Below are positions 1 to 39,311 of a DNA stretch of 39,311 nucleotides, one piece after another. The position numbers were made by a program, and so were the translations under genes. The notes under the pieces were generated by a model. It was not told the origin of the DNA, searched no databases, and saw nothing but the letters and a program-made list of their open reading frames with translations. How positions within the stretch are numbered: position 1 is the stretch's first letter; the number at the start of each line of letters is the position of its first letter. The stretch is from Campylobacterota bacterium (GTDB lineage: Bacteria; Campylobacterota; Campylobacteria; Campylobacterales; Sulfurovaceae): contig JAUPLS010000174.1 of assembly GCA_030836805.1 (NCBI GenBank), forward strand, positions 1 to 39,311. The letters run 5' to 3'.

Positions 1-121
1 ATTATTGTTGCGAATATGTTAAATAAGAAAATACAGAATAGAGCAAAGTTTATTGCTGTCAACTGTTGCACGATAATCATATCCAAAACAGTGAAGCCGA
101 AAAAAATTAAATTCAATATAA
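1..121. repeat. Left copy of 121-bp terminal direct repeat
   Basis: Bases 1-121 are identical to 39191-39311. The repeat falls inside the coding sequence of a small membrane protein that reads continuously across the junction. This is what an assembler leaves on a circular contig, not a designed terminal redundancy. The packaged genome is either circularly permuted or was cohesively joined, and the unique length is 39190 bp. Confidence 0.95.
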
Positions 122-152
122 ACATATAATCCATTAAATCACTTGTTTTCAT
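1..152 (-). CDS. Small two-TM membrane protein, 5' part (gene crosses circle junction)
   Basis: The gene is too short for the ORF track. It starts with ATG at 152 (MKTSDLMDYMFILNLIFFG...), one base after the stop of the upstream membrane gene, with GAGGAAGAAT as a ribosome-binding region. On the circle it continues into 39190-39133, giving 69 residues. Two hydrophobic stretches (residues ~9-27 and ~34-51) are followed by a charged tail. It is the second gene of a unit that starts from the promoter at 342-369 and leads into the tail chaperones. Function is unknown. The tandem two-TM pair could be holin/antiholin-like, but the recognisable lysis genes lie elsewhere. Confidence 0.65.
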   Translation of the reverse strand, partial: MKTSDLMDYMFILNLIFFGFTVLDMIIVQQLTAINFALFCIFLFNIFATI

Positions 153-153
153 A

Positions 154-321
154 TTATTCTTCCTCGTTTATAATTACAAAAAACATAATTAAGTTAAACA
201 TAAATACTAAAAAAAATGTAAAGTTTGAAAAGTTTATATCATTTTTTTCAATCATATTTGCAATTGAGCCAACAAAAAAAACTAAATTAATAAACATAAA
301 TATAATCTTTAAACCAGTCAT
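154..321 (-). CDS. Small two-TM membrane protein (55 aa)
   Basis: The gene is missing from the ORF track because of its size. ATG at 321 is preceded by AATAGGAGAATAAT, a strong ribosome-binding site, and lies about 20 bases after the -10 of a clear promoter. The product has a hydrophobic segment at residues ~4-22, a polar loop (EKNDINFSN) and a second hydrophobic segment at ~36-51, ending in EEE. The next gene starts one base after its stop and has the same layout, so the two are a translationally coupled pair of similar topology. No family is recognised. A role as a second holin pair or superinfection-exclusion protein is possible but unsupported. Confidence 0.65.
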   Translation of the reverse strand: MTGLKIIFMFINLVFFVGSIANMIEKNDINFSNFTFFLVFMFNLIMFFVIINEEE

Positions 322-341
322 ATTATTCTCCTATTAAAATA

Positions 342-369
342 ATTATAACAGAAATTTATTGAAAGTAAA
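342..369 (-). promoter_or_regulatory. Sigma70-type promoter for membrane pair and tail chaperones
   Basis: On the minus strand, -35 TTTACT, 16-bp spacer, -10 TATAAT. The spacer ends in CTGT as in the promoters at 4378 (+) and 16150 (-), so identity extends beyond the core hexamers. It lies just downstream of the terminator that closes the head/tail-tube unit and would restart transcription into the tail genes. Confidence 0.75.
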
Positions 370-384
370 TAGGTAGCACAAAAT

Positions 385-410
385 AAAAAACCCAGCTTTT
401 TAAGGCTGGG
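385..410 (-). terminator. Rho-independent terminator after major tail protein
   Basis: On the minus strand CCCAGC-loop-GCTGGG is followed by TTTTTT, 21 bases past the stop of the major tail gene. It shares its CTTAAAAA loop with the terminator downstream of the capsid gene at 10190. Confidence 0.85.
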
Positions 411-431
411 CTATTATTTAAAAACTTATTA

Positions 432-1205
432 TTATTCGCTTGTTGACCAAGTTGCAACTCTTCCAATATCGTCACTGAATGCTTGGAATTCAAATTCTGG
501 CATTGTGAAGTCATCTAATTTTGTGCCAAAAGAAAGCTTGCCACTAATACACTTATGAAGAGTAAAGATCATTGACTTACCATTGTATGGCAAGTATAAA
601 TCTACACTGAAAGTTGGAGAGTAGCCCATTGGAACGGCAATCATAGTTGATTGTTTTGCACCAACAACAACACCATTATTATAACTATAGTTAATCAATA
701 CAGTATCGCCAGCATCAGCAGATGCGAAAGTATACACACCTAAAGCAGACACAGCATATTCGCCAGTTGCAGGGGCAGAGGCTACACGCTTGAATTGCTT
801 TAATGTTGCTTTATCAATAACGCCCAAATCTGCAACAAAGTCGCCAGAAACAGGTGGTGTTACAGTTACTTCAAATGGTGTCGTTGGAATTACTGTACCA
901 ACTGTGTCATACTTAACAGAGGTTAAACCATCCGTTGCAGCTTGACCAAAGAATAAAGACGAAAAGATCTCACCTTTAACAGTTCCCATTTTTGCTTTGC
1001 CAGAAATCTTTGCTTTTCCGCCAGCCACAAACTTTGCGTACTGAGAATCAGATCCAAATAATTCTTTTAATTCAACGCCCATGTCGAGTGATACTTCTTG
1101 CAAAGTACCAATCATTATTGGGGTTGGATTGGCAATGGGTGTGCCGTCAAACTCTTGAAGTGGTGTTGCCCACATTAGTCCTGCGCCGAAAATTGCTTGT
1201 GCCAT
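432..1205 (-). CDS. Major tail (tube) protein
   Basis: 257 residues. It would polymerise into the tail tube. The N-terminal part (LQEVSLDMGVELKELFG, then FVAGGKAKISGKAKMG) matches the usual opening of siphovirus tube proteins: a beta-strand with an LFGSD-type turn followed by a Gly/Lys-rich loop. The Thr/Pro-rich middle and a central segment of small residues (about 125-180) could be an added surface domain. It starts at an ATG preceded by AAAAGGAAAATAAT. It lies directly after the tail-terminator candidate and before a strong terminator, the normal place for the most abundant tail protein. Assignment rests on position and sequence character, not on a search. Confidence 0.72.
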   Translation of the reverse strand: MAQAIFGAGLMWATPLQEFDGTPIANPTPIMIGTLQEVSLDMGVELKELFGSDSQYAKFVAGGKAKISGKAKMGTVKGEIFSSLFFGQAATDGLTSVKYDTVGTVIPTTPFEVTVTPPVSGDFVADLGVIDKATLKQFKRVASAPATGEYAVSALGVYTFASADAGDTVLINYSYNNGVVVGAKQSTMIAVPMGYSPTFSVDLYLPYNGKSMIFTLHKCISGKLSFGTKLDDFTMPEFEFQAFSDDIGRVATWSTSE

Positions 1206-1228
1206 ATTATTTTCCTTTTAAAAATTTG

Positions 1229-1663
1229 TTAAATATTTGTTATTATTTCAATTGGTATGATTGCAACAGCGACAGTGCCAAGCACCCCTCCATCCGTTTC
1301 AACACCACCAACCATTTTGCAACTGTGAACTAATCCATCCAATGTTTGCACCCCGCCGATCAATTTGCTGCTATTAAATAAATCAGTCACTTTGTCAAGT
1401 ATCGGATTGAGTATCGCATATGGATTTGCATTCTGGTCATTGCCAACACTTACATATATGTATAGCTCTGGTCTAAATGTCCATTTTATATCCATTCCTC
1501 GCACCGTCTCTGCCATTTCATTCTGTTGCAATAAAAAAATTGCTGGCATATCGGCTGGTGCAACATCTGTCCACAATTTTAATCGTCTTGACTTCGTGTT
1601 AAACTCAGCAACACTTGAGACTAAATTTAATAATGCACTATATATTTGTTCTCTTGTGCTCAT
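1229..1663 (-). CDS. Tail terminator / tail completion protein (probable)
   Basis: 144 residues. The gene overlaps the gp10-like gene by four bases (ATGA), indicating coupled translation. The pattern is a short N-terminal helix (REQIYSALLNLVSSV), a beta-strand block containing the aromatic motif FRPELYIYV, a helix with LDKVTDLF, then a glycine-rich end. This resembles the small proteins that cap siphovirus tails (lambda gpU/DUF3168 slot). It stands between the gp10-like neck protein and the tube protein, where the terminator is expected in HK97-type genomes. Family membership is an inference from position and fold pattern. Confidence 0.58.
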   Translation of the reverse strand: MSTREQIYSALLNLVSSVAEFNTKSRRLKLWTDVAPADMPAIFLLQQNEMAETVRGMDIKWTFRPELYIYVSVGNDQNANPYAILNPILDKVTDLFNSSKLIGGVQTLDGLVHSCKMVGGVETDGGVLGTVAVAIIPIEIITNI

Positions 1664-2133
1664 TTTTTAATAGCCCGCCCAATTGCTTTATTCACATCAT
1701 TCAATACATCATTTCTAATCTCTGCAAGTGCTGTTCTCATAAATGAGCGTTGTGGATAATTAGCATTTCTTGTATATGCATTTACCGTTATGGTTTTGGG
1801 CGATATACTCTTGCCAAACGCTTGCTTTATAGTCCTCATATGTGATTTAACACTTACTGCACCACTAAAACCATATTCGTGAACCGCTGCATACTTTACA
1901 TTAGTTCGCACTACACTTTTAAAATTATCATTGCTTTCATAGTCAATTTTATGTATACTATTTCGCAATCTTCCAGTTCTTACTTTTAGTACTTGTCCTG
2001 TCAGTTTACCACTTTTTATGTTGTTTGTCAATTTGACAGCGTTCAACTTTATAGCCGCAATAATTTCTTCTCTTACGCTCTTACTTATTTTTTTAAAATT
2101 GACATTAACACTTACTTTTGTTTTTAATTCCAT
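1660..2133 (-). CDS. HK97 gp10-like neck / head-tail joining protein
   Basis: 157 residues. The motifs VRTGRLRNSI (about residues 51-60) and YAAVHEYGF (about 82-90) are the signature of the HK97 gp10/minor tail family that sits at the head-tail interface. The N-terminus is a long basic amphipathic helix, and the C-terminal third ends in a basic helix. The start ATG follows the connector gene by 12 bases and the end overlaps the tail-terminator candidate by four. It belongs to the neck cassette connector, gp10-like, terminator, tube. Confidence 0.78.
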   Translation of the reverse strand: MELKTKVSVNVNFKKISKSVREEIIAAIKLNAVKLTNNIKSGKLTGQVLKVRTGRLRNSIHKIDYESNDNFKSVVRTNVKYAAVHEYGFSGAVSVKSHMRTIKQAFGKSISPKTITVNAYTRNANYPQRSFMRTALAEIRNDVLNDVNKAIGRAIKK

Positions 2134-2145
2134 AGCACCGCCCGA

Positions 2146-2667
2146 TTAAAAAATATTGACACTACGATACTGTTGCAATACAACCTTAACGAAGTCAGGC
2201 ATTTCATTAACTATAAAACTTGTTGTTTCCCCGGCAATTGCTTTTGATGAAAGATTAAGCGTCTCAATTTGCTTATACTTTATGCCAACCAACTCAATGC
2301 AAGCTTGTTCGATGTCTGCTGGAATAACATCATAGCCTGCATTATATGAAATCTCACAATTGATGCGCCCAGATTTAAAAGTGTTTGATATAACAATCAT
2401 TTCTTCGTTGTAGTTTAATACTTCTTCGTTTATATTATTCACTTTTACATATACTAAAGAATTGAGCGGCGTATGCTTGACAAAATGATAATCTCTATTT
2501 GTTCCGTTAAACTTTTCAACATAATCAGCGGCAGAAAATGAACGACCACACCACGATTCAATAAATTTTGAAGCGGAAGAAACGAGAGAACCAATCAATG
2601 CGTCATCTGTTGCGCTGTTAATTCTTAAATATTTTTTTACATCTGCGACACTTGTTAAGTCTGCCAT
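2146..2667 (-). CDS. gp6-like head-tail connector (adaptor)
   Basis: 173 residues. The opening VADVKKYLRINSATDDALIGSLVSS and the SWCGRSF motif near residue 40 are characteristic of the HK97 gp6-like/phage_connect adaptor family, which forms a ring below the portal. The C-terminal half is beta-rich, followed by a final helix (VKVVLQQYRSVNIF). It is placed immediately after the small head gene and before gp10-like, as expected. The length is somewhat above the ~110-residue core because of the beta-strand middle. Confidence 0.8.
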   Translation of the reverse strand: MADLTSVADVKKYLRINSATDDALIGSLVSSASKFIESWCGRSFSAADYVEKFNGTNRDYHFVKHTPLNSLVYVKVNNINEEVLNYNEEMIVISNTFKSGRINCEISYNAGYDVIPADIEQACIELVGIKYKQIETLNLSSKAIAGETTSFIVNEMPDFVKVVLQQYRSVNIF

Positions 2668-2682
2668 TTTATTATCCCAATA

Positions 2683-2931
2683 TTATTTTTTTGCTCTTGT
2701 TTTTTTAGTTGGCGCAACTGGTGCATCTTCAACAACCTCAACAACTTCTTGAATTTCAACCTCTGGAACAACTTCAATGACTGTCTCAATATATAATTCA
2801 AAGCCATACCCAATCAATTTGTTTGAGTGTTGCTCATCAATTTCAAGTATTTCATTTTTGCACTTATACTCTTTGCCATCAATCGACACTGATGTAGTAT
2901 TGTTATTTGTTTTTAATTTAATCATTGCCAT
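2683..2931 (-). CDS. Small head-region protein of unknown function
   Basis: 82 residues. The first 55 residues form short beta-strands (SVSIDGKEYKC, EILEID, FELYIETVIEV), followed by an acidic Val/Glu-rich linker and a basic end, PTKKTRAKK. Two in-frame ATGs exist; the first follows AAGGAATAAGTT with normal spacing. It is the first gene downstream of promoter 2956-2983 and precedes the connector by 15 bases, so it belongs to the neck unit. Similar small proteins with a Lys/Arg tail are common at this place in phages. No family is recognised. Confidence 0.6.
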   Translation of the reverse strand: MAMIKLKTNNNTTSVSIDGKEYKCKNEILEIDEQHSNKLIGYGFELYIETVIEVVPEVEIQEVVEVVEDAPVAPTKKTRAKK

Positions 2932-2955
2932 AACTTATTCCTTATCAATAAAATT

Positions 2956-2983
2956 ATTATAGTTTTTTTTATAAAAAAAGCAA
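2956..2983 (-). promoter_or_regulatory. Promoter for neck/tail-tube operon
   Basis: Minus strand TTGCTT, 16-bp A/T spacer, TATAAT, about 25 bases before the start of the 82-aa gene. The same TTGCTT core is used before the portal, the DUF2460 gene and (as TTGCTC) the large terminase. In each case it stands back to back with a plus-strand unit. Confidence 0.75.
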
Positions 2984-2991
2984 AAAACCCC

Positions 2992-3020
2992 TTTATAAAT
3001 GATAAAAGATTTATTATAAT
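2992..3020 (+). promoter_or_regulatory. Promoter of structured RNA copy 1
   Basis: TTTATA, 17-bp spacer, TATAAT, with a predicted start near 3027, just ahead of the first conserved hairpin of the RNA. It stands back to back with the minus promoter at 2956-2983. Confidence 0.6.
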
Positions 3021-3026
3021 TGAATT

Positions 3027-3377
3027 GTAAGTGGTAAAAAGTTATTGCTATATATGCAATAGGTTGAGCAAAGAGTAGGGAGGGGAAACCGCCGAACGGC
3101 TTTGCAAGTCCTTAAAAACAGCGCAAGAAAGAGAGCAGGCGCAACGGTGGGTGAATGATAGATCCGGCTCGGGAGCATAGAAATATGCCATAAGTCTGTC
3201 ATCGTCCATTTCGGTCCATACGGTAGTGACCAGTTGGTAAAACGCAAAAAAACATGGGAGGGTTTCGTCTTTTAATCCTCCGGTAGTATATAAAGATCTT
3301 AAGTAACTCAGAAGCATAAGTATATCAAAGAATGTTTTGCGGCTCGGTTTTCTATTTCAAGGTTTTGGTTTTGGTGG
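3027..3377 (+). ncRNA. Large structured RNA, copy 1 (novel or HEARO/omega-RNA-like)
   Basis: No credible coding sequence covers this stretch. It is much more GC-rich than its surroundings and aligns over its whole length with 17232-17590, with blocks of near identity (AGGGGAAACCGCCGAACGGC, GGCTCGGTTTTCTAT, AGCATAAGTATATCAA). Helices are supported by paired changes between copies: TATTGC/GCAATA here against GGACGT/ACGTCC; GCAAAG/CTTTGC against GCAAAAG/CTTTTGC; ATGATAGA/TCTGTCAT against ATTATAGA/TCTGTAAT; GCATA-GAAA-TATGC against GGATA-TATCT. A GGAGG/CCTCC helix is conserved. The overall pattern recalls the HEARO (omega) RNAs that partner IscB nucleases, but no iscB is present. The structured-RNA call is firm; the family is a memory-based guess. 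ORFs shown on the minus strand here are shadows. Confidence 0.82.
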
Positions 3378-3410
3378 TTTTATTTTTGTATCTCGTATTT
3401 GATTTTGCTA

Positions 3411-3438
3411 TTGTATTTTGTTATTAATGTGTTATAAT
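3411..3438 (+). promoter_or_regulatory. Promoter of the 3.4-4.4 kb small-gene cluster
   Basis: TTGTAT, 16-bp spacer, TATAAT, followed closely by AAAGGAG and the ATG at 3458. It starts just beyond the 3' end of RNA copy 1, so the cluster can be transcribed independently of the RNA. Confidence 0.62.
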
Positions 3439-3457
3439 AAAAATAAAGGAGTTGAAT

Positions 3458-3898
3458 ATGAAGAAAACAAATGTGCGTTATGTTAATCGCTGCAATTTAA
3501 CTCTTGTTAATCAGTTGAATGATTTGCTCAAAAATTCTGGCTATAGATTTGAATATGAATATGTTTATAACAGACACGAGCAAATTATCAAGCGTGAATA
3601 TATAATCAAAGTTTTGGAAGAGAACAGCGATACAAACATCACTGAGCCGCTTTTTTGGTATAGTGAGAATGGTCAAAGATGTGTCAAAAAAATAACTTAT
3701 GATGATGTTATTGCAAAAATAAACAACTATATGACAGCATACAAAGAAACAGGATATGCACTCCATCAGCCAGCATTTGAATATTTTGTGCAATGCTTTG
3801 ATGATATTAAAAACATTCTTGAAGTAAACAAAACATATAATAGTATTAACAGTAAACTAAAAACAACGACTAAATGTATTAAGACTTTAAAAGTATGA
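3458..3898 (+). CDS. Cassette protein with C-terminal LKV tag (unknown)
   Basis: 146 residues from ATG 3458; the track starts at an upstream TTG, but AAAGGAG stands six bases before this ATG. The protein is polar, mixed alpha/beta, with aromatic-rich strands (YRFEYEYVYNRHEQII, LFWYSENGQR) and a C-terminal helical part. It ends in KTTTKCIKTLKV, close to the ends of five other plus-strand proteins of this genome. It is the first gene of a cluster whose members overlap by four bases. No family recognised. The cluster lies next to RNA copy 1 and may be an early host-takeover unit. Confidence 0.72.
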   Translation: MKKTNVRYVNRCNLTLVNQLNDLLKNSGYRFEYEYVYNRHEQIIKREYIIKVLEENSDTNITEPLFWYSENGQRCVKKITYDDVIAKINNYMTAYKETGYALHQPAFEYFVQCFDDIKNILEVNKTYNSINSKLKTTTKCIKTLKV

Positions 3899-4179
3899 GC
3901 GACGACGATTTTAATAAACTGAATGACTATTTAATTAAAAGAGATTATTTTTTTAAAATTCAATCTGGGATAATACAATTTTATTATTACTCAAACTGTC
4001 GTTCGTATTTTACTGTTAAAATTAAAAAGTCAAACGATTTTTTTAAAACATTTTTAGAAGGATTGGAAGTAAATAACGACAAGAGATTATATGATATTGT
4101 GCAAGACTATTATTTGAATGAAGTGTTATCCAAAAAAATTGCTATTCCAGATAAAGAAATAAAGAGGATGAAAATATGA
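3895..4179 (+). CDS. Cassette protein with C-terminal MKI tag (unknown)
   Basis: 94 residues. It starts in the ATGA overlap with the preceding gene and ends in another ATGA overlap with the next, so it is translationally coupled. It is rich in Asp, Lys, Phe and Tyr. The C-terminus KKIAIPDKEIKRMKI shares the AIP[ED] motif and the basic-hydrophobic ending with the proteins at 8276 and 34861, although the rest of the sequence is not obviously similar. No family recognised. Confidence 0.68.
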   Translation: MSDDDFNKLNDYLIKRDYFFKIQSGIIQFYYYSNCRSYFTVKIKKSNDFFKTFLEGLEVNNDKRLYDIVQDYYLNEVLSKKIAIPDKEIKRMKI

Positions 4180-4370
4180 ATAACCATTTGCCAATAAAAT
4201 CAAGAAAAGCAATTGAAAAATTGAGTAAAAAAGAGCTTGAAAAGGAAATAAATATGTATGAAGATATGCTTGAAAATTGGATGTTTGCACCAAACAATAG
4301 GGCGAGATTGACTATGATTTATTGTTTTAATAGTTTCAATTATTGCAAATTTATTTATAGTAAACTTTAA
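4176..4370 (+). CDS. Small coiled-coil protein (unknown)
   Basis: 64 residues. It is coupled to the previous gene by an ATGA overlap. Residues ~10-32 (KAIEKLSKKELEKEINMYEDM) form a strongly predicted amphipathic helix; the second half is Asn/Phe/Tyr-rich with two cysteines. It is the last gene before a fresh promoter at 4378. No function can be assigned. Confidence 0.55.
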   Translation: MNNHLPIKSRKAIEKLSKKELEKEINMYEDMLENWMFAPNNRARLTMIYCFNSFNYCKFIYSKL

Positions 4371-4377
4371 AAACCCC

Positions 4378-4405
4378 TTTACTTTCAATGATCTTCTGTT
4401 ATAAT
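4378..4405 (+). promoter_or_regulatory. Promoter for the 4.4-5.9 kb genes
   Basis: TTTACT, 16-bp spacer ending CTGT, TATAAT, then AATAGGAGATGAAAT before ATG 4428. Its spacer and flanks resemble the minus-strand promoters at 342-369 and 16123-16150, indicating a promoter family and not only shared core boxes. Confidence 0.75.
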
Positions 4406-4427
4406 TTATAGAAATAGGAGATGAAAT

Positions 4428-4688
4428 ATGAAAAGAGAAGATGTTGAAAAGTTTCTAAATTATTTAAACGATCAAATAAAAGTTTTAAAAACCCATAAAT
4501 TTGAATACTGTGAAAACAATACTTATTATTTTGTTTTGATTTATAATAAATTGCCAAACGAATGCCCATATATGTTTTTTAGATTTAATTACAATGAGAA
4601 TTTTGATGTTGGCTCTGTTTATAAAACAATTATGAATGATGAAAAATTAAAAACTTTGGCTTTTGTGATGGGGTTAAATAATGAATAA
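4428..4688 (+). CDS. Cassette protein of unknown function (86 aa)
   Basis: 86 residues, acidic, with an N-terminal helix (VEKFLNYLNDQIKVLKTH) and an aromatic beta region (YYFVLIYNKLPNECPYMFFRFNY). It has a strong ribosome-binding site (ATAGGAG) and its 3' end overlaps the phosphoesterase-like gene by eight bases. It lacks the KLKI-type C-terminus seen in other cassette proteins. Not recognised. Confidence 0.65.
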   Translation: MKREDVEKFLNYLNDQIKVLKTHKFEYCENNTYYFVLIYNKLPNECPYMFFRFNYNENFDVGSVYKTIMNDEKLKTLAFVMGLNNE

Positions 4689-5664
4689 AATAACTAAGCA
4701 AGACCTTGTAAAAAAAATAAAAGAATTGCAATCGTTTGGGGAAGTGGCAAGACATTTTGGGGTTGATAGAAAAATTATTTATAAGAAGCGTAAAGAATAT
4801 AATATTTTTGAGTTGGTGTGCGGCGAGCAATTTCAATTGACATATGAGCAAGTTGATAGCATTAACGAAGCAGCGCCAAAAGATATGCAAATAATTAGCA
4901 GTTTAGATGATATTAAAAAAGAAGTCAACCATTTTATTATAAGTGATATGCAGATATCGCAAGGTGTAGATTTAAAACACTTGACAGCAATTGCAAAAGA
5001 AGTTATTGATCGCAAGCCAGATGTGTTGATTTTTTTAGGTGACTTCTGGGATATGAAATCACTTTATAACATAACAAAAGATCAGTTTGATGGCAAGAAA
5101 TATAAAAGCGATGTGCGTGTTGGAATTGAAGCGATGCGCATTTTAATGGAATTGATTATTGCTGAGGAGAAGAAAACGGGCTGGAAATTGCGAAAAGTTT
5201 TTTGTTTGGGAAATCACGAGCATAGAATAAATAAAATAGCAAACAGTTATAAAGCCCTTAATGGTTTAGTTTCAATCGATGACTTAGAGTTGAGCCAATT
5301 TAATTTTGAAGTTGTTGAATTTTTAAAGCCAATCATTATTGATGATATAGCATATTGCCATTATTTTACTAATGGACTGATGAACACTCCAATACAATCA
5401 ACAAGGCTTTTAGTGCAAAGAAAATTGATGAATTGCGTTATGGGTCATAAGCAAGCGTTTAGCATACATAGAGAAGTAAAAGCAAGCGGAGAGCCTGTGT
5501 ACGCAATTTTTGCGGGTAGCTCATATTTACACGATGAAGAATATTTGACGGAACAGGGCAACCATTACAGCCGCCAAGTTTGGGCATTGAACAATGTTGG
5601 GGAGAAGACTTTTGAGCCAGAAATTTTATTTTTAAATCGTTTGATGAAAAAATGGGGTTGCTAA
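4681..5664 (+). CDS. HTH-fused calcineurin-like metallophosphoesterase (divergent)
   Basis: 327 residues. Residues ~6-45 (FGEVARHFGVDRKIIYKKR) are a helix-turn-helix. The remainder follows the calcineurin-like phosphoesterase plan: FIISDMQ (~86-91, in the place of the first D-x-H), FLGDFWDM (GDxxD, ~119-125), CLGNHEHR (GNHE, 177-180) and MGHKQ (254-258, in the place of GHxH). Two usual metal-ligand histidines appear as Gln, so activity may be altered or use a different metal set. Family members cut nucleic acids or phosphodiesters; with the HTH the target is probably DNA. It overlaps the preceding gene and is followed by a decayed gene and a terminator. Confidence 0.78.
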   Translation: MNKITKQDLVKKIKELQSFGEVARHFGVDRKIIYKKRKEYNIFELVCGEQFQLTYEQVDSINEAAPKDMQIISSLDDIKKEVNHFIISDMQISQGVDLKHLTAIAKEVIDRKPDVLIFLGDFWDMKSLYNITKDQFDGKKYKSDVRVGIEAMRILMELIIAEEKKTGWKLRKVFCLGNHEHRINKIANSYKALNGLVSIDDLELSQFNFEVVEFLKPIIIDDIAYCHYFTNGLMNTPIQSTRLLVQRKLMNCVMGHKQAFSIHREVKASGEPVYAIFAGSSYLHDEEYLTEQGNHYSRQVWALNNVGEKTFEPEILFLNRLMKKWGC

Positions 5665-5665
5665 T

Positions 5666-5943
5666 ATGTTAAAAAATGATGTTTTAAAAGCAATTAAAGA
5701 TGATTCAAATATGTTGAATAATATGTTGCATTCACTGGGCAAGAGTTTGACACAGTAAATACATATAATTTATTCGCTTTAGAATTAGAAGAAGAAGCAA
5801 AGAACAACAACAGATATGAATAACAGAAGTTTGATTTTTTCGTTAAGTCATACAGATGGAATGCTCAACAAGCTTTAATCAATAAGAAAATGAATGCAAG
5901 AGAATTATGTAAAATGGTATATAATAGTTTTAATAGCAAATAA
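5666..5943 (+). pseudogene. Decayed small gene (one frameshift, one stop)
   Basis: ATG 5666 opens a 30-codon frame ending at TAA 5756. Switching frame near TCACTGGGCAAG restores a reading frame (GQEFDTVNTYNLFALELEEE...) that meets one in-frame TAA (about 5818) and then continues KFDFFVKSYRWNAQQALINK... to TAA 5943. Pieced together this is a plausible ~92-codon acidic protein, so I read it as a recently broken gene. A programmed frameshift would not explain the second stop. No family is recognised. Confidence 0.6.
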
Positions 5944-5972
5944 AAAAAGCGAGGTGTCTCCCCTCAATTTTC

Positions 5973-6007
5973 AAAAACCAAGAATGTGAACCTTGGTTTT
6001 TGTTTTT
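5973..6007. terminator. Bidirectional terminator between convergent units
   Basis: AAAAACCAAG and CTTGGTTTTT form a perfect 10-bp stem with a 9-base loop, then GTTTTTT on the plus strand. On the minus strand the stem also ends in a T run. It separates the plus-strand cassette from the 3' end of the portal gene. Confidence 0.88.
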
Positions 6008-6052
6008 TATATGTGCGTTATGATAAAAATTAAAATTAGGCAACACATTTTT

Positions 6053-8152
6053 TTATTCCTCCACAGCTAAAATAGTGCAACGACAATTTGGATGACAAGG
6101 AGGGGCATAATCGCCAGATGGGAAGTCATCATCGATATCTATTGCGCCAGCCTCTTCATTTTTTTGACAGTCTTCACTCACCAAATCATCTTGAGCAGTC
6201 AACCATTGTTTTTTCTTTATGCCAACTTCTTTGTATGTGTCAACTGTTATATTATTATCTGCCATATTTGTTTCAGTTCGTGCAATCATAGATGCTCTTT
6301 CTTTTGAAAACATATGAGCGTCTTGAATTTGTTTTGCTATTTCCTGATTGCTTAAACCATCTTGCATTGCTTTATTGATTAAAATTTTGAGGTCTGCTCG
6401 TGTGGTTTCATTGATAACATATGACGCATTAGGATTGTCAATAAGCTTTCCTCCGCTTGTGAATTTCTTGCCAACTAATTCCGCCGCCCTGCGTTGTATG
6501 TATTCGTCAGTGACTTTCAATGCTTTACTGTATTTAGTTTTGCTATTTATTCCGAGAAACGAAAACACTGATTCAATAACTTGTTCGCCAATTGATTTTA
6601 AATATTCAGTCAATTTTTTTATAATTGAAAGTGTCTCAGTTGCATCAATTTCAATATCAAGGTCATAATCTTTTTTAATTAGTATTGACTTATCTATGTT
6701 ATTTAATTGAGATAAAACCTTTTCTTTTTGGGCGTTTAGATATTGCTCAATGATTTTTTCAATGCCTTTTTGCGCTGCTATAACCTTTTTAGATAGTTTA
6801 ATATCCTTCTTTAAACTTTTTTTTTTGGCTATTTTTTCGGCTGGCGTGTCAGTCTCCTCGCCTTCTTCTTCGTCATTGACAAGTGTATCCTCAAAAGGTT
6901 TTTCCTCAATTTCTTCAACTTCTGGAAATGGATCAAGTCCAAGCTCTTGCCTTACTTCGTTTACAGTTAGTACACCGCTTGCAACATATGAGTTATTGAT
7001 TTGTGCTTTAATTAATGGATCGGTTGCTTCTTCTATATCCCAATTAAATTCGACATCTTCATAGCCAAATTGCGTTAATATAATGAAGTTAATAAGATTT
7101 TTAACATAGTCAAGCAATGGTGACAAGCCTTCCTCTTTCGCAAGTGTGGCGGTTGTATTTGCTGTTGCTCTGTTTGTATCTGTTATAAAAGCGGTAGGCG
7201 GAAGAGAAAACGCAAACATAACAATACGGGTCAACCATTCATCAAAAACATCTTTTAATGGCTCAGGTTTTGTGTTATATGGTGTCACGCCATTTGGAAC
7301 CATTTTTGCGTGTGTCTTACTCATACCCATATTTTGTTCATCCCAATATGCTTGAAACTTACGAATTTGATCTGGGTTCCATTCTGCTGGTGCTGTAAAA
7401 AGAAGGTTTGGCGTGTTGCCATTTGTGTAATATTCTAATTGATTGACTGTCTTTCGTAGTAAAATATTGACCGTTCCAATAACTTGCTCAACTGGACTAT
7501 ACCCATAAATTTTATTAGAACGAATATTGCGTGGCTTATATATTAACTCATTATAAGTGTAATCGACTGCTGGCATACCCTTTATATTTTGCTGATAGGC
7601 TGGGCTTACTCCATCTTTTGGAGTGCGTCCAGTGCGGTCTATAACTCTTTTAATTGTTCCACCATCTATAACTTCCAATGAATGCAATGCCCCGCCTAAA
7701 GTTTTACGAGGGTAAATTGTTGGCGCATCAATAACGAGTAGATCTTCTATAAGCATACGTAACCACTCATCAAAGTTATGCTCTTTATCTGGCATTAAAA
7801 AAAATTTATCAAGTTCTTTTGTGCGTATATTAGTTGTCTTATTTTTATTATTTTTGACAACGAATTTATAATTGAAGCGTGAAATTTGGTCTTTACGAGT
7901 CTCAATTGCAAGTCTTAATATGTCACAATTATCAGATAATGCACGCAATTGATTAAAAGAAATTGGCTCACTGCCTCTGGGTGTAGTTTGAATATTAAAG
8001 CCAACAGGATAATCGAATGCCCTTCCTGCCTCTTGTTGTGCGACTGGTTGCAATGGTTGTTGTGGCGACATATACACACCACGGTCGACATCTTTAACCG
8101 CAAACAATGCTTTGCCTAATTTTTTAAAATAACCGTCTTTGTTTTCGCTCAT
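6053..8152 (-). CDS. Portal protein fused to MuF-like head morphogenesis domain
   Basis: 699 residues. Residues ~40-430 are a portal: the DNA-entry ring with segments such as ALSDNCDILRLAIETRKDQI and the long stem region. A Glu/Lys-rich linker (~430-470) and a helical stretch follow. From ~575 to the end it is a Mu gpF-like domain: ETTRADLKILINKAMQDGLS, ERASMIARTETNMA, and the terminal metal/disulfide-type motif CHPNCRC (686-692). In most phages the two are separate neighbouring genes; here one polypeptide would place twelve MuF domains inside the head. The promoter is at 8179-8206. It lies downstream of the large terminase but separated from it by an inserted plus-strand cassette. Confidence 0.9.
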   Translation of the reverse strand: MSENKDGYFKKLGKALFAVKDVDRGVYMSPQQPLQPVAQQEAGRAFDYPVGFNIQTTPRGSEPISFNQLRALSDNCDILRLAIETRKDQISRFNYKFVVKNNKNKTTNIRTKELDKFFLMPDKEHNFDEWLRMLIEDLLVIDAPTIYPRKTLGGALHSLEVIDGGTIKRVIDRTGRTPKDGVSPAYQQNIKGMPAVDYTYNELIYKPRNIRSNKIYGYSPVEQVIGTVNILLRKTVNQLEYYTNGNTPNLLFTAPAEWNPDQIRKFQAYWDEQNMGMSKTHAKMVPNGVTPYNTKPEPLKDVFDEWLTRIVMFAFSLPPTAFITDTNRATANTTATLAKEEGLSPLLDYVKNLINFIILTQFGYEDVEFNWDIEEATDPLIKAQINNSYVASGVLTVNEVRQELGLDPFPEVEEIEEKPFEDTLVNDEEEGEETDTPAEKIAKKKSLKKDIKLSKKVIAAQKGIEKIIEQYLNAQKEKVLSQLNNIDKSILIKKDYDLDIEIDATETLSIIKKLTEYLKSIGEQVIESVFSFLGINSKTKYSKALKVTDEYIQRRAAELVGKKFTSGGKLIDNPNASYVINETTRADLKILINKAMQDGLSNQEIAKQIQDAHMFSKERASMIARTETNMADNNITVDTYKEVGIKKKQWLTAQDDLVSEDCQKNEEAGAIDIDDDFPSGDYAPPCHPNCRCTILAVEE

Positions 8153-8178
8153 ATTGTTTAATTCCTTAATATTTTTAT

Positions 8179-8206
8179 ATTATAGTTTTTTTATAAAAAA
8201 AAGCAA
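8179..8206 (-). promoter_or_regulatory. Promoter of the portal gene
   Basis: Minus strand TTGCTT, 16 bp, TATAAT, about 27 bases before the portal start. It stands back to back with the plus-strand cassette promoter at 8214, with only AAAACAC between the two -35 boxes. Confidence 0.78.
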
Positions 8207-8213
8207 AAAACAC

Positions 8214-8250
8214 TTTACACGACCAAAAAACAGTATAATATATATAGTGT
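8214..8250 (+). promoter_or_regulatory. Cassette promoter, copy 1
   Basis: TTTACA, 14 bp, TATAAT, then ATATATAGTGT and AGCAC. The same arrangement recurs at 25305 and 34801. The 14-bp gap to TATAAT is short; TAATAT two bases further gives 16 bp. The strictly conserved downstream block suggests a regulator site as well as the promoter. Confidence 0.7.
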
Positions 8251-8275
8251 AGCACATAATAAAAAGGAGAATAAA

Positions 8276-8716
8276 ATGAATAAATACTTAATGGAAGAAA
8301 TTAAAAACATAGCTGGGGGTATAATGGATCAGCTTGCATATGATTGGATATATTTTGATATAAAAGATTTAAAAGAGTTTATTGAAAATGTAGGATGTAA
8401 TCCTGAGGGTGTATTTGTTGAATGGTGTGACTCTTATTTTCCAAATCATGAAGATGCAATTGAAGTTTTAAGACAAGATGAAGCCGCAGTTTATGCTGCA
8501 TTTAATGGATTTATTAAAGTAAAAGATGCTGCTCATATTATATCATATAGGAACGATTGTATATATGATATTTACGATTTAAAAGACTTTGAAAAAATTG
8601 ATGAGTTAAAATATTTGATTGAAAATATTGATGAGTTTATTATTAAAAAAGAGAAAGAAGAACTTGAAAATGCTATTCCAGAAGTAAAAACAGAAAGCAA
8701 AAAATTGAAAATTTAA
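8276..8716 (+). CDS. Cassette protein with AIPE...KLKI C-terminus (unknown)
   Basis: 146 residues, strongly acidic with a basic end. The N-terminal part contains LKEFIENVGCNPEGVFVEWCDSYF; the remainder is helical (DFEKIDELKYLIENIDEFI). The last 16 residues, NAIPEVKTESKKLKI preceded by Glu, closely match the end of the protein at 34861 (KAIPEAKSTTKKLKI), though the bodies differ. It has its own promoter and AAAAGGAGAATAAA ribosome-binding region. It is a single-gene cassette between portal and large terminase on the opposite strand; its stop overlaps the terminase stop by four bases. Function unknown. Confidence 0.75.
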   Translation: MNKYLMEEIKNIAGGIMDQLAYDWIYFDIKDLKEFIENVGCNPEGVFVEWCDSYFPNHEDAIEVLRQDEAAVYAAFNGFIKVKDAAHIISYRNDCIYDIYDLKDFEKIDELKYLIENIDEFIIKKEKEELENAIPEVKTESKKLKI

Positions 8717-10065
8717 AACCATCCGCCAGAACTTCTGGCGGTTTCTTCTTTTTTCTTTGTATTTTCTTCGTCTATAAAATCAATCCATCCGCCATTCTTG
8801 TTTTCGCTTAATTCAGTTAATGCCCAAACTAAAGCATCAAGGCGGTCTGGTGACTTCTGTTTTGTATCGCCAGTGTAGTTGACCATTTGATCTTCTAACT
8901 TGCCAAACATTCCGATATGGTGTACTTTTCCCTGCTCGTATAATGCACTTATTGGCTCGGCTCTCAATATCTTTCCTCTTGTTGCCGTAACTTTTTTATA
9001 CGACACATTGCCATCTAAATTTCGTATAATGTCTTCAATCATATCGCCGCCATTGTTTGTTTCTGCTATTATTCTATCGGCTTTATAATCATAATAAGCA
9101 TTGATTGCAACTCGTGCCCAATCAGCAGGTTTGGCAAGCACTGTCAAATCTTTTATGATATAATAATGCCCGTCCTCACCTTTTCCAGCCACAACAATAC
9201 CAGTAAAGTCAGCCTCGGCGGAAGAAGTTACAGCGGGGTCAATAGCTACAACGATACGAGAAAAACTGTCATAATTTTCAACACGTAAGTCATCAATTTG
9301 TTTTAATGTCCATAATGCGTTCTCGTTTTCTTCTAAAACTTCCGCATATATTTCTTGTCTTCCAAGTCTTGTGCCTTCATACTTATCAATAATTTTATTT
9401 AAAAATGAAGGTGCTAAATTATTTTTATTGTCAAAAGTTGAGCCTCTCGTTATAATTGTTGATTTTTCTTTTATTAGATCTTTTATTAGTTTGGTTGGGC
9501 GTGGTGTAGTTGTTATACACGCCTGAGGATTCTTTCCTAAGCGCAAACCTAAAAATACTTGATCCCAAGCGTCAGGATAACGCCAAGCCGCAAGCTCATC
9601 AGCCCACAATTTCATGTGTTGTTTTCCGCGCATACGATCTGGTTCTTCTGCTGAGAAAATTAAACTAATAGCACCATTAGGCCAGTATAGTTGCCCATTC
9701 TTAAATGTTGGTCGATCCCACCTATCACAAACGCTTAAAATTCCACTCTCACCCTGAACCATAATTTGTTTAGCATCGTCACTCGTTGCACCTATCAAAT
9801 TAACATACTTATTTGTTTTAACTTGCTCTTTAATCCACTCAGCGCCAACCCTTGTTTTTCCAAATCCACGCCCAGCCATAACCAACCAAATCATCCAATC
9901 TCCATCAGGTGTTCTTTGTTGTGGTCGTGCATTCCAATCCCAATCATAAAAAAGTTTTTCAGCCTCGTCGTCGCTCATTTTCATAATGCGGCGGATCTGT
10001 TCTTCTTTGCTTAACTGTTGGAATAGTTGTCTTTTACTTAATATTGACATAATAATATTATCCAT
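8713..10065 (-). CDS. terL: Terminase large subunit
   Basis: 450 residues. This is the ATP-driven DNA packaging motor and headful/cos nuclease. Walker A is AGRGFGKT (64-71), Walker B LWADE (153-157) and the coupling motif TTTPRP (185-190). The C-terminal RNase-H-like nuclease shows AIDPAVT (D276), AETNNGGD (E335) and SPDRLDAL (D410). The transcript from promoter 10078-10105 would start near 10071, leaving the ATG at 10065 almost leaderless; the second ATG at 10050, after GGAT, may be used. Unusually it follows the capsid gene instead of the small terminase, which lies 4.4 kb upstream in transcription order. Confidence 0.95.
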   Translation of the reverse strand: MDNIIMSILSKRQLFQQLSKEEQIRRIMKMSDDEAEKLFYDWDWNARPQQRTPDGDWMIWLVMAGRGFGKTRVGAEWIKEQVKTNKYVNLIGATSDDAKQIMVQGESGILSVCDRWDRPTFKNGQLYWPNGAISLIFSAEEPDRMRGKQHMKLWADELAAWRYPDAWDQVFLGLRLGKNPQACITTTPRPTKLIKDLIKEKSTIITRGSTFDNKNNLAPSFLNKIIDKYEGTRLGRQEIYAEVLEENENALWTLKQIDDLRVENYDSFSRIVVAIDPAVTSSAEADFTGIVVAGKGEDGHYYIIKDLTVLAKPADWARVAINAYYDYKADRIIAETNNGGDMIEDIIRNLDGNVSYKKVTATRGKILRAEPISALYEQGKVHHIGMFGKLEDQMVNYTGDTKQKSPDRLDALVWALTELSENKNGGWIDFIDEENTKKKEETARSSGGWF

Positions 10066-10077
10066 ATAATAAAATAT

Positions 10078-10105
10078 ATTATAAATTATTTTAAAAAAAG
10101 AGCAA
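10078..10105 (-). promoter_or_regulatory. Promoter of the large terminase
   Basis: Minus strand TTGCTC, 16 bp, TATAAT. It faces away from the truncated plus-strand cassette element at 10103-10125 and lies downstream of the capsid-gene terminator, so terL is uncoupled from capsid transcription. Confidence 0.75.
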
Positions 10106-10128
10106 AAAACACTTTACACGATATAAAA

Positions 10129-10188
10129 ATGTTAAATAAATGTTTTGATATAGCAAAAGAGATTATACCAAATTTTTGTGGCGAATAA
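10129..10188 (+). other. Remnant of a plus-strand cassette (19-codon ORF)
   Basis: Bases 10103-10128 (GCAAAAAACACTTTACACGA and following) match the promoter region at 34791-34817, but the TATAAT block is absent and an ATG follows at once. The frame encodes only MLNKCFDIAKEIIPNFCGE before TAA, just ahead of the minus-strand terminator. It looks like a cassette that lost most of its gene and promoter. Confidence 0.45.
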
Positions 10189-10189
10189 G

Positions 10190-10214
10190 AAAAACCCCGC
10201 TTTTTAAGGCGGGG
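10190..10214 (-). terminator. Rho-independent terminator after major capsid gene
   Basis: Minus strand CCCCGC-CTTAAAAA-GCGGGG then TTTTT, 23 bases past the capsid stop. It shares its loop with the terminator after the tail-tube gene, so both highly expressed structural genes end in the same terminator design. Confidence 0.88.
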
Positions 10215-10236
10215 CAATTCTTTTTACTTTTTGCGA

Positions 10237-11709
10237 TTAGGCGTTGATGTTATAAATCAATCCAAAAGCAGGTGGGAAGTAGTTTTGTAATACGCCATCA
10301 AAATAAACGCCAAACTCATACTTTCTATTTCTTAGTGGCCATTCAATTTGGTAGTAGTCACGTCTTAAGTTTTTCACCAAAACATTACCAACTTCAGAAA
10401 CAGGGTAAGGAACACCACTTGAGTAGAACATAACAGTGCCCGGTGCTGCATTTGGATGCACTTCAATTTTAACACTGTTTCCAGTGATTTTATTTAAGTA
10501 AGAGCTAACAACGGCACCAGCTTGGAAACCACTTGAACCATTGATATCGCCATTGAAACGAATTAGAGGAGCGCCACCATTTGCAATGATTAACTTGTTC
10601 ATATGCTTTAATACTGAAGCGGATACATACATTTTATCTGGAGACAAACGATACATATTATAGAAGTTTTCTAATGCTTCGTCAATCTCAACAATTCCAC
10701 CAGCACCATCAGAAGTCATTCCAGTGTTTCCAGTTGCCAATGCTTTAACATAAGAACCAGAGCCAGATTTTACGATCTGAGTTAATAAACCGTCATACAC
10801 ATTGGAATCGGTTGATTTATCAGCAGTGAAAGCAGAAGCAGCAACAGATCCGGTTCCTGCGGCGGTCTTAATGGTCAAGCTATTAACAGAAGTTACAGCG
10901 CCTAATACTTCAGAGCCAGAAGCACCCCAGAACCAAGCAAATCCGAAAGCTCCGGCAATATTTGCAACAGTAGCGGTAACGCTTGAAGAAGCAGCGGCAG
11001 TCGTTACAGTAGCAGCAGCAGACTTTTGAGCAGTACCAGCATTTACAACATTAGAAGAACCATCACCCTTATCAATAAGCGTAACAGTTGGAACAAGCGT
11101 TGCACTTGCGATGTTTAAAGACTGACCAGTTACGCCGTTGTTGAAACCAGCAACTTGTTGATATCCTTTTTGTGATAAAGCAACACATATAACAGATACT
11201 TGAGTTGCATCTGGAATAGAACCACCAGAACCAACAGCAGCCAACACAGGAGTACCAGTTGTGCCCAAAGCGTGGGAAGCATTACCAGCATAATCCAAAA
11301 ACTCTTCTTGAATCATAACGGCTTGTAGCAAATCTTTAGCAGCACGAGCACGGATATTATCAAAACCTTGCGCAGCCAATTCAGCTTCAAAAGTAACCGA
11401 GTTGTTTAAACCCAAAAAAGCAAACTTTGCCAAATAGTCTTGAGTGCTTTGTGCAATCTCATAACCCCTTTGACCTTCAGCTAATCCAAGACCCAAATTT
11501 GCAGTATTAATACCAGTCACCGCTCTCCAGTTTGCTTGTATACCCATTCCACCAACCACACGAGCGATTTCATTTCTCAATGGGGTATTAACTGGGTATA
11601 AAGTTTTTGCTGGTGCTTCTAAGTCATACATCGTTAAGCCAGAGGTTGCAGATCCAGACTGGCTATATGCTTTTGCTAATAGGTCAAGCGTTTCTTGTGT
11701 GTTATTCAT
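10237..11709 (-). CDS. Major capsid protein (HK97-fold)
   Basis: 490 residues. It forms the head shell. It opens with a helical arm (TLDLLAKAYSQ) and TLYPVNTPLRNEIARVVGG. The C-terminal half is the clearer HK97-type part: SPDKMYVSASVLKHMNKLI, IRFNGDINGSSGFQAG, VSEVGNVLVKNLRRDYYQIEWPLRNRKYEFGVYFDGV. Residues ~175-300 are an Ala/Ser/Val/Thr-rich block that looks like an inserted surface domain, explaining the length beyond a typical 300-400-residue capsid. It lies directly after the protease/scaffold gene and before a strong terminator. The ribosome-binding site is AAGGAAAAAAAAG. Confidence 0.88.
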   Translation of the reverse strand: MNNTQETLDLLAKAYSQSGSATSGLTMYDLEAPAKTLYPVNTPLRNEIARVVGGMGIQANWRAVTGINTANLGLGLAEGQRGYEIAQSTQDYLAKFAFLGLNNSVTFEAELAAQGFDNIRARAAKDLLQAVMIQEEFLDYAGNASHALGTTGTPVLAAVGSGGSIPDATQVSVICVALSQKGYQQVAGFNNGVTGQSLNIASATLVPTVTLIDKGDGSSNVVNAGTAQKSAAATVTTAAASSSVTATVANIAGAFGFAWFWGASGSEVLGAVTSVNSLTIKTAAGTGSVAASAFTADKSTDSNVYDGLLTQIVKSGSGSYVKALATGNTGMTSDGAGGIVEIDEALENFYNMYRLSPDKMYVSASVLKHMNKLIIANGGAPLIRFNGDINGSSGFQAGAVVSSYLNKITGNSVKIEVHPNAAPGTVMFYSSGVPYPVSEVGNVLVKNLRRDYYQIEWPLRNRKYEFGVYFDGVLQNYFPPAFGLIYNINA

Positions 11710-11730
11710 CTTTTTTTTCCTTATTAAAAA

Positions 11731-12897
11731 TTAAAATTTAATTACTTTTGCATTTGTTTGTGCTTGCTTTATCAGCGTTGCCACATCGTCAATTTTGTTT
11801 GTGCCCACTTTATAAACTGGTTCAACTGTCTTCACTTCTATTTCTTCACTATCTCCGCCCTTGCCAATAACTTTGAGAATTGCTTTTGGTTCTGCTGGCA
11901 TTGCTTCTAATTCTTTAACTCTTTTTGATAGTGCTTCGTTTTCTTGTGTTAACTGTGCAGCTTTTGCAATTGCATCATTAAGCTCAGCCTTATTCAAATC
12001 ATCCGATTTCTTTAAATCATTATTGTCAATATTAACAGATTTAGTTTCCATTGTCAATTCTTGCTCTTGAATTTCTTCTATTGCTTCCGCTGCTCTCATT
12101 GCTTGTTCTTCATTTTCTTTTTCTGTTAACTCTTCAACTTCTTTATTAGTCATTGCAACTAATACAGCGCCAAGGTTTTTGATAGTGTTTTCCAACTCAG
12201 TGATTAAAGTCATATCTTCATTTTTCCAATTCGCTTCATCTTCTGCACACTCTTCTAAATAGTGTAAGTCTTCTAAAATTCTGGAGAGCCACGCCACATT
12301 GTTGAATGACTTCTCAATAGTCTTGACTTCATCTTTAATTTCTTCTATTACTTCAACAGTTTCAACGATTGGCTCAACTATTACAGTATCAGCCTTTTCA
12401 ATTTCAACTTCTTTATTTTCTATTTCCATATTACTATCCTCATTTTTATTTTCTATAGTGTCAGCCTTAAACAATTCAAACAAGGCTTCTGGATTGGCAG
12501 GTCTATCAACCAAACTAATCTCTAATAAGTTTATAGCGTGTATAATGCTTTTATTTAATTCATCACGCTTTAATATTCTTCCGCCAATGCTAAAACCTTT
12601 ATATACACCTGTTAATACTTTCTTTACTGCTATTGGATCAACAATATGAGCGCCAAACCAAGTCTTGCCATCATCTTTGACATCAATCTCAATGGCTGTT
12701 CCTGCCGCTATATTGCCATGCATTTCCCTTACTGCGCCAAACTTCATATAATCAACAACAGCATTTTTCATTGCTTGTGCTGTTATAGTCTCGCCATCGC
12801 TGTCAACATTACCAGATGAAGCCCACCCCCAGACTTTAATTGTGCCATCGTCTTGTTTTTCGTTTTTAGTTATCTCGCCAAATAGAATTTTTTTCAT
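11731..12897 (-). CDS. Prohead protease with C-terminal scaffold region
   Basis: 388 residues. Residues 1-145 are an XkdF/HK97-type (S78-like) prohead protease: VWGWASSGNVDSDGETI, EMHG (His60), YKGFSIGGR (Ser103) and LLEISLVDRPANPEAL. These fit the His/Ser protease that cleaves scaffold during maturation. From ~150 on, the protein is highly acidic and coiled-coil (NDAIAKAAQLTQENEALSKR), as expected of an internal scaffold fused to its protease. It ends in VATLIKQAQTNAKVIKF. It has its own promoter (12922-12949) and is followed by the capsid gene 21 bases on. Confidence 0.86.
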   Translation of the reverse strand: MKKILFGEITKNEKQDDGTIKVWGWASSGNVDSDGETITAQAMKNAVVDYMKFGAVREMHGNIAAGTAIEIDVKDDGKTWFGAHIVDPIAVKKVLTGVYKGFSIGGRILKRDELNKSIIHAINLLEISLVDRPANPEALFELFKADTIENKNEDSNMEIENKEVEIEKADTVIVEPIVETVEVIEEIKDEVKTIEKSFNNVAWLSRILEDLHYLEECAEDEANWKNEDMTLITELENTIKNLGAVLVAMTNKEVEELTEKENEEQAMRAAEAIEEIQEQELTMETKSVNIDNNDLKKSDDLNKAELNDAIAKAAQLTQENEALSKRVKELEAMPAEPKAILKVIGKGGDSEEIEVKTVEPVYKVGTNKIDDVATLIKQAQTNAKVIKF

Positions 12898-12921
12898 TGT
12901 TGTGCCCTTAAATATTTTTAT

Positions 12922-12949
12922 ATTATATAATAAAACGATTAAAAATCAA
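12922..12949 (-). promoter_or_regulatory. Promoter for protease/scaffold-capsid
   Basis: Minus strand TTGATT, 16 bp, TATAAT. It overlaps the last codons of the Rz1 gene and lies about 25 bases ahead of the protease start, giving the capsid unit separate control from the lysis genes. Confidence 0.76.
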
Positions 12950-13200
12950 TTTTGTAGTTGTTCAATAAACTTTTTCTTTGCTTCATTCTGGCTATTACAT
13001 AACTCATATATTTTTTTGTTATCCACTAATGCTTGGATAAAAGAAGAGAATTGCCCGTCTTTTGGTTTAACAAATTCATCGCACGCCTTCATAATTTCAA
13101 TCGATGGCATTACTTTTAATGGCTCAATAAACTGTTCGTCTCTCGTAGTAGCACAGCCAGACAAAACCAATAACATAGATATAACTATTATTTTATTCAT
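12946..13200 (-). CDS. Rz1: Outer-membrane spanin lipoprotein (Rz1-like)
   Basis: 84 residues. A signal sequence MNKIIVISMLLVLSGC ends in the lipobox LSGC with Cys16 as the lipidation site. The mature part is short and polar. The gene overlaps the Rz-like gene by four bases; consecutive overlapping Rz/Rz1 is the classic two-component spanin arrangement that fuses inner and outer membranes in the last step of lysis. It shows that the host has an outer membrane. The mature part is not notably proline-rich, unlike lambda Rz1. Confidence 0.78.
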   Translation of the reverse strand: MNKIIVISMLLVLSGCATTRDEQFIEPLKVMPSIEIMKACDEFVKPKDGQFSSFIQALVDNKKIYELCNSQNEAKKKFIEQLQN

Positions 13201-13604
13201 TTTATATCATCCAATATTTTATTCAACTTTTTAAAGTCTTCGGTTGGCAAGACGCAATCTTTAATCTTTGGGTTGTTCTTAATCTTTTCAACTTCAACGA
13301 TTTTCTCTTTGTAAACAGTCACAATTTGAATCTCTTTTTTTGCAGTCTCTCTTGCATTCTTCACTGCTATGTCTTGATCTTCTTTTGCTTTAGCCAGAGC
13401 CTTGCTCAATTTTATATTGTATTCTTTCGTTGCTTCTGCTCGTTCTTTTTTAACCCCAGAATCAAAACCTTTTGAATGAGAGAACCAGAGCGCACCAAGC
13501 GCCAATAAAATAACAAGAATAATCTGTCCAACCTTTGTTGAAAAGAAAGCGATTACATTGTTTATAAATGTTTTTAAAAAACTTAATATGACAGTAAAAA
13601 TCAT
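13197..13604 (-). CDS. Rz: Inner-membrane spanin (Rz-like)
   Basis: 135 residues. One transmembrane segment (about residues 27-42, IILVILLALGALWF) is followed by a long periplasmic coiled coil (KKERAEATKEYNIKLSKALAKAKEDQ...), then a short C-terminal segment with a cysteine (KDCVLPTEDF) where covalent dimerisation is possible. The gene overlaps both the holin-like gene and the Rz1-like gene by four bases, so the lysis genes are translated as a coupled set. Confidence 0.82.
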   Translation of the reverse strand: MIFTVILSFLKTFINNVIAFFSTKVGQIILVILLALGALWFSHSKGFDSGVKKERAEATKEYNIKLSKALAKAKEDQDIAVKNARETAKKEIQIVTVYKEKIVEVEKIKNNPKIKDCVLPTEDFKKLNKILDDIK

Positions 13605-13813
13605 TTTATCGTGTCCTTATCTTTCAAGCTCTCAGTGGTCATCGTTCTCAATATAAAGTTCATAGCAGTCACGCCTATAACAATATACATATACTTATCA
13701 GGGTGTTGCCCCATAATAAAATTAAAGTTTGCTTCAATTACTGTAAGCAATGCAATCAATAAATTGAACATAATTGTTCTACTCTTTACAAATCTGGTCA
13801 TCCATATTTTCAT
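13601..13813 (-). CDS. Holin-like small membrane protein
   Basis: 70 residues. The N-terminus is basic (KIWMTRFVKSRTI), with hydrophobic segments at ~14-30 (IMFNLLIALLTVIEANF) and ~42-58 (MYIVIGVTAMNFILRTM), then a charged tail ESLKDKDTIK. This KSRT...FNLL...ILR.MTTESL pattern is widespread in lysis regions of proteobacterial phages. AGGAG stands five bases before ATG 13813, so the gene overlaps the endolysin by 35 bases. Position between endolysin and spanins supports a holin or holin-partner role; not proven. Confidence 0.7.
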   Translation of the reverse strand: MKIWMTRFVKSRTIMFNLLIALLTVIEANFNFIMGQHPDKYMYIVIGVTAMNFILRTMTTESLKDKDTIK

Positions 13814-14441
13814 AATATCTCCTAATCGTGTTTACTTTCTTAATTCTTTCTTGTAAGCCATTATACCCGCCATTTACTAATTTTGTTATAATAGTCGTTG
13901 TTTCTTTTATATCAGCATCAGCAACTCTATTGCCATTTATCATATTCCAATACTCGCCAGCGGATAGGGCGGCATATAAAGGTTCTTCTAAAAGTTGAGG
14001 TTGTGCCATTAAATCTATATTTAAAGCCTTGCCAATTTTTAAATAATTATCTCGCCCCGTTATTTGTTTCAAGCCCCTGCCCAAAAACTTATAACCATCA
14101 CCCGGATTGATATTGCCCATTCTATTACTGTATACCATATTGGCAAGGGCTTGAGGATTACGCACGAATGGCATTGCTTGTTCTATTGTTTTAAATCTGG
14201 AAGGCCAGACATTCATCAATCGTTGCGGCGTGGTATATGTTAAGTTTTCTCTCACTGTTGACAAATTACCACTTTCAATAAATACCTGCCCCAAAAAATT
14301 TGATACCCTTTGCAAGTTCTCATTTATTTTATAGTGTGTCATTGTTTTATTTAACACATCACAATATATATTTGCGTGTGTCTTCGTTGCGCCAAATAAA
14401 ACCAGTGCATTGACATCAACATATATTCTATTATTTGTCAT
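13779..14441 (-). CDS. GH19 chitinase-like endolysin
   Basis: 220 residues. It cleaves peptidoglycan to release progeny. Catalytic region: FIESGNLSTVRENLTY, with Glu56 and Glu65 as the likely acid/base pair, and the substrate-cleft motif YKFLGRGLKQITGRDNY (117-133), both typical of phage GH19 lysozymes. There is no signal peptide or separate wall-binding domain, so export depends on the holin. The gene overlaps the small-terminase end by 11 bases. Confidence 0.9.
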   Translation of the reverse strand: MTNNRIYVDVNALVLFGATKTHANIYCDVLNKTMTHYKINENLQRVSNFLGQVFIESGNLSTVRENLTYTTPQRLMNVWPSRFKTIEQAMPFVRNPQALANMVYSNRMGNINPGDGYKFLGRGLKQITGRDNYLKIGKALNIDLMAQPQLLEEPLYAALSAGEYWNMINGNRVADADIKETTTIITKLVNGGYNGLQERIKKVNTIRRYYENMDDQICKE

Positions 14442-14814
14442 TTATTAGCCCAGCCAATAACTTTTGTTTGGCATCACTTATTTCAACAGGTCCGTCATCC
14501 TTACCAGTGATTTCCAATTTGTCAGTCTCTTTCCATCTCATTTGAGTTTTAGCCCAGAAGATAAGTGCTGTTGTGTCTCCTCCGGTTGCTTTATTAAATA
14601 AAGTTTGTGCAATTTTGGCGTTAGCTTTAGCCTTCCCCTTAACCAATTCATCAGAAAAATACTTGCGGAGGGTATCGTCATTTATATTAATGTATGCGCA
14701 TAATTGTTCAATTGGAATGCCAAATCCGGAAAGAGTTTCGACTTGTTTGCGTTGCTCTTCCGTTGGTTCAAAGTTAGGGCGACCTACCTTTTTTTTATTT
14801 TTTTCATTAGCCAT
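14431..14814 (-). CDS. terS: Terminase small subunit
   Basis: 127 residues from ATG 14814; the track start is an upstream TTG inside the inverted repeat and is unlikely. The layout is typical of small terminases: basic N-terminus with VGRPNFEPTEEQRKQVETL, an HTH (SGFGIPIEQLCAYININDDTLRKYF), a helical oligomerisation segment (AKANAKIAQTLFNKATGGDTTALIFWAKTQMRW) and an acidic tail. It selects phage DNA for packaging by terL, which lies 4.4 kb downstream. No strong Shine-Dalgarno is visible before the start. The gene is first in the lysis/head operon. Confidence 0.85.
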   Translation of the reverse strand: MANEKNKKKVGRPNFEPTEEQRKQVETLSGFGIPIEQLCAYININDDTLRKYFSDELVKGKAKANAKIAQTLFNKATGGDTTALIFWAKTQMRWKETDKLEITGKDDGPVEISDAKQKLLAGLINDK

Positions 14815-14819
14815 TTTTA

Positions 14820-14870
14820 TACACGCCAAAAATTATAGTTATAAATTTAGTATAAAGGTTTTGGCGTGTA
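14820..14870. repeat. Perfect 12-bp inverted repeat overlapping terS promoter (candidate operator)
   Basis: Arms TACACGCCAAAA (14820-14831) and TTTTGGCGTGTA (14859-14870) are separated by 27 bp. The right arm falls entirely within the 16-bp -35/-10 spacer of the terS promoter; the left arm is in the untranslated leader, six bases from the ATG. Only one arm would be transcribed, so this is a DNA-level site for a dimeric binder. Autoregulation or packaging recognition by TerS is one possibility. Confidence 0.7.
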
Positions 14871-14876
14871 AATCAA
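14849..14876 (-). promoter_or_regulatory. Promoter of terS-lysis operon
   Basis: Minus strand TTGATT, 16 bp, TATACT, with a predicted start near 14842. The -35 lies directly after the ParB-methylase stop. The spacer is occupied by one arm of the inverted repeat. Confidence 0.72.
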
Positions 14877-14879
14877 ATT

Positions 14880-16097
14880 TTAAAGAGAATCAAATTCTTG
14901 ACCTGTGCTTTCAAGTATTGCTTTTTTATCTGTAAACTCTTGCCAACGACGAATTATAACATCAACATAAATAGGATCAAATTCTAATCCATAACATTTT
15001 CTATTGTTTTTTTCACAAGCAATAATTGTCGTTCCAGATCCTAAAAAACTATCTAATACAATATCACCTTTTTTAGAACTATTTAAGATTTGATATTCAA
15101 ATAATTCAACTGGTTTCATTGTTGGATGTTCTCCATTTCTTGTTGGTTTTTTAAATTCAAGAACAGTTGTTTGTTTTCTATCTGAATACCAATTATGAGA
15201 AGCTCCATCTTTCCAACCGTATAAGCAAGGTTCATGCTTCCAATGATAATCTTGTCTCCCTATCACAAATTGGCTTTTATTCCAAATTAAACATTCTCTA
15301 ACTTTCCATCCCACATCTTTTGCAGCCGATCTAAAATTATAACCCTCTGAATCTGCATGCCAAATATAAAATACAGCACCTTCTTTCATTACTGAATCTG
15401 CATTTGAATATGAATCAATAAGAAATTGTTTAAAATTTTCATCTTCCATACTATCATTTTTAATTGAAAGTGAATCTTTTGTTTTTCCAGTATATGAAAC
15501 ATTATAAGGTGGATCTGTAATCCATAAATCAGCTTTATTGTCATTCATAAGTTTTTCAACATCTGACAAAACAGTTGAATCACCACACATTAATCTATGA
15601 TTGCCTAATATAAAAATATCACCAAGTTTTGATTTAGCTTCTTTTTTAACTTCTGGCACACTATTTTCATCTGATTGAGGTATAAAATCAGGTTCATTTT
15701 CCAATAATTCAATATCATCAAAACCAAGCAACTGCATATCAAAATTATTGTCTTTCAATTCGCTTAATTCAATTTTTAACAATTCTTCATCCCATCCAGA
15801 GTTTAATGCCAATTTATTATCAGCAATAATATATGCCTTTTTTTGTAATTCAGTAAGCCCGACTAATTTAATTGTTGGCACTGTATCAAGTTTTAATTTC
15901 TCAGCCGCCATCAATCTTCCATGTCCAGCAATTATTCCATTATTTTCATCAATTAAAATTGGATTAGTAAAACCCCACTCCTTAATTGAAGATGCAATTT
16001 GCTGTACTTGCTTATCACTATGTGTGCGACTGTTATTAACATATGGTATCAGTTCTTTTGTATTCTTATAAACAACTTGCAATTCTTTATTTTTCAT
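14880..16097 (-). CDS. ParB-like nuclease/CTPase-fold domain fused to N6/N4 DNA methyltransferase
   Basis: 405 residues. Residues 1-115 are a ParB/Srx-type domain (KELIPYVNNSRTHSDKQVQ, NGIIAGHGRLMAA at 53-65). Residues ~160-400 are a beta-class amino-methyltransferase: catalytic DPPY at 195-198 and the S-adenosylmethionine loop DSFLGSGTT at 349-357, with HPTMKP between. This fusion is common in phages and mobile elements and methylates DNA without a partner nuclease, probably shielding phage DNA from host restriction. It is transcribed from promoter 16123-16150; the next gene is terS. Confidence 0.92.
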   Translation of the reverse strand: MKNKELQVVYKNTKELIPYVNNSRTHSDKQVQQIASSIKEWGFTNPILIDENNGIIAGHGRLMAAEKLKLDTVPTIKLVGLTELQKKAYIIADNKLALNSGWDEELLKIELSELKDNNFDMQLLGFDDIELLENEPDFIPQSDENSVPEVKKEAKSKLGDIFILGNHRLMCGDSTVLSDVEKLMNDNKADLWITDPPYNVSYTGKTKDSLSIKNDSMEDENFKQFLIDSYSNADSVMKEGAVFYIWHADSEGYNFRSAAKDVGWKVRECLIWNKSQFVIGRQDYHWKHEPCLYGWKDGASHNWYSDRKQTTVLEFKKPTRNGEHPTMKPVELFEYQILNSSKKGDIVLDSFLGSGTTIIACEKNNRKCYGLEFDPIYVDVIIRRWQEFTDKKAILESTGQEFDSL

Positions 16098-16122
16098 TTA
16101 AATTCCTTTTGTCATACTATAT

Positions 16123-16150
16123 ATTATAACAGTTATTTATTAAAAGTAAA
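16123..16150 (-). promoter_or_regulatory. Promoter of ParB-methyltransferase gene
   Basis: Minus strand TTTACT, 16 bp ending CTGT, TATAAT. It belongs to the same extended promoter family as those at 342-369 (-) and 4378-4405 (+). Confidence 0.75.
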
Positions 16151-16207
16151 TAGCCAAACTAAATTTTAAAAAGTTTTTTTGTATCTCCAGTTTCTTTTAT
16201 ATTAAAG

Positions 16208-17128
16208 TCAATCCAATCTTTTTTTGGCTATATCAAAAAACTTTTCATCCATTTCAATACCTACAAACCTTCTATTAGTATTTTTACAAGCAACGCCAGT
16301 ACTTCCGCTTCCCATAGTCAAATCAACAACCAAATCATTCTCATTGCTAAATGTCTTTATTAAATCTTCTAATAATAGAACTGGTTTTTGCGTTGGGTGA
16401 AATCCATCATAATCTTTTTTATATTTAAAAATATTTGATTTAGATTTTTTACCTTCCCATAAGTTAAAAATAGAATTAAAAACAGAATTAAAAACAGAAT
16501 TAATATTTTCTAATTCATAAAATTCTTTAAATCCTTCCATTTTATTAATGTTAAATACTTCTATTAATTCGTTGTATGTTTTTTCTGTGCATAATCCAAA
16601 TTGTGTACTATCAACATAAAAAGTATGCTCCGCTCTTCTATGTCCTAACTTTGTATTTATTTGTTTTAGATTTAACCCAATAAAATTAATTACATTTTTA
16701 AAATATGATCTTAATGGATGTAATTCTTCGTTGTCATGAGTTTTACTAAATACTAATATATCTTCGTAATAATTTACAGGCGCTTTTTTAGCAATTAAAC
16801 AATTAGCAAAGTGGTCTTTTTCCCAAATCATACTATAACAAAAAGGTAAATTTGGAATAGCTTTATTTATTAATTCATTAGTAAAAGGATTTTGAGAAAA
16901 TAAAACCATTTTTCCGTTTTTTCTTAATATTCTGTTTGCTATTTGCATTATTTTATTTGTATCAATAACTACATCCCAATTATTAACTTTTTCTTTTGAA
17001 ACACCCCAATTCTTTGGTGCGTTTTTTATCGTTCCATAAGGTAAATCTGTTAAAATTAAATCAACAGAACCATCTTCTATATGTTCGCTCTCAGTTAAAC
17101 AATTACCATTAATTATTTTATATTCCAT
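16208..17128 (-). CDS. Orphan DNA adenine-type methyltransferase
   Basis: 306 residues. Catalytic TDLPYG (27-32), a DLPY variant of the beta-class motif, and SAM-binding DLTMGSGSTGVAC (~269-281) with HPTQKP before it. The protein has no ParB part and no neighbouring restriction gene, so it is an orphan methyltransferase, presumably for evasion of restriction. Residues ~208-218 are an exact repeat NSVFNSVFNSIFN encoded by three 12-bp tandem units, likely a recent slippage expansion in a loop. It has its own promoter; upstream on the opposite strand is RNA copy 2. Confidence 0.88.
   Translation of the reverse strand: MEYKIINGNCLTESEHIEDGSVDLILTDLPYGTIKNAPKNWGVSKEKVNNWDVVIDTNKIMQIANRILRKNGKMVLFSQNPFTNELINKAIPNLPFCYSMIWEKDHFANCLIAKKAPVNYYEDILVFSKTHDNEELHPLRSYFKNVINFIGLNLKQINTKLGHRRAEHTFYVDSTQFGLCTEKTYNELIEVFNINKMEGFKEFYELENINSVFNSVFNSIFNLWEGKKSKSNIFKYKKDYDGFHPTQKPVLLLEDLIKTFSNENDLVVDLTMGSGSTGVACKNTNRRFVGIEMDEKFFDIAKKRLD
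16465..16500. repeat. Three tandem 12-bp units inside methyltransferase gene
   Basis: TAAAAATAGAAT followed by two exact TAAAAACAGAAT units. Unit length keeps the reading frame and gives the NSVF-type peptide repeat. It looks like replication slippage; copy number may vary between isolates. Confidence 0.85.
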
Positions 17129-17156
17129 TAACTTTCCTTATCAAGTATATGATTTA

Positions 17157-17184
17157 ATTATAACATAAAATAATTTATTTACAA
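17157..17184 (-). promoter_or_regulatory. Promoter of orphan methyltransferase
   Basis: Minus strand TTGTAA, 16 bp, TATAAT, about 28 bases before the start codon; AAGGAAAG serves as ribosome-binding site. Confidence 0.72.
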
Positions 17185-17197
17185 TAGTAAAAAGCAC

Positions 17198-17225
17198 TTG
17201 ATTTTTGTTTTTTTTTAAGTATAAT
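17198..17225 (+). promoter_or_regulatory. Promoter of structured RNA copy 2
   Basis: TTGATT, 16 bp (mostly T), TATAAT. Predicted start near 17232, leaving about 19 bases before the first conserved hairpin at 17251. It stands back to back with the methyltransferase promoter. Confidence 0.75.
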
Positions 17226-17231
17226 TAAATC

Positions 17232-17590
17232 ATAAGAAGTTTTTATTAATGGACGTGAGTAACGTCCGGTGCAAAAGAGTATGGAGGGGAAACCGCCGAA
17301 CGGCTTTTGCTAACTTATAACGCACAAGAACGAGCGCAGGTGCAACAGAGGGTGGATTATAGATCTGGCGTGGGGGATAGTAAAATATCTGTAAGTCTGT
17401 AATCGTCTTGTTTCGGTCCATACGGCAGTGACCAGAATACGGAGATAAACGAAATCACTATGGGAGGGTTTCGTCCTTTAATCCTCCGGCAGTATATAAA
17501 GATCTTAAAACATAGTAACTCAAAAGCATAAGTATATCAAGAAGGTTTTGCGGCTCGGTTTTCTATTCAGGGGTTTGGGTTTGGTGAGCG
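17232..17590 (+). ncRNA. Large structured RNA, copy 2 (novel or HEARO/omega-RNA-like)
   Basis: It is homologous along its length to 3027-3377 and fills the only other long gene-free gap. Helices seen: GGACGT/ACGTCC (17251-17267); GCAAAAG/CTTTTGC (17271-17277 with 17304-17310); ATTATAGA/TCTGTAAT (17356-17363 with 17396-17403); GGATA/TATCT; GGAGG/CCTCC. All pair in both copies despite sequence change. It ends in the conserved GCGGCTCGGTTTTCTATT followed by GGGGTTTGGG. An ORF would be expected there if this were an IscB element, but none follows; the next gene is convergent. The RNA may act on its own or in trans with a host protein. Confidence 0.84.
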
Positions 17591-17608
17591 ATAGCGGAAA
17601 AGGTTTTA

Positions 17609-17866
17609 TTATAATTCAGCATTAAAAATAAATGCGTTAATTCTATCCAAACAATTTTGGTCAATTACATTCATTGAAAATAAAAGTGGTATCATTTGCG
17701 TTTGAATTAATGGACTTTTCAAATTTATATCGTTTAAATTGTCAAACATAAATCGTATTGCCTTTTGTTCTGGCTCAACACCATTTAAAAACATACTAAA
17801 CATAAAAGCTTTATCGCCTAATAACTCAAAAAGTTCACCTTTTGAAATCATACATTCAGTTCTCAT
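17609..17866 (-). CDS. Small protein after fibre gene (unknown, 85 aa)
   Basis: 85 residues, helical, Met/Phe/Leu-rich (GELFELLGDKAFMFSMFLNG, IRFMFDNLNDINL). The start lies one base after the stop of the 405-residue fibre-like protein, so it is probably coupled. It could be a fibre chaperone by position, but no motif proves this. It is the last gene of the 22.1-17.6 kb block and converges with RNA copy 2. Confidence 0.6.
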   Translation of the reverse strand: MRTECMISKGELFELLGDKAFMFSMFLNGVEPEQKAIRFMFDNLNDINLKSPLIQTQMIPLLFSMNVIDQNCLDRINAFIFNAEL

Positions 17867-17867
17867 T

Positions 17868-19085
17868 TTAATGATACTCCTTTATTGCCATAGCACTATA
17901 TATTCCAGTACTTCCTGTTCCCAAATTGTAGCCAACAATTGTCATTGTATCTGCTGCATCGCCATCGATATTTAAACTTAAAAAAGCTTTTTGCAATGAT
18001 TCAGTTACAGTTGCGCCGCCAGAATTCACAGGTATATATTCGCTATAAATTTTTGATGCATTTGTTGTGTTAAATGCTGTTGCTGTAATATTATATTCTG
18101 TTGCGCTCTCTGCGCTTATTTCAGTCCACGCCCCTCCGGTAACCGTTCCACCAACCCAAATCTCAACAAGCACAGCCTTTCCGCTTGAATCGACATAGTG
18201 GTTCATTTGTGATGGCAATATATTTGCTCTATTTTCTTTTCCTTGATAAATCAATTTAGGTCTTATACTTAAAATGTGACTTATAGTTGTTGCTATTGTT
18301 CTCGTTGTTCTTCCCAAACTAATAGTATTTAAATCGTGATCTAAATTAACATTATTTTCAACCGCTAAAAAGCTTGTAAAATGTGTCATAGTTCCAATAT
18401 TTGTCACGCCCAATTGCTCAATTTCATATCGTATAGGAAGCGTTAAAGTACCCAAAAAAGTATTGGATAATTCAAATTTATCAAATTGATGAAATAACAC
18501 TTGTCCATTTGCTGTTGCAATATAACATCTTATCTTGCCCGTGCAAAAACAATTGAAGTCAAAAAAGAAATAATAAATTTTAGTTAAATCTAAAGTTAAT
18601 CCGCTTTCACCTGTGCCGTCTAATTTATCAATATTAAAATTTGCTTGTGTTATATTTTCCTCTATAATGCTTCCGCTGCTTTTGCTTCTTAAATTTAAGC
18701 TAAACACGCCATTTTGAAGTTTTAAATAAACACCGTTATTATTATCGTAGTATCCAGCAGATTTTTTTATATCTGTTTGATTACCGTTAAAATTTAAAGA
18801 AAAACCAACCATTAAACTATTGCCAACTTGTTTTTTAAAGTATTGTTTTGTTTGTCGTATTGCTTTACTGCTGAGTGTTGTACTTGTATTTAGTGTTATT
18901 CCAGAATTGTTTTGATTAAGTGTTATACTTGCACCATTAACAACTTTTTCGTTCCATTTGTCTAAATTTTTTGAGTATTCGCTAATATCTTCAAAAATAA
19001 TAGAATGGTTTGATACACGCAACTTTCCAGTTGCATCCATCTGTAAATCATTTCTATGCCAAACTTCTCCGGGTATAAAGCTCAT
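17868..19085 (-). CDS. Virion fibre / decoration protein (probable)
   Basis: 405 residues. It opens with VWHRNDLQMDATGKLRVSNHSIIFEDISEYS and contains RQTKQYFKKQVGNSLMVGFS, GYYDNNNGVYLKLQNG and LDGTGESGLTLDL. I associate this pattern with a beta-sandwich structural protein found in many large tailed phages, often called head or tail fibre. The C-terminal third (VEIWVGGTVTGGAWTEISAES...) is beta-rich. No enzymatic motif is seen. It follows a run of fibre-like genes and would act on the virion surface. Confidence 0.62.
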   Translation of the reverse strand: MSFIPGEVWHRNDLQMDATGKLRVSNHSIIFEDISEYSKNLDKWNEKVVNGASITLNQNNSGITLNTSTTLSSKAIRQTKQYFKKQVGNSLMVGFSLNFNGNQTDIKKSAGYYDNNNGVYLKLQNGVFSLNLRSKSSGSIIEENITQANFNIDKLDGTGESGLTLDLTKIYYFFFDFNCFCTGKIRCYIATANGQVLFHQFDKFELSNTFLGTLTLPIRYEIEQLGVTNIGTMTHFTSFLAVENNVNLDHDLNTISLGRTTRTIATTISHILSIRPKLIYQGKENRANILPSQMNHYVDSSGKAVLVEIWVGGTVTGGAWTEISAESATEYNITATAFNTTNASKIYSEYIPVNSGGATVTESLQKAFLSLNIDGDAADTMTIVGYNLGTGSTGIYSAMAIKEYH

Positions 19086-19095
19086 ATTTTTTCTC

Positions 19096-19560
19096 TTAAA
19101 TTATAATAAATTTTTTGTTTAATTCGTCAATAAGTTTTACAGTTATACTTGTATTTTTTACTTTTATTTTTATAGTGTTTTGACCATCAAAAGTAAATAG
19201 TCCACCATTTATATATAATGTATTTTTGTCAACTGATTTTTTAAATGTAAATTCTTTTCCAAATTTTATCGATGTTGGCAAGCTTAAAATTATATTATTG
19301 TTTGTTGTATCAGCTAAAATTATGCTATCATTTTGTGTTAATGTGTAATCACTTGTTTTAATTTGTGTAGTGTTAACTTGCTCATTAACCACAACCCATT
19401 GCCCAGACAAATATTTATATACCTCTCCAGAAGTTTTATAGTATATACAATTTTCTTGCGCAGCAAAAATAGGAGTATCATCGCCAGCCAATAATTGCTG
19501 CTTATCATCGAGTGATAAACCATTTTCATCCAATACAAAATTTTTAGTTAAATCAACCAT
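19096..19560 (-). CDS. Fibre-like beta protein (154 aa)
   Basis: 154 residues. The N-terminal region has ENCIYYKTSGEVYKYLSGQWVVV, a short repeat type common in phage fibres. Residues ~70-112 (SDYTLTQNDSIILADTTNNNIILSLPTS) match the beta-prism-like segments that follow fibre shafts. It ends in KKFIII. The gene has its own promoter (19582-19609), whose -35 lies in the terminator of the preceding gene. It is probably a structural accessory of the baseplate or fibre. Confidence 0.58.
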   Translation of the reverse strand: MVDLTKNFVLDENGLSLDDKQQLLAGDDTPIFAAQENCIYYKTSGEVYKYLSGQWVVVNEQVNTTQIKTSDYTLTQNDSIILADTTNNNIILSLPTSIKFGKEFTFKKSVDKNTLYINGGLFTFDGQNTIKIKVKNTSITVKLIDELNKKFIII

Positions 19561-19581
19561 TTTTTAATTCCTTATTAAACT

Positions 19582-19609
19582 ATTATACAAAAAAAAACGG
19601 GGCAATCAA
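19582..19609 (-). promoter_or_regulatory. Promoter overlapping a terminator
   Basis: Minus strand TTGATT, 16 bp, TATAAT. The -35 lies in the loop and 3' arm of the terminator stem 19597-19621, and the spacer contains its T run, so one transcript stops exactly where the next begins. Confidence 0.7.
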
Positions 19610-19621
19610 TTTTGCGCCCGT
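19589..19621 (-). terminator. Rho-independent terminator after 246-aa fibre-like gene
   Basis: Minus strand ACGGG(C)GCAA/TTGCCCCGT stem of nine pairs with one bulge and a six-base loop, then eight or more T. Confidence 0.8.
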
Positions 19622-19643
19622 CTTAATTTTTTATATTAAAAAA

Positions 19644-20384
19644 TTATACTAAAAATGAACTAATTCTCTTCATATATATAGTATTACCAACTGATGTCAC
19701 TGTTGCCTCAATTGTTTTATTTGTTACATTATAATTAAAAGAAATAGTGTAAGAAACGCCCACTCCTATTTTCAATTTTGTATGTTTAACATAGTCAAAA
19801 TTACCATATGACCAAATTAAAGAATATGTATCTTTACTCATATTTGCAACAGTATCATCAATAATTATATCAAAATGAATATCTGCAAAAATTGGTGTTG
19901 TGTTTGCTATTACATCTGCTACATTTCTTTGTGCTATAACCATAGCCGAACCGCTCGCAGTAACACCCAATATGTCATTAAATGTTAAATCTTCAACTGC
20001 TGTTGCGGTTAATTGCAAAGCTATATCAAGTTTATCAATTGCTAATTCTAAACTGTCACCTGTTGCTATTGCATTATTTTCTGTAAAAACCGGCATTTCA
20101 ACGCCATCAGCACCCTTGCCAATAAACGCTTGAATATTTGCGTCATCATCAGCAGGAATTACTATCCCCGCAATTGCAGCGTCGACGTAATCTTGGCTTG
20201 CTTGAGCTTCCCAGCCTGTTGCTTCTTTACGATACATTGTACCGTTTGTTTCATCTGTCCAGAACGAACCAATAGCCGCAGCCGTAGCATCAGCACCAGC
20301 AGGAACACCAGCACCAGAAAGCCATACAACTGCACCTAATTTATAACCCTTTTCTACTTCAAAAAAATGTTGATTTGTTGCCAT
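19644..20384 (-). CDS. Fibre-like protein with N-terminal adhesin-type repeat (246 aa)
   Basis: 246 residues. The N-terminal third (GSFWTDETNGTMYRKEATGWEAQAS) is similar in kind to the IYYKTSGEVYKYLSGQW segment of the next gene, a label seen on phage fibre tips. The middle is Ala/Ile/Asp-rich and helical (DSLELAIDKLDIALQLTATAVEDL), as in trimeric fibre stalks; the C-terminus is beta-rich. It is part of a fibre/baseplate block and closed by the terminator at 19589-19621. Function is inferred from composition and context. Confidence 0.6.
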   Translation of the reverse strand: MATNQHFFEVEKGYKLGAVVWLSGAGVPAGADATAAAIGSFWTDETNGTMYRKEATGWEAQASQDYVDAAIAGIVIPADDDANIQAFIGKGADGVEMPVFTENNAIATGDSLELAIDKLDIALQLTATAVEDLTFNDILGVTASGSAMVIAQRNVADVIANTTPIFADIHFDIIIDDTVANMSKDTYSLIWSYGNFDYVKHTKLKIGVGVSYTISFNYNVTNKTIEATVTSVGNTIYMKRISSFLV

Positions 20385-20396
20385 TTTACTCTCCTC

Positions 20397-20906
20397 TTAA
20401 ATTATTATTTTATACCCGTTTATTGTCAAATCAAAACCGCTATTATTATTTATCACTATTTGTATAACGCTATTGACTTCAATTATATCAATTTGTATGT
20501 TTCCAATATTTCCAAACACTCCAAAAATTTGATAATTAAAAAGACCGTTCGCATTTACTATGCTCAACTCATAATTTTTGAAATGTCCGCCATTTTTTAA
20601 AACTATGCCATACTTTAAAAAAGTTGTTGTATTTATTTGTTCATCAATTATTATGCTATCATTATTTAAAACTGAACCACTTAATTGCCCATAGCCGCCA
20701 GTATTATTATTTATGATTGTTAGATTGTCAATTGCGTTGTCAATCTTTAAATCTATAGTGTTCTCTTGAGTGACTAAATCAATGTTGTTTGTTTCTGTTT
20801 TTACATCTATATTGTTTTGGTTTATTTCAAAATTTAAACTATTTACTTCATTGACATAAAGATCTATACTATTTTGATTTATCTCAAAGCTTATCTCTGT
20901 ATTCAT
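20397..20906 (-). CDS. Repeat-bearing fibre-like protein (169 aa)
   Basis: 169 residues. The first 60 residues are a repeat of short strands with the unit [FL]EINQNxIDLxx (FEINQNSIDLYV, FEINQNNIDVKT, TNNIDLVTQ, ENTIDLKID), a beta-spiral-like shaft. The remainder is Asn/Ile-rich and ends in INGYKIII, like KKFIII of the gene at 19096. Together this suggests a shaft plus a small head domain. It starts 12 bases after the BppU-like gene. No enzyme motif. Confidence 0.58.
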   Translation of the reverse strand: MNTEISFEINQNSIDLYVNEVNSLNFEINQNNIDVKTETNNIDLVTQENTIDLKIDNAIDNLTIINNNTGGYGQLSGSVLNNDSIIIDEQINTTTFLKYGIVLKNGGHFKNYELSIVNANGLFNYQIFGVFGNIGNIQIDIIEVNSVIQIVINNNSGFDLTINGYKIII

Positions 20907-20918
20907 AAGCTTGCCCCA

Positions 20919-21272
20919 TTAATTTTTTATCAGGTCTTGAATTACTGACATTTTAAAAATTTCAGTTGATTGCACAACATCAACATCTATAATGCTAAAC
21001 TCGCAATAATATTCTTTAGCATCAATATTCATCTCTATCGATGTTAAAACCAAATTATAAATACCGGCTTGAGTTTCTGTGTTGTCTGGAACATCGAAAG
21101 ATTTTAATAAAACAGCTTCATTATTTGCGTCTAAAACTTTATTGAAAATACCAAATTTTAAAACCTTATTTGCAATATTTAAAGGTGTGGTTGTTCCATT
21201 TGCCTTGCTAAAAAAATTTAGTCTGGATATAAATGTGTCACCTTTTTTTGCTGTCAAAGTCTTATAGCTCAT
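20919..21272 (-). CDS. Baseplate upper protein N-terminal-like (BppU-type) domain
   Basis: 117 residues. KGDTFISRLNFFSK..., then ETQAGIYNLVLTSIEMNIDAKEYYCEFSIIDVD, is the Ig-like strand pattern of the BppU/DUF2479 N-terminal domain and similar fibre-attachment modules, here standing alone. It would anchor the following fibre proteins to the baseplate. It is the first gene after promoter 21295-21322. Family assignment is tentative. Confidence 0.5.
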   Translation of the reverse strand: MSYKTLTAKKGDTFISRLNFFSKANGTTTPLNIANKVLKFGIFNKVLDANNEAVLLKSFDVPDNTETQAGIYNLVLTSIEMNIDAKEYYCEFSIIDVDVVQSTEIFKMSVIQDLIKN

Positions 21273-21294
21273 TTTTAAATTCCTATATTGTTTT

Positions 21295-21322
21295 ATTTTA
21301 CACTAAAAAGTTAAAAGATCAA
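21295..21322 (-). promoter_or_regulatory. Promoter of baseplate/fibre block
   Basis: Minus strand TTGATC, 16 bp, TAAAAT, just after the endonuclease gene stop and about 23 bases before the BppU-like start. Confidence 0.66.
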
Positions 21323-21753
21323 TTTTTAAATCTTTCAACTATCTGTTTTGTATCTGCGACTTTTCCAATTATGTTTTTCTTGAAGATTTTTGCACGGATG
21401 TTGTTATTATACCACAAGTGACTCTCCAGAACGCCAAACTCAAATTGCAATTTTTCTTCGGTATAATTCAATGCACTTTTACTATTGCAAAAAACTAATA
21501 TCTCACGCTTGAAATTTTCCTTGCCAAATTTTTCCACATCAGCCAAAAGAGTTGGACTCGATGAATAATAGTCCTCCCAGTCGCTTGATTTTCTAATTTT
21601 CTTTTTTACACCGTTTACTTGTTTATATGCTGCTTTTGTTAATAGTTTACGCCCAACATAACGCATTCCATTCAACTCATTAGTAATAATATATACAAAA
21701 CCAATTGCGGATAATGGCGGCTCTATTAGTTGCTCGTTGTGATATATCCACAT
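21319..21753 (-). CDS. GIY-YIG (Seg-like) homing endonuclease
   Basis: 144 residues. GFVYIITNELNGMRYVGRK (residues 18-36) carries the GIY-YIG core in the form FVYIIT...YVGRK. DWEDYYSSSPTLLADVEKFG and FKREILVFCNSKSALNYTEEKLQFE give the conserved aromatic and the catalytic Glu expected in T4 Seg-like free-standing homing endonucleases. It would nick or cut intron-less alleles in competing phages and promote its own spread. It is transcribed with the exported protein upstream, one base apart, and inserted ahead of the fibre block. Confidence 0.8.
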   Translation of the reverse strand: MWIYHNEQLIEPPLSAIGFVYIITNELNGMRYVGRKLLTKAAYKQVNGVKKKIRKSSDWEDYYSSSPTLLADVEKFGKENFKREILVFCNSKSALNYTEEKLQFEFGVLESHLWYNNNIRAKIFKKNIIGKVADTKQIVERFKN

Positions 21754-21754
21754 A

Positions 21755-22087
21755 TTATGTCTTTCTGAAGTGTATTGGTCTTTTTCTATTGCAAAATTCG
21801 TTTTTCAATCCATCGCTGTATTTTGAATTTTTTGGCAAGGCATAAATAAATCCAATTTTTTTGATTATAATGGTCTTCACTTCTGGTTGCATCTTGCTAT
21901 CATTAATAAATTTTATAAGATTTTTTTGCTTAACGCCATCATCTCTATTTAACTCAATACTATATACTATGTCAGCAAATCCAAAACAATTTTTGTCAGT
22001 GTATACCTCACCCATGTTTTTTGCGTGGGCAGCATTCTGCGATAATACATAAAGCCAGAAAAACAAAAAAATGACAATAAATTTCAT
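21755..22087 (-). CDS. Exported small protein with two cysteines
   Basis: 110 residues. A signal peptide (MKFIVIFLFFWLYVLSQNAAHA) has a likely cleavage after AHA. The mature part holds two cysteines (NCFGFA, EFCNRK) that could form one disulfide, and a helical middle with RDDGVKQKNLIKFI. Similar short periplasmic proteins with N- and C-terminal cysteines are common in proteobacteria and their phages. A moron acting in the host periplasm, for example superinfection exclusion, is plausible but unproven. It has its own promoter, divergent from the tRNA. Confidence 0.7.
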   Translation of the reverse strand: MKFIVIFLFFWLYVLSQNAAHAKNMGEVYTDKNCFGFADIVYSIELNRDDGVKQKNLIKFINDSKMQPEVKTIIIKKIGFIYALPKNSKYSDGLKNEFCNRKRPIHFRKT

Positions 22088-22110
22088 TATACTCTCCCAA
22101 TCATAAAATT

Positions 22111-22138
22111 AGTATAACTATTTTTTTAAATATATCAA
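22111..22138 (-). promoter_or_regulatory. Promoter of exported protein and endonuclease
   Basis: Minus strand TTGATA, 16 bp, TATACT; AGAG-type ribosome-binding site (GGGAGAG) before ATG 22087. Confidence 0.7.
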
Positions 22139-22146
22139 AAAAGCCC

Positions 22147-22174
22147 TTGTTTTTTATTTTTTATCTGTTATAAT
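22147..22174 (+). promoter_or_regulatory. Promoter of tRNA-Tyr
   Basis: TTGTTT, 16 bp, TATAAT. The -10 ends nine bases before the first base of the tRNA, so the primary transcript begins at or within a few bases of the mature 5' end. Confidence 0.78.
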
Positions 22175-22183
22175 TATTTATAT

Positions 22184-22267
22184 GGATAGTGAGCGGCATT
22201 GGCGACTGCGGTAGACTGTAAATCTATGTCCTCTGGACACTTGGTTCGACTCCAAGACTATCCACCA
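22184..22267 (+). tRNA. tRNA-Tyr (anticodon GTA), CCA encoded
   Basis: 84 nt. Acceptor GGATAGT pairs with ACTATCC; the anticodon stem AGA/TCT has loop CTGTAAA (anticodon GTA); a long variable arm TGTCCTCTGGACA makes it class II, as bacterial tRNA-Tyr should be; the T arm is CTTGG-TTCGACT-CCAAG; CCA is encoded. No integrase or attachment-site duplication is near, so it is a working phage tRNA and not an integration scar. It leads the 22.3-23.3 kb unit. Confidence 0.95.
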
Positions 22268-22304
22268 GAATAATTGATTGATAGAAAACTTTAAGGGTTA
22301 TAAA

Positions 22305-22646
22305 ATGATTGTTAAATTGAATAAAGCGGTTTTGTGGGAAATTTTTGAATACTTCACCGAGGGGAAGACATATATAAAAGATATAAAATTGTGGGCAAGT
22401 AATAATAAAATTATTTGTTTTGATACGATGATATATAAGCCACACGACCTTTTTATGGAAGTTGAAAACGAGAAAGAATTGAAAATTTTTTATGATGGTA
22501 ATGAATTGGATATAATTAAAATAGTAGTCATATATGATGAAAAAAGAAGAGAAGAGATGTCAGTTGAAAAGTTTAAGCAATTTTTTATTGAAGAGATAAT
22601 GAACTACATCGCAAAAACAAACAAATTTGAGTGGGAGTATAAATGA
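22305..22646 (+). CDS. Cassette protein of unknown function (113 aa)
   Basis: 113 residues from ATG 22305, preceded by TTAAGGG; the track TTG start at 22278 lacks such a site. Mixed alpha/beta with strands IKLWASNNKIICFDTMIY and LDIIKIVVIYDE and a C-terminal helix. It lies 37 bases after the tRNA and probably shares its transcript; it overlaps the next gene by four bases. Not recognised. Confidence 0.68.
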   Translation: MIVKLNKAVLWEIFEYFTEGKTYIKDIKLWASNNKIICFDTMIYKPHDLFMEVENEKELKIFYDGNELDIIKIVVIYDEKRREEMSVEKFKQFFIEEIMNYIAKTNKFEWEYK

Positions 22647-22900
22647 TGTTAAATATGTTTAAAAAAGAAATATTAAATTTTGTATTTTATATTGTGTTAT
22701 TATTTTGTATTGTTGGAGTGCCAATGTTTATTGGTTGGTCAGTTACAGAAGTGAATAATAAATATGGAAATTTTACATCAGCAATTTATTGGCTGTTGTG
22801 GATGTATGCAGTTTTAAAATTTTTTACAAGTAAAGTGTTATTTAAAATAGTTTTTGAGTGGTTTGAAAAACTATATAGTAAAATAAATAAGGAGAATTAA
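22643..22900 (+). CDS. Two-TM membrane protein (85 aa)
   Basis: 85 residues. Hydrophobic segments at ~11-32 (ILNFVFYIVLLFCIVGVPMFIGW) and ~46-62 (AIYWLLWMYAVLKFF), then an amphipathic basic tail. It starts in an ATGATG overlap with the previous gene. An inner-membrane location is likely. Function unknown; exclusion or envelope modification is a guess from context. Confidence 0.68.
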   Translation: MMLNMFKKEILNFVFYIVLLFCIVGVPMFIGWSVTEVNNKYGNFTSAIYWLLWMYAVLKFFTSKVLFKIVFEWFEKLYSKINKEN

Positions 22901-22901
22901 A

Positions 22902-23264
22902 ATGAACGAAGATAATAATGGCGGTTATGAAATAGTTGGCGAAAAATTAGAGTTTTATAAAAATTTATTTGATGAGTTAAATAGTGCTCAATCAAAATTT
23001 ATTTTTGAGTTAAGGAGAGACAATAAAGGTTATGTGATAGAAAATGATAAATTCAATTTTTATTCTGCATCGTTTGTTGATAGTGATTCATTTACTGAAG
23101 AATTAGGTTGGCATTGTTCTGAATTTTTAGAGGGTGTACAATTGTTTTTAAATCGTAGACTTGAAATAGAAGAATTTTATTCGGATGATGAAAAACAAGA
23201 ATATGTTGATAGTTGCGAAAACTTGATTGATTTTTTATTTTGCTATCCAAACGATAAAATGTAA
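22902..23264 (+). CDS. Acidic cassette protein (120 aa)
   Basis: 120 residues, strongly acidic, mostly helical with a central beta part (KFIFELRRDNKGYVIENDKFNFYSASF). AAGGAGAATTAAA precedes the ATG, the same leader as the gene at 23406; both proteins start MNE[DE]. High negative charge could point to DNA mimicry or protein sequestration, but nothing shows it. It is closed by a hairpin at 23287-23313. Confidence 0.68.
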   Translation: MNEDNNGGYEIVGEKLEFYKNLFDELNSAQSKFIFELRRDNKGYVIENDKFNFYSASFVDSDSFTEELGWHCSEFLEGVQLFLNRRLEIEEFYSDDEKQEYVDSCENLIDFLFCYPNDKM

Positions 23265-23286
23265 TTTAAAATAATTCTCCTCCCCA

Positions 23287-23313
23287 TTGCCCAGCCATAA
23301 AAAAGTTGGGCAA
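23287..23313 (+). terminator. Terminator-like hairpin
   Basis: TTGCCCA...TGGGCAA, 7-bp stem with a 13-base loop, followed by ATTTATTTTC. The T tract is imperfect, so termination may be partial. It separates the tRNA unit from the helicase unit. Confidence 0.55.
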
Positions 23314-23343
23314 ATTTATTTTCAAATATCTGCTTTTACCTAT

Positions 23344-23371
23344 TTATTTTTGTTTTTTGATGTGTTACAAT
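23344..23371 (+). promoter_or_regulatory. Promoter of helicase unit
   Basis: TTATTT, 16 bp, TACAAT, about 34 bases before ATG 23406. The hexamers are weaker than elsewhere. Confidence 0.5.
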
Positions 23372-23405
23372 TATCTCATACAACAAGAAAATAAGGAGAA
23401 TTAAA

Positions 23406-23702
23406 ATGAACGAAGAACTACACGAGATTGAAAAATTAATGAGCACGACAGCAAATAAAAAAGGTGGGTATGTAAGCAATTTTTTAAAATGGGAACAAGA
23501 GTTAAATTTGAAGGAAAGAAGGCATGTACAATTAATTAAACAGCTAATGGTTCGCCAATTTCTTTTCCCAGAGCTTGCCGCTCGTGTGATGGAATATGAA
23601 GAAATTAATAATCTGGAAGACGCAGACATACAATGCATAATTGACAGCTACGAAAAGAGTGAGCAAGACATAACAAATAAATTAGTTGGAGGTGTGAAAT
23701 GA
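23406..23702 (+). CDS. Small helical protein upstream of helicase (98 aa)
   Basis: 98 residues, almost wholly helical and charged (NFLKWEQELNLKERRHVQLIKQLMVRQFLFPELAARVMEYEEI). The ribosome-binding site is AAGGAGAAT. It overlaps a 28-codon membrane peptide gene and lies less than 100 bases before the helicase, so a replication or recombination accessory role is possible. No family recognised. Confidence 0.65.
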   Translation: MNEELHEIEKLMSTTANKKGGYVSNFLKWEQELNLKERRHVQLIKQLMVRQFLFPELAARVMEYEEINNLEDADIQCIIDSYEKSEQDITNKLVGGVK

Positions 23703-23785
23703 AAAACAATAGATTATTATACTTGCTTTTTAGTTTTGATTTGTTAATGCATACATATGTTATTTATTTAGTAAGTAAAATTTGA
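23699..23785 (+). CDS. 28-residue membrane peptide (possible)
   Basis: ATG in an ATGA overlap with the preceding gene, preceded by GGAGGTGTGAA. It encodes MKNNRLLYLLFSFDLLMHTY and eight more residues, a single hydrophobic helix with a basic start. It ends 12 bases before the helicase ATG. The coupled start and good ribosome-binding site favour translation, but size alone makes it uncertain. Confidence 0.45.
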   Translation: MKNNRLLYLLFSFDLLMHTYVIYLVSKI

Positions 23786-23797
23786 GAGGATAGAAAA

Positions 23798-25297
23798 ATG
23801 AAACACGAATTAAGACAATATCAAAAAGAATGCTTAAAAAATTTAGGAACGGCATACAAACAAGGTTTTAAAAGAATTATGCTAAAGTTGCCCACCGGGG
23901 CTGGGAAGACTTCAATTGCATCAAAGATTTTAGAAAACTGTTATAATAGCGGAAAGCGTGCATTATTCATTTGTGATAGAATTGAGTTGATTAACCAAAC
24001 ATCTGATCGTTTACTGTCTGATGGTATAAAGCACGGGGTTATACAAGCAGACCATATCCGTAAAAATTTGAATTATAATATACAGGTGTGTAGTATTCAA
24101 ACACTTGCCCGCCGTGAAAAAATTAATGCTGATATGATTATAATCGATGAGGCTCACACTTTACATAAAGCACATATTGATATAATAAAAGAAAATCAAA
24201 ATATACCGATTATCGGTTTGAGTGCGACACCATTTGCAAAAGGTTTGGGAAAGCATTTTGACAAAATGATAGTTGGTGCAACAACTAAACAACTTATAGA
24301 ATTAGGTTTTTTATGCAAGCCAAAAGTATATGCACCTTCCGAGCCAGACCTTGAAAAAATTAAAGTTGTTGCTGGTGATTATGATATGCAAGAATTGGAA
24401 GAAAAAACGAACACGCCAAAACTTGTTGGTGATATAGTCGAGCACTGGTTCAAGTTGGGGTTTGGCAAGCCTACGATTGTTTTTGCTGTTAACATTGCAC
24501 ATAGTAAAAATATTGTTGCAGAGTTTGTTAAAGGCGGCGTGAATGCTGTGCATATCGATGCGTATACTGATAACGATGATAGAAAAGAAATTATTGAAAG
24601 TTTTAAGGCTGGGCGCATTAAAGTATTGTCGAGTGTTGATATCCTTTCTAAAGGTTTTGATTATCCGGGTGCTGAGGTTGCAATTTTGGCACGACCAACA
24701 AAATCATTGTCTTTATATATTCAACAAGCTGGAAGGGTTTTGCGTATTAATCCAGAAACAAACAAAACTGACTGCACAATACTCGACCATTCAGGCAATA
24801 CAATGCGCCACGGTTTTGTCACTGACGATACCCCAGAAGATCTTGACACCGGAAAAAAACAAGAAAATACACCAGCAGAGAAAAAAGAGAAGAAAGTTAT
24901 TGAGCCAGTAAAATGTCCACACTGCTCATTTATTAAAACAAAAGTTAAGTGCGAAAACTGCGGACACGAAGACATACCAAAAAATAAAGTTGAAAGCGCT
25001 GAAGGGTATTTAGTTGAATTTGATGAAAACAGTTTGCCAAACAAAAACAGTAAGAGTGCAAAATTTGTAATCACTCAAGACAAGAAAAATCTGTATGGAC
25101 AACTTAAAACATTGAGTCGTTTAAAAGGTTGGAAAGCTGGGCGGGCTTATTATTTATATAAAGAGTTATGCAACGAAGAGCCAACTGAAGAAATTAAAAA
25201 TGTAGGAGAACAAATGGTGACTGAACAAGTAATAAAGTATATAACATACTTAAATATTAAAAAGGCAAAAAGTAAAAATTATTTTACAAAAAGATGA
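23798..25297 (+). CDS. SF2 DEAH-box helicase with C-terminal zinc ribbon
   Basis: 499 residues. Motif I LPTGAGKT (31-38), II IIDEAH (115-120), III LSATPF (141-146), and in the second RecA-like domain SKGFDYPG (284-291) and motif VI QQAGRVLR (309-316). The layout is that of UvsW/RecG-like or type III restriction-like SF2 helicases. CPHC...CENC (373-388) forms a four-cysteine zinc ribbon, followed by a basic C-terminal domain. It is the only obvious replication/recombination enzyme in the genome and may start replication forks from recombination intermediates. It probably uses host polymerase, since the phage has none. Confidence 0.9.
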   Translation: MKHELRQYQKECLKNLGTAYKQGFKRIMLKLPTGAGKTSIASKILENCYNSGKRALFICDRIELINQTSDRLLSDGIKHGVIQADHIRKNLNYNIQVCSIQTLARREKINADMIIIDEAHTLHKAHIDIIKENQNIPIIGLSATPFAKGLGKHFDKMIVGATTKQLIELGFLCKPKVYAPSEPDLEKIKVVAGDYDMQELEEKTNTPKLVGDIVEHWFKLGFGKPTIVFAVNIAHSKNIVAEFVKGGVNAVHIDAYTDNDDRKEIIESFKAGRIKVLSSVDILSKGFDYPGAEVAILARPTKSLSLYIQQAGRVLRINPETNKTDCTILDHSGNTMRHGFVTDDTPEDLDTGKKQENTPAEKKEKKVIEPVKCPHCSFIKTKVKCENCGHEDIPKNKVESAEGYLVEFDENSLPNKNSKSAKFVITQDKKNLYGQLKTLSRLKGWKAGRAYYLYKELCNEEPTEEIKNVGEQMVTEQVIKYITYLNIKKAKSKNYFTKR

Positions 25298-25304
25298 TAA
25301 AACC

Positions 25305-25343
25305 CTTTACAACATATAAAAATAGTATAATATATATAGTGTA
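25305..25343 (+). promoter_or_regulatory. Cassette promoter, copy 2
   Basis: TTTACA, 14 bp (ATATAAAAATAG-type), TATAAT, ATATATAGTG, TAGCAC. Nearly identical to 8214 and 34801, but here without a minus-strand partner promoter, inside the plus-strand cluster directly after the helicase stop. Confidence 0.7.
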
Positions 25344-25367
25344 GCACATAAAAACAAGGAGAATAAA

Positions 25368-25649
25368 ATGGAACAATTAGGATTAATAGAATTAGGCGGA
25401 TTTGAAGAAGGTAAATATGAGCAGGGCAAGATTGATTTATACACATACAATTATGACATTTTTACAAAATTGGTTCACTTGCAAAAAGATGTGGCGCTTG
25501 TAGATTATATTGATAGTGTGATTTTTGATAATAAAGAGATTGAATTAACTGATAACGCATTATTCTTTTTAGGTGATTTAAAATATAACCACTTACAAAA
25601 AATGAAGCAGGGCGAAGAGTTTAACTGGGAAATGGATGAATTGGTTTAA
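25368..25649 (+). CDS. Acidic cassette protein (93 aa)
   Basis: 93 residues, pI clearly low, with helical segments (YNYDIFTKLVHLQKDVALVDYIDSVIF) and an acidic end EEFNWEMDELV. It has the cassette promoter and the leader AAGGAGAATAAA shared with the genes at 8276 and 34861, but no LKI-type C-terminus. Not recognised. Confidence 0.68.
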   Translation: MEQLGLIELGGFEEGKYEQGKIDLYTYNYDIFTKLVHLQKDVALVDYIDSVIFDNKEIELTDNALFFLGDLKYNHLQKMKQGEEFNWEMDELV

Positions 25650-25661
25650 AAGGTGAATAAT

Positions 25662-25880
25662 ATGTATACATTAAAAACGATATTGACAAAACAAGAGTAT
25701 GGAAATGACATAACTGTTTATAGTTTTAAAATTAAAGAGGATGACTTGATTTATGAAATTATGATTGATTGGTCTGGTGGAATAGATTATGAGATTATAG
25801 TTAATAATGAAAGGGAAGCATTCTTCTCGGAATATGAAAAGTTTGCAAACATAAGCGATTATTTTTTAATGGAAATTTAA
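25662..25880 (+). CDS. Cassette protein of unknown function (72 aa)
   Basis: 72 residues from ATG 25662, six bases after AAAGGTG; the track GTG start is inside that ribosome-binding site. Beta-rich (ITVYSFKIKEDDLIYEIMIDWSGG, YEIIVNN) with a short C-terminal helix. It lies 12 bases after the preceding gene in the same transcript. Not recognised. Confidence 0.6.
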   Translation: MYTLKTILTKQEYGNDITVYSFKIKEDDLIYEIMIDWSGGIDYEIIVNNEREAFFSEYEKFANISDYFLMEI

Positions 25881-25892
25881 AGGGGAAAGAAA

Positions 25893-25925
25893 ATGAATAT
25901 AAAAAAAGAAGTTGGAAAGAGTTAA
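25893..25925 (+). other. Ten-codon ORF with strong ribosome-binding site
   Basis: AAAGGGGAAAG precedes ATG and MNIKKEVGKS-stop. It is either a leader peptide or the stump of a truncated cassette gene; the next gene starts 24 bases on with its own AGGAG. I cannot decide between these. Confidence 0.3.
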
Positions 25926-25949
25926 AAAATACACTTTAGGAGAACAAAA

Positions 25950-26255
25950 ATGACTTATAATGAAATTGATTTGGTTAATGGTAGTCTTGAGCAATTAAAA
26001 TATTTGGTTGCCAAACTAAAAAAAGTAGATGCAAGAGATGTTAATTGTGAATTTAAAGAGAGTTTTTTTGGCTTTAATATGGCAAAGTTAATTATAACAT
26101 ACTATAAAGATAATTACAAGTATTCAATAGAGGGTCGTTCATATGTAACAAATGAAGAGTGCCAGATGGCTGGCATAACTGAGTATGAATTAAAAATAAA
26201 TATGATTAATAGTTTTGTAAAAAAATGCAACAAGGAGGTTGAATATGTCTTCTAA
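25950..26255 (+). CDS. Cassette protein of unknown function (101 aa)
   Basis: 101 residues. N-terminal helix (LVNGSLEQLKYLVAKLKKV), then strands with Cys and Phe (CEFKESFFGFNMAKLIITYYKDNYKYSIEG) and a C-terminal helix. AGGAGAACAAAA precedes the ATG. Its 3' end overlaps the next gene by 11 bases, where AAGGAGG lies inside its last codons. Not recognised. Confidence 0.66.
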   Translation: MTYNEIDLVNGSLEQLKYLVAKLKKVDARDVNCEFKESFFGFNMAKLIITYYKDNYKYSIEGRSYVTNEECQMAGITEYELKINMINSFVKKCNKEVEYVF

Positions 26256-26562
26256 TTATAAAGTAAGACCAGATGACGAAGAAATTAGTTATATTGAAAA
26301 ATTACAATACGATGCAAGCAATGATAGTTATTTTATTTTATTCAAGACTTTTATTGATAATGTTCCAGAATTTTTAGAATTTAAAATTGAGCAATGGGAA
26401 GAATTTTTTGATGGCGATGGACTTTATAAAATGGATAGAAAAATAAAGAACTATGAACTGATGAGAGACTTTATAAAAATTAAGAGGGCAGAAAAGATTT
26501 ATAACCACTATGATAAACTGATTGATAAAAAAGAAAATACGACTAAAAGATTGAAAGTATAA
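26245..26562 (+). CDS. Cassette protein with C-terminal RLKV tag
   Basis: 105 residues from ATG 26245, six bases after AAGGAGG; the TTG in the track is less likely. Acidic, with strand SYFILFKTFIDNVPEFLEFKIEQW and a basic helical end. It ends in DKKENTTKRLKV, matching the TTKKLKI-type ending at 34861 and the KTLKV at 3458. It is the last gene of the 22-26.5 kb island. Not recognised beyond that. Confidence 0.68.
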   Translation: MSSNYKVRPDDEEISYIEKLQYDASNDSYFILFKTFIDNVPEFLEFKIEQWEEFFDGDGLYKMDRKIKNYELMRDFIKIKRAEKIYNHYDKLIDKKENTTKRLKV

Positions 26563-26567
26563 AAACA

Positions 26568-26583
26568 CCCCGCCTCGGCGGGG
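26568..26583. terminator. Bidirectional terminator between convergent genes
   Basis: CCCCGC-CTCG-GCGGGG. The minus-strand side is followed by TGTTTTTAT, a good T tract closing the coiled-coil membrane gene; the plus-strand side has a weaker one. Confidence 0.8.
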
Positions 26584-26590
26584 CATTACT

Positions 26591-26923
26591 TTATGGGTAG
26601 AAATGTTTAATAAAATTATATACGGCGGTAGCACTTGCAACGATAGCAGCAACAACAGACATTATAATTGTAATTGCTTTTTTAGCACCTTTTGATTGAG
26701 TTATTAAATCCTCAATGTTTTTCAATGATGTGCCAAAAGTGTCAAAGCGAGCATCCATCTTTTTTTCTCTCTCGTCCATCTTTTTTTCAAACTCATCAAA
26801 ACGGTTATCTAAATCTTTTTGCAAATCTTTGACATTCAATTTGATTTCAATGTCTTGTTTTTCTAAATGCTCAATTTTAACTTGTAATTTTGCAATTTCT
26901 TTCTCAATGTCTTGTGTGCTCAT
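26591..26923 (-). CDS. Coiled-coil protein with C-terminal membrane anchor (XhlA-like)
   Basis: 110 residues from ATG 26923; the track TTG is upstream. A long coiled coil (IEKEIAKLQVKIEHLEKQDIEIKLNVKDL..., DEFEKKMDEREKKMDARFD) leads to a C-terminal hydrophobic helix (AITIIMSVVAAIVASATAVYNFI). This is the plan of the haemolysin XhlA/phage membrane accessory proteins that help holins, or of a tail-associated anchor. It is driven by a full-consensus promoter and placed after the fibres, away from the lysis genes at 13-14 kb. Confidence 0.7.
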   Translation of the reverse strand: MSTQDIEKEIAKLQVKIEHLEKQDIEIKLNVKDLQKDLDNRFDEFEKKMDEREKKMDARFDTFGTSLKNIEDLITQSKGAKKAITIIMSVVAAIVASATAVYNFIKHFYP

Positions 26924-26952
26924 TCCGTCTCTCAATGCCTAAAATTTTGGTT

Positions 26953-26981
26953 ATTATACTATAAAATGCTTATTGTGTCAA
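26953..26981 (-). promoter_or_regulatory. Full-consensus sigma70 promoter
   Basis: Minus strand TTGACA, 17 bp, TATAAT: the only promoter in the window matching both consensus hexamers exactly. It serves the 110-residue coiled-coil membrane protein alone, since a terminator follows. Confidence 0.85.
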
Positions 26982-26982
26982 T

Positions 26983-28023
26983 TTAAATTTCTCTATATCT
27001 TAATATACTTCCAGCGGCAACAGTTGATGTGCTTGCCGCAATTTCAGCAGCAGATTGAATGTTTATCGTTCCGCTTGCTGTTGTTGTAAGTATGCATTTA
27101 ATCATACCAAAAACAGTTGCTTGACTTGTTGTTGTTGTGTGTGTTGGTGTTGTTGCGTTTGTTATAGTCTGTTGAGATGTTGTAGCATTAACACCAACAA
27201 AAAATTTTGTGAATCCAGTTGCAAAAGTTGAAAAATCAGCAATTGCAAGAGTATGACCATCAGCAGCAGCATTTGCCAAATTCATTTTTACTTCTATTTC
27301 ATAAGTCTTTCCAGAACCCACAGCAAAAGAAAAGTCTGTTATATTTGCAAGTGTAGTTGTTGAATTTACTGCATCCGCAGAAAGTTTTATATATGTCCAC
27401 GGGTCTGCACTTCCTCCAGACGGTGGCAAGTTAATCCATTTTGATGTTGCTGTGTCATAAAACAACATATCATTGTTTGCCGGTGCTGTTATATTTATGT
27501 CAATTAATTCGCTCAAATTATCAGTTGTAGTTTGATTTATAACAACCTCAACATCATCGCCCGTATTTGTAGCCGCAACACCATTCCCAGTAAAATTTAT
27601 TGATAGTGGTGATTTTGTTAATAATAAGACTTCATCTTTTATTATAACTGTTTTGCTATAAATTGGATTTGGTCGTCTGTCAGTGTAAGATGTCCAAGTT
27701 GAATTTGATGTCACAACTTCATACATTGAAATATAGCCATTAGTAAATCCTATTTGATTTATACTCACCACCCCGGTTGTGGGGTTGCATTCAATATAAT
27801 TTGTTGTGCTTGCAACTAATTCAACAGTGCCATTTGCTATTGTTAAAACGCTATCGCCATTTAACACGCCTCCATAATATCCAAATGTTCTATTTACAGA
27901 TGTTTTTTCTCTTCTTCCTAAGACCATTTGCGCACTCATAGCATCCGCCGCAGCATTAAAAGTTATCTCTTTTTGCTGTTGTGATGAGCTTATTAAATCT
28001 AAATTTGTTATTGAATCAGACAT
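26983..28023 (-). CDS. Tail fibre protein, paralogue 2
   Basis: 346 residues. The N-terminal ~150 residues align with the upstream gene (TNLDLIxxxQ, TFGYYGGVLNGDSV, NCPxTGVVS-type, TDRRPNPIY, SINFTGNGVAAT). The middle shares LSELIDINI...MLFYDTATSKWINLP with phage fibre stalks, and PWTYIKLSADAVNSTTTLANI is also conserved. The last ~120 residues are more diverged, the expected receptor-binding end. Its start overlaps the stop of paralogue 1 by one base (TAATG). Confidence 0.74.
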   Translation of the reverse strand: MSDSITNLDLISSSQQQKEITFNAAADAMSAQMVLGRREKTSVNRTFGYYGGVLNGDSVLTIANGTVELVASTTNYIECNPTTGVVSINQIGFTNGYISMYEVVTSNSTWTSYTDRRPNPIYSKTVIIKDEVLLLTKSPLSINFTGNGVAATNTGDDVEVVINQTTTDNLSELIDINITAPANNDMLFYDTATSKWINLPPSGGSADPWTYIKLSADAVNSTTTLANITDFSFAVGSGKTYEIEVKMNLANAAADGHTLAIADFSTFATGFTKFFVGVNATTSQQTITNATTPTHTTTTSQATVFGMIKCILTTTASGTINIQSAAEIAASTSTVAAGSILRYREI

Positions 28024-29066
28024 TATGTCACTTCTCTAAATTTAATAAATGAGCCTGTTAAAATATTTACAGCACTTGCAGCCACTTCGCTTGCAAATTT
28101 AAGTTGAAAAGTTCCATTTGCTGAAGGTATTAGTAACGCTTTGAAGTCAATCATATTCGCTCCCGCTGTGTATCCTGTTGTTGCTGTCACTGCTGAATCG
28201 CTTGCAGTCCAAAATCTTTGAAGCTCTGCTGTTGCTGTTGTTGGTATGCGTAAATAATTTGAGTTTGAACCAGCCGCAAAAGATGATGTCAATTTTATAC
28301 CAGTAGTACTTGCTGCTGTTGAAAATAATAAAACACCTTCAATCTCATAAGTAACGCCAGAAGTCTCAGCAAAAGTCAAGCCCACTATATCGGCAAAGGT
28401 GGTGGTTGTATTTGCTTGATCGGCTGTTAATTTTATATAAGTCCAAGGGTCGCCGCTTGTTGTGTTTACTGTGTTGATCCATTTGCCAAGTGCTGAGCTA
28501 TATTTTAAAATTTGATCGTTGGTTGGCGTAGATATTGCCACATCAAGCAATTCGCTTAACTCATCAATTATAGTAACATTTACAGTGACATCATTTCCAA
28601 CCGCTGTTGCTTGAACAGCGCTTCCTGTAAAATTGATCGATGCTGGCGTTCCGGTGAGTGTCGTTCCTTCATCTTTTATTGCAAGTGTTGATGTTTTAGT
28701 ATATAATGGGTTTGGTCTTTTATCTGTCCAAACAGTTTGCAATCCGCCAGATGTTGTGACTTGATACATTGGAATATAGCCAGAAGTAAATGAGCCAGTC
28801 ACAACGCTCACCACCCCGGTTGCAGGGTTGCATTGTATATAATTAACAGCGTTATCTGTCAATGTTACTGTTCCGTTTGCTATATTAAAAACAGAGTCGC
28901 CATTTAAAACGCCGCCATAATAGCCGAATGTCAAACCTGTTGTTGTGCTTGCTCTGCGTCCAAGCAAAGTTGCAGGACTTGCAGCGTCTATCAATGCATT
29001 AGCTGTTGCTTCTTTAGCCGCTTGAGTTGGATTTATTAAGTCTAAATTTGTTGTTGAGTTTGCCAT
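28023..29066 (-). CDS. Tail fibre protein, paralogue 1
   Basis: 347 residues with the same plan as paralogue 2: attachment region with TFGYYGGVLNGDSV and TDKRPNPLYTKTS, hinge DELSELLDVAISTPTNDQILKY, conserved DPWTYIKLTAD and a variable C-terminal domain. Driven by promoter 29086-29114. The pair is a tandem duplication in which the tips have diverged, giving either two receptor specificities or a heteromeric fibre. Confidence 0.75.
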   Translation of the reverse strand: MANSTTNLDLINPTQAAKEATANALIDAASPATLLGRRASTTTGLTFGYYGGVLNGDSVFNIANGTVTLTDNAVNYIQCNPATGVVSVVTGSFTSGYIPMYQVTTSGGLQTVWTDKRPNPLYTKTSTLAIKDEGTTLTGTPASINFTGSAVQATAVGNDVTVNVTIIDELSELLDVAISTPTNDQILKYSSALGKWINTVNTTSGDPWTYIKLTADQANTTTTFADIVGLTFAETSGVTYEIEGVLLFSTAASTTGIKLTSSFAAGSNSNYLRIPTTATAELQRFWTASDSAVTATTGYTAGANMIDFKALLIPSANGTFQLKFASEVAASAVNILTGSFIKFREVT

Positions 29067-29085
29067 TTTTTATTCCATTTTTTAT

Positions 29086-29114
29086 ATTATAGTCTTTACT
29101 TTATAAAAATTCAA
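29086..29114 (-). promoter_or_regulatory. Promoter of the fibre pair
   Basis: Minus strand TTGAAT, 17 bp, TATAAT, directly after the hub gene stop. Confidence 0.68.
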
Positions 29115-29115
29115 T

Positions 29116-32100
29116 TTATAATGTAACCGTTACTGTTGTGCCAAACCCTCGCCCACGCAAAGTCGATAATTGATAGACTGCAAACTTTACAGAGTTTTGA
29201 TCGCTTCCAAAATCTGTTACTTGTTGAGCGCTTGAGTAGTTTACTGTTGATGTTGTGCTTATTAATGTGCGAACAACTGTTGAACCGTTATAAATATCAA
29301 TCTCATAATTCTCAGCGTCTTCACCTAATGGCACTTCAATTTTATTATTCCATTCATTTGTTATTCTGGAGCGTCTTGTCCAATTCAATTGTATATTGCC
29401 ATCTTGAGCACGCCCCGCAGACAACTCAACTGGTGCATAGCATTCTTGAGCAACGCCCAAATATGTAAATTTTTTAGTCAATGAGTTTGATAAAGTATCG
29501 CCATAGCTCACTGCCTTATAATAACTTTCAATGTCAAAATCAGCACTTGAAAAGTCTAATAAGTCAATAGTGTTGATGTCTAACAAAATAAATCTATCGC
29601 TTGATGTGTGAGTGTTTATGTATTGCTCTGTGCCTTTTTTTCCTCGTAAAAATCCAGTTAATTTATAAGTGTTTTCAGCGGTCAAAACTGCATTTTTAAA
29701 TTGCAATATCTCGTTGCCAATCAAGCACAAATTGCCCCCGTTCAAAACACTCAACTCATCCAAACTTGATAATAAAGAGCTTGTTTTTACAGTGACAGAA
29801 TTACTCTCATCAAATATATAGCCGCCCAGCCAATTGCCCAGAATTGTTGTTGCATAGCCAATTTTTGCATCTCTGGTCAAAGTTCTCCATTGCGTGTATG
29901 TCTTGCCAGCGTCTTTTGATTCCATTAATGCCGCACCTTTCCAACCCGTGCCAACATAACCAGAGCTTGCAACATAGCATCCTCTTTTGTCATCCATATC
30001 ACGCAATAGTGGAATGTCAAGAAATTCAAGATTTGTCGGTGTTATATAGTCAATAGTTTGGTCACGAGATGGAATGCTTGCGCCCACAGCTTCTTGCTGA
30101 TATTTTGTGATGTCTTCGGTTACTGCTGTTATTTTATAGATATCATTTTGTTGCTCAATATCTGTGATGCGTAAAGAATATAAATCGTTATTTTTCCAAA
30201 CACTTATAACAACTGTTGGCTCAAGATACGCATATTTTTTTGGCAATGAAAAAGTTACGGTATTGCGTGATTGCCACGAATCTTGCAACAATACATCAGT
30301 TATTTGTTTCGCTTCGCTACCTGTGAACGACATTGGAAGCTCGATGCTTATAGCATTTACAGCACTTGTATTCTGGCGGCGTGAATATTGCGTGCCAGTT
30401 TGATAATCTCCGTCGAGGTCTTGATAGCTTATAGTTATTTCTGCTGGCAAGTCAACATCTTGTCTTCTTTCAATTTCTAAATTCTCGCCAGCGTCAGCGC
30501 CATAACTATGCGCCGCAACATCACTCATAGGAATTTCAATAACTGTTGCGCCACCTCTTTCAACATATTTCAATTTTCCATCTGATTCAACACCATCGAT
30601 AAAATATGCTTGTTGTAATGGTTCTAAAATTGAGCGCAAAGAATTGCGACGAGCAACCACATAACCATTAATTGTTTTAGTCACACCTTCAACATTTAAC
30701 AAATCAAGACTTTCTCCACTCTTAACAAATAAATCTTTTATAACATCTTTTAAATAAACAGTTGATGCGGTGACTGGTGATATCATTGCGTGATATTCGA
30801 AATATGGCGTATCTCTGCCAAAGCTAAAAACAGTATTATTTTTTACATCAACCATCGTTGAACTTAAATCATAACCGCTATAATCAAATTGCTCAACTGC
30901 TATTCCATCAATCAACTTATAAATTACATAGCCGCTCAAATATCTATCGCATAAATAAATATCTTCGTCACTGTTAGTGATTAGAGTGTTTACGCTTCCT
31001 CCGCTTCCAGTTGCTCCGCTGTAAATTGTTGATACAAAAACAAAGTCATAGTCGTACTTATCAATGCGCCAATTTGTTGAAACTGCTGTGTCTCTATATG
31101 CTATATAATAGTGATTGTCTGTCAATGCTATATCTTTTACATCATAGCCAACTGGCTCATCAACAATTAAAAAAGTATCATTTTCTAAATTCATTAAACT
31201 TATTTTATTTTCAATTGTTAATGAAACAGGTTGAAAAATAGCAATAGCACGATTATTGACTTTTACACCTTTTGAGATTTGAGTATTTATCCACCCCGCC
31301 AAAATTTCTGTATCTTCCAAAATCGAAGTCACTGGCTCATCAAGCAAATTATTAATGTATTTCTTTGTTCCATCGTTCCACATAATAAAACTTTTATGCA
31401 TTGACAAACGAGGAAATAAATTATAATTATAATCTCCTTTGCCAAACACTGAACCATCATCAGTGTTTGAGTAAATTGGATATGTATCTGCATTATAATA
31501 TGCATCATTATAATAAAATTTGTCAATGGTAAAATTTTCCATTTCGATGAATTCGTCAGCAGTTAAAAAACCATACTTTAATGCATTAACTGAATTTTTA
31601 TAAACTTTTGGACTGTCTGCCAATACTTTTGGCATTATATATGTATTTGCGCCAGAGCTTTCATAAACTTTTGATACTTGCACAAATTGTGGTGCTTCTG
31701 TTCCTTCTTTTATAACTTCAAACTCAATGTTTTGTATATGATTTCCATGATCTGCAAGCTGTAAATTATCAAAAACAACATAAGCTGTTCCGCGATATGC
31801 GCTCGTTTTATCTATACCTTCAAGTGCTTGAATTAAAGGATCTGGCATCTGATCTGATGTGCCTTTGTAAATTCTTAATGGAATTTTTTGCGAGGCGAGT
31901 ATGCTTTCATTTGTTGCACTTGCGCCAACATTATATATAAGAACATTATTGATCCAAATTCTTGCAATATCTTTTATAACACCCTCACATAAAGAAACTG
32001 CCAAACTTTGCGAGTATGAGTATGTAATTTGTGTTTGCTCTGGTCCACCTTTTCCAGCTTCTTGTCTATTTTCTGTTTCAATTTTTGGTGTTGACCATAT

Positions 32101-32307
32101 AACATTGCCTCCTATTCGAGCCTTTTTGTAAACTAATGGAACCATATTTCCATAAGTTGAAACTGTGATTTTTAGATCTGATAATTTTGGGCCAACAGCA
32201 TCAGGCAGTTTTTCTGGAAACAAAAGACTACCAACCAACATTCCAACGACACCACCTATGCCGGGGAAAAAGTAATTACCAACTATTGCAAGTGCTTGTG
32301 CTGCCAT
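29116..32307 (-). CDS. Tail hub / host-specificity protein (GTA gp15-like)
   Basis: 1063 residues. A glycine-rich hydrophobic N-terminus (FPGIGGVVGMLVGSLLFPEKLPDAVGPKLSDLKI) and STYGNMVPLVYKKARIGGNVIW, then TYSYSQSLAVSLCEGVI, match the start of gene-transfer-agent/Rhodobacter-type tail hub proteins. The central region (about 540-800) is the hub-like part with IERRQDVDLPAEITISYQDLDGDYQ. The C-terminal part contains a fibronectin-like module (PVELSAGRAQDGNIQLNWTRRSR...). It follows the NlpC/P60 peptidase, the order hub, fibres being usual. It probably contacts the receptor and starts DNA ejection. Confidence 0.85.
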   Translation of the reverse strand: MAAQALAIVGNYFFPGIGGVVGMLVGSLLFPEKLPDAVGPKLSDLKITVSTYGNMVPLVYKKARIGGNVIWSTPKIETENRQEAGKGGPEQTQITYSYSQSLAVSLCEGVIKDIARIWINNVLIYNVGASATNESILASQKIPLRIYKGTSDQMPDPLIQALEGIDKTSAYRGTAYVVFDNLQLADHGNHIQNIEFEVIKEGTEAPQFVQVSKVYESSGANTYIMPKVLADSPKVYKNSVNALKYGFLTADEFIEMENFTIDKFYYNDAYYNADTYPIYSNTDDGSVFGKGDYNYNLFPRLSMHKSFIMWNDGTKKYINNLLDEPVTSILEDTEILAGWINTQISKGVKVNNRAIAIFQPVSLTIENKISLMNLENDTFLIVDEPVGYDVKDIALTDNHYYIAYRDTAVSTNWRIDKYDYDFVFVSTIYSGATGSGGSVNTLITNSDEDIYLCDRYLSGYVIYKLIDGIAVEQFDYSGYDLSSTMVDVKNNTVFSFGRDTPYFEYHAMISPVTASTVYLKDVIKDLFVKSGESLDLLNVEGVTKTINGYVVARRNSLRSILEPLQQAYFIDGVESDGKLKYVERGGATVIEIPMSDVAAHSYGADAGENLEIERRQDVDLPAEITISYQDLDGDYQTGTQYSRRQNTSAVNAISIELPMSFTGSEAKQITDVLLQDSWQSRNTVTFSLPKKYAYLEPTVVISVWKNNDLYSLRITDIEQQNDIYKITAVTEDITKYQQEAVGASIPSRDQTIDYITPTNLEFLDIPLLRDMDDKRGCYVASSGYVGTGWKGAALMESKDAGKTYTQWRTLTRDAKIGYATTILGNWLGGYIFDESNSVTVKTSSLLSSLDELSVLNGGNLCLIGNEILQFKNAVLTAENTYKLTGFLRGKKGTEQYINTHTSSDRFILLDINTIDLLDFSSADFDIESYYKAVSYGDTLSNSLTKKFTYLGVAQECYAPVELSAGRAQDGNIQLNWTRRSRITNEWNNKIEVPLGEDAENYEIDIYNGSTVVRTLISTTSTVNYSSAQQVTDFGSDQNSVKFAVYQLSTLRGRGFGTTVTVTL

Positions 32308-32308
32308 A

Positions 32309-32752
32309 TTAATCCTTTAAATTTTTGAAACGATAAGCGCCACGAATTCTCTTTTGCCAAACTTCATCTATGTCGTGCTCTGTAACCTTGCGTGCTGTTG
32401 CGAAACTGTGTATAATACGAATAGGGTTGACATTACTAACCATTGCAATATGCTGTGGGTATTGGTCAAATGCGAATATAAGTAAATCGCCCGCCTTCAA
32501 ATCTTCCATATTGATTTTTACAAGGTATTGTTCTATAGTGTTTTTGAATAAATCTTTATCAGGCATAAAACTATAATTTGTTGCTTCTGGCGTCTCGTAT
32601 TCAAAAGTATTTGCAACACCAATGACGAATCCGGCGCAATCAACACCGCCTTTGTGCTTATCAGTTTTCTTCAATCGACCCTGATGCTGGTACTTTGTAT
32701 CAATCCAAGTGTATGCTTCTTCTAATAAGTTTTTTCTATTAAATTCTTTCAT
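32309..32752 (-). CDS. NlpC/P60 tail-tip peptidase
   Basis: 147 residues. Catalytic Cys39 in KGGVDCAGFVIGV, His101 in YPQHIAMVS, and a third polar residue around His115 (IIHSFATA). This is the NlpC/P60 fold used by tail tips to open peptidoglycan during entry. The order DUF2460, DUF2163, NlpC/P60, hub is the conserved tail-tip module of GTA-like siphoviruses. It starts two bases after the DUF2163 stop region and ends one base before the hub start. Confidence 0.88.
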   Translation of the reverse strand: MKEFNRKNLLEEAYTWIDTKYQHQGRLKKTDKHKGGVDCAGFVIGVANTFEYETPEATNYSFMPDKDLFKNTIEQYLVKINMEDLKAGDLLIFAFDQYPQHIAMVSNVNPIRIIHSFATARKVTEHDIDEVWQKRIRGAYRFKNLKD

Positions 32753-32754
32753 TT

Positions 32755-33873
32755 TTATGTTCCAGTTATCATTCTATCGTTGCCCGGAATCAAATTGAAT
32801 CCGTAAAAATTTATTATATTATTAAAGCGTCCGTGGCAAGTGCTTGCTAATTTATCGCAACCCGCTGAAATTTTATAAGTGTCGCCCACCTGAATTTGGA
32901 AAACAGCAGCATCATGAATATGAACATAGTTTGGGCGATATGTTTTTATATCAAATTTAAGTCCTGCATTGTTTCCAGTCAGCCATTCCACCACTCCATC
33001 TTTAAAATATTCCGAAACTATTTTTTTAGTTATAACGCCACCGCTTACATAATCAGTGTAAAGCGTGCCATCTGATGATTGAAGGCTAAAAGTGTTATTT
33101 GTCAAGTAAGTCACTGCAAATGTCTTTCCATTTAATTGTGTCATTCCAATAACTTCTGAGAAGGTCACAAACTCGCCAGTCGACAAGCCGTGGTCTGTGC
33201 AGCTTATAACAATTGGATTTGCTTTTGTTGCTCCAGTTATTGTTTTTTGATATGTGCTATTTGTTTGGTTTAAACTTGTATCAATCCAAGAGTGTTGATC
33301 AATCAATTCTTCAACGCTTCCATTAAAAGTATAAGTTGCCAAATCTATACGGCAATTAGAGTCTCCAAGATTGGCAACACAATTCGGTGTATATATACGC
33401 CCAGTTGATTGTTGCAATGCTTGAGTTATTCCTCGCATTTCTGCGTTATATGTATTTCTTGCTGTTTTAATTTGTCCAAGTCTTCCAGATTTTAAAAATA
33501 GATGACCCATTGACAAATCTTCATAATTTACTTCCATAATTTGAACAAAAGCATAATCCCATAATCCTGCTTGTATGTCTGCGTCTGTCATTTGGTCATT
33601 ATTAATAAATGTCACATCTTTTATTGCTGTTGGAACATTGTTCAATGCAGATGTTAATTCTAAATTATCAACACTAAGTCCAGCCGTATTTTTTATGGCT
33701 GAGATGGTGTAACCTGTTGTTGCTTCGTAAAAAACAGATTGATATTCAAGATCTTTGTTTAAATCAGTAAAGCCATAAATATTTCCATCTTTGCGTGTTA
33801 TCTTCCAAAGCGTGCAAATAGTGGTAGTTTCTTGAGCGTAGTGCGCTTTGAGCGCTGCTGACATATTACGCAT
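32755..33873 (-). CDS. DUF2163-type tail-tip protein with FCCH-like insert
   Basis: 372 residues. The N-terminus (MSAALKAHYAQETTTICTLWKITRKDG, YGFTDLNKDLEYQSVFYEATTGYT) and TPNCVANLGDSNCRIDL are hallmarks of the DUF2163/BR0599 tail family; a second Cys pair is in AGCDKLASTCHGRF. Residues ~225-280 (IVISCTDHGLSTGEFVTFSEV...) form an inserted E1-FCCH-like beta module also present in the gene upstream. Overlap with that gene is eight bases. It is part of the baseplate between distal tail and hub. Confidence 0.86.
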   Translation of the reverse strand: MRNMSAALKAHYAQETTTICTLWKITRKDGNIYGFTDLNKDLEYQSVFYEATTGYTISAIKNTAGLSVDNLELTSALNNVPTAIKDVTFINNDQMTDADIQAGLWDYAFVQIMEVNYEDLSMGHLFLKSGRLGQIKTARNTYNAEMRGITQALQQSTGRIYTPNCVANLGDSNCRIDLATYTFNGSVEELIDQHSWIDTSLNQTNSTYQKTITGATKANPIVISCTDHGLSTGEFVTFSEVIGMTQLNGKTFAVTYLTNNTFSLQSSDGTLYTDYVSGGVITKKIVSEYFKDGVVEWLTGNNAGLKFDIKTYRPNYVHIHDAAVFQIQVGDTYKISAGCDKLASTCHGRFNNIINFYGFNLIPGNDRMITGT

Positions 33874-34741
33874 AAGATTTCATCCTTAACTCAACAATTG
33901 TTATATTATCCAATTCAATTAATCCTGATGTTGTAAATCCTGCATTTAGTGTGTCAATATCAAAACGGCAAGGAATATCAAACTCAAATTCGGCGGTTAA
34001 TACATCAGTTGGCTGAGGGAATAATGAAATAGTGGCAAGAACAGAAGCAATAGAATTGCTCACAATTATATCAAATGTAAATTCTGTTGCGTTGTAAACT
34101 GTAAAATATTTGTTGTTTATCGCTGTATTGCCAGATACTCCAGAGATATAAATTATTTGCCCGTTGGTGTATCCGTGCGCCAAACTTGTTGTTATGGTTG
34201 CAGTTGACCCGCCAGTTGTTATTCCAGAGAGGTTTTTTGTATTGGTTGAAATAAAAGACACAACCCCAGTTGTGTAGTCAATTGTGTAGTGAGTTGTCAA
34301 TGTTTGCAATACAGTATTTTTATAAACTTTTAATGTGGCTGACACTGGTTTATATATATCACGATAGAAATTGAATCCGCTGACAAAATAACGCTTTGTC
34401 AGTTGATATGTCATTTTACCTGTGCCAACGCCCTGCCCAAGTCTTCCTGTTGTTGTGCTTGCTGTGTAGTCGTTGAAGTCTTTAAATCTAAAGCCATAAA
34501 ACTTACCTTGGCAAGCATTGAAAAAGTTTTGCAAATTAACGAAGCTTAATGCACCATCTGGTTGTTTTGTCACTGCCCCGGCGTCGATTGAATATATAGA
34601 TCTTGTTTGCGTCCAATTTCTATTGCGCTGTTCAAAGCCGCCATCGTTCTCAATAATGTTTGTTCTGAATTCCATACCACCTCGTGCAAACACTGACAAA
34701 TCTTCTGGAAATCTTGCATTTTCTATAAAACTCATATCCAC
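33866..34741 (-). CDS. DUF2460-type distal tail protein with FCCH-like insert
   Basis: 291 residues. FIENARFPEDLSVFARGGMEFRTNI and KFYGFRFKDFNDYTA (~91-105) identify the DUF2460/TIGR02217 distal tail family. Residues ~175-225 (ITTSLAHGYTNGQIIYISGVSGNTAINNKYF...) are an E1-FCCH-like module, HGYxxGxxIxxSGV...LN/INxKxFxV, matching the insert in the next gene. Promoter 34766-34793. The tape-measure gene upstream is separated by a plus-strand cassette. Confidence 0.85.
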   Translation of the reverse strand: MDMSFIENARFPEDLSVFARGGMEFRTNIIENDGGFEQRNRNWTQTRSIYSIDAGAVTKQPDGALSFVNLQNFFNACQGKFYGFRFKDFNDYTASTTTGRLGQGVGTGKMTYQLTKRYFVSGFNFYRDIYKPVSATLKVYKNTVLQTLTTHYTIDYTTGVVSFISTNTKNLSGITTGGSTATITTSLAHGYTNGQIIYISGVSGNTAINNKYFTVYNATEFTFDIIVSNSIASVLATISLFPQPTDVLTAEFEFDIPCRFDIDTLNAGFTTSGLIELDNITIVELRMKSYA

Positions 34742-34765
34742 GCCCTTATTTTTTACTATAATTAT

Positions 34766-34793
34766 ATTTTAAATTTTTTTAAAAAAAAAGCAA
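34766..34793 (-). promoter_or_regulatory. Promoter of tail-tip module
   Basis: Minus strand TTGCTT, 16 bp, TAAAAT, back to back with cassette promoter copy 3. It supplies the tip genes separately from the tape measure. Confidence 0.66.
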
Positions 34794-34800
34794 AAAACAC

Positions 34801-34837
34801 TTTACACGATATAAAAATAGTATAATATATATAGTGT
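34801..34837 (+). promoter_or_regulatory. Cassette promoter, copy 3
   Basis: TTTACA, 14 bp, TATAAT, ATATATAGTGT; matches copies at 8214 and 25305. The upstream GCAAAAAACAC is shared with 8204 and with the remnant at 10103. Confidence 0.7.
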
Positions 34838-34860
34838 GATACAATAAAAAGGAGAATAAG

Positions 34861-35082
34861 ATGGATAAAAATTTATTGGATAATATAATTGATGAATACT
34901 TTTTAAAAAATGAAATAGGTCTTATTAATATGTTAAGGGGTAAACAAGCTCCAATGGGTCTTTTAGAACAAATTCTTGAAATGCAAAAACAACAAATAGA
35001 AGAAGATATTTTGAAAGAAAAAGAACATCTTGAGAAAGCTATTCCAGAAGCAAAATCAACAACTAAAAAATTAAAAATTTAA
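34861..35082 (+). CDS. Cassette protein with AIPE...KLKI C-terminus (73 aa)
   Basis: 73 residues, helical and charged (LLDNIIDEYFLKNEIGLINMLRG, ILEMQKQQIEEDILKEKEHL). The last 15 residues KAIPEAKSTTKKLKI are nearly the same as the end of the 146-residue protein at 8276, whose body is different. Leader AAAAAGGAGAATAAG. First gene of a three-gene cassette between the tape measure and distal tail genes. Function unknown; the tag is the only recognisable part. Confidence 0.72.
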   Translation: MDKNLLDNIIDEYFLKNEIGLINMLRGKQAPMGLLEQILEMQKQQIEEDILKEKEHLEKAIPEAKSTTKKLKI

Positions 35083-35092
35083 GGAGAATAAA

Positions 35093-35260
35093 ATGCAAAA
35101 AGTAAATTGGGATAGAATATATTATATACACGAAGAGATTGAAAACTATTTTTTACTTAAAAAACTATTGAAGAATAGAAAAGAAAATAAAGAGACTATC
35201 AAAAAGACTATTGACAACTTGAGAAAAATTAGGGAGGACATATATTATTATGGATACTAA
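35093..35260 (+). CDS. Small basic helical protein (55 aa)
   Basis: Not in the ORF track. AAGGAGAATAAA stands before ATG 35093, ten bases after the preceding stop. It encodes MQKVNWDRIYYIHEEIENYF, a run of Lys-rich helix (LLKKLLKNRKENKETIKKTI), and ends REDIYYYGY. The ribosome-binding site and 11-base overlap with the next gene support it as a real cistron. Unknown function. Confidence 0.62.
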   Translation: MQKVNWDRIYYIHEEIENYFLLKKLLKNRKENKETIKKTIDNLRKIREDIYYYGY

Positions 35261-35630
35261 AATGCAAAACATTGACATTATAAACGAATATCTAAAAGAT
35301 GTAAACTGTATTTTAAAAGTTAAGCAGAACAGTGAAAGATTCAAAGATTTAAGCTTTGCCAATTATAGTATTCAAGTGAAGTTTGTTGGTGGCGGTGGTT
35401 TTACTTTTACAGTTTACGAAGAATTAAAAAGCAAGACTGTTGAAGATTTAATAAGTGTTATACTTTCAAATTTGGATTACTTGAAAGACTATGACGATTA
35501 TGACAATCGTATGATTGAGTTTGCCAATAAAATAAATGAGGTATATGATTTTTTAGAGTGCTATGAGTATAACACAACTTGCAAATATATAAAAGAAAAT
35601 AATAAAAGTATTGACAGATTAAAAATTTAG
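35250..35630 (+). CDS. Cassette protein with C-terminal RLKI tag (126 aa)
   Basis: 126 residues. AGGGAGG lies 13 bases before ATG 35250; a second in-frame ATG four codons in is an alternative start. Mixed alpha/beta: IIINEYLKDVNCILKVKQ-type start, a strand pair around VKFVGGGGFTFTVYEEL, then helices. It ends in ENNKSIDRLKI, one of six LK[IV]-ending proteins. Its stop overlaps the tape-measure stop by four bases. Not recognised. Confidence 0.68.
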   Translation: MDTKMQNIDIINEYLKDVNCILKVKQNSERFKDLSFANYSIQVKFVGGGGFTFTVYEELKSKTVEDLISVILSNLDYLKDYDDYDNRMIEFANKINEVYDFLECYEYNTTCKYIKENNKSIDRLKI

Positions 35631-38209
35631 TTATTTCTTCTTATTGCACTATTGACGCCAGCCCCCGCACTCGCAGCGATTTGCATTTGGGTTCTGCGGT
35701 CTGGCGCACTCTGTAAAATAAAGTTATTAACATTATTGACATTGGTTGACTTGCCACCCATTCCTTCAGCATTGTTATATTTTGCTGGAACAACAGCCTC
35801 GCCCTTATGAATATATGCAAGTCCATCTTGAGGAACATAATTTGTTCCAGTATCCAAGAAGCCAAGAAAACCACCAATTGATGACAGTATACCACCCAAA
35901 CCACCACCAGATGAACCTCCAGAGCTTCCGCCAGAAGAACCACCGCCCATATTGAATAATGAACTAAATATGTCACCTAATCCACCGCCGCCACCGCTTG
36001 ATGGTGTGAAAATTTTATCAATTATTTTGTCAGCAGCCATTTGCAACATTTTATTTGTTATCGTATTTAATGCGTTCATCATTGCATCTTTAAAGTTTTT
36101 TGGCGACTTGACAATATCTTGCATCATAGTGCTAAAAGCTTGCTTTGTTGTGTTAACCATTGCAATTTGATCTTTATTCTGTTCCAAATAAATTTTTGAA
36201 TTTTGCTCAGCCAATTTCGTTTTATGATCAATTTCAAGTTTTTCAATCTCGGCGTGTATTTGTGATAATGCTTCAACATCGCCAGCATACAATCCTTTTT
36301 TCTTTTCGTAGTAGTCAAGCGTTGCCAAATATTGAGTGTCGATCATTTGCAATTCACTCTTGAGCATCTGTTCTTGATTAATATTTCCCATTGCCAATTC
36401 TTGATCTAAAAATGTTCTTTTTATATCCAATTTTGCTTCTTCATTTGCTCGTGCTATTTCTAAATTTTGGATGTTGACAGCTTTTTGTCTTCTTTCCAAA
36501 TCTGCATTAAGTTTATCAGCGTTAGCAGCGATATTGTTTGCCCTTTGATTTTCTATGAGCATAAGCTCGCCCTCAAGCTTTATTTGCTCAGCTTGCAACT
36601 TTAAAACATCAGCTTTATTCGTGCCGGGTGCTTTTTGTTCTTTTGCATTTTGTGCAAGTTTTCTTTCAAGTTCTTTCTTTTCAATCTCGGCGTCTTTATT
36701 TATTAACTCAGCTTTTTTGGCATAAAAATTTTCAACTGTTATTATTTTACGATTAAATAAGTCGTCATTTATTTCGCTCTCTCTGTCTTGCTGTTCTTTT
36801 AATAATGCAATCTCTGCTTCTATTCGTGCGTTAATAACAGCAAGCTCAGCATCACCAATTGCTTTTTGTTTTGCTTTTGCATCACTTACACCGCCGCCTC
36901 CAGTTGTTGGTGCTTTATAATCTTTTCCGCCTGCTGGTGGTTTTGGTGGTACTTGTGTTGGTTCATTTTTATATGAGCCTAAATTGTCAATATCTTTCTT
37001 TCCATCGTCAAGAATTTTTTTAATTTCTTTTGTTGTTTTTCTTGCATTGTTTTCAATATCTGACATACTCTTTTTGAAAGCATTTGTCATTGGTGCCATT
37101 GATCCAGAGGCAATTGATTGAATAACACCATTTACAACACGACCAAAACCTGCTACAACAACAAGTGCGCCATTGACATAATTTTCAATAAGTTTGAAAG
37201 CAATTTGAAACGCAACTCGTAAATCTATGACCGCAATTTTAAGAAAACCAAGATAGTTTTGGAATGTTTGCAAATCACTTGTTGCACTTCCGCCGCCACC
37301 AAAAATTGAAGTTATAAGCCCGCCAATTAATTTAAATATTGGACTAACAACCGAAAACATAGCAGAAGCAACATCAGCAATTGCACTCAATACAGTCATA
37401 AAATATTCTAAACCAGCTTTTACAAATTGAACAATGACAGGTCCATTTTCTATAAACCATTCAGACATTTTTGTGAAAACTGGCATTAAATATCTTGCAA
37501 CAGTATTTCCAACGCCTTGCATTACATCACCCAAATCATTTTTTGCATTTTTATATGATTCAATTAATGCTGTATCACCAGCCAAAGTGATTCCTAATTC
37601 ATTATGTTTTTTAGTTTCTTCATCAAGGTTTTCATTCATTGCCTTGCCAATTTTTATAACTTCATCAACATTTTTTCCATACAATTCCATTGCAAGCATG
37701 TCACGATCAATACCAGACTTATGCTCATTCATTACCTTTATTGAATTTTGCATTATCTCTTGAGAACTCAAAAGATTGCCATTATTGTCTCTTGTTGCAA
37801 TTCCTAACTCTTTGAATCTATCCTCATTTCCTTTCAAATTGTTTGTCATTTTTCCAATAACAGACATATAAGAATCTGCACTTGTTCCAGCATCTTCTAA
37901 AATAGTTGATAATGCAGCCGCCTGAATTGCTGTCATTCCAAGTCTTTGACTCATTATTTGTGTTTTATTAGAGCTTTCAACCATATCATTGATTGAATTT
38001 GATATGGTTGAAAAAACCATTTTTACAGCTTCAAGAGCAAGAAAGCCTTTAAATAATGTTCCTAATTTTGAAAACGTCGACGTGAGACTACCCAAGCTCG
38101 ACTCCATCGATTTGGTCGTTTGCTTGACTTTATTATCTGCTTTTTCTAATTCATTGACTAAATCTTTTGAATTACCTGTTATGCCAACGTCGATGTTATC
38201 AGTAGCCAT
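35627..38209 (-). CDS. Tape measure protein
   Basis: 860 residues. It sets tail length and is ejected with the DNA. The N-terminal coiled coil (LVNELEKADNKVKQTTKSMES) and alpha-helical repeats with LGMTAIQAAALSTILEDAG lead to hydrophobic segments (~245-300 and 330-365), a long charged coiled coil (450-690) and a Gly/Ser-rich end. The end carries the usual tail-measure signature DTGTNYVPQDGLAYIHKGEA. Length implies a tail of about 130 nm. It follows the frameshifted tail chaperone by 12 bases. Confidence 0.92.
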   Translation of the reverse strand: MATDNIDVGITGNSKDLVNELEKADNKVKQTTKSMESSLGSLTSTFSKLGTLFKGFLALEAVKMVFSTISNSINDMVESSNKTQIMSQRLGMTAIQAAALSTILEDAGTSADSYMSVIGKMTNNLKGNEDRFKELGIATRDNNGNLLSSQEIMQNSIKVMNEHKSGIDRDMLAMELYGKNVDEVIKIGKAMNENLDEETKKHNELGITLAGDTALIESYKNAKNDLGDVMQGVGNTVARYLMPVFTKMSEWFIENGPVIVQFVKAGLEYFMTVLSAIADVASAMFSVVSPIFKLIGGLITSIFGGGGSATSDLQTFQNYLGFLKIAVIDLRVAFQIAFKLIENYVNGALVVVAGFGRVVNGVIQSIASGSMAPMTNAFKKSMSDIENNARKTTKEIKKILDDGKKDIDNLGSYKNEPTQVPPKPPAGGKDYKAPTTGGGGVSDAKAKQKAIGDAELAVINARIEAEIALLKEQQDRESEINDDLFNRKIITVENFYAKKAELINKDAEIEKKELERKLAQNAKEQKAPGTNKADVLKLQAEQIKLEGELMLIENQRANNIAANADKLNADLERRQKAVNIQNLEIARANEEAKLDIKRTFLDQELAMGNINQEQMLKSELQMIDTQYLATLDYYEKKKGLYAGDVEALSQIHAEIEKLEIDHKTKLAEQNSKIYLEQNKDQIAMVNTTKQAFSTMMQDIVKSPKNFKDAMMNALNTITNKMLQMAADKIIDKIFTPSSGGGGGLGDIFSSLFNMGGGSSGGSSGGSSGGGLGGILSSIGGFLGFLDTGTNYVPQDGLAYIHKGEAVVPAKYNNAEGMGGKSTNVNNVNNFILQSAPDRRTQMQIAASAGAGVNSAIRRNN

Positions 38210-38221
38210 CTTATTCCTTTT

Positions 38222-38503
38222 TTAAATCATTCTAATTTTTCTCGCCTCGCCAGTGTGTACACCCGGCATCGCTGGCATTGATTCAACAAACTTTTTATTC
38301 ATCTCTTCAATGTCTTTTGGCTCTTTTTCTGTTTTTCTTTCTATACCCATATACGCAGCAACCAACTGATGGATTGGCGGGTTATCTTTTTGATATTCGT
38401 TAATTTGTTTTAGTTGTATTAGGTCAACATTTTCTTTTATGTATTCAAAAGTCCAACCAAAACAGGTTATGAGGTGAACATATATCTCACCCCAGTTTAT
38501 TTT
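38222..38503 (-). CDS. T-like extension of tail chaperone, expressed by -1 frameshift
   Basis: Missing from the ORF track because it has no start codon near its beginning. From the A9 run at 38500-38508 the -1 frame reads KINWGEIYVHLITCFGWTFEYIKENVDL..., NPPIHQLVAAYMG, ending RKIRMI at 38222: 93 residues with the features of lambda gpGT/T-type chaperone C-termini. The slip site is A AAA AAA directly before the zero-frame stop TAA 38499-38497. The product would be a ~195-residue fusion with the 103-residue G-like protein. It helps load the tape measure during tail assembly. Confidence 0.82.
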   Translation of the reverse strand, partial: KINWGEIYVHLITCFGWTFEYIKENVDLIQLKQINEYQKDNPPIHQLVAAYMGIERKTEKEPKDIEEMNKKFVESMPAMPGVHTGEARKIRMI

Positions 38504-38808
38504 TTTTTATTACCCTTTGAATTTTCGTCAGCGCTTCCAGACACTAAACCAGACACGCCCATAATTGCACCAACAACTTCTTGCACATTGCTCAAATCAA
38601 GCATTTCCGCAACTTCTTCTCTTGTTATTTTTGGGTAGTTTCTTTTTAGTGATGAGAACGCCAAATCAATTGCAACGCTTGCTTGTTTGTTTGCTTTCAT
38701 CTTTCCAAAGTTTTGAAAGTCTTCCTCAAATCTTTCAACAACACCCAAAGCCAATGGGGGGAATGTGTAAGACTTGCCATTTAATTCAACATCAATTCCT
38801 TTAATCAT
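38497..38808 (-). CDS. Tail assembly chaperone (G-like, zero frame)
   Basis: 103 residues. VELNGKSYTFPPLALGVVERFEEDF and SVAIDLAFSSLKRNYPKITREEVAEMLDL match the small tail-chaperone fold. It ends GNKKK-stop in the slippery A run. It has its own promoter, 38835-38862. Its sequence is similar to the preceding gene (NKKYTF/GKSYTF; IELAFKSL/IDLAFSSL), so the two are tandem paralogues; only this one carries the frameshift. Confidence 0.84.
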   Translation of the reverse strand: MIKGIDVELNGKSYTFPPLALGVVERFEEDFQNFGKMKANKQASVAIDLAFSSLKRNYPKITREEVAEMLDLSNVQEVVGAIMGVSGLVSGSADENSKGNKKK

Positions 38809-38834
38809 TTTTTAAACTCCAATCAATTAATATA

Positions 38835-38862
38835 ATTTTATAACAATTTAAAACAAAATCAA
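38835..38862 (-). promoter_or_regulatory. Promoter of frameshifting chaperone and tape measure
   Basis: Minus strand TTGATT, 16 bp, TAAAAT, overlapping the last codon of the upstream chaperone paralogue. Confidence 0.62.
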
Positions 38863-39140
38863 TTTACAACTATCAGTGAGAAATCAAAAACAAAGTCAAC
38901 AATTTTTTGTGCTCGCTCAGTATCCTCGCCTAAAATTTTCACAGTAGTTTCAACATTGATGTCATTGTGTTCAATTAGTAAACTTTTGAACGCTAACTCA
39001 ATGAATAAATATGTTTTTTCTTCTTGCGTCATATTTATATAGTTGCCCAACTCTTTTCTGCAATGTGCCAAACTTTCTTGATGCAACTGTGTAAAAGTAT
39101 ATTTTTTGTTATCGTGCTCAACTGTCATTTGTTTAAACAT
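38859..39140 (-). CDS. Tail assembly chaperone paralogue
   Basis: 93 residues from ATG 39140, which follows GAGGATAATAAAA; the track start five codons upstream lies in the ribosome-binding site. EHDNKKYTFTQLHQESLAHCRKELGN, EEKTYLFIELAFKSLLIEHNDINVETTVKIL aligns over its length with the G-like gene. It is a duplicate chaperone without a visible frameshift; both could form part of the assembly complex. Its start overlaps the stop of the membrane protein gene upstream. Confidence 0.75.
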   Translation of the reverse strand: MFKQMTVEHDNKKYTFTQLHQESLAHCRKELGNYINMTQEEKTYLFIELAFKSLLIEHNDINVETTVKILGEDTERAQKIVDFVFDFSLIVVN

Positions 39141-39311
39141 TTTTATTATCCTCATTAAAAACTTTATTTTTTACAAAAACCTCATCAACCATTATTGTTG
39201 CGAATATGTTAAATAAGAAAATACAGAATAGAGCAAAGTTTATTGCTGTCAACTGTTGCACGATAATCATATCCAAAACAGTGAAGCCGAAAAAAATTAA
39301 ATTCAATATAA
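39133..39311 (-). CDS. Small two-TM membrane protein, 3' part (gene crosses circle junction)
   Basis: The same gene as 1-152. Within the window the reading frame enters at 39311 and ends TAA 39133, coding ...LTAINFALFCIFLFNIFATIMVDEVFVKNKVF and a polar tail. The stop overlaps the start of the chaperone paralogue (ATGTTTAA), indicating coupling. Confidence 0.65.
   Translation of the reverse strand, partial: ILNLIFFGFTVLDMIIVQQLTAINFALFCIFLFNIFATIMVDEVFVKNKVFNEDNKNV
39191..39311. repeat. Right copy of 121-bp terminal direct repeat
   Basis: Identical to bases 1-121; see the left copy. Joining the two gives an uninterrupted reading frame of the small membrane protein. Confidence 0.95.

Follow-up and report, generated by a model that had tools for sequence, protein, structure and literature searches.

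A common C-terminal tail on dissimilar accessory proteins of four phage contigs, a candidate docking module

Tagged accessory genes of the window phage

The window, i.e. the whole stretch of 39,311 nucleotides that was analysed, is a single phage contig (C173) of a 175-contig, 1.73-Mb genome bin, and its minus strand holds the structural, packaging and lysis genes. Spanin-like genes are present in the phage, and Omp85 matches in the binned genome indicate a diderm. An identical 121-nt direct repeat is found at both ends (1-121 and 39191-39311), and thus either the assembly is circular, with about 39,190 bp, or the contig is terminally redundant. The GC content of the phage contig is about 33%, compared to 40% for its bin, the terminase has no relative in the other searched genomes of the genus, and the capsid protein had no match in 398 other genomes of the order. 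For these reasons it is possible that phage and bin do not belong together and that the assignment is a binning error. Among annotated phages, there is no close relative of the window phage.

Six plus-strand accessory ORFs of this phage encode proteins with similar ends, which a preliminary description had listed as a shared tag, and all six exist with their ends exactly as claimed. The first, at 3452-3898 (148 aa from a TTG, end IKTLKV, tail LKTTTKCIKTLKV), has a product without Pfam or PHROG family. It is followed by the ORF at 3895-4179 (94 aa, end IKRMKI, tail IAIPDKEIKRMKI), which has an ATGA overlap with both of its neighbours. The ORF at 8276-8716 (146 aa, end SKKLKI) forms a single-gene cassette between the portal and terminase genes, and its last 13 codons and stop (8675-8716) may serve as an example of the terminal module, with the tail IPEVKTESKKLKI. 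A search for relatives of this protein found none, and an AF2 model made without alignment was poor (mean pLDDT 54), with the tail not confidently folded. The ORF at 26239-26562 (107 aa from a TTG, end TKRLKV, tail IDKKENTTKRLKV) is the last gene of its operon, and the operon at 34861-35630 contains the two remaining ones, at 34861-35082 (73 aa, end TKKLKI, tail IPEAKSTTKKLKI) and 35250-35630 (126 aa, end IDRLKI, tail IKENNKSIDRLKI). Judging from the position of the RBS, the two ORFs with TTG starts probably begin at an ATG six bases further on, at 3458 and 26245, respectively. Immediately upstream of the plus-strand accessory block lies a tRNA-Tyr (GTA) gene (22184-22267).

Several of the tagged genes look like moron cassettes, as far as consensus matches, on which all promoter and terminator assignments given here are based, can indicate this. 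The leader of the 8276 ORF (8161-8275, plus strand) contains the promoter-like sequence TTTACA-16-TAATAT (8214-8241) and the RBS GGAG, and a terminator-like hairpin (8723-8741) lies just 3' of the ORF. The same promoter-like sequence and leader recur on the plus strand at 25306-25367, in front of the operon whose last gene is the 26239-26562 ORF, with a GC-rich terminator-like hairpin just behind this ORF (26568-26583), and again at 34801-34860, heading the operon 34861-35630. A promoter-like and a terminator-like site of their own, a position between late genes and an orientation on the opposite strand, as is typical of morons, are thus found together at 8214-8741 and at 25306-26583.

Not all of these cassettes are independent of each other. 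In the leader of the 8276 ORF, 103 nt are 81% identical to 34748-34850, and the last 76 nt of the 34861 ORF are 80% identical to 8641-8716, while the middles of the two ORFs are unrelated. The motif AIP[ED], which had been described in three of the proteins, does precede the end by 8 residues in the 3895 ORF and by 10 in the 8276 and 34861 ORFs, and two of these three cases are explained by the shared 3' end.

A signal at the DNA level, such as a terminator, an RBS or a stop-start overlap, was considered as a general cause of the conserved ends and rejected. The context downstream of the tags differs, with a terminator in some cases and an overlapping gene or a new RBS in others. ATGA overlaps with the next gene occur at two of the six tagged ends of the window (3898 and 4179), and over all four contigs, a stop-start overlap exists in 9 of the 26 tagged or tag-like ends and is absent in 17.

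Two further elements were noticed in the window. An imperfect element of ~330 nt is present in two copies, at 3060-3390 and at about 17250-17590, which are partly 86-96% identical; the pair has no Rfam match, and its single-strand fold is no better than that of shuffled sequences (z -0.4). On the minus strand, 10187-10306 gave a sub-threshold Rfam match to the Trp operon leader (E 0.2), which is probably due to chance.

Occurrence of the tail in other phages

When ORFs of at least 45 aa were taken and the frequency of the motif inside the same plus-strand proteins served as binomial background, K[IV] ends were found in 6 of 19 plus-strand and 0 of 38 minus-strand proteins of the window (P = 5e-7), in agreement with the earlier statement that no minus-strand structural protein ends in this way. 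For [KR]xK[IV] ends, the counts were 5/19 and 0/38 (P = 1e-9), with a background of 5/3449 ORFs, and there was not a single [LM]K[IV] end among 573 ORFs of the bin ("host").

Via the major capsid protein, two related phages were reached in IMG/VR, whose core genes are syntenic with those of the window: G322 (3300002461_000454), with a capsid protein 73% identical to that of the window, and G320 (3300036715_001581), with 67% identity and the near-identical contigs L174, L176 and L256. In both, small proteins encoded opposite to the structural genes carry comparable ends. These are IKRKIKI, IIKKVKI, IKRKIKI and TKRKVKI in G322, and, in G320, NGKSKI, KIKHKI and VKKSKI, the last in three intact genes of which two are ankyrin paralogs. 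The residue at -3 varies by phage but is coherent within each, being L/M in the window, I/V/F in G322 and S/H in G320. In G322, [KR]xK[IV] ends occur in 5 of 28 proteins of the accessory strand and 0 of 29 of the structural strand (P 4e-8), in G320 in 5/23 and 0/30 (P 1e-9). The K[IV] test, which is less adjusted to these phages, gave P 1e-4 and 1.5e-6, respectively. The G322 counts of both tests include an Eco57I-type methylase, and the G320 count of the K[IV] test alone an EcoRI-type methylase, that were later withdrawn as tag evidence. The latter ends in IKNIKI (L260:11794-12675) and the former in IKKFKV (L257:4216-5712), and in both cases untagged homologs are similar at this place (RILIKxK.. 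and IKxFxV, respectively), so that these are natural family C-termini and no evidence of tag addition.

A scan of viral contigs with the window-type tag pattern yielded 95 stretches with one match each, most of them isolated and probably due to chance, with the exception of one contig that carries a series. This fourth contig (3300033067_001793; L335/G462) is a 25.5-kb fragment with nine tagged ends, PKRKVNKI, IEKKWSKI, IEKKRGKI, EKPKKLKI, NQKKLNKI, VAIRKLKI, TITKRLKI, TERKVNKI and IDRKVNKI, one of which was the search bait while the rest were unselected. K[IV] ends are present in 10 of its 27 plus-strand ORFs (P = 2e-13, with the bait tag still counted). KKLKI and KRLKI occur here as in the window, a closeness that is partly an effect of ascertainment, as the contig was found by its tag. 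Its terminase belongs to another family than that of the window, and the sole DNA match between the two is a 220-nt stretch of a phosphoesterase gene. A metallophosphoesterase gene (phrog_221) is common to the window (4681-5664), G320 (L260) and the fourth contig (L369:82-1335), with about 48-53% identity, and the latter is otherwise dissimilar to the window.

Further searches added nothing to this set: helicase and portal as baits revealed no new relatives, a DNA search of viral contigs for AIP[ED] plus tip and a tblastn search of the consensus tail against annotated phages gave no match, Brevundimonas phage Strzyga and Fusobacterium phage phiFN37 lack a tag series, and genomes of the order and phylum of the binned host gave scattered weak tag or module matches, but no series of C-terminal tags.

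The shared tag is thus confirmed and extends beyond the window. An enrichment in related phages had been proposed as a check, and the excess of such ends in G322, G320 and the fourth phage is larger than expected from composition; chance or composition as the source of the tag is ruled out by the strand, host-ORF and internal-frequency counts.

Composition of the tail and the proteins that carry it

The conserved region is longer than the tag first described. In 24 tails (one of which, D_10722, is doubtful), K at -2 and I/V at -1 are invariant (24/24 each), K/R is found at -5 in 21 and at -4 in 17, L/I/V at -13 in 17, and a hydrophobic residue at -17 in 14 of the tails. From this spacing, the tail can be read as a predicted helix that is followed by a polar linker and a basic tip, and the helix would end some 13 residues from the C-terminus. 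A tail HMM scored 23 members at E below 7e-4, while the next best of the 20,691 C-termini had E 0.5, but this test is circular, and a leave-one-phage-out test was therefore run, in which the best non-training, non-paralog C-termini among the 20,691 were scored. Fourth-contig members came out on top (E 6e-6, 1e-3 and 0.03), the window and G320 were recovered weakly, and G322 failed. Due to this outcome we regard the tip as the firm part of the module and the helix as the softer one; similarity between the phages is weak beyond the last five residues.

As to the bodies, pairwise similarity within the window is limited to the 8276 and 34861 ORFs (residues 116-146 and 44-73), i.e. to their tail region, and the simple paralogy that had been named as the competing explanation was thus not found. 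The relatives broaden this picture: one tagged protein of G320 is an ankyrin-repeat protein (L259:157-831; Ank_2 E 6e-40), and a tagged protein of 323 aa on the fourth contig (L335:9441-10412) consists of DUF4116 repeats (E 2.5e-21; its AF2 model without alignment was poor, with pLDDT 63). The other tagged bodies have no confident family match and are orphans. A whole-protein paralog family does not fit such unlike bodies, and the earlier idea that the tail behaves as a module on dissimilar proteins is borne out.

Could the tail be a mere by-product of cassette history? Cassettes might duplicate or recombine at the shared leader and 3' end, and the bodies might diverge or be replaced, so that only the tail remains. 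The 8276/34861 pair, alike in leader and 3' end but not in the middle, is what one would expect from such events, as are the ankyrin cassettes of G320, which are tandem duplicates with the promoter-like sequence right after each tag, and the about 65 C-terminal residues that three proteins of the fourth contig have in common. However, the tips are conserved where DNA similarity is gone, and the tail has never been acquired by structural genes. Moreover, the codons of the tag vary: Leu is encoded by TTA, TTG or CTT, Ile by ATT, ATA or ATC, Lys is also varied, and TAA, TGA and TAG all serve as stops. For the Ser at -3 of the G320 tags, one gene has TCA and others have AGT or AGC, and one residue is thus kept by codons without one-step interconversion. 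Together with the differing downstream contexts, this codon variation points to selection on the peptide, and we consider a purely historical origin to be very unlikely. In the tandem ankyrin cassettes of G320 (L259:1-1660), the next promoter-like sequence directly follows each cassette, and one cassette copy has an in-frame TAA ahead of its tag.

Candidate functions of the tail

What can be seen directly is a common tail that is confined to accessory genes, occurs on four phage contigs, has a phage-specific residue at -3 and sits on unrelated folds. As a short and constant peptide at the free C-terminus of many unlike bodies suggests docking or targeting, we propose, with moderate confidence, that the tail serves as a docking module by which unrelated accessory proteins bind one receptor. 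In such a mechanism, the module would have been fused to many unrelated, fast-changing accessory proteins in a set of low-GC phages. Its parts would be an amphipathic helix, roughly of the form LKxELxxxL, then a linker of some 8 residues that is polar and flexible, and finally the basic tip K-[KR]-x-K-[IV] with its free carboxylate. One receptor would bind tip and helix, and different accessory proteins would thereby be brought to the same machine or place, while the variable bodies would provide target specificity, which corresponds to the logic of adaptors with a constant tail and a variable body. The putative receptor is more likely a host or early phage component than a virion protein. It speaks against docking that tails could also spread through repeated segmental duplication of their cassettes, with no common receptor being needed, and the 8276/34861 pair demonstrates that such duplication happens.

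The strongest rival to the docking tail is a virion-loading tag, which would bind the inside of the prohead, at the capsid or a scaffold domain, so that the accessory proteins would go into the head and be injected along with the DNA, like T4 internal proteins or P1 Dar proteins. The tagged cassettes do sit within head and tail gene clusters, phages package anti-restriction proteins via short terminal signals (PMC9024508), a C-terminal peptide brings cargo into the HK97-fold shells of encapsulins (PMC7355545), and phages with capsid proteins of 67-73% identity have different variants at -3. On the other hand, the known capsid-targeting signals of T4 and P1 are N-terminal, whereas the tag is C-terminal in every case, and the tagged genes come with promoter-like leaders of their own, in an orientation opposite to that of the late genes. 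The fourth contig has the same tip, although its terminase is of another family and no structural homology could be detected in the known part of it. This argues against virion loading, if weakly, as the contig is incomplete and was picked out through its tag. Overall, virion loading appears unlikely to us.

The tail could also be a degron, i.e. a basic-hydrophobic end by which ClpX or a different AAA+ protease would recognise the accessory proteins and limit their lifetime. The ClpX recognition signal RRKKAI of MuA (PMC8138137) is similar in that basic residues precede a terminal hydrophobic residue with a free carboxylate, and many unrelated substrates can have such a signal in common. But in MuA and ssrA, there is Ala at -2, and the small nonpolar residue expected there for a MuA-type signal is replaced by Lys in all 24 tails. 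Moreover, helix and linker exceed a simple degron, and a phage-specific variation at -3 would not be expected with a conserved unfoldase, which together make a degron quite improbable. More doubtful still is a secretion or translocation signal for phage effectors, in analogy to C-terminal type IV secretion signals, with the ankyrin and DUF4116 bodies being directed at eukaryotes. Two tagged bodies are indeed of repeat types known to bind other proteins, and the signal is C-terminal, basic and hydrophobic, but the binned genome (94% completeness) has no VirB4 family match, the assignment of the phage to this bin being uncertain. We consider this explanation to be extremely unlikely.

How does the proposed docking tail compare with known systems? 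It does not correspond in full to any of them. Like encapsulin cargo-loading peptides, in which short C-terminal peptides of unrelated cargo bind in one pocket (PMC7355545), it is a C-terminal peptide common to unrelated proteins; encapsulin cargo peptides, however, sit beside the gene of their shell. The encapsulation peptides of microcompartments, amphipathic helices that various enzymes carry at the N- or C-terminus, connected via a flexible linker (PMC11157265), have a similar build, but their recognition resides in the helix, while here the terminal pentapeptide is most conserved. The sequences of T4 internal proteins and of P1 DarB, of which the N-terminal 30 residues suffice as packaging signal, are likewise phage tags, taking accessory proteins into the head (PMC9024508), but they are N-terminal and without consensus among Dar proteins, and the tail is C-terminal. 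The C-terminal MuA signal likewise combines basic residues with a hydrophobic last residue (PMC8138137), but it belongs to one protein and lacks the helix-linker module, which occurs here on many proteins. In poxvirus ankyrin/F-box (PRANC) proteins, a variable binding body is combined with a constant C-terminal dock that recruits one machine (PMC9414399). This analogy concerns the logic only, as the dock there is an F-box for a eukaryotic ubiquitin ligase, and here it would be a short tail in a bacterial virus with a putative receptor.

It is tempting to extend the docking tail to a whole adaptor system of prokaryotic viruses, in which rapidly changing target binders, among them ankyrin repeats, DUF4116 repeats and orphans, would all carry one constant C-terminal plug and redirect a machine to many targets. 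The machine at the plug would be the same host or phage one throughout, in the manner of the poxvirus ankyrin/F-box adaptors. This idea rests on two annotated repeat families, with most bodies being orphans, and we regard it as rather doubtful. In the literature available to us, we came across no description of a C-terminal tag common to phage accessory proteins, which is weak evidence for its absence.

If the docking tail is real, it marks accessory proteins as one functional class despite their unlike bodies, and it offers a handle on proteins that are beyond the reach of homology-based annotation. It would also indicate a receptor that is used by several different phages, and a short, portable tag for protein recruitment would be on offer.
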